Shown: positions 1-43,066 of the stretch, piece after piece
Layout of the letters: the number at the start of each line of letters is the position of its first letter
Position numbering within the stretch: the stretch's first letter is position 1
Source of the DNA: Cytophagales bacterium
GTDB taxonomy: Bacteria > Bacteroidota > Bacteroidia > Cytophagales > Microscillaceae
Assembly: GCA_013298075.1 (NCBI GenBank)
Contig: JAAFJG010000041.1
Span: 1-43,066, forward strand
Direction: 5' to 3'
Length of the DNA: 43,066 nucleotides
The notes under the pieces: model-generated
What the model saw: only the letters and a program-made list of their open reading frames with translations
Told to the model about the DNA's origin: nothing
Databases searched by the model: none
Position numbers and translations under genes: made by a program

Positions 1-117
1 CAATTTAAAAGAAGTATCTTATTGCAAGCATTAAAAACTGCTTGGGAACAAATAAAAATTATGAAAAATATGTGTATAACAAATAAAATGAATTTTCCAA
101 ATTTTAGCCCTGCGTAA
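1..117 (+). CDS. C-terminal fragment of an unidentified CDS
   Basis: Frame 1 is open from the first base of the window to a TAA at 115-117, giving 38 codons. The residues begin QFKRSILLQALKTAWEQ and end FPNFSPA. I do not recognise a family. The stretch could be the end of a gene that starts outside the window, or a chance opening, since 38 codons is not significant in DNA this AT-rich. No functional call is made. Confidence 0.3.
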   Translation, partial: QFKRSILLQALKTAWEQIKIMKNMCITNKMNFPNFSPA

Positions 118-280
118 TGTCAGTTAGTAAAATAAATTTTTACTTTTTTAACGATTTTCTTTTTAAATAATTGCCTTTTTTACCAATAAATTTTTGGCAC
201 GATTTTTATCAATACGTCTAACAAAAAATAAGGCATAAAGAATTGATTATCAACAAATTAAAAAAACATCGGGTAGCGTA

Positions 281-458
281 GAAAATGTTATAGATTTGGC
301 AAATTATATTTTGATTTGTAAAATAATTTACCTGACAAATATTAGAACTTAACAACACTGGGGTTAGGGTGGGGCTTTCCGCTCAAATTATGCCCCACCC
401 CAGCCCTCCCCAAAGGTGAGGGAGTTTTTTTGGGTATAATATTTTCTACTTAGTCCCT
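281..458 (+). repeat. Dispersed repeat copy A (partial, related to 32083-32332)
   Basis: Bases 288-360 are identical to 32199-32271, and similarity continues through the GC-rich tail (AGCCCTCCCC, GGTGAGGGAG, then TTTTTTT and TAGTCCCT) to 458. This copy lacks the left inverted terminus seen in the other copy. It carries an extra 32-nt segment at 361-392 that can pair with the following CCCCACCCC block to form a GC-rich hairpin. The GC-rich block stands out sharply from the AT-rich surroundings. It is intergenic and has no ORF. I read it as a rearranged copy of a non-autonomous element. Confidence 0.8.
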
Positions 459-558
459 TAATCAAAAATAAAACTTAAAAAGAAACAATATAAAATTTTA
501 TTTCGAGCATATAAAAATCAGACAAAATAAATTTAATTTATTAAAATACGAATAAAAT

Positions 559-589
559 TTTGATTGTTTACAAAAACAACTTAATTTTG
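559..589 (+). promoter_or_regulatory. Bacteroidota-type promoter for the pseudokinase gene
   Basis: TTTG at 559-562, a 19-nt spacer, then TAATTTTG at 582-589 matches the established Bacteroidota housekeeping consensus (-33 TTTG, -7 TAnnTTTG). The expected transcription start near 596 lies about 58 nt before the preferred ATG at 654. It leaves only about 16 nt before the alternative ATG at 612. Confidence 0.6.
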
Positions 590-653
590 CGACTTACAAA
601 ATATTTTTTAGATGCCAATTTTTATTGGTCTTCGTAAGAAATTTACTATAACA

Positions 654-2126
654 ATGAACAAGGGACAAAATATTCTTAATTATAGAATAGAAGATTTTTT
701 AGGCGAAAATTATTTATTCAAATCTTTTTCGGCTTCACATACACAATTTCAAAAAAATTTAATTGTTAAAGCACTCAAAACAACTATTTCTGACGAAGAT
801 AAAAAAGAACTCGTTCAAGAAATAAAAGCAATGGCACAGCTGCAACACCCCAATATAATCACTCTTTATGACCAAATTTCTACTGAAACCGATTTTTATT
901 TAGTATTAGAAAATGTACCAGGGCATCATTTAGAAAAACATCTAAACGAAATAAGTGGTCCTTTGGTAGAAGAAAAGGCATTATTTTGGTTAAGTGAAAT
1001 TTTAAATACTTTTGCTTATTCTCATCTAAAAAAAGATTTTGGGGGAGCAGTTCACCCAAAACATATCTGGATAACGCCCGATATGCACATCAAAATTCAA
1101 TATTTGACTTTGAGTGAAGTATATGCTAAACAAGTTCTAAAAAATGAAGATAAAAATTTAATTTCTACTTTTAGCCCTGAAAGATTGGAAAATAAACAAA
1201 TTGACGAAAGAAGTGATATATATAGTATTGGCGTGGTTTTGTGGCAAATGCTCACAGGAAAAAATCCATATCAAAACTTTAATTTAGCAGAAACAAAACA
1301 TAAAATTTTGAACGAAAATTTACCTTCTGCCAAAAAAATATACCCTGTGATTAGTACAGAAATCGAGGAAATTATTCAAAAAGCAACTGCTAAAAATCCG
1401 AATGAAAGATACCAAAATATCGTTGAATTTCAAGCGGCTGTCGAAACATATCAACAAAAAAATATAAAAGTAGTTCCTACTCAAACACCTATTTCAAATA
1501 CAGAAGAACAAGCAGAAATATTTTCAAAACCAACGATTAATTTACCTGCTTTTTTGTTTATATTTTTGTTTTTTTATGGTGGTTATTTGATTTATCAATA
1601 TGTAAATCGCCCAACGGTAACAACAGACGTACTATTTAATTTGCAAGACAATAAACGTATTCAATCTATGCAAGATTCTGTGATGAAATCTCAAGCCAAA
1701 AAAACAATAGAAGATAGCATCAGAATTGTGAAAGGAAATAAAAAAGATACTACAGAAATATTTATCCATAAAGTTCGAAAAGAAGAAACTTTAGAATCAA
1801 TTGCTCGAAAATATTATACTACGATTGATACGCTCAAAAAATTGAATAATTTCACAGGAAAAGAAGTTTTGAAAGCAAAAGAGGGCGTAAAAGTACGTGT
1901 CAGAGCGGTACTCACGTTGCGTAGAGAAGATAACATTGCTCAAATTGCTATCAAATATAAAGTTACAGATTATATTCTCAAAGAAGTAAATGAATTGGAT
2001 AAAACTAAATCTAACCAAAAATATTTCAATGAAAAACGAAAAAAACAGGAAGATGAAGTGGCTGTTCAAAATGATTTTGAAGGGCAAAAATTGGTAATTC
2101 CTCTTATTTATCCTAATAAAAAATAA
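654..2126 (+). CDS. Membrane pseudokinase (Ser/Thr kinase fold) with extracytoplasmic LysM repeats
   Basis: Residue numbers count from an in-frame ATG at 612; I prefer the start at 654 (residue 15, MNKGQNILNY), which aligns with the paralogous kinase at 11407. A Ser/Thr kinase fold spans about 20-280. The beta-3 Lys is kept (K53), as are the SPE of the activation segment (188-190) and the F-helix DERSDIYSIGVVLW. The glycine loop is absent, the HRD loop is replaced by HPKHIWIT (148-155), and there is no DFG (IQYLTL instead). The catalytic Asp and Mg-binding Asp are therefore missing. One membrane helix lies at 311-330. The outside part has a LysM-like domain at 386-430 and a weaker one at 434-497. 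Inference: a catalytically dead sensor or scaffold that may bind cell wall outside and a kinase or phosphatase inside. The phosphatase gene follows 113 nt downstream. Confidence 0.85.
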   Translation: MNKGQNILNYRIEDFLGENYLFKSFSASHTQFQKNLIVKALKTTISDEDKKELVQEIKAMAQLQHPNIITLYDQISTETDFYLVLENVPGHHLEKHLNEISGPLVEEKALFWLSEILNTFAYSHLKKDFGGAVHPKHIWITPDMHIKIQYLTLSEVYAKQVLKNEDKNLISTFSPERLENKQIDERSDIYSIGVVLWQMLTGKNPYQNFNLAETKHKILNENLPSAKKIYPVISTEIEEIIQKATAKNPNERYQNIVEFQAAVETYQQKNIKVVPTQTPISNTEEQAEIFSKPTINLPAFLFIFLFFYGGYLIYQYVNRPTVTTDVLFNLQDNKRIQSMQDSVMKSQAKKTIEDSIRIVKGNKKDTTEIFIHKVRKEETLESIARKYYTTIDTLKKLNNFTGKEVLKAKEGVKVRVRAVLTLRREDNIAQIAIKYKVTDYILKEVNELDKTKSNQKYFNEKRKKQEDEVAVQNDFEGQKLVIPLIYPNKK

Positions 2127-2239
2127 AAATTTAAGTAAAAATCTAACAAAACTTCCTAAAAAATAAAAATTGGAAAGTTTTTTGCACTTTTGATTGATAA
2201 AAATGATTACACATTTTAGTAAAAGTATATTTAGAAAAA

Positions 2240-3547
2240 ATGGCGGAAAATAGTACAGAACACCGAATCAATATCTTAAAAACCATCAGTATTTTTACAA
2301 ATAGTGATGATGCATTGTTGCGTAAAGTTGCTGAAACACTTACCGAAATACTTGCCAAAAAAGGAGAAGTCGTTTTTTATAAAGGTGATGTAGGTAGAAA
2401 AATGTATATTATCTTGAAAGGATTAGTAAAAATTCATGACCAAGATTATATTTTTGCTACTTTAACTGATGGACAAGTTTTTGGAGAATATGCGTTATTA
2501 GATACCGAAGAACGTTCTGCGTCAGTAACGGCTGTTGAAGATACACAATTATTGGTCTTAGACCAAAAAATGTTTTATGGCATTATGATTACGCACGTAA
2601 GCGTGTTGCAAGGAATTTTAAAAGTATTGGTAGGTAGAGCCAGAAATAATAATAAATTACAAGAAGAATTAGCCCGCGAAAAAGCAAATGTAATCAAACA
2701 AAGTGAAGAAATTAATTTGCGAAGCCAAGAAATATTGGTACAACAAGCCGAAATTGCTGATATAAATGCCCTTTTGCGTGAAAGAAATCAACTTATTACG
2801 AGTAGTATCGAATACGCAAGACATATTCAAAGTTCACTTCTGCCTGAAATAGGCGAATTTACAAAAAATCTACCTGATTCTTTTATTTTATATCTTCCCA
2901 AAGACGTTGTTTCGGGAGACTATTATTGGTTTTATGAAGATAAATTAACACATAGATTTTTGGTGGTGTGTGCGGATTGTACAGGTCATGGAGTTCCTGG
3001 TGCTATGATGTCTTTTTTAGGCACAACTTATTTGAAACAAATTGTAGAATTTGAAGGCATAAGAGACTCTGATGAAATTTTAGAAAGATTGAATAGAGAG
3101 ATTTTTTTTGCACTCAAACAAGGCAAAAGAGATACCAAAGATGGTATGGATTTATGTATGGTTTGGATTGATAAAGAAACAAAAACGATTGAGTTTGCAG
3201 GAGCAAAAGGTCAAATGTTTGTTATCCCACCCAAAGCAACACAAGGTATTGGTTATCAAGGAGATAAGATTGCTATCGGTGGAGAAGACGCTGAAAAATG
3301 TTTTACAAAACAAGTTTTTCAATATGAAGAAGGAACTTGTATTTATATGTTTACTGATGGTTATCGCGACCAATTTAGTGGAGATACTAATCGTAAATTT
3401 ATGGTAAGTCGACAAAGAGATTTATTGTTGAGTATTAGAGATTTACCTTTTGAAGAGCAATATAAAATGGTTTCTGATGCCCATTTTAATTGGAGAGGAA
3501 AAGAACCACAAACCGATGATGTTTTGATGATTGGATATAAATTATAA
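2240..3547 (+). CDS. cNMP-binding domain / SpoIIE-type PP2C phosphatase
   Basis: A 435-residue cytoplasmic protein. An N-terminal cyclic-nucleotide-binding fold spans about 15-130, with a phosphate-binding-cassette-like stretch GEYALLDTEERSASV (Glu and Arg kept). A predicted coiled coil follows at about 140-190. The C-terminal SpoIIE/PP2C phosphatase domain (about 195-435) shows the metal-binding motifs VVSGDYYW, ADCTGHGVPGAMM, FTDGYRDQF and TDDVLMIGY. The family dephosphorylates Ser/Thr, often on STAS proteins; a STAS protein occurs at 32439 but is unlinked. It lies directly downstream of the pseudokinase on the same strand, so the two may work together. Domain call firm, ligand and substrate unknown. 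Confidence 0.93.
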   Translation: MAENSTEHRINILKTISIFTNSDDALLRKVAETLTEILAKKGEVVFYKGDVGRKMYIILKGLVKIHDQDYIFATLTDGQVFGEYALLDTEERSASVTAVEDTQLLVLDQKMFYGIMITHVSVLQGILKVLVGRARNNNKLQEELAREKANVIKQSEEINLRSQEILVQQAEIADINALLRERNQLITSSIEYARHIQSSLLPEIGEFTKNLPDSFILYLPKDVVSGDYYWFYEDKLTHRFLVVCADCTGHGVPGAMMSFLGTTYLKQIVEFEGIRDSDEILERLNREIFFALKQGKRDTKDGMDLCMVWIDKETKTIEFAGAKGQMFVIPPKATQGIGYQGDKIAIGGEDAEKCFTKQVFQYEEGTCIYMFTDGYRDQFSGDTNRKFMVSRQRDLLLSIRDLPFEEQYKMVSDAHFNWRGKEPQTDDVLMIGYKL

Positions 3548-3562
3548 ACGTTATGTTTGATA

Positions 3563-3612
3563 AAATCCATTACAAATACTTGAAAATATATCAAAATATT
3601 TGTAATGGATTT
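3563..3612 (+). terminator. Long perfect stem-loop after the SpoIIE phosphatase gene
   Basis: Bases 3563-3578 and 3597-3612 are exact reverse complements (16-bp stem, 18-nt loop), starting 15 nt after the stop codon. No T-run follows on the plus strand, so it is not a textbook intrinsic terminator. It could still stop transcription or protect the mRNA 3' end. It sits between convergent genes. Confidence 0.5.
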
Positions 3613-3650
3613 CGAGAATATGAAACTTTATTTTTGTCAGTATTTTTTAA

Positions 3651-5234
3651 TTATACCCAAACTGCTAAGATATTTTTATCTTTAAACTCAATATTTTCTT
3701 CTTTAAATTCTTTCTTTTTATTGAAATCAAAAATCAATAAATAACCTTCTTTTTTGTTGTGAATATCTAAATAATCACTTAATTGGTTTAAGCCTTTTTG
3801 ATGATATATTTCGCCTCTCCAAATTTTTAATTCCAAAATATACAAAACTTTCACATAGGTTATTACAATATCCATTCTTCTTTCATCGCCCACCGTTGGC
3901 TCTTTGAAATCAAAACCTACTCCATTGATAATCGGTCTTAAAAAAGATAAGAATAACAAACGTCCTTCTCTCTCGATAAATTCTGCATCTTTTTGATTAT
4001 AATTTTCGAGCATAAATTGTTGAAATTTACGCAAAATTTTAGGCATATCCAACACATTGTCTATCGAAGTATAAGAATCTGATAACAAAAAATTAGGTCT
4101 ATATTCGTGTTTTCTAATTGCCTGCGTGGTAAAAAATAAATACATTCTTTGCTCAAAAATACGATTATTGATTTTGCAATATTCAGCATCTCTATCAAAA
4201 ATTCCATACGTATTTGCTAATTCTATCAAATAATCGTTCGCATTATTGGGTAGTTTTAAACCATTGATGACCACATCTTTTACCAAAGCATATAAATCTC
4301 TATTATTTTCTATATTTTTAAATAAATCATCAAAAATTGTAGTGGTATAATTTATTTTTACTAAATATTTAAAACTATTTTCTATGTCTTCTAAATTCCA
4401 TTCTGTCTGATTTTCTTTTTCTGGTAATAATATTTCATCAACTACTTTACACATTTTACTCACCAAAAAAGGATAGCCTGAAGTATAGTAAAAAATGCGT
4501 TCTGATAATTTTTCAATATCCATTTTTATATTTTTTTCCTCTGAATATTGGAGTAGCATTGTTGAAATTTCTGTAGGATTAAAAAACATATTCACCTTAA
4601 AATCAACAGCAATATTCCAAGGGCTATTTATTTTTTTTTCTTCATCAGGACGGATTTTTAACTTAATCGTTTTTATATCGTGAATACCAACTAATATAAC
4701 TGAATGAAAAGTTGAAAAAGGAAATGTATTTCTTTCTAAATATTTATCACGCAACATTCCTAAAAAATGTAAAAATAATTGATTATTGGTTGATTTATCT
4801 ACTTCATCAATCAAAATAACTACTTTTTTTTGTATTTTTTGTGTGAAATCTGTAATTTGTGCAGATAATTTATTAAATTCTATTTCAGTTGTTTGAAGAT
4901 TTTGGTCAAGAAAAATCTCTTGATTGGGATAATATTGTTTTAACTTACGATTAAAAATGGTTATGAAATAAGCACAGAAGGTTTCTATATCTTTAAAAAC
5001 ATTATCACTACTTACTTCAAAACTCAATAAAATTGTCAAATAATCATCTTTTGTTAATAATTCTTCGTGCAAGCGATACAAAGCAGTTGTTTTTCCAAAT
5101 TGGCGTGGACGATTCATAATAAAATATTTTTTACGTTCAATTAACTCAAAAATATTTTCAATTTTTAAAGTAGTATCCACCATAAAATGCTCATCTTTTA
5201 TACAAATACCTGTGTCGTTAAATTCTTTTCTCAT
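3651..5234 (-). CDS. AAA-ATPase-like / PD-(D/E)XK nuclease family protein (DUF1703 type)
   Basis: A 527-residue protein. The N-terminal part is the AAA-ATPase-like domain of PF09820 type, with a P-loop RPRQFGKTT near residue 43 and a Walker B-like VVILIDEVDKS near 138-148. The C-terminal about 110 residues look like the PD-(D/E)XK domain usually fused to it (PF08011): GDERRMDIVI followed by LYILELKIWRG, giving the D...ExK pattern. The family is abundant, often multicopy and horizontally spread in Bacteroidota. Its function is not established; defence or toxin-like roles have been suggested. It is monocistronic, with no partner gene nearby. Start ATG at 5234, MRKEFNDTGICIKDEHFMVD, is typical of the family. 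Confidence 0.88.
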   Translation of the reverse strand: MRKEFNDTGICIKDEHFMVDTTLKIENIFELIERKKYFIMNRPRQFGKTTALYRLHEELLTKDDYLTILLSFEVSSDNVFKDIETFCAYFITIFNRKLKQYYPNQEIFLDQNLQTTEIEFNKLSAQITDFTQKIQKKVVILIDEVDKSTNNQLFLHFLGMLRDKYLERNTFPFSTFHSVILVGIHDIKTIKLKIRPDEEKKINSPWNIAVDFKVNMFFNPTEISTMLLQYSEEKNIKMDIEKLSERIFYYTSGYPFLVSKMCKVVDEILLPEKENQTEWNLEDIENSFKYLVKINYTTTIFDDLFKNIENNRDLYALVKDVVINGLKLPNNANDYLIELANTYGIFDRDAEYCKINNRIFEQRMYLFFTTQAIRKHEYRPNFLLSDSYTSIDNVLDMPKILRKFQQFMLENYNQKDAEFIEREGRLLFLSFLRPIINGVGFDFKEPTVGDERRMDIVITYVKVLYILELKIWRGEIYHQKGLNQLSDYLDIHNKKEGYLLIFDFNKKKEFKEENIEFKDKNILAVWV

Positions 5235-5434
5235 ACTTTTTTATTTTTTTGCAAATATAAGTATTTTTTATCATTTTTATTGACAAATAAGAAAATAAAA
5301 TATAGAAAATTTCAACGTTCTTTTTTTGAATTATGACAAAACTAATAACAATAAAATAACATCATTTTTTGTAATTTTTAGAGATAAAAATCAACAAATA
5401 ATAAAATTCAAAAATTCAATAATTAAATAAAAAT

Positions 5435-7462
5435 ATGAACATAAAAAAAGTACTTGTCAGTGCTGTTTTTGCAGGAACTTTGGCGTTGAGTAGCGTTTTT
5501 GCACAAGGCATTTATCTGAAAAATTTTGATAAATCGGTCAAACCACAAGACGATTTTTTTAAATTTGTGAATGGAACTTGGTTGAAAAATACTGAAATTC
5601 CTGCCGTAGAAAGTAATTGGGGGGCATTTTCTGAAATAGAAGAAAATAACAAAGCGATTCTAAAACAAATTATTGATGAAGCCATCAAAAGAAAAGACAA
5701 AGAAAAAAAAGGTTCGCATTATCAACTCATTGGCGATATGTTTGTGTCTGCTATGGACACCAAAGCCATCAATGAATTGGGAATAAAACCTTTAGAAACT
5801 GAGTTAGCAAATATAAATGCTATTAAAAATATTGAAGATATTCAAAAAACAATAGCAAGACATCAAAGAATAGGAACAAGTACACTTTTTGGCGTATTTG
5901 TAGGAGCAGATTCGAAAAACAGCAAACAAAATGCTATTTATCTTTCTACCAGCGGAACTTCGCTGCCTGATAGGTCTTATTATTTGGAAGAAAATCCAAA
6001 ATTCGCACAAATAAGAGTCGCTTATCAAACGCATATTGCAAAAATGTTTGTATTATTGGGTGAAAATGCTGAAAAATCTACCCAAATTGCCCAAAAAATA
6101 TTCAAAATTGAATATAGATTGGCTGAATCACAACGCAGACGTGTGGATATGCGTAATCCACAAAAAAATTATAACAAAAGAACTTTGGACGAATTAAATC
6201 AAATGTTATTTAATTTAGATATGAAAAAACATTTTGAATTGATTGGCGCAAAAGACGTGAAAGAAGTATTGATTTCTCAACCTGAAATGTTGGCAATGAT
6301 TGATAGAATGATGCAAGATGTGAGCATAGAAGATTGGAAAAATTATTTCCGTTGGAAAACTATCACTTCTTCTGCGGGTTTTTTATCAGAAGAATTTGAA
6401 AAAGAAAATTTTGCTTTTTTTAGTACTACTTTGAATGGCGTGAAAGAAATGAAGCCAAGAGAAAAAAGAATGGTACAACTTATAGATGGAATTTTGGGGC
6501 AACCTTTGGGCGAATTATATGTAGCAAAAGCGTTTCCACCTGCAGCAAAAGCGAAAATGATGGAAATGATTGACAACATCAAAGCAGCCTTAGCAGACAG
6601 AATTAATGCGTTGGCGTGGATGAGTGCCGAAACAAAAACACAGGCATTGATAAAATTAAAAGCCATTGGAGTAAAAATTGGTTATCCTGATAAATGGAAA
6701 GATTTTAGCAGTGTAGATATTAAAAGTAATGATTTTGTTGGGAATTTGATGCGTTTGAGAGAGTATAACTATATTATGATGCTATCTAAAATCGGACAAC
6801 CTGTCGATAAATCAGATTGGGGAATGACTCCTCCAACCGTAAACGCTTATTATTCTCCTATCAACAATGAAATTGCTTTTCCTGCGGGAATTTTGCAACC
6901 GCCATTTTTTGATTTTAAAGCAGATGATGCCGTAAATTATGGTGGAATTGGAGCAGTAATTGGACACGAAATCACACACGGATTTGATGACCAAGGAAGT
7001 CAATATGATGCAGAAGGAAATTTAAAAATGTGGTGGACAAAAGATGACCGCACTCAATTTGACAATTTGGCAGGCAGAGTAATGGAACAATATAGCAATT
7101 ATAAAGTATTGGATTCGATTGCGGTGAATGGAAAATTAACGATTGGCGAAAATATTGCCGATTTAGGTGGTGTAACTTTGGCATATCAAGCTCTACAAAA
7201 ACAATGGGAAAAGAATAAAAAACCAAAAAGTAAAGATGGTTTTACGCCTGACCAACGATTTTTTATTGGTTTTGCACAAGTTTGGAAACGTAAATATAGA
7301 ACGGAATCAATCACGCAACGCATCAAAACCGATGTTCATTCTCCTTCAGAATTTAGAACAAACGGAACGCTTTCGAATTTTGCACCGTTTTTTGAGGCTT
7401 TCAATGTAAAAGAAGGTGATAAAATGCGTTTACCAAAAGAAAAAATAACTGTGATTTGGTAG
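5435..7462 (+). CDS. M13 family zinc metallopeptidase (neprilysin/PepO-like)
   Basis: A 675-residue exported endopeptidase. Residues 1-23 form a signal peptide (AGTLALSSVFAQ). The gluzincin signature HEITH lies at 511-515, and the third zinc ligand is in ENIADLGG (E572), as in M13 enzymes. NAYYSPINNEIAFPAGILQPPFF before the zinc site is the family's substrate-binding segment. The C-terminus carries the conserved FAQVWKRKYR and HSPSEFRTNGTLSNF. Length is as expected for M13 proteins without the N-terminal membrane anchor. It probably degrades peptides in the periplasm. It is monocistronic, with a strong intrinsic terminator about 200 nt downstream. Confidence 0.97.
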   Translation: MNIKKVLVSAVFAGTLALSSVFAQGIYLKNFDKSVKPQDDFFKFVNGTWLKNTEIPAVESNWGAFSEIEENNKAILKQIIDEAIKRKDKEKKGSHYQLIGDMFVSAMDTKAINELGIKPLETELANINAIKNIEDIQKTIARHQRIGTSTLFGVFVGADSKNSKQNAIYLSTSGTSLPDRSYYLEENPKFAQIRVAYQTHIAKMFVLLGENAEKSTQIAQKIFKIEYRLAESQRRRVDMRNPQKNYNKRTLDELNQMLFNLDMKKHFELIGAKDVKEVLISQPEMLAMIDRMMQDVSIEDWKNYFRWKTITSSAGFLSEEFEKENFAFFSTTLNGVKEMKPREKRMVQLIDGILGQPLGELYVAKAFPPAAKAKMMEMIDNIKAALADRINALAWMSAETKTQALIKLKAIGVKIGYPDKWKDFSSVDIKSNDFVGNLMRLREYNYIMMLSKIGQPVDKSDWGMTPPTVNAYYSPINNEIAFPAGILQPPFFDFKADDAVNYGGIGAVIGHEITHGFDDQGSQYDAEGNLKMWWTKDDRTQFDNLAGRVMEQYSNYKVLDSIAVNGKLTIGENIADLGGVTLAYQALQKQWEKNKKPKSKDGFTPDQRFFIGFAQVWKRKYRTESITQRIKTDVHSPSEFRTNGTLSNFAPFFEAFNVKEGDKMRLPKEKITVIW

Positions 7463-7505
7463 AAATATTTTGTTCAAGAAAATAGAATTTTTTGGTTGTT
7501 GTGAA

Positions 7506-7633
7506 ATTTGTGCGGACAATGAAAATGTATTTCTTGAATTGCCTCCAGATTTATCTGGAGGTTAATATAAAATTCAATTCTTGGCTTTAGCCAAAATTTT
7601 TATACTTTCTCCTTGGTCTGTGGCACACAGACC
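7506..7633 (+). repeat. REP-like intergenic hairpin element, copy 1
   Basis: The stretch begins TTTGTGCGGACAAT, then has CCTCCAGATTTATCTGGAGG (7542-7561, hairpin), then TTGGCTTTAGCCAA (7581-7594, hairpin), then GGTCTGTG-GCA-CACAGACC (7615-7633, hairpin). The first two hairpins with their flanks recur at 33110-33225. Imperfect palindromes of this kind in intergenic DNA are characteristic of REP elements, which in Bacteroidota are often mobilised by IS200/IS605-like REP-associated transposases. No transposase gene is present in this window. Confidence 0.7.
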
Positions 7634-7658
7634 GAAATAAAAGTTTTTATTACATTCT

Positions 7659-7692
7659 CGCAAAGTTTTCAAAATTTTGCGATTTTTTTTTA
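7659..7692 (+). terminator. Rho-independent terminator downstream of the M13 peptidase
   Basis: CGCAAAGTTTT at 7659-7669 pairs with AAAATTTTGCG at 7671-7681 (one G-T pair, short loop). It is followed by A and nine T residues. This is the strongest plus-strand intrinsic terminator in the first 10 kb. Confidence 0.8.
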
Positions 7693-7731
7693 TACTTTTT
7701 GAATGAAATTATTTTTGTTTTAAGATAAAAA

Positions 7732-7762
7732 TTGGATTTCCCAAACTAAATACTTTACTTTG
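7732..7762 (+). promoter_or_regulatory. Probable promoter of the DUF4105 gene
   Basis: TTG at 7732-7734, then 20 nt, then TTACTTTG at 7755-7762, one mismatch from the Bacteroidota -7 element TAnnTTTG. It precedes the ATG at 7852 by about 90 nt and follows the terminator at 7659. Confidence 0.45.
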
Positions 7763-7851
7763 CATATATTTTCAAAAATTTTGAAAATAAAATGATAATT
7801 TGTTTAAAAATTATTTTAATTCATATCTAATTTTATTAAAAACTATCAAAA

Positions 7852-9036
7852 ATGAAAAGAAAAATCTCTTTTTTTGTTTTATTTCTAATTCTTTTTTGCT
7901 TATATCAAAATCCATTAAAAGCATTTCAATTATCTCCAAAAGCACAAATTAGCATCATCACAGGCACACCGGGCGAAGATTTATATGCTATTTTTGGACA
8001 TTCGGGCATTCGTATTTATGATAGTTTGTATGGTTTAGATATTATGTATAGTTATGGCACATTTGATTTTGAAGAGCCAAATTTTATGGGAAAATTTATT
8101 CAAGGAAGGCTAAATTATTCTATTTCAAAAGACGATTATAAAAGCTTTTTGGCTTTTTATGCCAATCAAGGTCGCCCTGTTTTTGAGCAAATTTTAAATA
8201 TAAATATTACCCAAAAACAAGAAATTGTCAATTTTTTAGAGAAAAATTATCTGCCTGCCAATCGTTTTTATTTGTATGATTTTTTTTATGATAACTGCTC
8301 TACACGTGTGCGTGATGTATTAGAAAAAGTATTAAAAGAAAAACTATTATTTAACACATCTACTTCTGCTCGCAGGCGAAATTTTAGAGATTTTTTAGAA
8401 AATTATTTATCAGAACAATGGCTTAATCTAGGCATTACCTTGATTTTAGGTTATCCTGCTGATAAAATTCCTTCTTATTCTCAAAGAATGTTTTTGCCCG
8501 ATAAATTACAAGATGCGTTAAGTGATGCTAAAATAATTGATGAAAAAGGACAAAAAATTCCCTTAGTAATTATCACCAATGATGCCGTAAAAGGTTTGCG
8601 AGTAAAAACTCAAAATAGCATTTTTAATCCTTATAGCATATTTTGGAGTTTATTTGTGATAGTTTCAATCATTACTTATTTGGGTTTCAAACGTGCTAAA
8701 CATTCATTTATTTTAGATGCTAATCTTTTTGGTTTTGTAGGTTTTATTGGTATTTTCTTTTTGTGTATGTGGTTTTTGACAGACCATAAAGCCGTTAAAT
8801 ATAATTGGAATATCGTTTGGGCAATGCCTTCACATTTTTTTATAGTTTGGTTATTTTTGAAAAAAATTAAACCTCGTTGGCTTTCCTTATATTTTGGTAT
8901 CAATACAATTATTTTGTCTTTTATTTTAATTTCTTGGTTTGTATTTCCACAAAGATTACATCATTCTTTGATACCTATTTTTTTATTATTGGCGATGAGA
9001 AGTTTCAAATTATACGATTTTTTGAAAAAATCATAA
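7852..9036 (+). CDS. DUF4105 (Lnb N-terminal-like) membrane protein
   Basis: A 394-residue protein. It has a signal peptide (residues 1-24, ending LKAF) and then an extracytoplasmic domain of about 25-240 typical of DUF4105/Lnb_N. Recognisable pieces are TGTPGEDLYAIFGHSGIRI, SYGTFDFEEPNFMGKF and FFYDNCSTRVRDVLE, the last carrying the conserved Asn-Cys-Ser/Thr. The family resembles NlpC/P60-like papain folds by its conserved His and Cys, but its activity is unproven here. The C-terminal third (about 265-390) holds four or five hydrophobic helices. It is cytoplasmic-membrane anchored with the domain in the periplasm. Downstream is the secreted CHU_C protein. Confidence 0.9.
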   Translation: MKRKISFFVLFLILFCLYQNPLKAFQLSPKAQISIITGTPGEDLYAIFGHSGIRIYDSLYGLDIMYSYGTFDFEEPNFMGKFIQGRLNYSISKDDYKSFLAFYANQGRPVFEQILNINITQKQEIVNFLEKNYLPANRFYLYDFFYDNCSTRVRDVLEKVLKEKLLFNTSTSARRRNFRDFLENYLSEQWLNLGITLILGYPADKIPSYSQRMFLPDKLQDALSDAKIIDEKGQKIPLVIITNDAVKGLRVKTQNSIFNPYSIFWSLFVIVSIITYLGFKRAKHSFILDANLFGFVGFIGIFFLCMWFLTDHKAVKYNWNIVWAMPSHFFIVWLFLKKIKPRWLSLYFGINTIILSFILISWFVFPQRLHHSLIPIFLLLAMRSFKLYDFLKKS

Positions 9037-9053
9037 AAAAAACGAAAAATCAT

Positions 9054-9079
9054 CAACGAAAAATCATTTTTTTTCGTTG
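9054..9079 (+). terminator. Possible terminator hairpin after the DUF4105 gene
   Basis: CAACGAAAA at 9054-9062 pairs with TTTTCGTTG at 9071-9079, 17 nt after the stop codon. The T-run lies inside the descending arm rather than after it, so termination efficiency is uncertain. The next gene starts at 9123. Confidence 0.45.
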
Positions 9080-9122
9080 TATATTACACACTCAATCACT
9101 TCTTGAGTCTCATAAAAAAACT

Positions 9123-11252
9123 ATGAAAAAAATAAAAATTATCTTTGTATTTCTTCTTTGTATTGCTCATCAATTTATCGATGCACAAGTGAATAATGAT
9201 TGCGTTAAAATAGCAGAAACGAATCGATTGGTGTGTGGTGTGGCTACTTTTTCGGATAATAGCAATGGGGTAGGAGCAAATGATTTTGGTAATGGTGCCA
9301 ATGGCAGAGGTTGTTTGAATGATGGCGAAAGACAATCTGCTTGGTACGCATTCAAAATTGCGACTGCTGGAACATTAACATTTACAATTAATCCTAATGA
9401 CTTGTCAAACGACTATGATTTTGCTGTTTGGGGTCCCTTCACAAATGATATTGCTGCAAGTTGTGCTAGTTTGGGACAGCCAATTAGATGTAATTTTTCA
9501 GGTGCTACAGGTAGAACAGGACTAAGTTTGAATGCAAATAATAATTCTGAAAATTCTAACGGAAATATATTTTCAAAATTTATGGACGTACAAGTAGGGC
9601 AAGTCTATATTTTAATGATTGATAATTATAGTCAATCTAATAGTGGTTTTTCATTGATTTGGAATAATGTTACTTCTAATGGCGTGAGTGGAGGTGCTGG
9701 AACATCCACTTTAGCGGTTAGTACGTCCAGCTTTTCTCAACCAATTATTGCCTGTAATAAAGTTACTTTTAGCAATCAATCTGCTACTTGTGATGGAACA
9801 CTTACGTATCAATGGGATTTTGGAGATGGCTCACCGATTGTTACAGATAGAAATCCCACTCGTTTTTATACAGCCTCTGGAACTTATACCGTTACATTAA
9901 CTTCAAAAATAGTTTCGACTACCGCCAATAATGGTAAAACTGAAACTTTTACACGTATAATTACCATTTTAGGAACGCCACCAACGGCTTCTATTATAGA
10001 TTTACCTGATAAAATTTGTGGAGGCGTTACGCCAATTCCACTTAAAGCCATTGGTACGCCTGCGGGTGGAGGAGTTGCATTTACTATTTTTCCAAATAGC
10101 AATCAAGCGGGACAAATTGCTAATGCGACCACTTTTAATCCAGCTAATTTGGGAGCAGGTACGCATAGAGTTCAACTTACTTATACTTCGCCTACTGATG
10201 CAAATTGTGTTTTTCAAACTTTTAAAAATGTAATTGTTCAGCCTGCTACGCCTTTGACGTTGAGTAATATCAATGATAAATATTGCATAGATGCACTTTC
10301 TACAACGATTACGGCTACGCCAATCGGTGGACAATTTAAGATTACAAACGCCAGCGCAACTATTTTTAATACCAATATTTTTAATCCTGCAAGTTTGGGA
10401 GCAGGCACGTACATTGTCAGTTATACGTTTATTGATGCGAATACTTGTGAAAATATTATCACAAAAAATGTAAAAGTAAATCCATTGCCTATACTTACCA
10501 ATCAATTAAAACCAAGTTATTGCGTTACCATATTGCCTTTTACGATTGTGGCTTTGCCTGTGGTAAGTATTTTTACTATCAATGGAAATCCAATTACTCA
10601 ATTTAATCCTGCTGCTTTGGGCGTGGGAAATTTTACGGTCGTACAAACAGGCACAGATGAAAATGGTTGTGTTAATACAAAAACTCAAATGGTGCAAATT
10701 GTTCCTCAAACTATTTATTCAGAAGAAACTTTTGATTTGAAAATTTGTCCTGCGAATGGCATTGGAGAGCAAATAGAAATTTTAAGTTTGGCAGAAGAAC
10801 AAGCCATTTTAGCACAAGGAAAACAACTCGTTTATCAATGGTCAAATGGAAGTACAGGACGAACTTATCAAGTCAGAAGTTTGAATGATAATGGTATTTT
10901 AATAGGTTTGGCAATAGACCAATCGGATTGTCCGACACGCAAAACAACTTTTAATTTAGACGTAAATTGTACGCCTGAATTGTATGTTCCGACTGCATTT
11001 AGTCCAAATGGTGATAATTTGAACGATTTATTAGAAATTTTTGGAAAAGAATTTATCAATTTAGAGTTTAAAGTGTTTAATCGTTGGGGAGAAATTATTT
11101 TTGTGGCTTATAACGAAAAAGAATCTTGGAACGGAAAAAGATACGGATTAAACGCACCCGATGGCATATATGCGTGGACAGCGATTTATGAAAATATATT
11201 ATACAAAGGTAAAAAAATCATACAAAAAGGTTTTACAACTTTGGTAAGATAA
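9123..11252 (+). CDS. Secreted PKD-domain protein with gliding-motility C-terminal (CHU_C, T9SS type B) domain
   Basis: I place the start at the ATG at 9123. The open frame reaches back to 8877, but that part overlaps the upstream gene, and 9123 gives a clean signal peptide (MKKIKIIFVFLLCIAHQFIDAQ). The mature protein of about 690 residues begins with a beta-rich domain (LNDGERQSAWYAFKIATAGTLTFTIN pattern). A PKD domain follows with WDFGDGSP. Then come three or four Ig-like repeats each containing FNPA(S/A)LGxG. The C-terminal about 90 residues match the CHU_C/TIGR04131 domain: VPTAFSPNGDNLNDLLEIFG, FNRWGEIIF, WNGKRYG, DGIYAW. That domain directs export by the type IX secretion system and surface attachment. 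Probable adhesin or gliding-related surface protein. Confidence 0.93.
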   Translation: MKKIKIIFVFLLCIAHQFIDAQVNNDCVKIAETNRLVCGVATFSDNSNGVGANDFGNGANGRGCLNDGERQSAWYAFKIATAGTLTFTINPNDLSNDYDFAVWGPFTNDIAASCASLGQPIRCNFSGATGRTGLSLNANNNSENSNGNIFSKFMDVQVGQVYILMIDNYSQSNSGFSLIWNNVTSNGVSGGAGTSTLAVSTSSFSQPIIACNKVTFSNQSATCDGTLTYQWDFGDGSPIVTDRNPTRFYTASGTYTVTLTSKIVSTTANNGKTETFTRIITILGTPPTASIIDLPDKICGGVTPIPLKAIGTPAGGGVAFTIFPNSNQAGQIANATTFNPANLGAGTHRVQLTYTSPTDANCVFQTFKNVIVQPATPLTLSNINDKYCIDALSTTITATPIGGQFKITNASATIFNTNIFNPASLGAGTYIVSYTFIDANTCENIITKNVKVNPLPILTNQLKPSYCVTILPFTIVALPVVSIFTINGNPITQFNPAALGVGNFTVVQTGTDENGCVNTKTQMVQIVPQTIYSEETFDLKICPANGIGEQIEILSLAEEQAILAQGKQLVYQWSNGSTGRTYQVRSLNDNGILIGLAIDQSDCPTRKTTFNLDVNCTPELYVPTAFSPNGDNLNDLLEIFGKEFINLEFKVFNRWGEIIFVAYNEKESWNGKRYGLNAPDGIYAWTAIYENILYKGKKIIQKGFTTLVR

Positions 11253-11292
11253 ATTTAAAATATTTTTTTTTAGTATTTTTTTTAGGACTTTT

Positions 11293-11331
11293 TTTGAGCA
11301 ATGAAACAATTCATTTTGTATCATTGCTCAA
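11293..11331 (+). repeat. Inverted repeat between the CHU_C and kinase genes
   Basis: TTTTGAGCAATGA (from 11293) and TCATTGCTCAAAA (to about 11331) are exact reverse complements around a 15-16-nt AT-rich loop. No T-run follows on either strand. It may act as a weak terminator or mRNA end structure for the upstream CHU_C gene. Confidence 0.45.
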
Positions 11332-11335
11332 AATA

Positions 11336-11367
11336 TTTGAAAATATCAATATAAAATTTTAACTTTG
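11336..11367 (+). promoter_or_regulatory. Bacteroidota-type promoter of the Ser/Thr kinase gene
   Basis: TTTG at 11336-11339, a 20-nt spacer and TAACTTTG at 11360-11367 form a full match to TTTG-N19/21-TAnnTTTG. The predicted transcription start (about 11374) precedes the ATG at 11407. This argues against the in-frame TTG at 11365 as the start, because that TTG is part of the -7 box. Confidence 0.75.
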
Positions 11368-11406
11368 CAAAAAAAATCAATACAAAAAATCAACAAAAAA
11401 ATAAAA

Positions 11407-12918
11407 ATGATAGGCGAACAAATAGCAAATTATAAATTGATTGCAAAGTTAGGCGAAGGCGGAATGGGAACGGTCTATGTAGGTTCTCATATTCAATTAG
11501 GACGCAAAGCAGCCATTAAAGTATTGCACCCAAATTTAGTTAATAATCCACAAATTAGAGAAAGATTTAAGAATGAAGCTGCAACTTTAGCCAATATCAG
11601 ACACCAAAATATTGTAGGTTTGTATGATTATTTGGAAACAACCAAAGGGCTTTTTTTGATTATGGAATATGTGCAAGGAAAATCATTAGATGAATTTATA
11701 GCACAAGTTTCGGGTCCGATAGAAGAAGACGTGGCTATTCATTTGATGTGTCAAATTTTAGATGGATTTGATTATGCACACAAACAAGGCATTGTTCATC
11801 GAGACATAAAACCTTCCAATTTATTGATTACGCCTGAAGGAGAAGCGAAAATTTTAGATTTTGGGATTGCAAAAATTTTAGATAATAGCCGAAAAAGTCT
11901 TACGCAAGATGGCTCACGTATGGGAACGGTCTTGTATATGAGTCCTGAGCAGGTGCGTGGAGTGGCGATTGATACTCGAAGCGATATTTATTCTTTGGGC
12001 GTTACTCTTTTTCAAATGGTAACAGGTAGGTGTCCTTATGACGAAAATAATGCGACTGAATATGCCGTTTATCAAGAAATTGTGAATGTTCCTTTGCCAA
12101 GAGCAAATACAATTTATCCAAATATTTCTGCTAAAATGCAACAAATTATCGATATTGCGACTGCCAAAAATCCAAACGAAAGATTTCAAAATTGTGCAGA
12201 ATTTAAAGCGGCTTTATTGGGACAGACGCAGGTAAAACAAACAAATCCAACTTTTATTCAAAATAATGTAGGCGGAAGACCTATGCCAAAACCTGAAAAA
12301 TTAGCTACCACTGCTCCCACAGGCAATGTGGTTTCTTATCGTGATGATACAAATGTTGAAGAAGAAAATCAAAGTCATAAAAGTACAAATTATCGTTTGT
12401 TATGGGGACGAGTAAATTATTGGTTTTCGATTCTTTTGTTGTTTAGTTTGATAGGGGCAACGATTTATGTGTTATTATTTAATCCATTTCAAATCGAAAT
12501 ATTAGATAAAATTGCTATTTTTGCTCCTTCCAAACCACAAAATAGAGAGGCAGCTATCAAAGAAAAATTAAAATCATTTTTTAATGCGATCGAAAGTCAT
12601 AATTTTGAAAATATCAAAGATTTTTATGCTGAAAATATCGAGGAATATTTTGATTTTGAAAAAAAAAATTTAAAACCTATTCCTGATATAAAATCCTCTG
12701 CTGAGGCGTATTGGAGAACTTATGCCATAGCCGAAAAACATGAAATTGATTGGAAAAGTTTTTCGTATCAAGTAGATGAAAATAATAATCACATCATAGA
12801 AATTACGTTTGATTATAAATTTCAAAACAAAGCAAAAAAATGGAATAATATCAATAAAGTAAGAAATAAAATCAAATTTAACAAAAATTTGCAAATTTTT
12901 TCTATTGCCAAAGCGTAA
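11407..12918 (+). CDS. Active membrane Ser/Thr protein kinase (Hanks type) with C-terminal extracytoplasmic domain
   Basis: A 503-residue protein starting at MIGEQIANYK; the upstream TTG at 11365 is rejected because it lies in the promoter. All catalytic motifs are present: GEGGMG (16-21), Lys38, HRDIKPSN (131-138, catalytic D133), DFG (151-153) and MSPEQ (178-182). A Gln/Pro/Thr-rich linker leads to one membrane helix at about 339-361. The outer about 140 residues (KEKLKSFFNAIESHNFENIKDFY...) look like an NTF2/SnoaL-type fold, which is my inference. It is paralogous to the pseudokinase at 654, including the segment AKNPNERFQN. Substrates are unknown; the SpoIIE-type phosphatase at 2240 is a candidate opposing enzyme. 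Confidence 0.95.
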   Translation: MIGEQIANYKLIAKLGEGGMGTVYVGSHIQLGRKAAIKVLHPNLVNNPQIRERFKNEAATLANIRHQNIVGLYDYLETTKGLFLIMEYVQGKSLDEFIAQVSGPIEEDVAIHLMCQILDGFDYAHKQGIVHRDIKPSNLLITPEGEAKILDFGIAKILDNSRKSLTQDGSRMGTVLYMSPEQVRGVAIDTRSDIYSLGVTLFQMVTGRCPYDENNATEYAVYQEIVNVPLPRANTIYPNISAKMQQIIDIATAKNPNERFQNCAEFKAALLGQTQVKQTNPTFIQNNVGGRPMPKPEKLATTAPTGNVVSYRDDTNVEEENQSHKSTNYRLLWGRVNYWFSILLLFSLIGATIYVLLFNPFQIEILDKIAIFAPSKPQNREAAIKEKLKSFFNAIESHNFENIKDFYAENIEEYFDFEKKNLKPIPDIKSSAEAYWRTYAIAEKHEIDWKSFSYQVDENNNHIIEITFDYKFQNKAKKWNNINKVRNKIKFNKNLQIFSIAKA

Positions 12919-13220
12919 GATTTTGTAAAGAAAACGGATTTAGATAAATTAACACCGATTTTATCTCTCTAAACTATCATTGAAAAAATAATAGATTAGA
13001 GTATTTATTGCGTTAGTGTTTAGGTGTTCAATTTTTAGAATACAAATGATACAGACTGAACAGATAAAACACACATATTTTAAATCAAAATTTTTAGTAG
13101 AGTAGACAATAAATACGCTCTCCTCAACAATACCTGTGAAGAATCTCCCAATAAAAAGATATGTTTAAAATTTTATGTAATTGGTAATAATAATTTATTT
13201 TATGTAAATTTATGACTTTT
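12919..13220 (+). other. Intergenic stretch with no recognised gene
   Basis: About 300 nt of AT-rich DNA between the kinase stop and the nuoD promoter. All frames are interrupted. I see no tRNA, terminator with T-run, or repeat shared with the rest of the window. Confidence 0.5.
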
Positions 13221-13251
13221 TTTGTTATTTCAAAAAAATAACCTAAATTTG
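13221..13251 (+). promoter_or_regulatory. Bacteroidota-type promoter upstream of nuoD
   Basis: TTTG at 13221-13224, a 19-nt spacer, TAAATTTG at 13244-13251: a complete match to the Bacteroidota consensus. It implies a leader of about 250 nt before the nuoD ATG at 13507. I found no ORF or clear riboswitch in that leader. Confidence 0.65.
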
Positions 13252-13506
13252 TATAGCCTTAAAAATAAATTAAAACAACTTTTATTTATCAGTCCAAATA
13301 TCAGTAAGAGCCTTTGATAAAAAATACTAAAAATTCGAAAAAAAAGAAAAAATCAGCTTTAATTTGCTAAATCCATGTTATCTGTGTGCTAAAATACTTT
13401 TCATTTAAAAAAACTCAATTATTACTATTGTTGAAACTTTAAATATTACTGAAAAAAAGTAATTGATATTATCAACCAAAAAGAAAAGAAATAAAATCAA
13501 CCAAAA

Positions 13507-14751
13507 ATGAATCTACCCAACGAAGAAAAACAAATCAAAAAAGGAATTCAATATCAATATTCTCCTGAGCATTTATCCAATTCATCCCCCAATCAATATA
13601 AATTAGAGGATTTAAAAACCCGAGAAATGGTTATCAATCTCGGTCCGCAACACCCATCTACGCATGGAGTTTTGAGATTAGAAGTGGTTACAGATGGCGA
13701 GATTGTGGTTGATGTGGTGCCGCATTTGGGTTATTTACATAGATGTTTCGAAAAACATACAGAATCATTGCCTTACAATCAAATTATTCCTTACGTGGAT
13801 AGAATGGATTATGTGGCTTCGATGAACTCCGAACACGCCTACGTAATGGGCGTGGAAAAAATGTTAGGAATAGCAGGAACATTGCCCAAAAGAATCGAAT
13901 ATATTAGAGTTTTGGTAGCAGAAATGAACCGAATCGCTTCCCATTTTATTGCGTTAGGAACGTATGGTGTGGATATTGGTGCTACTACGCCTTTTTTATG
14001 GGTGATGCGTGATAGAGAACATATCTTGCGTTTGTTGGAGTGGATTTCGGGAGCAAGAATGTTGTATAATTATATTTGGGTAGGTGGTTTGTTTTATGAT
14101 TTACCTGTCGGATTTGAGGAAAAATGTTTGGAATTTATCAATTATTTACCTGCAAAAATCAAAGAAACACAAGAATTATTGATAGAAAATAAAATTTTTA
14201 TTGAAAGAACAGCCAACGTAGGAGTTTTACCTTTAGATTTAGCGATTAATTATGCCGTTTCAGGTCCGATTTTAAGAGCATCAGGTTTGAGATATGATTT
14301 AAGAAAAGTAGATAAATATTCTGTATATCCCGAAATAGATTTTGAAATTCCTATCGGAAAAGGAGAAATGGGCGAAGTAGGCGACTGTTGGGATAGAACT
14401 TGGGTAAGATTATTGGAATGTTATGAAAGCGTAAAAATCATCAAACAATGCCTCAAAAAATTGCTCAAAGAACATAAAAGAACCACCGATTTTAATCCAC
14501 AAGCTTTCGTTCCAAAAAAAATCAGACCTCCAAAAATGGATTTATATGTGCGTGCAGAAAATCCAAAAGGAGAATTAGGTTTCTTTTTTAGAACCGATGG
14601 CAAAAGCGATATTCCTTTTAGATGCAAAGCGAGAGGTTGTAGTTTTTCAAATTTGTCTATTTTACCCGAATTAAGCAAAGGCGTGATGATAGCAGATTTG
14701 ATAGCCATTATTGGCTCTTTAGATTTTGTGATGGGCGAAGTAGATAGGTAA
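13507..14751 (+). CDS. nuoD: NADH-quinone oxidoreductase subunit D (49-kDa subunit of complex I)
   Basis: A 414-residue protein of the NuoD/49-kDa family, a peripheral-arm subunit that helps form the quinone-binding site at the cytoplasmic face of the membrane. Signature segments are INLGPQHPSTHGVLRLE (near residue 44), PHLGYLHRCFEKHTE, YVDRMDYVASMNSEHAYVMGVEK and the C-terminal LPELSKGVMIADLIAIIGSLDFVMGEVDR. A 40-residue N-terminal extension precedes the core. The length is normal and no key part is missing. No other nuo gene is adjacent: the upstream gene is a kinase and the downstream gene, 26 nt away, is a glycosyltransferase. The complex I genes must be scattered in this genome, or this is an extra copy. 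Confidence 0.96.
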   Translation: MNLPNEEKQIKKGIQYQYSPEHLSNSSPNQYKLEDLKTREMVINLGPQHPSTHGVLRLEVVTDGEIVVDVVPHLGYLHRCFEKHTESLPYNQIIPYVDRMDYVASMNSEHAYVMGVEKMLGIAGTLPKRIEYIRVLVAEMNRIASHFIALGTYGVDIGATTPFLWVMRDREHILRLLEWISGARMLYNYIWVGGLFYDLPVGFEEKCLEFINYLPAKIKETQELLIENKIFIERTANVGVLPLDLAINYAVSGPILRASGLRYDLRKVDKYSVYPEIDFEIPIGKGEMGEVGDCWDRTWVRLLECYESVKIIKQCLKKLLKEHKRTTDFNPQAFVPKKIRPPKMDLYVRAENPKGELGFFFRTDGKSDIPFRCKARGCSFSNLSILPELSKGVMIADLIAIIGSLDFVMGEVDR

Positions 14752-14777
14752 TTTTTTATATTTAATGCGTTCAAAAA

Positions 14778-15791
14778 ATGGAAATTCCTTTAGTTACAAT
14801 CATTTGTATTTGTTATCAACACGAAAAATTTATTAAAAAAGCGTTAGAAAGCGTATTTTTACAAACATATCCACGCCTTCAAATTTTGATTACTGATGAT
14901 AATAGTCAAGATAATTCGGTTAAAATTATCGATAAATTTATCCAAGAAAAAAAATTATACACAGAGATTTTAGATACAAACTTTGAAAGAGAAATTTCTT
15001 TTTTTTCTTTTGAGAAAGAAAGAATTGGGAACTGCAAACGTTTTAATTTATTATTAGCAAAAGCAAAAGGAAAATATATCATTGATTTTGCGACTGATGA
15101 TGTTTTTTTACCCGAAAAAATCAAAGAACAAGTCGAATTTTTTGAAAAACAGCCCGAAAAAGTGGGCGTAGTTTTCACAAATTGTGTCAATATCAATGAA
15201 CAAGGAGATATTTTAAGTTATCATTTTAAGATTGATAACAATCAAAAAACGACAGAACTTATTCCAGAAGGAGATATTTTTTCGGCAATATTAAGAAAAT
15301 ATTTTATTTCTACGCCCACGATGATGATGCGTAAAAGCGTATTAGATTTTTTGGAAGGATATGACGAAAATTTGAGTTATGAAGATTTTGATTTTTGGGT
15401 AAGGTCTTCTCAAATATGTGATTATAAATATTTAGATGTGGTTTCAACACTCAAAAGAGACGTTAAAAGTTCACATTCAAAACAATTTTATCAATTAAAT
15501 CAAAATCAACATTTAATTTCCACTTTGAAAGTATGCGAAAAAGCATCTCAATTTATCCAAAAAAAATCTGAAGTATTTGGGCTAAAAAATTGTTTATTAT
15601 ATCACCAAAAACAATGTTTTTTTACGCATAATTTTGATTTATTTTTTGAATACGAAAAACTTTTAGAACGATTATATGGACAATCTAAAAGTATCAAAAG
15701 AAAAATATTTATCTATTTAGCGAAAAATAAAATCAAACTATTTCAATTTTATAAATTGTATATTTTTTGGAGATTTAAAAAGAAAATTTAG
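14778..15791 (+). CDS. Family 2 glycosyltransferase
   Basis: A 337-residue GT-A fold transferase. The N-terminus VTIICICYQHEKFIKKALESVFLQTYP and the nucleotide-binding LITDDNSQDNS are typical of GT2. The DxD-equivalent is in FATDDVFLPEKI (about residues 99-110). The acceptor-side segment STPTMMMRKSVLDFLEGYDENLSYEDFDFW is family-typical too. No membrane helix is apparent. Probable role: transfer of a sugar to a cell-surface polysaccharide or glycoprotein. It follows nuoD by 26 nt and may be cotranscribed with it, though the functions are unrelated. The last 78 bp of the gene, including the stop region, are duplicated exactly at 17371-17448. Confidence 0.93.
   Translation: MEIPLVTIICICYQHEKFIKKALESVFLQTYPRLQILITDDNSQDNSVKIIDKFIQEKKLYTEILDTNFEREISFFSFEKERIGNCKRFNLLLAKAKGKYIIDFATDDVFLPEKIKEQVEFFEKQPEKVGVVFTNCVNINEQGDILSYHFKIDNNQKTTELIPEGDIFSAILRKYFISTPTMMMRKSVLDFLEGYDENLSYEDFDFWVRSSQICDYKYLDVVSTLKRDVKSSHSKQFYQLNQNQHLISTLKVCEKASQFIQKKSEVFGLKNCLLYHQKQCFFTHNFDLFFEYEKLLERLYGQSKSIKRKIFIYLAKNKIKLFQFYKLYIFWRFKKKI
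15714..15791 (+). repeat. 78-bp perfect direct repeat, copy 1 (3' end of the glycosyltransferase gene)
   Basis: The sequence from TATTTAGCGA to AAAATTTAG is identical base for base with 17371-17448. This copy is the 3' end of the glycosyltransferase coding region. The two copies bracket 1579 bp containing a promoter, a MITE and the barrel-protein gene. Confidence 0.97.
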
Positions 15792-16167
15792 TTTCTTTTT
15801 CTTAATTTCATAAAAAATAACTAAAAATCTGAAAACTTCGAAAATCTCTAATTTATGGCTTAAATACACTTTAAACGCAATATTTATAATAAATTATAAC
15901 GCTTAAAAAAGTTTAAATCGATTATAAAAACAGATTTTAGTGCTTTTTTATCTATTTTATGATAAATTACTTTTAATTTGAATATAAAAGACTAATTTAT
16001 ATTTTTACTATAAATAATAAAAACAATATTTTATTTTAAATTTAATAAATAAACAATATTTTATACTGATAATTTATAAATATATCAAATATAATTATTT
16101 ACAAAAATATTTCCTAAGTTCTCATAAAAATATATTTTTATTTTATGTGGATAAAAAAGTAAAAAAA
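15792..16167 (+). other. AT-rich intergenic stretch with no recognised gene
   Basis: About 375 nt with frequent stops in all frames and extreme AT content. No RNA gene or repeat found. It lies inside the segment bounded by the 78-bp direct repeats. Confidence 0.5.
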
Positions 16168-16199
16168 TTTGCAATTTATTTTTTAATAGTTTAACTTTG
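16168..16199 (+). promoter_or_regulatory. Bacteroidota-type promoter upstream of MITE copy 1 and the barrel gene
   Basis: TTTG at 16168-16171, a 20-nt spacer, TAACTTTG at 16192-16199: full match to the consensus. The MITE at 16224 begins about 18 nt after the predicted transcription start. The next gene begins only at 16600, so the MITE lies in the presumed 5' leader. Confidence 0.7.
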
Positions 16200-16223
16200 C
16201 AATAAATATATAAAATTATATTA

Positions 16224-16438
16224 CAATATGGGTGACATAGTTGTAAAGGCTATAAAGGCTTAAATTTAGTATAAAAGATTTTTTTGTATTTAAAACATTA
16301 ATTAAAAATAGATACGACAAATTCCCGTAAGTATTTTTTATTCATTTAACCAGATACTAAAATTTAAAAGTATTGAAAAATGCCTTAATCATCTTTAAAT
16401 AGCCTTTTTATTTTAAATTCAAAATGTCACTCATATTG
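16224..16438 (+). mobile_element. 215-bp MITE, copy 1
   Basis: The element starts CAATATGGGTGACAT and ends ATGTCACTCATATTG, forming 15-bp inverted termini with one mismatch. It is flanked by the 6-bp direct repeat ATATTA (16218-16223 and 16439-16444). It has no ORF. A second copy in inverted orientation lies at 18317-18531 and has the same length. I read it as a non-autonomous element moved in trans by a transposase not encoded here; I do not assign an IS family. Confidence 0.9.
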
Positions 16439-16599
16439 ATATTATATTTAATTAAAAAGGCTATATTTTTATTAGTCATATCGGGATAGTATCTTTAATC
16501 TCTTTCCTTCTAATTCTTTGTATATCTAAAAAATATTTTTAATGTACAAAGAATTAGAATTTATCAAAATTATAATGTTTCACTATTAAAAAAATAATT

Positions 16600-17310
16600 A
16601 TGAAAAAAATATTTTTAGTTTTATGTATGACTTTTATTTTCAATATTCAAGCACAAGAAAGGATATTTGAAATAAGCCCTGCAATAGGAATAAATTATGC
16701 TAAAACAACAGGCATGCGTGATGGAAGTAGGATAATTGTTCCTAATTTAGGCGTGAAATTAAGTTATAGAATTACCAATAATTTTTTGGTTTCTATTACT
16801 CCAAGTTTTTCACAAAGAGGAGATAAAGTGATGTTACGTGGTAATTATTTTGCTTTTAATGGTGATTATCAAAGATTAGTATTAAGTTATATTGACTTTC
16901 CAATTACGTTTCAAAGAAATTTTAATTTTAAACGTTTTACACTTTATCCTATTTTAGGTCTGCAATTAGGATATATGACTGCTGCAAAGGCACGTTCATC
17001 AGTCAATCAAACTTCAGTTACTGAAGATTTGTTTCAAACAGCTTCTAATTGGGGAGGAGGAGAAATGACACAATCATTTTATCCATTTGATTTACAAAAA
17101 TTTGATGTAGGTTTATCCATTGGAGTTGGGGTGTCTTATAAAGTTTCAAGTAATGTAAGAATATTTCATGAAGTAAGATATACACATTCTGTTAATAAAT
17201 TTCTGACTGAACTTAATTCTTCTTATTATTTTATGCAAAATAATTTTTTTACGCTTACAAATGGGGTTATATTTGGCGCAGGTAAAAAAAGAACTCTATT
17301 AGGTTTTTAA
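16600..17310 (+). CDS. Outer-membrane beta-barrel protein (PorT-like)
   Basis: A 236-residue exported protein. Residues 1-19 form a signal peptide (MKKIFLVLCMTFIFNIQAQ). The rest alternates short amphipathic beta strands ending in aromatics, with pieces such as GINYAKTTGM, NLGVKLSYRITNNFLVSITPSFSQRGDKV, LYPILGLQLGYM and VGLSIGVGVSYKV. This fits the PF13568 type of small Bacteroidota barrels. A specific function cannot be assigned. It is monocistronic with a strong terminator at 17332. It sits within a 1.6-kb segment bounded by 78-bp direct repeats, and a MITE lies in its leader. Confidence 0.85.
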   Translation: MKKIFLVLCMTFIFNIQAQERIFEISPAIGINYAKTTGMRDGSRIIVPNLGVKLSYRITNNFLVSITPSFSQRGDKVMLRGNYFAFNGDYQRLVLSYIDFPITFQRNFNFKRFTLYPILGLQLGYMTAAKARSSVNQTSVTEDLFQTASNWGGGEMTQSFYPFDLQKFDVGLSIGVGVSYKVSSNVRIFHEVRYTHSVNKFLTELNSSYYFMQNNFFTLTNGVIFGAGKKRTLLGF

Positions 17311-17331
17311 ATATCAAAAAATATTCTAAAT

Positions 17332-17371
17332 AAAAAAATGATTTGTAGTTAACTCTACAAATCATTTTTTT
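17332..17371 (+). terminator. Bidirectional intrinsic terminator after the barrel gene
   Basis: ATGATTTGTAG and CTACAAATCAT pair around TTAACT. The stem is preceded by an A-run and followed by a T-run, so it can terminate on either strand. It is 21 nt after the stop codon at 17310, and repeat copy 2 begins directly at its end. Confidence 0.9.
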
Positions 17372-17448
17372 ATTTAGCGAAAAATAAAATCAAACTATTT
17401 CAATTTTATAAATTGTATATTTTTTGGAGATTTAAAAAGAAAATTTAG
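17371..17448 (+). repeat. 78-bp perfect direct repeat, copy 2
   Basis: Identical to 15714-15791. Here the sequence is not part of a gene: it is a detached copy of the glycosyltransferase 3' end, lying directly before the SDR promoter. This suggests the glycosyltransferase once ended here, next to the SDR gene, and the 1.6-kb segment came in between. Confidence 0.97.
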
Positions 17449-17455
17449 GGAAATA

Positions 17456-17487
17456 TTGAAAAAATATAATTTTTTGTATTACTTTTG
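17456..17487 (+). promoter_or_regulatory. Bacteroidota-type promoter of the SDR gene
   Basis: TTG at 17456-17458, a 21-nt spacer and TACTTTTG at 17480-17487 match the consensus. The predicted transcription start near 17494 is about 40 nt before the ATG at 17534. It lies 8 nt after direct-repeat copy 2. Confidence 0.65.
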
Positions 17488-17533
17488 CCTTATAAGAAAT
17501 CTTCGAATAAAAATTACTAAAAAAATAAAAAAA

Positions 17534-18295
17534 ATGGAAAAAAAATTTGCCAATAAAGTGGCACTTATCACAGGAGCAGCAGCAGGAATTGGCAAAGAAA
17601 CAGCTTTGCATTTCGCTAAATTGGGTGCAAAAGTAATTGTTTCGGATATTGATGAAATAGAAGGACAAAAAACTGTCGCATCAATTCGAGAATTGGGCGA
17701 AGATGCTCATTTTTTTAAGTGCGATGTCTCTGATGTAAAACAAGTTTTTGAGTTAGTTGAATTTACAAAAACAACTTATCAAAGATTAGATTTTGCTATC
17801 AATAATGCAGGAATTGCGGGCAAACTTTCGCCCACTATCAATTATCCCATAGACGAATATTTAAAAGTAATTGCTATCAATCAAAATGGCGTTTTTTATG
17901 GTATGCAAGCCCAATTAAAAGTAATGTTAGCACAAGGAAGTGGTTGTATTGTCAATATTGCCTCGGTTGCAGGCTTGCGTGGTATGCCTATGAGCTCACC
18001 TTATGCAGCTTCAAAACACGCAGTAATTGGTTTGACAAAATCGGTGGCGTTAGAAATGGCAGCCAAAAATATTAGGGTAAATGCGGTTTGTCCTGTATTT
18101 ACTTTGACAAATATGGTCGAAAGTATGTTTGTAGATCGTCCTGATTTTGAGGAAAAATTACGCGTAGGAATTCCAATGAAAAGATACGGAACGGTTACAG
18201 ATATTGCCAACCAAATTATATGGTTATGTAGCGATGAAAGTAGTTATATTACAGGGCAATCTTTGACGGTTGATGGTGGAATGATGGCGGGATAA
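17534..18295 (+). CDS. Short-chain dehydrogenase/reductase (classical SDR)
   Basis: A 253-residue cytoplasmic NAD(P)-dependent oxidoreductase. Start chosen at MEKKFANKVALIT; upstream in-frame TTG codons overlap the promoter. The Rossmann glycine motif TGAAAGIG is near residue 14, followed by VIVSDIDE (Asp after beta-2, favouring NAD). NNAG lies near 93. The catalytic Tyr157 and Lys161 are in SSPYAASKHA, and the Ser in VNIASVAG. The C-terminus SYITGQSLTVDGGMMAG is typical of glucose-1-dehydrogenase/FabG-like SDRs. The substrate cannot be predicted. MITE copy 2 begins 22 nt after its stop codon. Confidence 0.95.
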   Translation: MEKKFANKVALITGAAAGIGKETALHFAKLGAKVIVSDIDEIEGQKTVASIRELGEDAHFFKCDVSDVKQVFELVEFTKTTYQRLDFAINNAGIAGKLSPTINYPIDEYLKVIAINQNGVFYGMQAQLKVMLAQGSGCIVNIASVAGLRGMPMSSPYAASKHAVIGLTKSVALEMAAKNIRVNAVCPVFTLTNMVESMFVDRPDFEEKLRVGIPMKRYGTVTDIANQIIWLCSDESSYITGQSLTVDGGMMAG

Positions 18296-18316
18296 TTATA
18301 TTTTTAAATAGATTAT

Positions 18317-18531
18317 CAATATGAGTGACATTTTGAATTTAACATAAAAAGGCTATTTAAAGATGATTAAGGCATTTTTCAATACTTTTAAATTTTAGTA
18401 TTTGGTTAAATGAATAAAAAATACTTACGGGAATTTGTCGTATCTATTTTTAATTAATGTTTTAAATACAAAAAATTCTTTTATACTAAATTTAAGCCTT
18501 TATAGCCTTTACAACTATGTCACCCATATTG
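18317..18531 (-). mobile_element. 215-bp MITE, copy 2 (inverted relative to copy 1)
   Basis: It starts CAATATGAGTGACAT and ends ATGTCACCCATATTG, and reads along its length as the reverse complement of 16224-16438 with few differences. The flanking 6-bp direct repeat GATTAT (18311-18316 and 18532-18537) is clear and not simple AT run, which fixes the element ends. No ORF. It lies between the SDR gene and the small membrane protein gene. Confidence 0.93.
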
Positions 18532-18697
18532 GATTATAGTTTTAATTTTATCGTTTACAATCTTTTTATCAAATATACGTTGTATTAAAAACGCCCAAAA
18601 TTTGATGTTAAATAATTTCGTTTTGGCTGTATTTAGCCTATAATTTTTGTGCATATAAAATAAAGAAAATATTTTATCACTTTTCAATATCTTTGCT

Positions 18698-18928
18698 ATG
18701 TTTCAATTTTTAATTTACGTCTCGATTTGCATAGTCGCCATTACTTTATTGATGTGGGTAACTTATGCATCGCTCAAAAAAGATAATTATCCGCCCAATG
18801 ACGATGAAGATGGTGGAATTAACAAAGGTGGAAATTTACCTATTATTGATTTACCTCCCAGCGGAAGAATTGAAGATATTTTGGTAGATAGATGGTTCGA
18901 AAATCAAAAAAATCGAACTACTTTTTAA
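18698..18928 (+). CDS. Small single-pass membrane protein of unknown function
   Basis: A 76-residue protein. Residues 1-25 form one hydrophobic helix (MFQFLIYVSICIVAITLLMWVTYAS). A short acidic linker PPNDDEDGGINKGGNLP and a conserved-looking tail IDLPPSGRIEDILVDRWFENQ follow. I do not recognise a named family; similar short proteins with a helix and a DLPPG-like tail are common in Bacteroidota. Its stop is 24 nt before the ppk2 start, so the two are probably cotranscribed. Confidence 0.7.
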   Translation: MFQFLIYVSICIVAITLLMWVTYASLKKDNYPPNDDEDGGINKGGNLPIIDLPPSGRIEDILVDRWFENQKNRTTF

Positions 18929-18952
18929 ATATTTAATTATACTCAAAAAAAT

Positions 18953-19807
18953 ATGGAAAATCTAATTTTATCACAAGAAGAACTCGAAACAATCAATTCT
19001 GCTGAGGCACTCAAAAAGTTACTTACTTCTAAAGATTTTAATATCAAAAAAATATTAAAAGAAATAAAATATGAAAAAGAATTAGAAGAATTACAAATTG
19101 AATTAGTCAAAATGCATCAATGGGTCAAGGAAACAGGCAAAAGAGTTGCTATTATTTTTGAAGGACGTGATGCAGCAGGAAAAGGTGGCACAATTTTAAG
19201 ATTTACACAACATCTAAGCCCACGTGCTATGCGTGTGGTGGCGCTCCCAAAACCTTCCGAAACCGAAAAAGGACAATGGTATTTTCAGAGATATATCAAA
19301 GAATTGCCCAATAAAGGTGAGATTGTTTTTTTTGATAGAAGTTGGTATAATCGTGCTGTGGTAGAGCCTGTGATGGATTTTTGTGAGCAAGAACAATACA
19401 ATAAATTTATGCAGCAAGTTCCTGAATTTGAAAATATGTTGTATGAAGATGGAATTATTGTCATCAAATTTTGGTTTATTATTGATAAATCTGAACAAAA
19501 AGAACGCATCAATGACCGCCGCAAAAATCCTTTAAAACAATGGAAAGTTAGTCCGATTGATGAAGTTGCTCAAAAAAAATGGGATACTTTTTCTTCTTAT
19601 GTTCGTTTGATGCTAAGCAAAACGCATACTTTATATAGTCCTTGGATTTTGATAAATGCCAATAATAAACAAAAAGCACGTTTAGAAAGTATTAGATATG
19701 TACTTTCAAAATTAGAGTATGAAGGCAAAGACAAATCAAAAGTTTCTTTGATTTATGACCCAAAAGTTGTATCAAGGTATGAAGATAGTTATTCGATGAA
19801 TATTTAA
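18953..19807 (+). CDS. ppk2: Polyphosphate kinase 2 family protein (PPK2)
   Basis: A 284-residue cytoplasmic P-loop kinase that transfers phosphate between polyphosphate and nucleotides. The Walker A motif EGRDAAGKGG is at residues 70-79. The Walker B/lid-region signature FFDRSWYNRAVVEPVMDF carries D128 and R129. KFWFIIDKSEQKERINDRRKNPLKQWKVSPID is the lid segment and the C-terminal part ends in LEYEGKD. This matches class I, single-domain PPK2 enzymes, but whether it works on NDPs or NMPs cannot be read from motifs alone. It follows the small membrane protein gene by 24 nt. Confidence 0.95.
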   Translation: MENLILSQEELETINSAEALKKLLTSKDFNIKKILKEIKYEKELEELQIELVKMHQWVKETGKRVAIIFEGRDAAGKGGTILRFTQHLSPRAMRVVALPKPSETEKGQWYFQRYIKELPNKGEIVFFDRSWYNRAVVEPVMDFCEQEQYNKFMQQVPEFENMLYEDGIIVIKFWFIIDKSEQKERINDRRKNPLKQWKVSPIDEVAQKKWDTFSSYVRLMLSKTHTLYSPWILINANNKQKARLESIRYVLSKLEYEGKDKSKVSLIYDPKVVSRYEDSYSMNI

Positions 19808-19816
19808 TTTTCTAGT

Positions 19817-19857
19817 AAAAATCCTAAAAAATAAAATGATATTTTTTAGGATTTTTT
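19817..19857 (+). terminator. Bidirectional terminator between ppk2 and the TPR histidine kinase
   Basis: AAAATCCTAAAAAAT and ATTTTTTAGGATTTTTT form a stem around an 8-nt loop, with A-run and T-run flanks. It lies between two convergent genes (stops at 19807 and 19864), so it serves both. Confidence 0.85.
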
Positions 19858-19863
19858 ATATCA

Positions 19864-22305
19864 TTATTTTACTTCATTTACTATTACGGTAGAAATTGGA
19901 ATAGTAAAATAAAAGGTTGTGCCTTCGTTTTCCTTGCTCTCAAACCAAATATCTCCTTTCAATGCTTTTACAAAATCTCTACACATAGACAAGCCAAAAC
20001 CTGTTCCTTTTTCATTGTTTGTGCCTGATGTAGTAAATTTTATATCTCCAAATATTCTATTTTGATATTCTTTAGCAATTCCTACACCATTATCTTTCAC
20101 TATTACCAAAATTTTATTGTCTTTTATTTGAGAATAAATAACAATTTCTCCCTTTGGATTTGTAAATTTGATAGCGTTGCTTACTAAATTGATTAAAACT
20201 ACACTCAAAATATCCTCGTCTGTATTGCTCCAAACATTTTTTTCGACTTGATTTTTTAGTTTTATTGATTTTTTATTTGCTTGTCCTTCTGTAATATTAA
20301 ATACTTTTTTGACAGTTTTTCTTATATCTACCTCCACAAAAATAGGCATAAAACCTTCCATTTGACTTTTTGCCCAGACTAATAAATTTTGTAAAAAATC
20401 ATACGTTCTCGATACGTCAACGTTTAATTGTTGAAAAATATCTTTTTCTTCTTGTGGTGATAAATGCCCATCTTCAATCAAACTCAATACTGCTTTTAAA
20501 TTCCCTAATGGACCTCGCATGTCATGCGAAACCAACGAAAAAACTCTACTTTTTACTTCGTTCAATTCTTCTAACTCTTTGTTTTTTTCTGTAATTTCGT
20601 CATTTTTTTTATTTAGAATAGATAATATTTTTTTCATTTTTAATCTTTGAGAAATGAGAAAAACTAAAATAATAGCGGCAAAAAATAAAATAATAATAAT
20701 AATTCGGATAGAAAATCTAATTTGTCCTAATTGTTTTTCACTTAATTGATTTATTTTTTTGAGATATAAATTTTCATTGTCTTGTTCCTGAATATTATAT
20801 TTCATTTGCAATTCTAACATTTCGCCATCTTTTTTGCCAAAATGAAGGCTATCTTTTATGATTTCATATTGATTTAACCAAAAAATTGCTTTTTGATAAT
20901 TTTTTCTCAGCGTATCTATCACATATAATTTTCTGTATGTTTCTAATAAACTTGAATTTGATTTTACTTTTTTGAGATATTCTGCTGTTTTTTTTCCCCA
21001 TTCTTCTGCTTTATCATATTGCTTGAGGGCTATATAATTATTCAAAATAATATCATATAAATAAGGGATAGTTTTATAATCAGATTGATTAGCTAATTCT
21101 AAGGCTTTAAAAGCAGTATTTTGAGATTTTTGATACTCTTTTTGATGATATTGAATAATGGCTATTTTTGCAAAACCTTGTGATAAAGCTTCTTTATTTT
21201 CTTTTTTTTCGAATAATTTAATTGCTCGATTTGTAATTTTAAATGCTTCTTCATATTCTTTTCTAAGGCTGTATATATCTGAAATTCTCATCAAATAATA
21301 TCCTTCTTCGATATAATTGTCTGTTAATTTTATCAAATTAAAACCTTTCCAATAATAATTTTTTGCTTCCTCATATTTTTTTGCATTGATACTATATTTG
21401 GCTAATGCCTCCAAAACAAACGTAGTTTGTATAGTATCTTTTATTTCTAAAGAAATTTGATAGGCTTTTTGATAGTATTTAAGAGAATTTTCGTAATTCA
21501 GAGAGTCTTTTTGATGAATATAAAAGTTTCCTAAATTTATCAAAGTAATGATTGTATTTCTATGTGATTTATTTATTTTTTCAATTTTTTCTAAGGATTC
21601 TAAATAATCTTTGAGGGCAGAATAATAAAGTCCCATATTTTTTTTGATAAGTCCTAAATTATTTTTGATACGCGCTTGATTTTTGTTATCGTTTAATTTT
21701 TTGAATAATTTTTCGGCTCTTAACATATACTCCAGTGCTTGTTTATATTCACCTTGTCTTAATAAATTGAGGGCAAAATGATTGACAACCAACGCATAAT
21801 CTCGTGTAGAAATTAAATTATTTTTTTCAAAACCATTCATTGCTTCTTTTAATAATTCGTGTGCTGTATTAAATTTAGATATATTACTATTTGAAATACC
21901 TAAATCTTTTTTAGTATTTAATATTTCTTGTATATTTTGTAATTTTGTGAAAATTTCTAAGGCTTTATTACTATAATTTAAGGCTTCAAAAGCCCTTCCT
22001 CTGATGCGTAATATTTCTGCTATAGCACTCATTGCTTTTCCTTCTACTAGTAAATATTTATTTTTTTGGCTTTCTATCAAACATTTTTTAGCCATAAACA
22101 TAGCTTCTGAATGAGCAAATTCAGCCATTTCTATCGCTATTTCACATTGAATAAATAATTTTTCGGAGTAAGAATTAGTCTGTTTTTCCTTGTTTTTCAA
22201 GCTTTTGTACCATTCATCATTTTGGGCTGATGAAATAGTAATTATGGAGAGTAATAGAAAAAATAATAGAAAAAAAAAGTATTTTTTCTGATAATAATCA
22301 CACAT
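19864..22305 (-). CDS. TPR-containing sensor histidine kinase
   Basis: An 813-residue membrane protein. A signal peptide (1-27) is followed by about 480 residues of tetratricopeptide repeats on the periplasmic side (repeated YxxAL/Y patterns such as LNYSNKALEIFTKL and EEAKNYYWKGFNLI). One membrane helix lies at about 530-552, then a coiled coil. The dimerisation/phosphoacceptor segment VSHDMRGPLGNLK has H594. The ATPase domain shows an N box (LINLVSNAIKF), a G1 box (DNGVGIA) and a G2 box (GTGFGLSMC). No receiver domain or response-regulator gene is adjacent, so it is an orphan kinase. It probably senses a periplasmic or protein signal. The upstream 243 nt to the next gene hold no recognised promoter. 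Confidence 0.95.
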   Translation of the reverse strand: MCDYYQKKYFFFLLFFLLLSIITISSAQNDEWYKSLKNKEKQTNSYSEKLFIQCEIAIEMAEFAHSEAMFMAKKCLIESQKNKYLLVEGKAMSAIAEILRIRGRAFEALNYSNKALEIFTKLQNIQEILNTKKDLGISNSNISKFNTAHELLKEAMNGFEKNNLISTRDYALVVNHFALNLLRQGEYKQALEYMLRAEKLFKKLNDNKNQARIKNNLGLIKKNMGLYYSALKDYLESLEKIEKINKSHRNTIITLINLGNFYIHQKDSLNYENSLKYYQKAYQISLEIKDTIQTTFVLEALAKYSINAKKYEEAKNYYWKGFNLIKLTDNYIEEGYYLMRISDIYSLRKEYEEAFKITNRAIKLFEKKENKEALSQGFAKIAIIQYHQKEYQKSQNTAFKALELANQSDYKTIPYLYDIILNNYIALKQYDKAEEWGKKTAEYLKKVKSNSSLLETYRKLYVIDTLRKNYQKAIFWLNQYEIIKDSLHFGKKDGEMLELQMKYNIQEQDNENLYLKKINQLSEKQLGQIRFSIRIIIIILFFAAIILVFLISQRLKMKKILSILNKKNDEITEKNKELEELNEVKSRVFSLVSHDMRGPLGNLKAVLSLIEDGHLSPQEEKDIFQQLNVDVSRTYDFLQNLLVWAKSQMEGFMPIFVEVDIRKTVKKVFNITEGQANKKSIKLKNQVEKNVWSNTDEDILSVVLINLVSNAIKFTNPKGEIVIYSQIKDNKILVIVKDNGVGIAKEYQNRIFGDIKFTTSGTNNEKGTGFGLSMCRDFVKALKGDIWFESKENEGTTFYFTIPISTVIVNEVK

Positions 22306-22548
22306 TTTTTTTTAATAATAATAGATGTACCTCTATAATTGTAGTTTTTTTTATTGATAAAAGTTAAAAATTTAATTGCTTATTTTTTTATATAAAAAAC
22401 ATTTTTTTGTCACTTAATTTGACTAAATTTTGTAATAAATAAGAATTAAAAGCAATTAAATAAATTTATAATTTGTGTGTAATCGCATTTTATTATACGT
22501 ATAAGCACAAAAAAAGTTACAAAATTGTAAAAATAAATGTTACAACTT

Positions 22549-25440
22549 CTATTTTTTATCATCTATTTTTTTATCATCTATTTTTTCAATCGGTATTTGA
22601 ATCAAAAACGTTGCTCCTTCTAATTCTTTGGCTTTTACTGTGATAGTTCCACCTATTGATTTAATCAAATTACTTGTCATGTGCAAACCTAATCCTTTTC
22701 CTTGCACATGTACATGAAACCTTTGATACATACCAAAAATTTTATCTTTTTGGTTTGTTAAATCTATTCCTAAACCATTGTCTTGAATATGAAAATATAT
22801 ATTTTTACTACTTTTTTCTATCTTAATATGAATCAATAATTTTGTATTTGGATTTCTAAATTTAATAGCGTTACTAATTAAATTATAAATTGACGTTTCC
22901 AAATGCCCCTTGAGCGTATAAATTTCTTTCACGCCACCCAAATCTGAAGTAATTTTTCCACCTATTTCGTCAATTTGTTTTTTATAAAAAACAATTACTC
23001 TGTCTAACATAACTTTTAAATCAACGTTTTGACGGTCTAATATTTCTGTATTTCTATGTTCTAAAATAGCACTCAAATCATTAAAAGTATTATTAAATTG
23101 ATGCGATGCTTCTTTAATTTTACTTAATATAAACTCAATTTCTGCTGCAGAGGAGCTTCCATACGTAGCTAAAAGACTTACTAAACCTTCTAATTGAGCA
23201 ATAGGATGCCTTAATTGATGAGAAACAGTACTCGTAAACTGCTCCAAATCTTGTAAATAAATACCCGTTTCAGCAGCTAACGCTTTTCTTTCCGCAGATA
23301 TTTTTTTACGAGCCGTAATCTCTTGCCCTATTACTAAATAAGAAGTAAGTTCGTTATTTTTATCAAAAATAGGATTGATAACGGTAGCAGTCCAGAATAC
23401 TTCGCCTAATTTATCACTACTTTTAATATCTCCTTTCCAAATATGCCCACTCGAAATAGTTCTTAATAAATATTTATAAAAAATATCATTTTGATAATCT
23501 TTCACAAAATTAGACCATTCTGTCCCTATCAACTCATCTCTACGATATTGACAAACCTGTATAAATAAATCATTGACAGAACTGATTTTTGCGTCTTTAT
23601 CTAAGATAATTACCAAAGCACTTTCGTTGAGTGCATCTTTAGTAGATTTATGTAACAAAGATGTTTTTTCCAGATTTTCCTCTACCATTTTAAGTTGATT
23701 TATATCTACACGCGTACCCACTATTTTTATAGGTTGATTATTACTGCCTCTTTCCATCACTTTTGCTCTCTCCATAATCCATGTATAATCACCATTTTTA
23801 GTTTTCATTCGATACGTTATTTCGTAAGATTCATTGCCTTCAAAAAACAATTCTGAAAATGCTTGCAAAATGCTCCCCTTATCTTTGGGGTGAATAAGTC
23901 TTGTCCAACTTTCTTGTCGTGAACTAAATTCTTGTGGTTCATACCCCAACATTGTATAATTTCTATCGCTAAAATAATCTAAATTTAATTTAGCATCAAT
24001 AAAAATAAGTCCACTATCAATAGCAGAAATGATATATTGTGTTCTTTTTTCTGTATCTGCTAATTTGTCATAACTTTCTTTTAAACTTTGTGTTTTTCGT
24101 TCTACTTGTTTTTCTAACTCAATATTAATATTTTGAACGTGTTGCATTAAAGAGGTTAATTCTTCGTTTTTACTTTCAATTTCTTGCATGCGTGTGCGTG
24201 CTTTTTTCTCCAAATTTTTATTAACATTTTCTTGTAATTTGATAATATTTCTTTGTTTTGCCTCTCTACGCAACGTTTGAACATTGCGATAACCCGTCAA
24301 GCTAATCGAAAAAAACAATAAAACAGTCAAACCTCCGCCTGTACTTACGCTATCAGAATACCATTGATGAGGCAGCCAATCCGCATAATATAAACCCATC
24401 ACAAACACTTGTAACAACACAAAAGCATTTGGATAAATAAAATATTTTGCTTGCGCATATTTTTTACGAATTAAAATAGCAAAATATAAAGTCAAAGCCA
24501 AACTACTAAAACTCAAAGTAAAAGCTAAAATATAAGTAAACCACCAAATTTGAAAAAATATACAAAGGGCATAAATCGCCAAAACATACGCATAATTCCA
24601 TAAAAGCATTTTATATTTAGGCAAAAATGATTTTATTTTTAGGTAAGTCCAAGCAAATAAAACATAAAAAAGAATAGAAGGAATAATATTCAAATACAAT
24701 AATTCGGGCAACAATGTAGGAGTCCAAGAAGGTAAAAGTTCTAATAAAATCCCTGATAAATTTAACCTAAAAAACATCAAAGTCATTCCAAAAAGTCCTA
24801 AATATAAATAAGGTCTGTGTCTGACCGTAAAAAATAAAACCAAATGATAAATCGCAAATCCTAACAAAATTCCTATATATAAATACGAATATTGATTGGC
24901 ACTTCTTTCTTCTTGCTCAAAATCTCCAATCGAATAATAATTAAATTGTTGAAAAATATAATGAATTTTTTCTCTCGAAAATGAATGTTTATTTTGTATT
25001 CTAAAATATAAAGTTCTTTTGGGAGAAACAAAATTGATTGGCAAAGTCGCAGAAACGCCTACTTTGAAAGGTCTATCTTTCCAAGCCAATAAAAAACCTG
25101 CTTTTCCTAATTCGTTGTATGTAATGTTATCATACCAAATCACCTCTTCTGCTCTTGTAAAATTAAAAATAAAAACAGAAGTGTTAGAATTTTCAGGCAT
25201 TTGAAAATTCAATTTAAGCCAATACGTATGAATATTGTCTTTAATTAAAGAAGGATTAAATAATTTAAACTCGTTTTTTTGCAAGACTTCCTCCAGAGTC
25301 ATATTTTCTTTTTCATCAGCAACAATATATAAATTGTTTAATAATTCTTGATGTTTTTCTAAATTTGTACTTTGGGCAACTATATTTTTGCTACAAAATA
25401 TCAAAAAAAAGAAAATTAAAATATATTTAAAATAAAACAT
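22549..25440 (-). CDS. 7TMR-DISM / PAS sensor histidine kinase
   Basis: A 963-residue membrane sensor. In order: signal peptide (1-22), periplasmic 7TMR-DISM extracellular domain (about 35-165), seven-helix 7TMR-DISM membrane domain (about 185-385), coiled coil (about 395-460), a PAS domain with PAC-like tail (about 465-590, DYTWIMERAKVMERG), a second PAS (about 600-715), phosphoacceptor segment STVSHQLRHPIAQLEG (H741), and HATPase with NLISNAIKF, DNGLGID and GKGLGLHM. The C-terminus ends in a tandem KIDDKKIDDKK. There is no partner response regulator nearby. The start codon is preceded by a tetranucleotide microsatellite (25449-25494) in the leader, so expression may be phase-variable. Confidence 0.95.
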   Translation of the reverse strand: MFYFKYILIFFFLIFCSKNIVAQSTNLEKHQELLNNLYIVADEKENMTLEEVLQKNEFKLFNPSLIKDNIHTYWLKLNFQMPENSNTSVFIFNFTRAEEVIWYDNITYNELGKAGFLLAWKDRPFKVGVSATLPINFVSPKRTLYFRIQNKHSFSREKIHYIFQQFNYYSIGDFEQEERSANQYSYLYIGILLGFAIYHLVLFFTVRHRPYLYLGLFGMTLMFFRLNLSGILLELLPSWTPTLLPELLYLNIIPSILFYVLFAWTYLKIKSFLPKYKMLLWNYAYVLAIYALCIFFQIWWFTYILAFTLSFSSLALTLYFAILIRKKYAQAKYFIYPNAFVLLQVFVMGLYYADWLPHQWYSDSVSTGGGLTVLLFFSISLTGYRNVQTLRREAKQRNIIKLQENVNKNLEKKARTRMQEIESKNEELTSLMQHVQNINIELEKQVERKTQSLKESYDKLADTEKRTQYIISAIDSGLIFIDAKLNLDYFSDRNYTMLGYEPQEFSSRQESWTRLIHPKDKGSILQAFSELFFEGNESYEITYRMKTKNGDYTWIMERAKVMERGSNNQPIKIVGTRVDINQLKMVEENLEKTSLLHKSTKDALNESALVIILDKDAKISSVNDLFIQVCQYRRDELIGTEWSNFVKDYQNDIFYKYLLRTISSGHIWKGDIKSSDKLGEVFWTATVINPIFDKNNELTSYLVIGQEITARKKISAERKALAAETGIYLQDLEQFTSTVSHQLRHPIAQLEGLVSLLATYGSSSAAEIEFILSKIKEASHQFNNTFNDLSAILEHRNTEILDRQNVDLKVMLDRVIVFYKKQIDEIGGKITSDLGGVKEIYTLKGHLETSIYNLISNAIKFRNPNTKLLIHIKIEKSSKNIYFHIQDNGLGIDLTNQKDKIFGMYQRFHVHVQGKGLGLHMTSNLIKSIGGTITVKAKELEGATFLIQIPIEKIDDKKIDDKK

Positions 25441-25448
25441 GGCGTGTT

Positions 25449-25494
25449 ATGTATGTATGTATGTATGTATGTATGTTATGTATGTTATGTATGT
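25449..25494 (-). repeat. Tetranucleotide microsatellite in the 5' leader of the 7TMR-DISM kinase
   Basis: On the plus strand ATGT occurs seven times in a row (25449-25476), then T, two more, T, two more: eleven units over 46 nt with two single-base breaks. The array starts 9 nt upstream of the kinase ATG (25438-25440, minus strand). Tandem 4-mers change length by strand slippage, and the position would alter leader length or promoter spacing. Confidence 0.95.
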
Positions 25495-25735
25495 AATATT
25501 TTTTTATTTTGATTGACAAACTTTAAACCAAAATGAAGTATTATTTATAAAAAATAGAAGAAAATATGTCAAAAACCTACTATTTTTTAGATTTCAGTAG
25601 ATTTTTTTTGAGTATTACTTTGCAATTTAAGGCAATTTTTAGGATAAAAAAAATTTTTAACAAAATTCTTTTTATTTTTTTTAATACGATTTAAGAATAT
25701 CGTTCATAGGAAATTATTGCCGATATAATTTTTTA

Positions 25736-25840
25736 TTGGTTGTCTGATAATTTTTGTGGAGAAAAAAAAAAATATTTTATCAAGACGAAATTATAATAAA
25801 TCGTTGAAAGGTTTAATACAAAAAATTGTCAGACAACCAA
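25736..25840 (+). repeat. 105-bp segment bounded by 20-bp inverted repeats
   Basis: 25736-25755 (TTGGTTGTCTGATAATTTTT) pairs with 25821-25840 with a single G-T exception; 65 nt lie between. It is located in the 417-nt gap between two minus-strand genes, 18 nt beyond the AlkD-like gene's stop. It could be a very small MITE or a structured RNA end. No clear target duplication was seen. Confidence 0.6.
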
Positions 25841-25857
25841 AATTAACTTCATTCCAA

Positions 25858-26529
25858 TTATTTTCCAATATGTTTTAATGCTTCTCGTTTACTTAAATTA
25901 GATAAATTTTCATTTTCTTTGACAAATTTTTTAACAAATTCTTTATCTACACGTGCATATTGGCGCAATGCCCAACCGATTGCTTTTCTGATAAAAAACT
26001 CGTTATTATACATATTTTTTTTGATATATTTGGTTAATAATTCTGTATTTGTTTTGGTTTTATAATGTAGTTGAAAAATAATAGCAGTTCGATTGAGCCA
26101 AAAATTATCAGAAAAAGCCCATTTTTCTGTTATTTCTTCTAATTTTTTGGGAAGATATAACAACATTTCGCCTACAATACAAGGAGCAATCGTATCTATC
26201 GAATCCCACCAAGATTTTTGAATAATTAAACTTTCAGCCAGGTCTAAAAAATCATTTTTTGATTTTTTGATAACTTTTTGAAAAATATCTAAAGCGATAT
26301 ATTGCCATTCTCTTTGAGGTTTTTGCCACATTTCTTGTAAAATTTCTGATAAATTTTCAGGTTTTGGTAAACCATTTTGCTCTAAAAATTGTTTTACAAT
26401 TTCAGTCCTTTGTGGTGCATTGATGCCATAAAATTCAAAATGATTTCTCATATATTTTGACATTTTTACAGCAACATCTTCATTTGATGAAGCTTCTAAT
26501 AATTGATTGAGATAAACTAAATATTCCAT
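25858..26529 (-). CDS. AlkD-like DNA alkylation repair protein (HEAT-repeat glycosylase)
   Basis: A 223-residue all-helical protein of the AlkC/AlkD family, which removes alkylated bases such as N3- and N7-alkylpurines without base flipping. Family signatures present: FYGINAPQRTEIVKQF near residue 33, then WQYIALDIFQK, then QKSWWDSIDTIAP with the Trp and Asp pair used for catalysis. NNEFFIRKAIGWALRQYARVD follows, with the second conserved Trp and Arg. Length is normal for AlkD. It is divergent from the next gene with only 20 nt between the two start codons. Confidence 0.95.
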   Translation of the reverse strand: MEYLVYLNQLLEASSNEDVAVKMSKYMRNHFEFYGINAPQRTEIVKQFLEQNGLPKPENLSEILQEMWQKPQREWQYIALDIFQKVIKKSKNDFLDLAESLIIQKSWWDSIDTIAPCIVGEMLLYLPKKLEEITEKWAFSDNFWLNRTAIIFQLHYKTKTNTELLTKYIKKNMYNNEFFIRKAIGWALRQYARVDKEFVKKFVKENENLSNLSKREALKHIGK

Positions 26530-26549
26530 AAATTAAACATTAAAAAGTA

Positions 26550-26807
26550 ATGACAGATATAGAATTTGATATGTTAGATGAATTATATTTTGTGCAATCT
26601 TACACAGAATTAAAGAAAAAATTAAATTTTTCAGACGATATTTTCAAAATAAATTTAAAAAATTTGATTGAAAAAGGCTGGTTGAAGTGCTTTTATCCCA
26701 ATAGAGAAGAAGTTTTTGAGTTCAATATAGTAGATTTTGACAAAAACTTTGCAACTTTGCACTATTTAGCAAGCAAAGAAGGTTTATTACAACATAACAG
26801 ATTATAA
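26550..26807 (+). CDS. Small hypothetical protein, possible winged-helix fold
   Basis: An 85-residue protein, MTDIEFDMLDELYFVQSYTE. Helical N-terminal half (DELYFVQSYTELKKKLNFS, IFKINLKNLIEKGWLKCFY) followed by a short strand pair (EVFEFNIVDFDKNFATLHYLAS). The order helix, helix, helix, wing suggests a winged-helix DNA-binding or protein-binding domain; this is inference from pattern only. Start codon is 20 nt from the divergent AlkD-like gene. The downstream exporter starts 55 nt after its stop, so the two could share a transcript. Confidence 0.7.
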   Translation: MTDIEFDMLDELYFVQSYTELKKKLNFSDDIFKINLKNLIEKGWLKCFYPNREEVFEFNIVDFDKNFATLHYLASKEGLLQHNRL

Positions 26808-26861
26808 ATTTTCTACTGCTAAAACTTATTTTTGTCAATTATTTATTTTTTTACAAATCGA

Positions 26862-27482
26862 ATGACAATATTCTACACAGGAGTTATTTATGGACTTTTT
26901 TTGGCAATTTTAATAGGTCCTGTTTTTTTTGCGTTGATACGCACAAGCATAGATAATGGTTTTAAAAGTGGCATTTTTTTGGCACTCGGCATTGCTATCA
27001 GTGATACTTTTGCTGCTTCTGTCGTTTATTTAGGTATCAAAGATTTTACAGAAAACACATCTTTTCAATCAGCAATGGGCATTGTAGGTGGAATAATTAT
27101 GTTGATATTTGGCTTAATTCCATTTTTGAAAAAAAGAAAAATTGATTATGGCATAGATGAAAAAAAGAAATCTAAATATTATTTTTTATATACATTAGAA
27201 GGAATTATTTTAAATTCTATCAATCCATTTGTGTATATTTTTTGGGTAGGAATTTGGGGGAAAGTTTTGTTACAATACAAATACATAGGTATAGAAGTTT
27301 GGATTTTTATGTTGGGTTTGATTACAACGGTTTTGATGACAGATATTTTAAAATCATATTTGGCGAACAAAATTACTAAATATATTACCGCACAATTATT
27401 ATCTTGGATTGACAAAGGAACAGGAATTGCCTTAATTATTTTCGGGATTCGATTATTACTTTTTGCTTATTTTGGAAAATAA
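26862..27482 (+). CDS. LysE/RhtB-family transporter
   Basis: A 206-residue inner-membrane protein with about six hydrophobic helices. The start is the ATG at 26862 (MTIFYTGVIYGLFLAILIGP), not the in-frame TTG at 26832. The N-terminal GLFLAILIGPVFFALIRTSIDNGFKSGIFLALGIAISD is the LysE-family signature (GPxxxxxxxxxxxxG). INPFVYIFWVGI matches the second conserved motif with Asn-Pro in helix 4. The family exports amino acids or related small molecules; the substrate cannot be predicted. Confidence 0.9.
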   Translation: MTIFYTGVIYGLFLAILIGPVFFALIRTSIDNGFKSGIFLALGIAISDTFAASVVYLGIKDFTENTSFQSAMGIVGGIIMLIFGLIPFLKKRKIDYGIDEKKKSKYYFLYTLEGIILNSINPFVYIFWVGIWGKVLLQYKYIGIEVWIFMLGLITTVLMTDILKSYLANKITKYITAQLLSWIDKGTGIALIIFGIRLLLFAYFGK

Positions 27483-27605
27483 AAATTTTGGTTATATTTT
27501 TGAAAGAATAAAAATCACAAAAAAAGTTACAAAAATATCAAATAATATAAGATTTTTTACGTAATTTTGCAAAAACTATCATTCATTTTTTACAAAAAAA
27601 TATTT

Positions 27606-28382
27606 ATGTCTAAATGGCGTTTATTAATTACTACTTTGCCTTTTGCTTTTTCGGTAGTAGCTTTAAAATTAATACTAACTCATGTTTTTCTTATCCCAGG
27701 TATTTTGGGGTTGCCTGAAATAGGTTTTATTTTAACTGCAGGAATTTTTCTAACGGGTTTTATGTTATCAGGAACTTTGACAGATTATAAAGAAAGCGAA
27801 AAAATTCCGGGCGATATTGCCACCACATTAGAATCTATCGAAGATACTTTTGATGCAATTTCTTCTACAAAGCCACAATTTAATGTCGAGGAAGGTAGAA
27901 GTTATGTGCTAAAAATGACTAATGCAGTCGTTGATTATTTGATGAAACGAATTGACTCGAATAAATTATTCGAAGTTATTCACGGATTTAATACGATTAC
28001 ACAAAATTTGGATAAAGCAGGCGTTGCTCCCCCTATTATTTCGAGGGCTATTTCGGAGCAAAATCATCTTAGAAAAACAATGATGAGAATGATTGTGATT
28101 TCAAAAACAGGTTTTTTGGCGGTTGGTTATGCATTGTTAGAAATATTATTAGTCGTAATTGCAGGGCTTTTAATGGCGGCTGATTTTAAAAGTTGGGTTT
28201 CTGAAGTGGTGATTACATTTTCTGTGATGTTGGTTTATACTTATATGTATCGAGTCATCAAAGATATTGATGATCCTTTCGAATACCAATCAGAAACCTC
28301 AGTAGGTGCTGCAGAAGTGCCTTTATTTCCTTTGATGGAATACAGAGAAAGATTAAAAAGTAGAGTTAAAATGTTAAACTAA
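27606..28382 (+). CDS. Bestrophin-like (DUF4239-type) membrane protein
   Basis: A 258-residue protein starting MSKWRLLITTLPF; the in-frame TTG at 27567 lies in a TAATTTTG box and is rejected. Two helices near the N-terminus (about 8-60) and two near 185-225 flank a cytoplasmic helical domain with TLESIEDTFDAISSTKP. The tail carries IKDIDDPFEYQ, the Asp-Asp-Pro-Phe segment typical of bestrophin-like proteins. These relate to anion channels, but function here is unproven. The stop is 8 nt before the coaBC start, so the two are cotranscribed. Confidence 0.7.
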   Translation: MSKWRLLITTLPFAFSVVALKLILTHVFLIPGILGLPEIGFILTAGIFLTGFMLSGTLTDYKESEKIPGDIATTLESIEDTFDAISSTKPQFNVEEGRSYVLKMTNAVVDYLMKRIDSNKLFEVIHGFNTITQNLDKAGVAPPIISRAISEQNHLRKTMMRMIVISKTGFLAVGYALLEILLVVIAGLLMAADFKSWVSEVVITFSVMLVYTYMYRVIKDIDDPFEYQSETSVGAAEVPLFPLMEYRERLKSRVKMLN

Positions 28383-28390
28383 TTTTTTCT

Positions 28391-29608
28391 ATGAGTGATA
28401 ATCTGGTTAATAAAAAAATAATATTGGTCGTAACCGCAGGAATTGCAGCCTATAAAGCTGCTTTTTTAGTGCGTTTATTAGTCAAACAAAAAGCCGAAGT
28501 CAAAGTATTGATGACTGAATCTGCTACACAATTTATTACGCCTTTGACTTTATCAACTTTGAGTAAAAATTCCGTTTTAATCGATTTTGTCAAAGACAAA
28601 ACAGGACAATGGAATAATCACGTTGATTTGGGTTTATGGGCTGATGTGATTATTTTTGCTCCTGCTACTGCGGATACTATTGCGAAATGTGCCAACGGAA
28701 TTTGTGATAATTTGGTGCAAGCGGTCTATTTATCTGCTAAATGTTCGGTTATTTTTGTTCCTGCCATGGACTTGGATATGTATAAGCATGCAAGCACACA
28801 AAACAATATTACTTTACTCAAAAAATATGGAAATTTAATTATTCCAGCAGGTTTTGGAGAGTTAGCGAGTGGTCTAGTAGGGGAGGGGAGAATGGCAGAA
28901 CCAGAAGAGATTATTAAATATATCAATAATTTTTTTGGAGAAAAACAAATTTTGAAAGAAAAAACAATACTTATAACCGCAGGTGCTACACAAGAACCTA
29001 TCGATCCCGTCAGATATATTACCAATCATTCCACAGGAAAAATGGGTTATGCTTTGGCGGAAAATGCAGCAAATATGGGGGCAAACGTAATTTTGGTCAG
29101 TGGAAAAACAAATATAGAGGTTATCAATCCAAATATTATTTTACATAAAGTAGCAACCGCCCAAGAAATGTACGAAATTTGTCAACAAAATTTTCAAAAA
29201 TCTGATTGGATAATTTTAGCTGCAGCAGTTGCCGATTATAAAATGAAAGAAGTTGCCAATCAAAAAATAAAAAAAAAAGAAGGACAAAATGAAATGATTT
29301 TGACTTTGGTTGAAAATGTTGATATTGCCGCTACTTTGGGCAAACAAAAAAAAGAAAATCAATTACTCGTTGGTTTTGCTCTCGAAACGAATAACGAATT
29401 TGAAAATGCTAAAAAAAAAATCGTTAAGAAAAATTTTGATGTCATTTTATTAAATTCATTACAAACCAAAGGGGCAGGTTTTGGCACTGATACCAATGAA
29501 ATTATGATGATAAGTAAAGAAGGAAATACCAAAATTTATCCTTTACAAGATAAAAAAGAATTGGCAAAAAATATTTTAATCGATTTATTCGAAGAATATA
29601 GTTTATAA
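28391..29608 (+). CDS. coaBC: Bifunctional phosphopantothenoylcysteine decarboxylase / phosphopantothenate-cysteine ligase
   Basis: A 405-residue cytoplasmic enzyme performing two steps of coenzyme A synthesis: joining cysteine to 4'-phosphopantothenate and decarboxylating the product with FMN. The N-terminal CoaC flavoprotein half shows VTAGIAAYKA, the catalytic His in WNNHVDLGLWADV, and PATADTIAKCANGICDNL. The substrate clamp is PAMDLDMYKH, in place of the more common PAMNxxM. The CoaB half begins at ITAGATQEPIDPVRYITNHSTGKMG and includes AAAVADYK and the Lys-containing loop. Normal length. It is directly downstream of the bestrophin-like gene. Confidence 0.97.
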   Translation: MSDNLVNKKIILVVTAGIAAYKAAFLVRLLVKQKAEVKVLMTESATQFITPLTLSTLSKNSVLIDFVKDKTGQWNNHVDLGLWADVIIFAPATADTIAKCANGICDNLVQAVYLSAKCSVIFVPAMDLDMYKHASTQNNITLLKKYGNLIIPAGFGELASGLVGEGRMAEPEEIIKYINNFFGEKQILKEKTILITAGATQEPIDPVRYITNHSTGKMGYALAENAANMGANVILVSGKTNIEVINPNIILHKVATAQEMYEICQQNFQKSDWIILAAAVADYKMKEVANQKIKKKEGQNEMILTLVENVDIAATLGKQKKENQLLVGFALETNNEFENAKKKIVKKNFDVILLNSLQTKGAGFGTDTNEIMMISKEGNTKIYPLQDKKELAKNILIDLFEEYSL

Positions 29609-29633
29609 AAATATAGTCTATAAAACATACTTT

Positions 29634-31769
29634 TTATTTTCCTTTTTTAAGTATTTCGATTTCTTTTTTGAGGTCTTCAATAGATTTTAAATATATTTCT
29701 TGTTTTTTAAGTGCTTCAATTTGCATTAATTTAAGTTGTTTTGAATTTTCTTTGCTTTGTTCTTGTTGATACTTAGAATTTTCTAATAATCTTTCAATTT
29801 CTTTCTGTTTAGCTTCGCTTGCATCTTGCAAAGTTTGCAATTCTTCTAAATTTTGCCTTAATTCTTCATCTTGTTGCATCAATCTTTCGGTTGTTTCTTG
29901 CATATCAATTAAAAGGCTTTTAGTCAATTCGTTAGATTGTGTGATAGACATAGAAGAGGCGATAGTTTCAGAACATTGTAAAGCAAAATCAATTTTATAT
30001 TGTTCTATAGGATGAAATGAAACGAGTTCTAATGCACCAAAAACCTGATTTCCAATCTTAAGTGGCACAATTAGTAAATTGGTAGCTTGATAATCTTCCA
30101 AACCTGTTACAAAAGAAAGATAATTTTTTGGCATATTTTCATTATAAATCATAACCCCTGTCCGATACGCTTGTCCTAACAATCCATCTTCAATATCTAT
30201 GTGTTTTTTTATCAATTTTTTGCGTTCGTATGCGTATGCTACTTTCAAATCAAGATATTTTTTTTGATTACTTTCTTGCTCTTCCACCACATAAAAAGCA
30301 CCTTGTTGAATATTGAGATAACGAATAAAAAAATCAAGAACTTTTTCGCTCAACAATTCAATGCTATCAGAATATTTACGCAATATTTCACTAATAATAA
30401 TATTATGCTCAATAGCCCAGCTTCTCAAACTTACTTCTTTTTCTGAATTTAATAAATTAGACTGCATTTTTAACAATGCATTTCCTAGTATATTATAATC
30501 ACTATCTAATTCTAATTTTGTATTCAAACGATTTTTACCAATTTCTTCAGCAAAATAAGTATATTTTTGTATTTGTAAAATTAAACTATTCAAAGACAAA
30601 CAAATTTCACCTACTTCATCTTTTCTTTCGTAATTTAGTTCCTTTATTCTTAATCCTTGAGATAATTTAGAAATAGTAGTTTTGATTTCTTTTAAGGGCA
30701 TTAATAATGGTTTGAGTAAAACATTGATAATATAAAGGCTTGTAAATAACATAATAAGTATGATAAAAGTAAGCATACCTATTAAATCGTTTAAGGTATT
30801 ATTAATAAAATTCTTTTCTGAAACCACAATTCCTATATACATATCAAAAGGTTTATAATATTGATAATATTGCCAACGCCATTCGCCATTGATAAAGTAT
30901 CTATCTTTTCCGTTCTTAGTTTTTATCAAAGTAGTATAGAAAGCAATATTTGTATGTTTAAAATTTGTCCCTTTAAATCTAGGATTTGGGTGATAAATCA
31001 CCTCTCCATTCCCCAATATGGCATATACATAACCACTATTAAAATATTTTCTTCCACTTACTTTTTTGCCTAATGTTTGGTCATTTTTAATCTGCCCGCC
31101 TACAGCTAGAACGCCAATTAATTTTCCTTTGATATTTTTAATAGGCATATAATGCGTTAAAACAGGGGTATTATTATTATTATTATTATTATTGGCTGCT
31201 CCACTATAATCTTTTCCTGCTAAAATTGCTTTGGCAATTATATTTTCATTGGGAATATATGTGCCTATACTTCGTAAATTTTTATCACTAATCAAATGTG
31301 TATTAGCCACTCTTAAAAAACCTTGTGGAATTTTTTGGAAAATAATACATTGATAGCCTGTTAATCTTTGAATATTATCTACCCAATCATAATTAAAAGT
31401 CATTTTTTGTTTCCCTACATACATAGTAGGAATATTCACACGAATTGTAGATTGCGTTTCTTGATCTGTCGCATTCATAGCAACCATTTGTGAAGTATCT
31501 TCTTTGATTTGTCCTCCTATTTGATTGAAAATGTTTTTTGTTAGATGAGCTGCATTATCCAATGAAAATTGTCTATCTTCTTTATGTAATTCGCATAAAT
31601 TGACCAAATCTGTTAAATGCTCTTTCATTTTTTCATCTTGTTGGCTGATTAAATGATCGCGTAAATTCCAGCCAATGACCATAAAAAGCAAAAGAAAAAT
31701 AGAGCAAATAAGAATTGATATAAAAAAAAATATTTTTTGTTGGAGCCGTAAATTGGATAAAAAATTCAT
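29634..31769 (-). CDS. Cache / HAMP / GAF sensor protein with coiled coil
   Basis: A 711-residue membrane sensor. A helix at about 12-34 is followed by a large periplasmic Cache domain of the Cache_3-Cache_2 type (about 35-315, LTHYMPIKNIKGKLIGVLAVGGQIK). A second helix lies at about 325-347, then HAMP (about 348-400), and a GAF domain (about 460-620, with GLLGQAYRTGV and LLIVPLKIGNQVFGALELVS). A C-terminal coiled coil (about 625-711) ends the protein. No kinase, MCP signalling tip, GGDEF or phosphatase domain follows, so output is unknown. Eight consecutive Asn residues in the Cache domain (SGAANNNNNNNNTPVLTH) come from an AAT trinucleotide run. It is convergent with coaBC, 25 nt away. Confidence 0.92.
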   Translation of the reverse strand: MNFLSNLRLQQKIFFFISILICSIFLLLFMVIGWNLRDHLISQQDEKMKEHLTDLVNLCELHKEDRQFSLDNAAHLTKNIFNQIGGQIKEDTSQMVAMNATDQETQSTIRVNIPTMYVGKQKMTFNYDWVDNIQRLTGYQCIIFQKIPQGFLRVANTHLISDKNLRSIGTYIPNENIIAKAILAGKDYSGAANNNNNNNNTPVLTHYMPIKNIKGKLIGVLAVGGQIKNDQTLGKKVSGRKYFNSGYVYAILGNGEVIYHPNPRFKGTNFKHTNIAFYTTLIKTKNGKDRYFINGEWRWQYYQYYKPFDMYIGIVVSEKNFINNTLNDLIGMLTFIILIMLFTSLYIINVLLKPLLMPLKEIKTTISKLSQGLRIKELNYERKDEVGEICLSLNSLILQIQKYTYFAEEIGKNRLNTKLELDSDYNILGNALLKMQSNLLNSEKEVSLRSWAIEHNIIISEILRKYSDSIELLSEKVLDFFIRYLNIQQGAFYVVEEQESNQKKYLDLKVAYAYERKKLIKKHIDIEDGLLGQAYRTGVMIYNENMPKNYLSFVTGLEDYQATNLLIVPLKIGNQVFGALELVSFHPIEQYKIDFALQCSETIASSMSITQSNELTKSLLIDMQETTERLMQQDEELRQNLEELQTLQDASEAKQKEIERLLENSKYQQEQSKENSKQLKLMQIEALKKQEIYLKSIEDLKKEIEILKKGK
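31165..31195 (-). repeat. Trinucleotide run encoding polyasparagine in the Cache domain
   Basis: TTATTATTATT... on the plus strand encodes eight consecutive Asn residues, all as AAT, on the minus-strand gene. A pure triplet run is slippage-prone but stays in frame, so it would change loop length rather than switch the gene off. Confidence 0.9.
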
Positions 31770-32082
31770 ACGAAGTTTTTTTTAGTGTTTTTATAAAGTT
31801 TGTTTTACAAAATTTAAGCCAAAGAAAAGTGAGTTATCATTGAAAATAATTGTAATTTACTTTATGTTACTAAAATTAAGATGTTTTTTATAATGAAAAA
31901 TAAAAATGTAATTTTTTTAATCAAAATAAAAATTACATACAAAATTAAATATCTTTTTGATAAATTCCAAATAATCAAAGATAAAACTTATTAAAATCTT
32001 TTATTACTCTAATTTTTTAATGAATATAAGCATAAGGGATCATCTAAAAAATAAATTACCCACTCAAAAAACTCATTTTTAG
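31770..32082 (+). other. Intergenic stretch with no recognised gene
   Basis: About 310 nt of AT-rich DNA between the Cache sensor start and the TIR-bounded element at 32083. Only short interrupted frames. The minus-strand promoter of the Cache gene should lie in the left half, but I did not find a convincing TTTG/TAnnTTTG pair. Confidence 0.5.
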
Positions 32083-32332
32083 TCCCCTCACCGCTGGGGA
32101 GGGTTAGGGTCAGTGTTGTTAAATTCTTTTTTTTTACAAATAAAATAGAAATTAACTTGTATAATATTCTGTAAAAAATCTATAATTTTTTGAAAATCTT
32201 ATAGATTTGGCAAATTATATTTTGATTTGTAAAATAATTTACCTGACAAATATTAGAACTTAACAACACTGCCCCAGCCCTCCCCGAAGGTGAGGGAGTT
32301 TTTTTAGGTATATTATTTTTTATTTAGTCCCT
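32083..32332 (+). mobile_element. Non-autonomous element with about 38-bp imperfect terminal inverted repeats (copy B)
   Basis: Left terminus 32083-32122 (TCCCCTCACC, GGGGAGGGTTAGGGT, CAGTGTTGTTAA) is the imperfect reverse complement of 32260-32297 (TTAACAACACTG, CCCCAGCCCTCCCC, GGTGAGGGA). The interior of about 137 nt has no ORF; 32199-32271 is identical to 288-360 at the other end of the window. Sequence similarity with copy A extends rightwards to 32332, beyond the inverted repeat. Probably a MITE or decayed IS end pair. The exact right boundary is uncertain (32297 or 32332). Confidence 0.75.
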
Positions 32333-32438
32333 AACATTTGCATAGAAATGAGATTTATTCAATTTATTTGAAATAAAAAAGTATAAATTTTCGGCTAAAA
32401 CTAAAGATATTACAAAAATGGCAATTTTTTTTCAAAAA

Positions 32439-32783
32439 TTATTTTGAGGCGTTTAATATTTTTTTTGCATCTTCGTAAGAGTTTACGACTTGAAAAATAG
32501 CTTTTAGTTTTGTGATAATCAATAATTTATCCACGGATTCAGATGGATTCATCAAAATCATCTCTCCGCCATTGTTTCTGAATAAAGTCAAGATTCGAAT
32601 CAATAAATTTAGTCCGTTGCTATTCAATAATTGCACTTCTGCTATATTTACAACACATAATTTATAATTTTCCTCTATTTCATTTTCTAATTCAATAAAC
32701 AAATTGATATTATTTATTTCTGTTATCAAATTCTGGTGAAAATATAAAACTATAATATTTTGGTGACGTTTAATTTGATACAT
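32439..32783 (-). CDS. STAS domain protein (anti-sigma factor antagonist-like)
   Basis: A 114-residue single-domain protein. Pattern of STAS: LYFHQNLITEINNINLFIELENEI, then CVVNIAEVQLLNSNGLNLLIRILTLFRNNGGEMILMNPSESV. The segment NIAEVQLLNSNGLNLL matches the phosphorylation loop, and its Ser aligns with the phosphoacceptor. Such proteins are switched by a kinase and a PP2C phosphatase; the SpoIIE-type phosphatase at 2240 is a possible but unlinked partner. It stands alone here, bordered by long non-coding stretches on both sides. Confidence 0.88.
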   Translation of the reverse strand: MYQIKRHQNIIVLYFHQNLITEINNINLFIELENEIEENYKLCVVNIAEVQLLNSNGLNLLIRILTLFRNNGGEMILMNPSESVDKLLIITKLKAIFQVVNSYEDAKKILNASK

Positions 32784-33105
32784 TTTTATAATTTATTGAG
32801 AGAAATAATTAGAAATAAAATAACAATATTTGAGTTTTCAGCAAAAAAGTATTAGAAAAATAAAAAATGATAAGAAGGTTTTGTGATTTTGAAAATCCAA
32901 AATCTCAATATCACAAGAACTACTTTTTTTAATTTTATGATGAATTTAACCTTCTAATACTACCTCAAAAAGTATAATAAGTTTATATTCAATGAAATAT
33001 TTTTTATTATCACTATTGAAATATGTGCAAAGTTACAGATTTATTCGCTGATAATCAAAAAATTGGCAAAAAATAATAAAAAATTATTCAATTTATTGGT
33101 TCTTA
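32784..33105 (+). other. Intergenic stretch with nested inverted repeats, no gene
   Basis: About 320 nt. GTATTAGAA (about 32849) and AGAAGGTT (about 32873) both match parts of AACCTTCTAATAC (32948-32960). Inside lies TTGTGAT...ATCACAA (32881-32916). These may fold into a compound hairpin. No ORF of note and no match elsewhere in the window. Confidence 0.4.
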
Positions 33106-33109
33106 GGAA

Positions 33110-33225
33110 GTTTGTGCGGAAAATAAAAAAAAAAATTTGAAATACGTTTTTTTTATTATCCTCCAGATTTATGTGGAGGATAATAAAAAAACTCAATCCT
33201 TGGCTTTAGCCAAAATCTCCACACT
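33110..33225 (+). repeat. REP-like intergenic hairpin element, copy 2
   Basis: It carries TTTGTGCGGAAAAT, then a 15-bp stem at 33151-33165 / 33173-33187 (TTTTATTATCCTCCA and its complement), then TTGGCTTTAGCCAA at 33200-33213. The order and hairpin cores are the same as at 7506-7594. The first hairpin is extended by extra pairing bases here, and its loop has ATG where copy 1 has ATC. Confidence 0.7.
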
Positions 33226-33334
33226 TTTCAAATTGATATTTTTTAAATAAATGCCATTTCTATTCATACAGAAGAAAATTATATCCGCAATAATTTCCCA
33301 TGAACCAATTTATTTTATTTTACTCCTAACTTCT

Positions 33335-33377
33335 AAGTATTGATAAGCAATTATAAAATTATTTCTTATCAATACTT
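33335..33377 (-). terminator. Hairpin at the end of the cmr operon
   Basis: AAGTATTGATAAG (33335-33347) and CTTATCAATACTT (33365-33377) form a perfect 13-bp stem with a 17-nt loop, 12 nt after the cmr6 stop on the minus strand. No T-run follows, so it is either a weak terminator or a 3'-end stabiliser. Confidence 0.55.
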
Positions 33378-33389
33378 CGAATATTATTT

Positions 33390-34604
33390 TTATTTTTCTT
33401 GCATATAACCATAACCTACTGCTGTTTTTGCGCCTATGCCATGATTTTCGAGGGCATCTTTGAACCATTCCACTATATTTTTTTTATCAATTTTTAAATT
33501 CAAATCATTTTCATTTTTTGCACCTACCAAAAACTGAAAACTTGTATTTTGAACTGTTAAGAAATTAATAATATTGGGCGTACTCCAATCTGCAGGCGGT
33601 TTTACATTTGTATATTTTCCATTAGCATCTTTTTCTTGAGAATTATAATATTCTTTGTAATGCACATTCATAATATCCAAACTAATATGTATTTTATCGG
33701 TTGGAAAAGCATCAAAAAATGTTATTTTGCCTTCTTTATCTGCTTTATAATGGCTTGTTTTTTTTATTTTCTTTTTATTTTGTATAATTTCGTGTTCTTT
33801 GGAACAACCAAAAATATCGCAAAAATCTTTACACGAAATAGCCTCATCTTCTTTGTCACCAAACACTTCTGTAATAATCCAACTTCTTACAACACCTTTT
33901 AAACTGCTTGCAGGAATATAAGGAATCCCATAAATATGATGCAAAGTAATAGAAGTTTCATACACAGACGCACCACCAAGACCCAAAGCCATACGCCAAT
34001 CAGGTTTTAAACAAATAGAATTTACATTTTTTTCACCTAAAAGTGCTTTTGCGTTGTTAATGTGGCGTTCTTTTAATGATTTTAAATCAATTCCTGAAAA
34101 ATTAAAATTTTCAAGTTTTAATCTCCTTTCGCCCAATTGTTTGTTTTTCAAGCCTATTTTATCAAAAAGTTTTTTAGGCTCTTCTTTGTCATATAGATTA
34201 TTTGGTTTATTTTTATCTTGTGTATAAAGATTGCCTATTTCTTTATGATGTGGTTTGTTTAAAAACAAATAAAAATTTGCGTCCATTGGCATATTTTGAA
34301 ATACAACATTAGAATTTTCGATTATACTTTCTTGTTTTTTTTCAGTTCTCAGAGGAGACTGATTTTGTACTTCTTCTCTTATATTTTGTTGAATAGGTTG
34401 AGTAACTTTTTCAAGAGAAATAAGTTTTACAATTTTATTTGCTTCCAACTCTATTTCAAAAGATGCTTTGTTAGGGAAACTATTTTCAGTAAATCCAAAT
34501 TGGGAAACTGTTTCTAATGAAAAAGATATTTCTTTACTTTCTCCTGAAACTTTAAATGTCCCATTTTTGGATTGTTTATCAAAAAATTTTACTTGTACTT
34601 TCAT
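33390..34604 (-). CDS. cmr6: Type III-B CRISPR RAMP protein Cmr6
   Basis: A 404-residue subunit that caps the Cmr effector backbone near the 3' end of the crRNA. The RAMP core is in the second half: IPASSLKGVVRSWI (the SLKG...R motif), a Cys-bearing FCDIFGCSKE, then KITFFDAFPTD, and the glycine-rich loop ENHGIGAKTAVGYGYM at the C-terminus. About 170 residues precede the core: a beta-rich N-terminal piece (about 1-70, FFDKQSKNGTFKVSGESKEISF) and a low-complexity linker. This is longer than many Cmr6 proteins. It is the last gene of the operon and starts 3 nt after the cmr5 stop. Confidence 0.95.
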   Translation of the reverse strand: MKVQVKFFDKQSKNGTFKVSGESKEISFSLETVSQFGFTENSFPNKASFEIELEANKIVKLISLEKVTQPIQQNIREEVQNQSPLRTEKKQESIIENSNVVFQNMPMDANFYLFLNKPHHKEIGNLYTQDKNKPNNLYDKEEPKKLFDKIGLKNKQLGERRLKLENFNFSGIDLKSLKERHINNAKALLGEKNVNSICLKPDWRMALGLGGASVYETSITLHHIYGIPYIPASSLKGVVRSWIITEVFGDKEDEAISCKDFCDIFGCSKEHEIIQNKKKIKKTSHYKADKEGKITFFDAFPTDKIHISLDIMNVHYKEYYNSQEKDANGKYTNVKPPADWSTPNIINFLTVQNTSFQFLVGAKNENDLNLKIDKKNIVEWFKDALENHGIGAKTAVGYGYMQEK

Positions 34605-34607
34605 ATT

Positions 34608-35006
34608 TTAGTCCTCCTTTTCTTCTTTTACGAAACGTTTTAAACATTTGAATAAAGACAAAGTTTCCAAAGTGAGAAATCTAATTTCGCTATCACTTTT
34701 TTTAAATAATTCCTCCATAAACTTAGGAATAGTAACATTTGGCATCATTTTATGGTCATTTTCTGACGTTTTACAATGCCATTCCCAAATATCTTGGAAA
34801 ACTAATTCCGCATCATTTTTTACACCTTTTTCATCTACTTTTCTTTTAGAATCCAAAAAAGCAAGTGTATAAAGAAGTCCATTTGTTTGTATGTAAGCAG
34901 GAATTTTTTTTATAAGACTATCATAATTTGTACTATTTTTCTCTTTACGAGTGGCTTGTTTCTGTGCAAAAATCAACCTTTTTTGTTCTAAATTTTGTAT
35001 TGACAT
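34608..35006 (-). CDS. cmr5: Type III-B CRISPR small subunit Cmr5
   Basis: A 132-residue helical small subunit that packs along the Cmr backbone and contacts target RNA. I choose the ATG at 35006 (MSIQNLEQKRLIFAQKQA), which starts the family-typical N-terminus. An upstream in-frame ATG at 35066 would overlap cmr4 by about 56 nt. Signature: SLIKKIPAYIQTNGLLYTLAFLDSKRK, matching the Cmr5 Pro-x-x-I-x-x-NGL-x-x-x-LAF motif. Spacing is 4 nt to cmr4 and 3 nt to cmr6, so translation is probably coupled. Confidence 0.95.
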   Translation of the reverse strand: MSIQNLEQKRLIFAQKQATRKEKNSTNYDSLIKKIPAYIQTNGLLYTLAFLDSKRKVDEKGVKNDAELVFQDIWEWHCKTSENDHKMMPNVTIPKFMEELFKKSDSEIRFLTLETLSLFKCLKRFVKEEKED

Positions 35007-35010
35007 AGTT

Positions 35011-35994
35011 TTAAAGTTGGTTTTTAAAGAGTTTAACAATTCCTTTTCCAAGTGTGCTGCTGCCACCTATTTGCATTACGTCTTTTACCTTATCTTTGAA
35101 GAAAGAAATTACTTGTTCATCAGTTTCAAGTGTTAAAGTAGGAAAATCTTTTTTTCTTTTATCCTTACCTTCTTTGGTTTGAAAAACATTACTTGTTGCC
35201 ACAATCGTATAAAGATAACTTTCTGCGGGCAAATATTCCTCTGTAAATAATGCACCTGCTTGCACTGTGCCTGTAGCATTGTCTATTTTAGTGCGTGTAA
35301 TTACTTCGGTAGAAAGACGTGTAAAATCACGAAAAACATCATTGGGAAGAATAACTAAAGGGCTTTGTAATTCTCCGTTTCTCAAACCTAAAAACGCTTC
35401 GAGTTGTTTGGCTAATGTGTTTGCTAAGGTATTATTAGCATCGCTTTCTAACGAAAAAGCATATTCTTCTAAAATTACTTTGCCATTCATTGCTAAAAAT
35501 GATTTGTCTGCCACCGCAATTTTATCACTTGCTACTTCAATTTTTGCGTTAATAGAATTAATAGCAGGAATGCAAACATGATTCATTTCTTTTACAAACT
35601 TTTCAATAATCAAGGGACAGGTTGCCAAAGCATACACACCTTTGAAAGATTTGATGGGAAACAAAAGCAAACGAGCATCTGTAAAAGCCAAAGAACCAGA
35701 ATAGTCTTTTTCTTCTGATTTATCAAAAAAATCCTTTATGTCTTGATGAAAATACTTCTCGCCATCATTATCATATCCAAAAACTAAATGAACGCCAATT
35801 TTTTCCTGATTAGTATTTATGTTCTGTTCCAAGTTTTGCCTAAAAGCCCCTTTTAATCCTGAACTTTGGATATTGGGTAAGTCGGTATGTTTTTCACGTT
35901 GGATAGGCAAATCAATATGCCCCAAATCACTCCCGCTACCTGCGTGTAAGGGCGTTTCTGTGCGAAAAAACAAAGGTTTTGCAATTTTATACAT
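35011..35994 (-). CDS. cmr4: Type III-B CRISPR RAMP protein Cmr4 (backbone, target-RNA nuclease)
   Basis: A 327-residue backbone subunit present in several copies per complex; each copy cuts target RNA at 6-nt spacing. The N-terminus PLFFRTETPLHAGSGSDLGHIDLPIQREKHTDLPNIQSSGLKGAFR holds the catalytic Asp position (D28 in GHIDLPIQRE) and the SGLKGAFR RAMP motif. The thumb region follows, and the C-terminus has VMQIGGSSTLGKGIVKL, the glycine-rich loop. All expected parts are present, so RNA cleavage is likely intact. It follows a 332-nt gap carrying four palindromes. Three tandem AATTTTTT units (36015-36038, plus strand) lie 20-45 nt upstream of its ATG. Confidence 0.96.
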   Translation of the reverse strand: MYKIAKPLFFRTETPLHAGSGSDLGHIDLPIQREKHTDLPNIQSSGLKGAFRQNLEQNINTNQEKIGVHLVFGYDNDGEKYFHQDIKDFFDKSEEKDYSGSLAFTDARLLLFPIKSFKGVYALATCPLIIEKFVKEMNHVCIPAINSINAKIEVASDKIAVADKSFLAMNGKVILEEYAFSLESDANNTLANTLAKQLEAFLGLRNGELQSPLVILPNDVFRDFTRLSTEVITRTKIDNATGTVQAGALFTEEYLPAESYLYTIVATSNVFQTKEGKDKRKKDFPTLTLETDEQVISFFKDKVKDVMQIGGSSTLGKGIVKLFKNQL

Positions 35995-36040
35995 GTTTTA
36001 TTTATTTTTAATTTAATTTTTTAATTTTTTAATTTTTTAA

Positions 36041-36326
36041 AGTCAATTTTGAACGCAGTGCGTTCAAATTACATTTATTTAATTTGAATTATCTAAATCA
36101 ATTCTTGACGCAGTGCGTCAAAAATTAAGTTTATTATTTTACAAGTTTCAATTTTGTAGATATTTTTTATTTTTAATTGAATTAGCCAAATCAATTCGTG
36201 ACGCAGTGCGTCACGAATTGATTTTAATTATTTTATAAATTTCAATTTGCAAACATTTTTTATTTCATTTTTAATTAAATTTGTCCAACTCAATTCGTCA
36301 CGCAGTGCGTGACGAATTGAGTTTAA
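36041..36326 (-). repeat. Tandem palindrome repeats between the CARF gene and cmr4
   Basis: Four palindromes share the core CGCAGTGCG, with centres at 36058, 36113, 36206 and 36305. The last two are perfect with 18-bp arms around one unpaired base (36188-36224 and 36287-36323). The second has arms of about 13 bp with one mismatch and the first about 10 bp. The AT-rich sequence between them is also repeated with a period of 93-99 nt. It includes copies of the CARF gene's last codons and stop (AAATTTGTAAAATAATTAAA-like). Arm bases differ between copies but pairing is kept. Not a CRISPR array: unit and spacing do not fit and the flanks are not unique spacers. Confidence 0.93.
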
Positions 36327-37541
36327 TTATTTTACAAATTTCATTTTTCTTGGTTTGGTATTTTGAATTATTTTTTCCTTTAAACTATCATTGAATTGAT
36401 TATTTTTAAAATAATTGTGGTGTTCTTTATAATCTGATTCATTTTCAAAAGTTTTATAAATAAATATTTTTTGGTTATCCTCAAAAAAATAAATTCTTTT
36501 TGTATCAGAATATTTTTTATATACTTTATGAGTATCTTCCCAAATTATGTGAGTATCTCTTTGATTTTGATAGCAAAAAATTGTGCTTAAAATTCTTTGA
36601 ATATCGCTTTGATTTTGAATTCCATCCCAAACATCATCAGAAGCATAAAAAATAAAAAAATTACTTTTATATCTATTCCATAAAGCATCCCCAAGATAAT
36701 TAAACATAAAATTACCTTGAATATCAATCTCGAAGCAACTCTCTAAATCAGTTACAAGTTGATAATGGTCATTTTTATTAAGTATTTCGTTTTCAATTTT
36801 TGATAGAATTTCCCAATGTTTTTCAAATATTTCTTCATTTAATTGGATAGGAATTTGTGGTATTGTGATTAAAACTCCTGTATTTTCAAAAATATACTTT
36901 ATTTGAGATTTGTTCACTTGCCCTAAAATAGTAAGATACGGAATAATACCTTTGTAACCACCTGTAACATTTAGTATTACATCACTAAATTGTTCTGATA
37001 AAATATTATTGCCTGCAATTTGATAATATCTTGTATTTAAGTTTATTAAACCTTGTTTAAAGTTATTTATATTATCAATTTGTAAATACTCTATAATATC
37101 TTGTTTTTTATTAAAATAAATAGTAATATTATTATTTTTATAATCATCAAACCAATTTTTGATTAATTGTGCTGATAAAACAGACAAAACAGTATCAGTA
37201 GTCAATAAATAAACATCAAAATCTTGGCTTGGATTTTCAGCAATAATGGCTAAAATACTTTCAATTTCTGCACAAGCATATTTATTCAAACCCTCTTGCA
37301 AAGTCCATTTTTTATCTTTTTTTGTGATACCTTTTAACCATAAATTATTGATAGTTTTGGTTATTTTTTCTTCCTCTCCCCCTTCATTATCATATTCACT
37401 CGCATTTTTTCGATTATCTCGCAATTCCTCATATTCTGTGTGTATTGGAGTATATTTATTTTTTCCTAACACATCTTCTACTTTTTTATTATTATAATTT
37501 TCAAAAAGTGAAGTTCCAACGGTTGTAATAATAGTTTTCAT
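36327..37541 (-). CDS. CARF-domain ancillary effector with RelE-like C-terminal domain
   Basis: A 404-residue protein. The N-terminal CARF domain (about 1-232) has the two ligand-binding motifs: TTVGTSL (6-12) and NVTGGYKG (191-198). It is expected to bind cyclic oligoadenylate made by Cas10. A helical linker follows. The C-terminus (about 290-385) does not contain the HEPN motif RxxxxH of Csm6/Csx1. Its order of strand SNFFIFYASDDVW, helix QSDIQRILSTIF, strands KRIYFFEDNQKIFIYKTFE and tail DYKEHHNYF resembles the RelE/HigB mRNA-interferase fold, as in CARF-RelE effectors (Cami1 type). CARF call firm, RelE call tentative. It sits between cmr3 (33 nt upstream) and the palindrome spacer. Its stop codon abuts the fourth palindrome. 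Confidence 0.9.
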   Translation of the reverse strand: MKTIITTVGTSLFENYNNKKVEDVLGKNKYTPIHTEYEELRDNRKNASEYDNEGGEEEKITKTINNLWLKGITKKDKKWTLQEGLNKYACAEIESILAIIAENPSQDFDVYLLTTDTVLSVLSAQLIKNWFDDYKNNNITIYFNKKQDIIEYLQIDNINNFKQGLINLNTRYYQIAGNNILSEQFSDVILNVTGGYKGIIPYLTILGQVNKSQIKYIFENTGVLITIPQIPIQLNEEIFEKHWEILSKIENEILNKNDHYQLVTDLESCFEIDIQGNFMFNYLGDALWNRYKSNFFIFYASDDVWDGIQNQSDIQRILSTIFCYQNQRDTHIIWEDTHKVYKKYSDTKRIYFFEDNQKIFIYKTFENESDYKEHHNYFKNNQFNDSLKEKIIQNTKPRKMKFVK

Positions 37542-37574
37542 GTTTATTTTTAGGTTTAAAAGTGAAATAGTTGA

Positions 37575-38669
37575 TTAAATTTTTGCTATATAAGCAATGC
37601 CAAAACCTTCTTTTTGGCTTTGTTGATTTTCAGAAATACCATTTGTTTGCAATTCGTTTAATAAATCTTGTAAATTACCCGATTTCAAACGATAGTAATA
37701 CACACTTCCCGCAGGTACTGCTTTTTGCATAGGTTTAGGTTCCCTTTTTTGCATATCAAAACCACCTACATTTAAGTATTTGCCCACTGCACACGTCAAT
37801 AATTCTACTTCTACATTTGCATTTTTGAATATTTGAGTTGGATAGTAACCATTATCAAAAATAGCAGGCGTAGATAAATATATTTTAAATTCTTTTTCCA
37901 AATTTTGAGGAATTGGTAATTTTTCTATGCTAATTTTTTCAAAAGTTGCTAATTTATTTTCAGCACCCAAACGCAATAAGCCTTTTTCTGCGAAATCATC
38001 TAAACCTTCAAATTCTATACAAATTTTTATATCATTTGGACGCAACATATTTACACGATAAAGTTTTCCTTCTTCTGTGGTGTGTGTTTCATTTTGGCGA
38101 CCAATACCCATTTTAGATTCTATTTTATAAGCGTCAGAAATTTTGGTCGCTTGAATAGCACTTTTAATTTTGCCTTTTAAATAATTATTGATAGACGCAT
38201 CAGTAATAACGCCATCTTCGATATTTTCTACATCTTCCACACAACTCAATAATTTTTCATTTTGATATGCAAAATCATTAAGATGACTTGATATTTTTTC
38301 TATTTGAGTAGCAAGTTTTGTATCAAAACTATTATACTTTTCAGCATATTTTTTTGTATCTTCGTTTAAATCAGTTTCCATAACCAAATCCAAAGGAATA
38401 GGATAGGATAAATCAGTTGGTGTGTTTCTACTATCTCTTAATTTAGTAGTAACTTTATAAGCAATCTGCTTAATCCTCAAATTTTCCGTTTTTCCTATAA
38501 TTTCATCAATAGGAATGTTTTTTTGTGCCATATACGCAGTACGCAACGCACCATATAATACGCTTGGCAAAGGCGGAAACATACCATTTGCCCAAGTATC
38601 ATCACCCATACTAAAAGGTTTGCCATCTCTAAAAAATAGCGTGTCTAAGGCTTCAATTTCTATAGTCAT
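37575..38669 (-). CDS. cmr3: Type III-B CRISPR RAMP protein Cmr3
   Basis: A 364-residue Cmr subunit that binds the crRNA 5' tag together with Cas10. The N-terminus EIEALDTLFFRDGKPFSMGDDTWANGMFPPLPSVLYGALRTAY is the Cmr3 signature. The C-terminus has VGGFDMQKREPKPMQKAVPAGSVYYYRL and ends near NQQSQKEGFGIAYIAKI, the glycine loop. Normal length. 23 nt separate it from cas10 and 33 nt from the CARF gene. Confidence 0.96.
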   Translation of the reverse strand: MTIEIEALDTLFFRDGKPFSMGDDTWANGMFPPLPSVLYGALRTAYMAQKNIPIDEIIGKTENLRIKQIAYKVTTKLRDSRNTPTDLSYPIPLDLVMETDLNEDTKKYAEKYNSFDTKLATQIEKISSHLNDFAYQNEKLLSCVEDVENIEDGVITDASINNYLKGKIKSAIQATKISDAYKIESKMGIGRQNETHTTEEGKLYRVNMLRPNDIKICIEFEGLDDFAEKGLLRLGAENKLATFEKISIEKLPIPQNLEKEFKIYLSTPAIFDNGYYPTQIFKNANVEVELLTCAVGKYLNVGGFDMQKREPKPMQKAVPAGSVYYYRLKSGNLQDLLNELQTNGISENQQSQKEGFGIAYIAKI

Positions 38670-38692
38670 TTTTGATTTTGTTTTAAAATTGT

Positions 38693-40537
38693 TTAATTTT
38701 TATCTTTATTTAAGTGCCTACTGATAAATTCGCAAATATGTAAGGCGTTTAAAAAGTTTTGTACATTCAAATCAAAAGCACAATGATTGAGATAAAGAGC
38801 ATTTAGTTTGCTACAAAAATCGTTATCAATACTTTTTTCTTCTGTTTTTGCTCTTTTGACAAAACGCACTAATTCATGTTCAAAAATTTTATTTAAGCCA
38901 TCTATATTTTGGTTATTTTCTCCCCAACCGCCATTTTTATCTAATAATTTTGCAAATTCACTACTCAAATTGCTAATAAAATTATCAGAAATATCTTTGT
39001 TTTTGAGGTGATTGGTAAGGTTTTTTAATGTTTCGGTACTCCAATGGCAATTATTATCTGTCCATCTAAACATTGTATCGTGGATTTCGCCTGAATGTTT
39101 TAGAACAGCCATAGCAAAAGCATCTTTTTTAAGTTCATTATCATTTTTGTTTTCTACTTTTTTTGCTTTTTTCTCCATTATTCTTGCATAATTCAATACT
39201 TCAGAAAGTGGCGTTTTGTAGTGTGCGATTGCTATGCCTGCGGAAAAAGTAAGTTTTTTCAGACGTTCAGGCAGATGTGTATTTACCTCTAAATTAAACA
39301 TTTCTCTTAGTTTTTGCATAGCCTCAAACAAATGATTTAAGTTCAGAAAACCTAAAAAATCATCTCCACCTGCATAAATTGTTTGACCCAATTTATTATT
39401 ATCTATGTACTTTGTAGCACTTTTACCATATTTACCTAAGAGTTCAGAAAGTTTTTTGTGTTCTTCTTTGGTTTTACATTCTGCTAATTTATCACCCATT
39501 CCATCAGCATCAAAAACGAGGATTGCGTAGTATTTACATTTTAGTTCTTTTTTAAGTTTATCAATATATTTTTTTGCTAATTTTTTTTGACTTTCAACTG
39601 GAAAATTCTTTTCAGTTATGCTATCATCATAAAGCATTTGATGGTCAAAATGCGTATTTAACCTTTTATCATTAGAAATATTTAGTTCTATTTTTTCTTT
39701 CAAACATTTTGAGACAAATTCATTTTGATTAAAAACAGAAGTTTTATACTCTTCAAAACAATCTTTCATTTCTGGGCTTAATTTTTCAATATCATACATC
39801 AAAGCAATCTCAGCCACAGAAGGAAACGCCTCAGATACTGGAAAAAATCTTTTGAGCATTGAAATAGCACATAATCCTTCTCCCTCTTGTAATTCCGCTT
39901 GTGATACTGTTTTATAATCTTGTTTGCTATTCAAAACCAAAACGTCACGATTAAATAATTTTTTATCATATAGTCTATCATTTTTTTGTTCTTTATCACC
40001 CAAACGATAAAACTTCACATTATACTCGCCATTCAAAGCACATTTACGCCCTGTTTCTTGTAATTGATTAAAATAACGAATATTTTTAGTTGCCCCTAAA
40101 TATTTTTCTGCTTGTTTGATTTTAATTGGATAATCTATGATTTCACCTTTTTCATCAAGTTTTACTTCGTGTGCCACCCAATAGATTTTTAGAAAATCAT
40201 TGAGTTGTAAAATGCTATCTGGTTGCAATTCAATTACTTTTTTACCTAAATTTTTGATAAAATAACATTCTGTAGCGGTTTTTACTTTATTTCCGATTTC
40301 TTGAATAGAGTTTTCATCTGCAGTAACAATCGCACTAAAACGATTGGGTTTTGATTCTGAATCTTCAGTAGGAAAGATAAAATTTACATCTGGGCATAAA
40401 TGTTTTAGATTATGCATTGCTTCTTTTATCAACACAGACAAAATACGACTTCCTGCATACAAATCTTGTGTTTTGCGTGCTTGGGCAATAAAGGACTGAA
40501 CAGGTCCGATGGTAAAAAGGAATAAATAATGGCTCAT
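38693..40537 (-). CDS. cas10: Cas10/Cmr2 large subunit (cyclic oligoadenylate synthase), no HD domain
   Basis: A 614-residue type III signature protein. It starts directly with the Palm1-type segment LFLFTIGPVQSFIAQARKTQDLYAGSRILS; the HD nuclease domain that precedes this in many Cas10 proteins is absent. The zinc-finger region is degenerate: CALN at 166-169 and CAIS at 223-226 stand where CxxC pairs are expected. Palm2 has FDADGMGDKL (342-351) and the cyclase motif GGDD (390-393), intact. The C-terminal helical domain (about 480-610) is complete. Expected activity: target-RNA-triggered cyclic oligoadenylate synthesis, but no Cas10 DNase activity. 6 nt separate it from the upstream PD-(D/E)XK-like gene. 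Confidence 0.96.
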   Translation of the reverse strand: MSHYLFLFTIGPVQSFIAQARKTQDLYAGSRILSVLIKEAMHNLKHLCPDVNFIFPTEDSESKPNRFSAIVTADENSIQEIGNKVKTATECYFIKNLGKKVIELQPDSILQLNDFLKIYWVAHEVKLDEKGEIIDYPIKIKQAEKYLGATKNIRYFNQLQETGRKCALNGEYNVKFYRLGDKEQKNDRLYDKKLFNRDVLVLNSKQDYKTVSQAELQEGEGLCAISMLKRFFPVSEAFPSVAEIALMYDIEKLSPEMKDCFEEYKTSVFNQNEFVSKCLKEKIELNISNDKRLNTHFDHQMLYDDSITEKNFPVESQKKLAKKYIDKLKKELKCKYYAILVFDADGMGDKLAECKTKEEHKKLSELLGKYGKSATKYIDNNKLGQTIYAGGDDFLGFLNLNHLFEAMQKLREMFNLEVNTHLPERLKKLTFSAGIAIAHYKTPLSEVLNYARIMEKKAKKVENKNDNELKKDAFAMAVLKHSGEIHDTMFRWTDNNCHWSTETLKNLTNHLKNKDISDNFISNLSSEFAKLLDKNGGWGENNQNIDGLNKIFEHELVRFVKRAKTEEKSIDNDFCSKLNALYLNHCAFDLNVQNFLNALHICEFISRHLNKDKN

Positions 40538-40543
40538 TTTTGT

Positions 40544-41170
40544 TTATATTAATGTTTTGATATTATTGAGAATAGCAAATACGGTATAAAGTTTATCTAA
40601 TTCTGTTACGTTATAATTTAGAGTAGTTTGGAATTTTTTACCATCTAAAACGATAAAATACCAATCTTTGCCCACAATATAACAACCATATAAAACCTTA
40701 TTTGGGTCTTTATTTTGGTGTTGTGCGACAATCATAGCCGCCAATAACTGCCCCAAAGGATCAGCATCTGTCCCTTGTTCTTTTTTATATTCGTGCAAAA
40801 AGAAAAATGGTTCTCTTGGTGTTTGTTTGCCTGATGCCAACATCCATTCTACTATTCCAGAGAGTTCTACATTATCGATTTTCATTTTTAAAGGTCTTTG
40901 CGAAAATGGGTGATATTTTTCAGCATCATTAAAATCTATCAAAAAAAGTATAGGCGAAATAAATTGCATTTTGAGTTCGTCTTCATTCCAATTCCAAAAA
41001 TTATCTAAAAATAATTCGTGTAATCGACGGACTTGCTTATCAATCATTTCATCAAGTTTTGAAACTTTAACCTCAATTAAAGCCGATAAACTTTCCAATT
41101 TTTTTGCTCTCTCCAAACCAAACCAAATGGTAAGGTCTTCCCACATACATTTTTCAAAAGTTTTTTTCAT
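40544..41170 (-). CDS. Uncharacterised PD-(D/E)XK-like protein embedded in the cmr operon
   Basis: A 208-residue protein of no named family I recognise. Pattern suggests a restriction-endonuclease-like fold: acidic helix segment NEDELKMQFISPILFLIDF (62-80, like the HsdR N-terminal entry), acidic residue in LSGIVEWM (E108), then FFFLHEYKKEQG with E127-Y-K129, then a helix GQLLAAMIVAQ (Q141). The spacing fits a D/E...ExK nuclease core followed by a Gln helix. The N-terminal 55 residues are helical. It lies between cmr1 (4 nt upstream) and cas10 (6 nt downstream), so it is translated from the same mRNA. Inference: a nuclease or accessory factor of the Cmr complex. It could instead be an inactive structural relative. 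Confidence 0.85.
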   Translation of the reverse strand: MKKTFEKCMWEDLTIWFGLERAKKLESLSALIEVKVSKLDEMIDKQVRRLHELFLDNFWNWNEDELKMQFISPILFLIDFNDAEKYHPFSQRPLKMKIDNVELSGIVEWMLASGKQTPREPFFFLHEYKKEQGTDADPLGQLLAAMIVAQHQNKDPNKVLYGCYIVGKDWYFIVLDGKKFQTTLNYNVTELDKLYTVFAILNNIKTLI

Positions 41171-41174
41171 TAGA

Positions 41175-42143
41175 TTATTCGTTTTTTTTAAAAGTAAAAT
41201 TTACAAAAAAATCATCATTTTTGTCTTTTGCATCATCAATAAGTTGATTAAAAGACAACATAACTTTTTTCCATTTTGAATTATACTTTTGAATATCACT
41301 ATCATTTAGGGCTTCATTATTTAGACTTTTGTAAAATTTCATATAATCATAAGGTAAATAAGTTATCACATATATTATATTATCGTCTATTTTCGTTAAA
41401 GACATTAGATGTAACTTTGAATGTCTTGCTGGAATAGGCACAGTTTTGTAAGGTGCAGCAATATACTTTCTATCATCTTTAGGATTAATACCTTTTTTAG
41501 CAATATCAGCATATACATTTTTTAGTTCACTAATAGCATCTTGCCAATTATCAAAAAACTTTTGAGACTGATAAATTTCAGTTTTATTTGTTATTGCTGT
41601 AAAAAAAGGGGGTTTATCGTTTTTAAAATTTTCATACTTTATAATAGTTTCAAAATTATTCGTTTGTTCACATGTAAACGCACCAAAACCATTACGACTT
41701 TTTGCTCCAAGTCCTCCTAAGTGTGTTAATAAAGAAAAACTTTTTATTAACTCATTTTTTATTTCTAAATATTTATCTTTATTCTGTTCATTGATAGTGA
41801 AAATAATATTAAATTTTGTGCCAATATCAAAATATAGTCTTTCTTCTACACCATAAGCCATATATGTCAAAGATTGGTTTCTAAGTGATTTTATATATTT
41901 TTTAGATAAATTATTATTCAACATTTTAACCCTAATCAAAACCTTACTCCTCCCATCAGTCCCTCCAAAAATCTCATCTTCTTTCGTTTTAAGGTCTTCG
42001 AGAGATAAATGCCCATTCATAGCACGCCACCAAAAACGTAAAGCCCCTTTGATGCTCGGAGGACGTAATTCGGGAGTAACACCATCTGCTCCTGATAAGA
42101 ACATAGGCGTAATAGTTTCACAAGTAAAAGTTATTTTTTCCAT
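41175..42143 (-). CDS. cmr1: Type III-B CRISPR RAMP protein Cmr1
   Basis: A 322-residue subunit that caps the complex at the 3' end of the crRNA together with Cmr6. The N-terminus MEKITFTCETITPMFLSGADGVTPELRPPSIKGALRFWWRAM is the Cmr1 signature, and GGLGAKSRNGFGAF is the glycine loop. I choose the ATG at 42143 because the family normally starts at this point. An in-frame ATG at 42197 adds 18 residues and would overlap the HNH gene by 8 nt, which is also possible. With 42143 the gap to the HNH stop is 46 nt. It is followed after 4 nt by the PD-(D/E)XK-like gene. Confidence 0.95.
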   Translation of the reverse strand: MEKITFTCETITPMFLSGADGVTPELRPPSIKGALRFWWRAMNGHLSLEDLKTKEDEIFGGTDGRSKVLIRVKMLNNNLSKKYIKSLRNQSLTYMAYGVEERLYFDIGTKFNIIFTINEQNKDKYLEIKNELIKSFSLLTHLGGLGAKSRNGFGAFTCEQTNNFETIIKYENFKNDKPPFFTAITNKTEIYQSQKFFDNWQDAISELKNVYADIAKKGINPKDDRKYIAAPYKTVPIPARHSKLHLMSLTKIDDNIIYVITYLPYDYMKFYKSLNNEALNDSDIQKYNSKWKKVMLSFNQLIDDAKDKNDDFFVNFTFKKNE

Positions 42144-42189
42144 AATTTTAGTTTTTATTTTATCGTTATCAATACATATAAAGTACAAT

Positions 42190-42912
42190 TTATTCATCTT
42201 TTTGGTTTAAGACTTCGCGTTTTATTACACTTTTAATAGCACTACAAAATTCTATAAATTGATTAGATTTATCCTTTTGATATATTTTATCAAGTAATTG
42301 TTTTGCTTCATTTTCTGTGATTAGATTTAAGTTTTCATCATAAACAAAGCCATCAATAGCACTTTTTCGCAACCTATTTAGTTTAGCAATATCTAAATTT
42401 AGTATCTTTATTGTTTGCTCACCTTTTTCACATTTGAAAGATATTTTTCCATTTATTGAAAAATAAAAATGTAATTCTGACAATTTATCCAATGGAGACA
42501 AAGGCAAATCCTTATTATTCTTTTTAGCATCACAATACGATTCTTTAGGTTTAGGGTCTTTTTGTCCACCATTACAAGAAGCGAGTAAGTTTGAGTACTC
42601 AAGAGTTAGTGTTGGATTTGATGACTTATCTTTTAAATGCTCAATAATAGTATTATCGTTATGTTTGATACTCTGATTACAATAACAACAAATAAAACCT
42701 TGTTCATTTAACAAAACTTCTTTTAACTCGTGTTTTGAATAATAAATAAAATATTCTTCTTGCTCATTAATAGAAGGACACGAGCTTGGAAAATATTCCC
42801 AAATATCTGAACCTTTTACGTCTCTACTGATAAATTCATCAAGTTTTTCTTTTTCTTGATTTTTCCAATTTACAAATTCAATAGGCTCTTGTTCTTTTTG
42901 TATATGTTTCAT
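42190..42912 (-). CDS. HNH nuclease of the retron/Septu-associated family (TIGR02646 type)
   Basis: A 240-residue protein. The start MKHIQKEQEPIEFVNWK is typical of the TIGR02646 family. The HNH core is at about 75-131: GFICCYCNQSI (zinc Cys 75/78), IIEHLKDKS (E91, H92), LEYSNLLASCNG (N108, C113) and SYCDAKK (C127). The family is known from retron loci and as the PtuB-type partner of an ATPase in Septu defence. Here it precedes cmr1 on the same strand, within 46 nt or overlapping it, so it is probably the proximal part of the cmr transcript. An upstream gene whose C-terminus ends at 42954 is a candidate for the ATPase. Confidence 0.9.
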   Translation of the reverse strand: MKHIQKEQEPIEFVNWKNQEKEKLDEFISRDVKGSDIWEYFPSSCPSINEQEEYFIYYSKHELKEVLLNEQGFICCYCNQSIKHNDNTIIEHLKDKSSNPTLTLEYSNLLASCNGGQKDPKPKESYCDAKKNNKDLPLSPLDKLSELHFYFSINGKISFKCEKGEQTIKILNLDIAKLNRLRKSAIDGFVYDENLNLITENEAKQLLDKIYQKDKSNQFIEFCSAIKSVIKREVLNQKDE

Positions 42913-42953
42913 TTTGCTAAAATTTCTTTTCTTTTTAGTTTGATACCGACTTT

Positions 42954-43066
42954 TTAAATTTGTGTATCATTTTTTTTCACATTAAAAAATGACTTAACTA
43001 ATTTTTCTGAATTTTTAATTTCATTTAAAGCATTTATAGCCAATTCTTTTAATTCTTTTTTATTTT
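42954..43066 (-). CDS. C-terminal fragment of the gene upstream of the HNH nuclease
   Basis: On the minus strand a frame is open from the window edge to TAA at 42954-42956, giving 37 residues: NKKELKELAINALNEIKNSE, then KLVKSFFNVKKNDTQI. It is a charged, helical tail. The stop is 41 nt before the HNH start. The family cannot be named from this piece. In Septu and retron loci the position upstream of this kind of HNH gene is usually an SMC/ABC-like AAA ATPase, which is only context inference. Confidence 0.5.
   Translation of the reverse strand, partial: NKKELKELAINALNEIKNSEKLVKSFFNVKKNDTQI

Follow-up and report, generated by a model that had tools for sequence, protein, structure and literature searches.

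Does an unnamed gene lodged between cmr1 and cas10 supply a nuclease to a Cmr complex whose Cas10 lacks an HD nuclease domain? The gene (positions 40544-41170, minus strand) lies in a 43,066-nucleotide stretch of DNA from a Cytophagales bacterium, the whole of which was analyzed and is called the window here. The minus strand carries, in order, a PtuB-like HNH gene (42190-42912; TIGR02646), cmr1 (41175-42197; TIGR01894, 1e-22), the unnamed gene, cas10/cmr2 (38693-40537; TIGR02577, 4.7e-48), cmr3 (37575-38669), a CARF-RelE effector gene that is Cami1-like by architecture (36327-37541; PADLOC CARF7--CARF_RelE, 7.8e-95), cmr4 (35011-35994), cmr5 (34608-35066), and cmr6 (33390-34604), with cmr3 to cmr6 assigned by profile matches. 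The unnamed open reading frame starts with ATG and encodes a single-domain protein of 208 amino acids. As given in the original prediction, 4 nt separate it from cmr1, and 6 nt from cas10; these are not the tightest joints in the operon's first half, as had been claimed, because the HNH gene and cmr1 share 8 nt. Cas10 indeed appears to lack the HD nuclease, as Cmr2_N begins at residue 6 and a motif pattern scan of this protein found no HD[IL]GK motif. Its sole HD pair is at residue 486, and GGDD is present at residue 390.

The protein belongs to a large family. Searching the source genome yielded 33 matches at E <= 1, including the window gene, and 20 of these had E < 1e-24. Alignment split the copies into two sister groups, fam1, which contains the window protein, and fam2. 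For the fam1 tree we used the 88 of 96 family entries with a matched stretch of at least about 190 residues; one row (L010 2987-3618) is a duplicate, leaving 87 distinct proteins, the window protein included. The motifs pointed out in the original prediction are at the positions claimed (NEDELKMQF at residues 62-70, E108 in GIVEWM, E127-Y128-K129, and Q141), and the refuting outcome that it named, an active site that varies among homologues, was not observed. E63, in the WNEDELK helix (codon 40982-40984), and K129 are invariant in all 87. E108, the acidic residue of a G-x-x-(D/E) strand (codon 40847-40849), is D or E in 86 of the 87; E127 of the (D/E)XK motif (E127-Y128-K129, codons 40784-40792) is kept in 86, with one D; and Q141, in a DPxGQ helix (codon 40748-40750), is likewise Q in 86. 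D137 is kept in 82. The CAS-associated PADLOC profile PDLC01472 (PD_DExK), which represents the same superfamily, matched residues 67-201 of the window protein weakly (1.2e-14, 52.4 bits); it fits fam2 far better, with 1.3e-45 and 3.4e-46 (152.8 and 154.7 bits) for two fam2 proteins. One fam1 paralogue narrowly passed the cut-off of 22 bits for PDDEXK_1, at 22.8 bits.

We built two AF2 models from seven sequences each, model 1 for the window protein (pLDDT 80.3, with a spread of 38 to 80 over the five models) and model 2 for a relative from locus L067 (pLDDT 69.6). The alpha-beta-beta-beta-alpha-beta core order is present in model 2 and, except for a low-confidence catalytic strand, in model 1; the catalytic strand formed in model 2 only, and the loop at 110-134 has low pLDDT in model 1. 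Both models matched the nuclease domain of DrdV at Z 8.5-8.9, slightly over 8, the level below which the tool advises caution, and model 1 also matched that of BpuSI. Below these came restriction-endonuclease-like proteins at Z < 8, followed by mixed rows; Cas4 and RecB-type nucleases are among the weak matches of model 1, and unrelated proteins are among the mixed lower rows for model 2. A sequence search of the PDB gave a single match (E 0.63), and a viral fold library gave none at E <= 1e-3. Thus, the structural part of the prediction stood in its core order and DrdV matches, while the catalytic loop was modeled at low confidence. Conserved motifs, the core order in two models, the DrdV matches, the weak PD_DExK match, and the PDDEXK_1 match of a paralogue together support a PD-(D/E)XK core, and the gene likely encodes a single-domain PD-(D/E)XK nuclease with intact active-site residues (hereafter, the PD gene). 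Because of its fold neighbors and the Q141 motif, which we liken to the RecB-type Q, DNA would be the favored substrate; both DNase activity and coupling to Cas10 are what we infer from these features.

The best whole-length fold match was to mammalian mitoribosomal chains '5' and 's', which we take to be mL37 and mL65; the window model reached Z 15.3, with 203 residues aligned at 3.2 A, and the second model Z 11.7. In a Foldseek search of the PDB, only mitoribosome chains, four of them, reached E <= 1e-3; PD-(D/E)XK chains appeared only above 1e-3. These chains are structural ribosomal proteins and share 7-11% identity with the PD protein, but the part of PMC8998825 available to us describes them as repurposed endonucleases. 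As both the window and L067 models gave this type of match, the bacterial family may be a relative of those repurposed endonucleases.

We determined how often the PD gene occurs at Cmr loci. Searching the order for Cas10 identified 16 of 390 genomes with a match and led to 16 Cmr loci in addition to the window. In two of these (L058 and L062), a fam1 gene occupies exactly the space that separates cmr1 from cas10. Using the PD protein as query brought in two more Cmr loci, L067 and L226, both of G770 (UBA2322); in each, the gene is right before cas10. In all, 5 of 19 Cmr loci contain the PD gene, always between cmr1 and cas10, immediately before cas10 and on the same strand, although the stretch from cmr1 to the PD gene in L067 additionally contains an ATPase gene, an HNH gene, and a small ORF. 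The other 14 loci, all with HD-less Cas10, do not carry it: in 11, cmr1 and cas10 are spaced by -4 to 9 nt, and the remaining three have a 125-nt gap (the second locus of L051), extra ORFs (L053), or an ATPase-HNH pair (L054). Since 14 of the 19 Cmr loci are without the gene and the source genome has 20 strong family copies, the PD protein is not an obligate Cmr subunit, which would be expected in nearly all related loci. On a tree of the 19 Cmr Cas10 proteins, the five PD-positive loci require five gains or losses, five of them forced by well-supported branches, and four of the end branches are long. The nearest Cas10 relative of the window (L051, 63% identical) is without the PD gene.

The cmr1-cas10 region holds other cargo. 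PtuAB-like ATPase and HNH pairs recur at or inside it (L226 11157-13363, L067 7159-9636, and L054 10211-12248). In the window, only the HNH gene (42190-42912) is seen, as the contig ends before any ATPase. TIGR02646 matches exceeded the profile's cut-off in the window and in L067 but fell short of it in L226 and L054. These pairs are possibly a second type III-B accessory module.

The family also enters Csm operons. The source genome has its own type III-A locus (Csm1-4 by NCBIfam, and Csm5) in which an HD-less cas10 is preceded by two fam1 genes and a fam2 relative. The two fam1 genes encode the nearest paralogues of the window protein in that genome (61% and 53%). The locus also carries, upstream of cas10, a CARF-HEPN gene and, between it and the PD genes, a gene for a 181-amino-acid protein (L101 9874-10419) with no PADLOC match at E <= 0.001. 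The fam2 gene (L101 8631-9224; PADLOC PD_DExK) is beside cas10, and another fam2 gene (L067 15108-15713; PADLOC PD_DExK) lies between the CARF-RelE gene and cmr4 of a Cmr locus. Thus, both sister families enter type III operons. Neither was found at 19 other Csm loci, several of them on cut contigs; for the Csm locus of G092, the flanks covered were about 1.5 kb.

All eight cas-linked rows of the fam1 tree fall in one 12-row clade (support 100/99), within which Cmr- and Csm-linked copies are interleaved. The cas-linkage label changes four times on this tree compared to a mean of 7.8 after shuffling, and none of 500 shuffles was as low. The hypergeometric enrichment, which ignores relatedness, is 8e-9 on the 87 distinct genes and 6e-8 without the window. 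At the level of genomes, a cas10 match was present in 4 of 5 sampled genomes with a clade member versus 29 of about 385 others (p 2e-4, or 2e-3 when the window's genome is excluded), a comparison that pools samples of 390 and 380 genomes and in which the G009 match is a fragment. Compared with other genomes that have any family member, the p value is 0.05. Linkage to cas10 therefore recurs beyond chance. A partial second copy in L068 was left out of the 88-row tree and lies within the clade in an earlier tree, which dropped six other rows (two fused double copies and four partial ones). Residues K2, W10, P88, W109, K168, D169, and E190 are specific to the clade.

In G129, the Cmr copy alone has a clade-level score, 324 bits, with 224 bits for the runner-up. 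Matches were found in 5 of 395 genomes in a search of the phylum, none of them a new genome at clade-level score, and at E <= 1e-70 in 0 of 8 and 0 of 11 genomes from the families of G130 and G101. Scanning IMG/VR with the clade alignment returned 49 stretches that fit a pattern, none of which encodes a relative.

Could the gene be a passenger, a member of a clade that tends to insert into operons and reaches cmr and csm loci by hitchhiking or defense-island spread, with no role in interference? The large multicopy family includes broken copies in the source genome (L011 and L020), and 4 of the 12 clade members are outside CRISPR loci. Two of these (L114 and L115) occupy a syntenic place between the ribosomal L1/L10 genes and rpoB, one (L126) follows atpB and two further fam1 genes, and one (L066) is beside a gene that we read from its sequence as an M48-like peptidase. 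Three of the four have a same-strand neighbor within 30 nt, and the next gene downstream lies on the same strand no more than 30 nt away in 9 of 12 clade rows versus 13 of 76 other rows (one a duplicate). As clade members generally sit close before the next gene, tight spacing alone is weak evidence of a functional link. These features, and the 14 Cmr loci without the gene, fit a passenger; they also reduce the "dedicated Cmr accessory" of the original prediction, which holds at most for one clade, present in a Csm locus as well. However, slot and orientation are the same in five separate Cas10 lineages and recur in the Csm locus, and the active site is kept. Moreover, G770 has just two fam1 matches at E <= 1e-5, and both are in the slot before cas10 of separate Cmr loci. 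We consider a pure passenger unlikely, if still worth keeping in mind. Random insertion of a single member of a large family was set aside as a full explanation, given the G770 genes and the restriction to one clade.

The place shared by L114 and L115 holds different inserts in two genomes of one genus, with a clade member among them. The L115 inserts include a GTPase and a protein with capP- and PD-Lambda-2_B-like matches. This spot is possibly a hotspot for defense genes.

A model that we regard as having about an even chance of being right is that the PD gene encodes an optional accessory nuclease, from a clade of a multicopy Bacteroidota family that was recruited several times to type III operons, in the slot just before an HD-less, cyclase-bearing cas10, and that degrades nucleic acid. 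The PD protein would be produced along with the effector complex; once target RNA is recognized, it would degrade nucleic acid of the invader (or the host), with DNA as the most likely substrate. This would give a nuclease arm to a system in which the sole output of Cas10 is cyclic oligoadenylate for the CARF-RelE effector. Its activity may be gated by contact with the complex, by cyclic oligoadenylate binding, or by the form of the substrate. In support, five separate Cas10 lineages, and Csm as well as Cmr operons, hold the same-strand gene before cas10. Counting against it, the gene is optional, and all five PD-positive Cmr loci already have a CARF-RelE gene. A narrower proposal, which we find doubtful, is that a stand-alone clade with no recognized CARF or other sensor was captured about five times before cas10 as a replaceable DNase subunit, restoring the DNA cleavage lost by HD-less type III complexes. 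Whether the gene tracks loss of HD is uninformative here, since each of the 19 Cmr Cas10 proteins examined is HD-less. Among full-length Cmr and Csm Cas10 proteins, with HD judged by motif pattern rather than profile, the PD gene is at 6 of 32 HD-less loci (26 negatives) versus 0 of 5 HD-bearing loci (p 0.57), a comparison with no power.

Another possibility is that the nuclease is itself activated by cyclic oligoadenylate: a NucC-like oligomer without a CARF domain would bind the second messenger and then degrade DNA, acting as a second effector beside CARF-RelE. The Cas10 proteins of all five PD-positive Cmr loci keep GGDD, and fused double copies of 434 amino acids (L124 and L087) hint at dimers. 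Pfam, NCBIfam, and PADLOC models detected no CARF domain in the PD protein, while the neighboring CARF-RelE protein matched many PADLOC CARF models. In the available part of one survey of type III loci, NucC is an effector set apart from the CARF families (PMC11229360). In the PD protein's case, NucC is not among the fold matches listed, which counts against this explanation and does not exclude it. Further, most family members are away from cmr/csm genes: 7 of 96 family entries with flanks lie near them, a count in which shortened repeats of one gene at locus ends are included and distant linkage could be missed, as the flanks of many rows outside the clade extend no more than about 1.5 kb. 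On balance, we think activation by cyclic oligoadenylate rather improbable. A ring-nuclease idea by way of Crn4 was dropped, as the section of PMC12830947 at hand describes the Crn4 fold as unrelated to known structures.

A role in adaptation or crRNA processing, in which the protein trims prespacers or crRNA rather than the invader, is suggested by L068, where a tandem pair, its second copy cut by the contig end, lies downstream of cas6, at a distance of about 1.6 kb, on a contig that also carries cas1 and cas2. The weak fold matches to Cas4 and RecB-type nucleases are in keeping with such a role, as is the use of housekeeping nucleases for crRNA maturation by type III-A systems (PMC9762709, in the portion available). 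However, two genes separate the L068 pair from cas6, the other seven linked cases lie in a row of genes leading into cas10 of an effector operon, and a scan of nine proteins of the Cmr block in the window found no cas1, cas2, or cas6. Trimming of prespacers or crRNA is therefore very unlikely.

Returning to the accessory nuclease, several known systems offer comparisons. NucC and Can1/Can2 (Card1) are PD-(D/E)XK nucleases, and the HD domain of Cas10 has an unrelated fold. Nuclease activity for the same complex would come from that domain as well, whereas the PD gene would provide it in trans and is optional. By analogy, the nearest functional precedent for the PD gene is NucC. Like the predicted PD protein, NucC is a stand-alone nuclease without a CARF domain used by type III systems, and the parts of PMC11229360 available to us describe it as a cA3-activated dsDNA nuclease that in rare cases forms a fusion with Cas10 next to a second nucC gene; the PD protein differs in having no sequence match to solved structures. 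Can1 and Can2 (Card1) are also nuclease effectors encoded with type III systems (PMC11229360, same parts), but they have CARF sensor domains, and none was matched in the PD protein. In variant I-E3, a PD-(D/E)xK nuclease is added to the effector complex by fusion to Cas11 (PMC12669027, as far as available); unlike the PD gene, this is a type I system and a gene fusion.

Ancillary nucleases of type III systems are already known as a kind, as is the CAS-associated PD_DExK profile. According to the accessible portion of PMC11229360, 39% of 1113 type III loci have a recognizable HD nuclease in Cas10, and its search for new effectors covered only loci without a known effector. A locus with CARF-RelE, such as this one, would be skipped by that search because of this restriction. 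Among the literature matches listed and in the available parts of PMC11229360, PMC12669027, PMC10910872, PMC8998825, PMC12830947, and PMC9762709, we found no description of the CARF-less clade or of its repeated capture next to HD-less cas10, a statement about these sources and not a claim of absence from print. Found in front of cas10 in both Cmr and Csm operons, the PD gene is a testable and readily overlooked candidate for a nuclease by which HD-less type III systems may cut DNA.

Finally, the window contains three direct copies of a sequence of about 93-99 nt each (36078-36362), with an inner palindrome recognized by eye. They are located between cmr4 and the CARF-RelE gene, and the last copy reaches into the end of the CARF-RelE gene.
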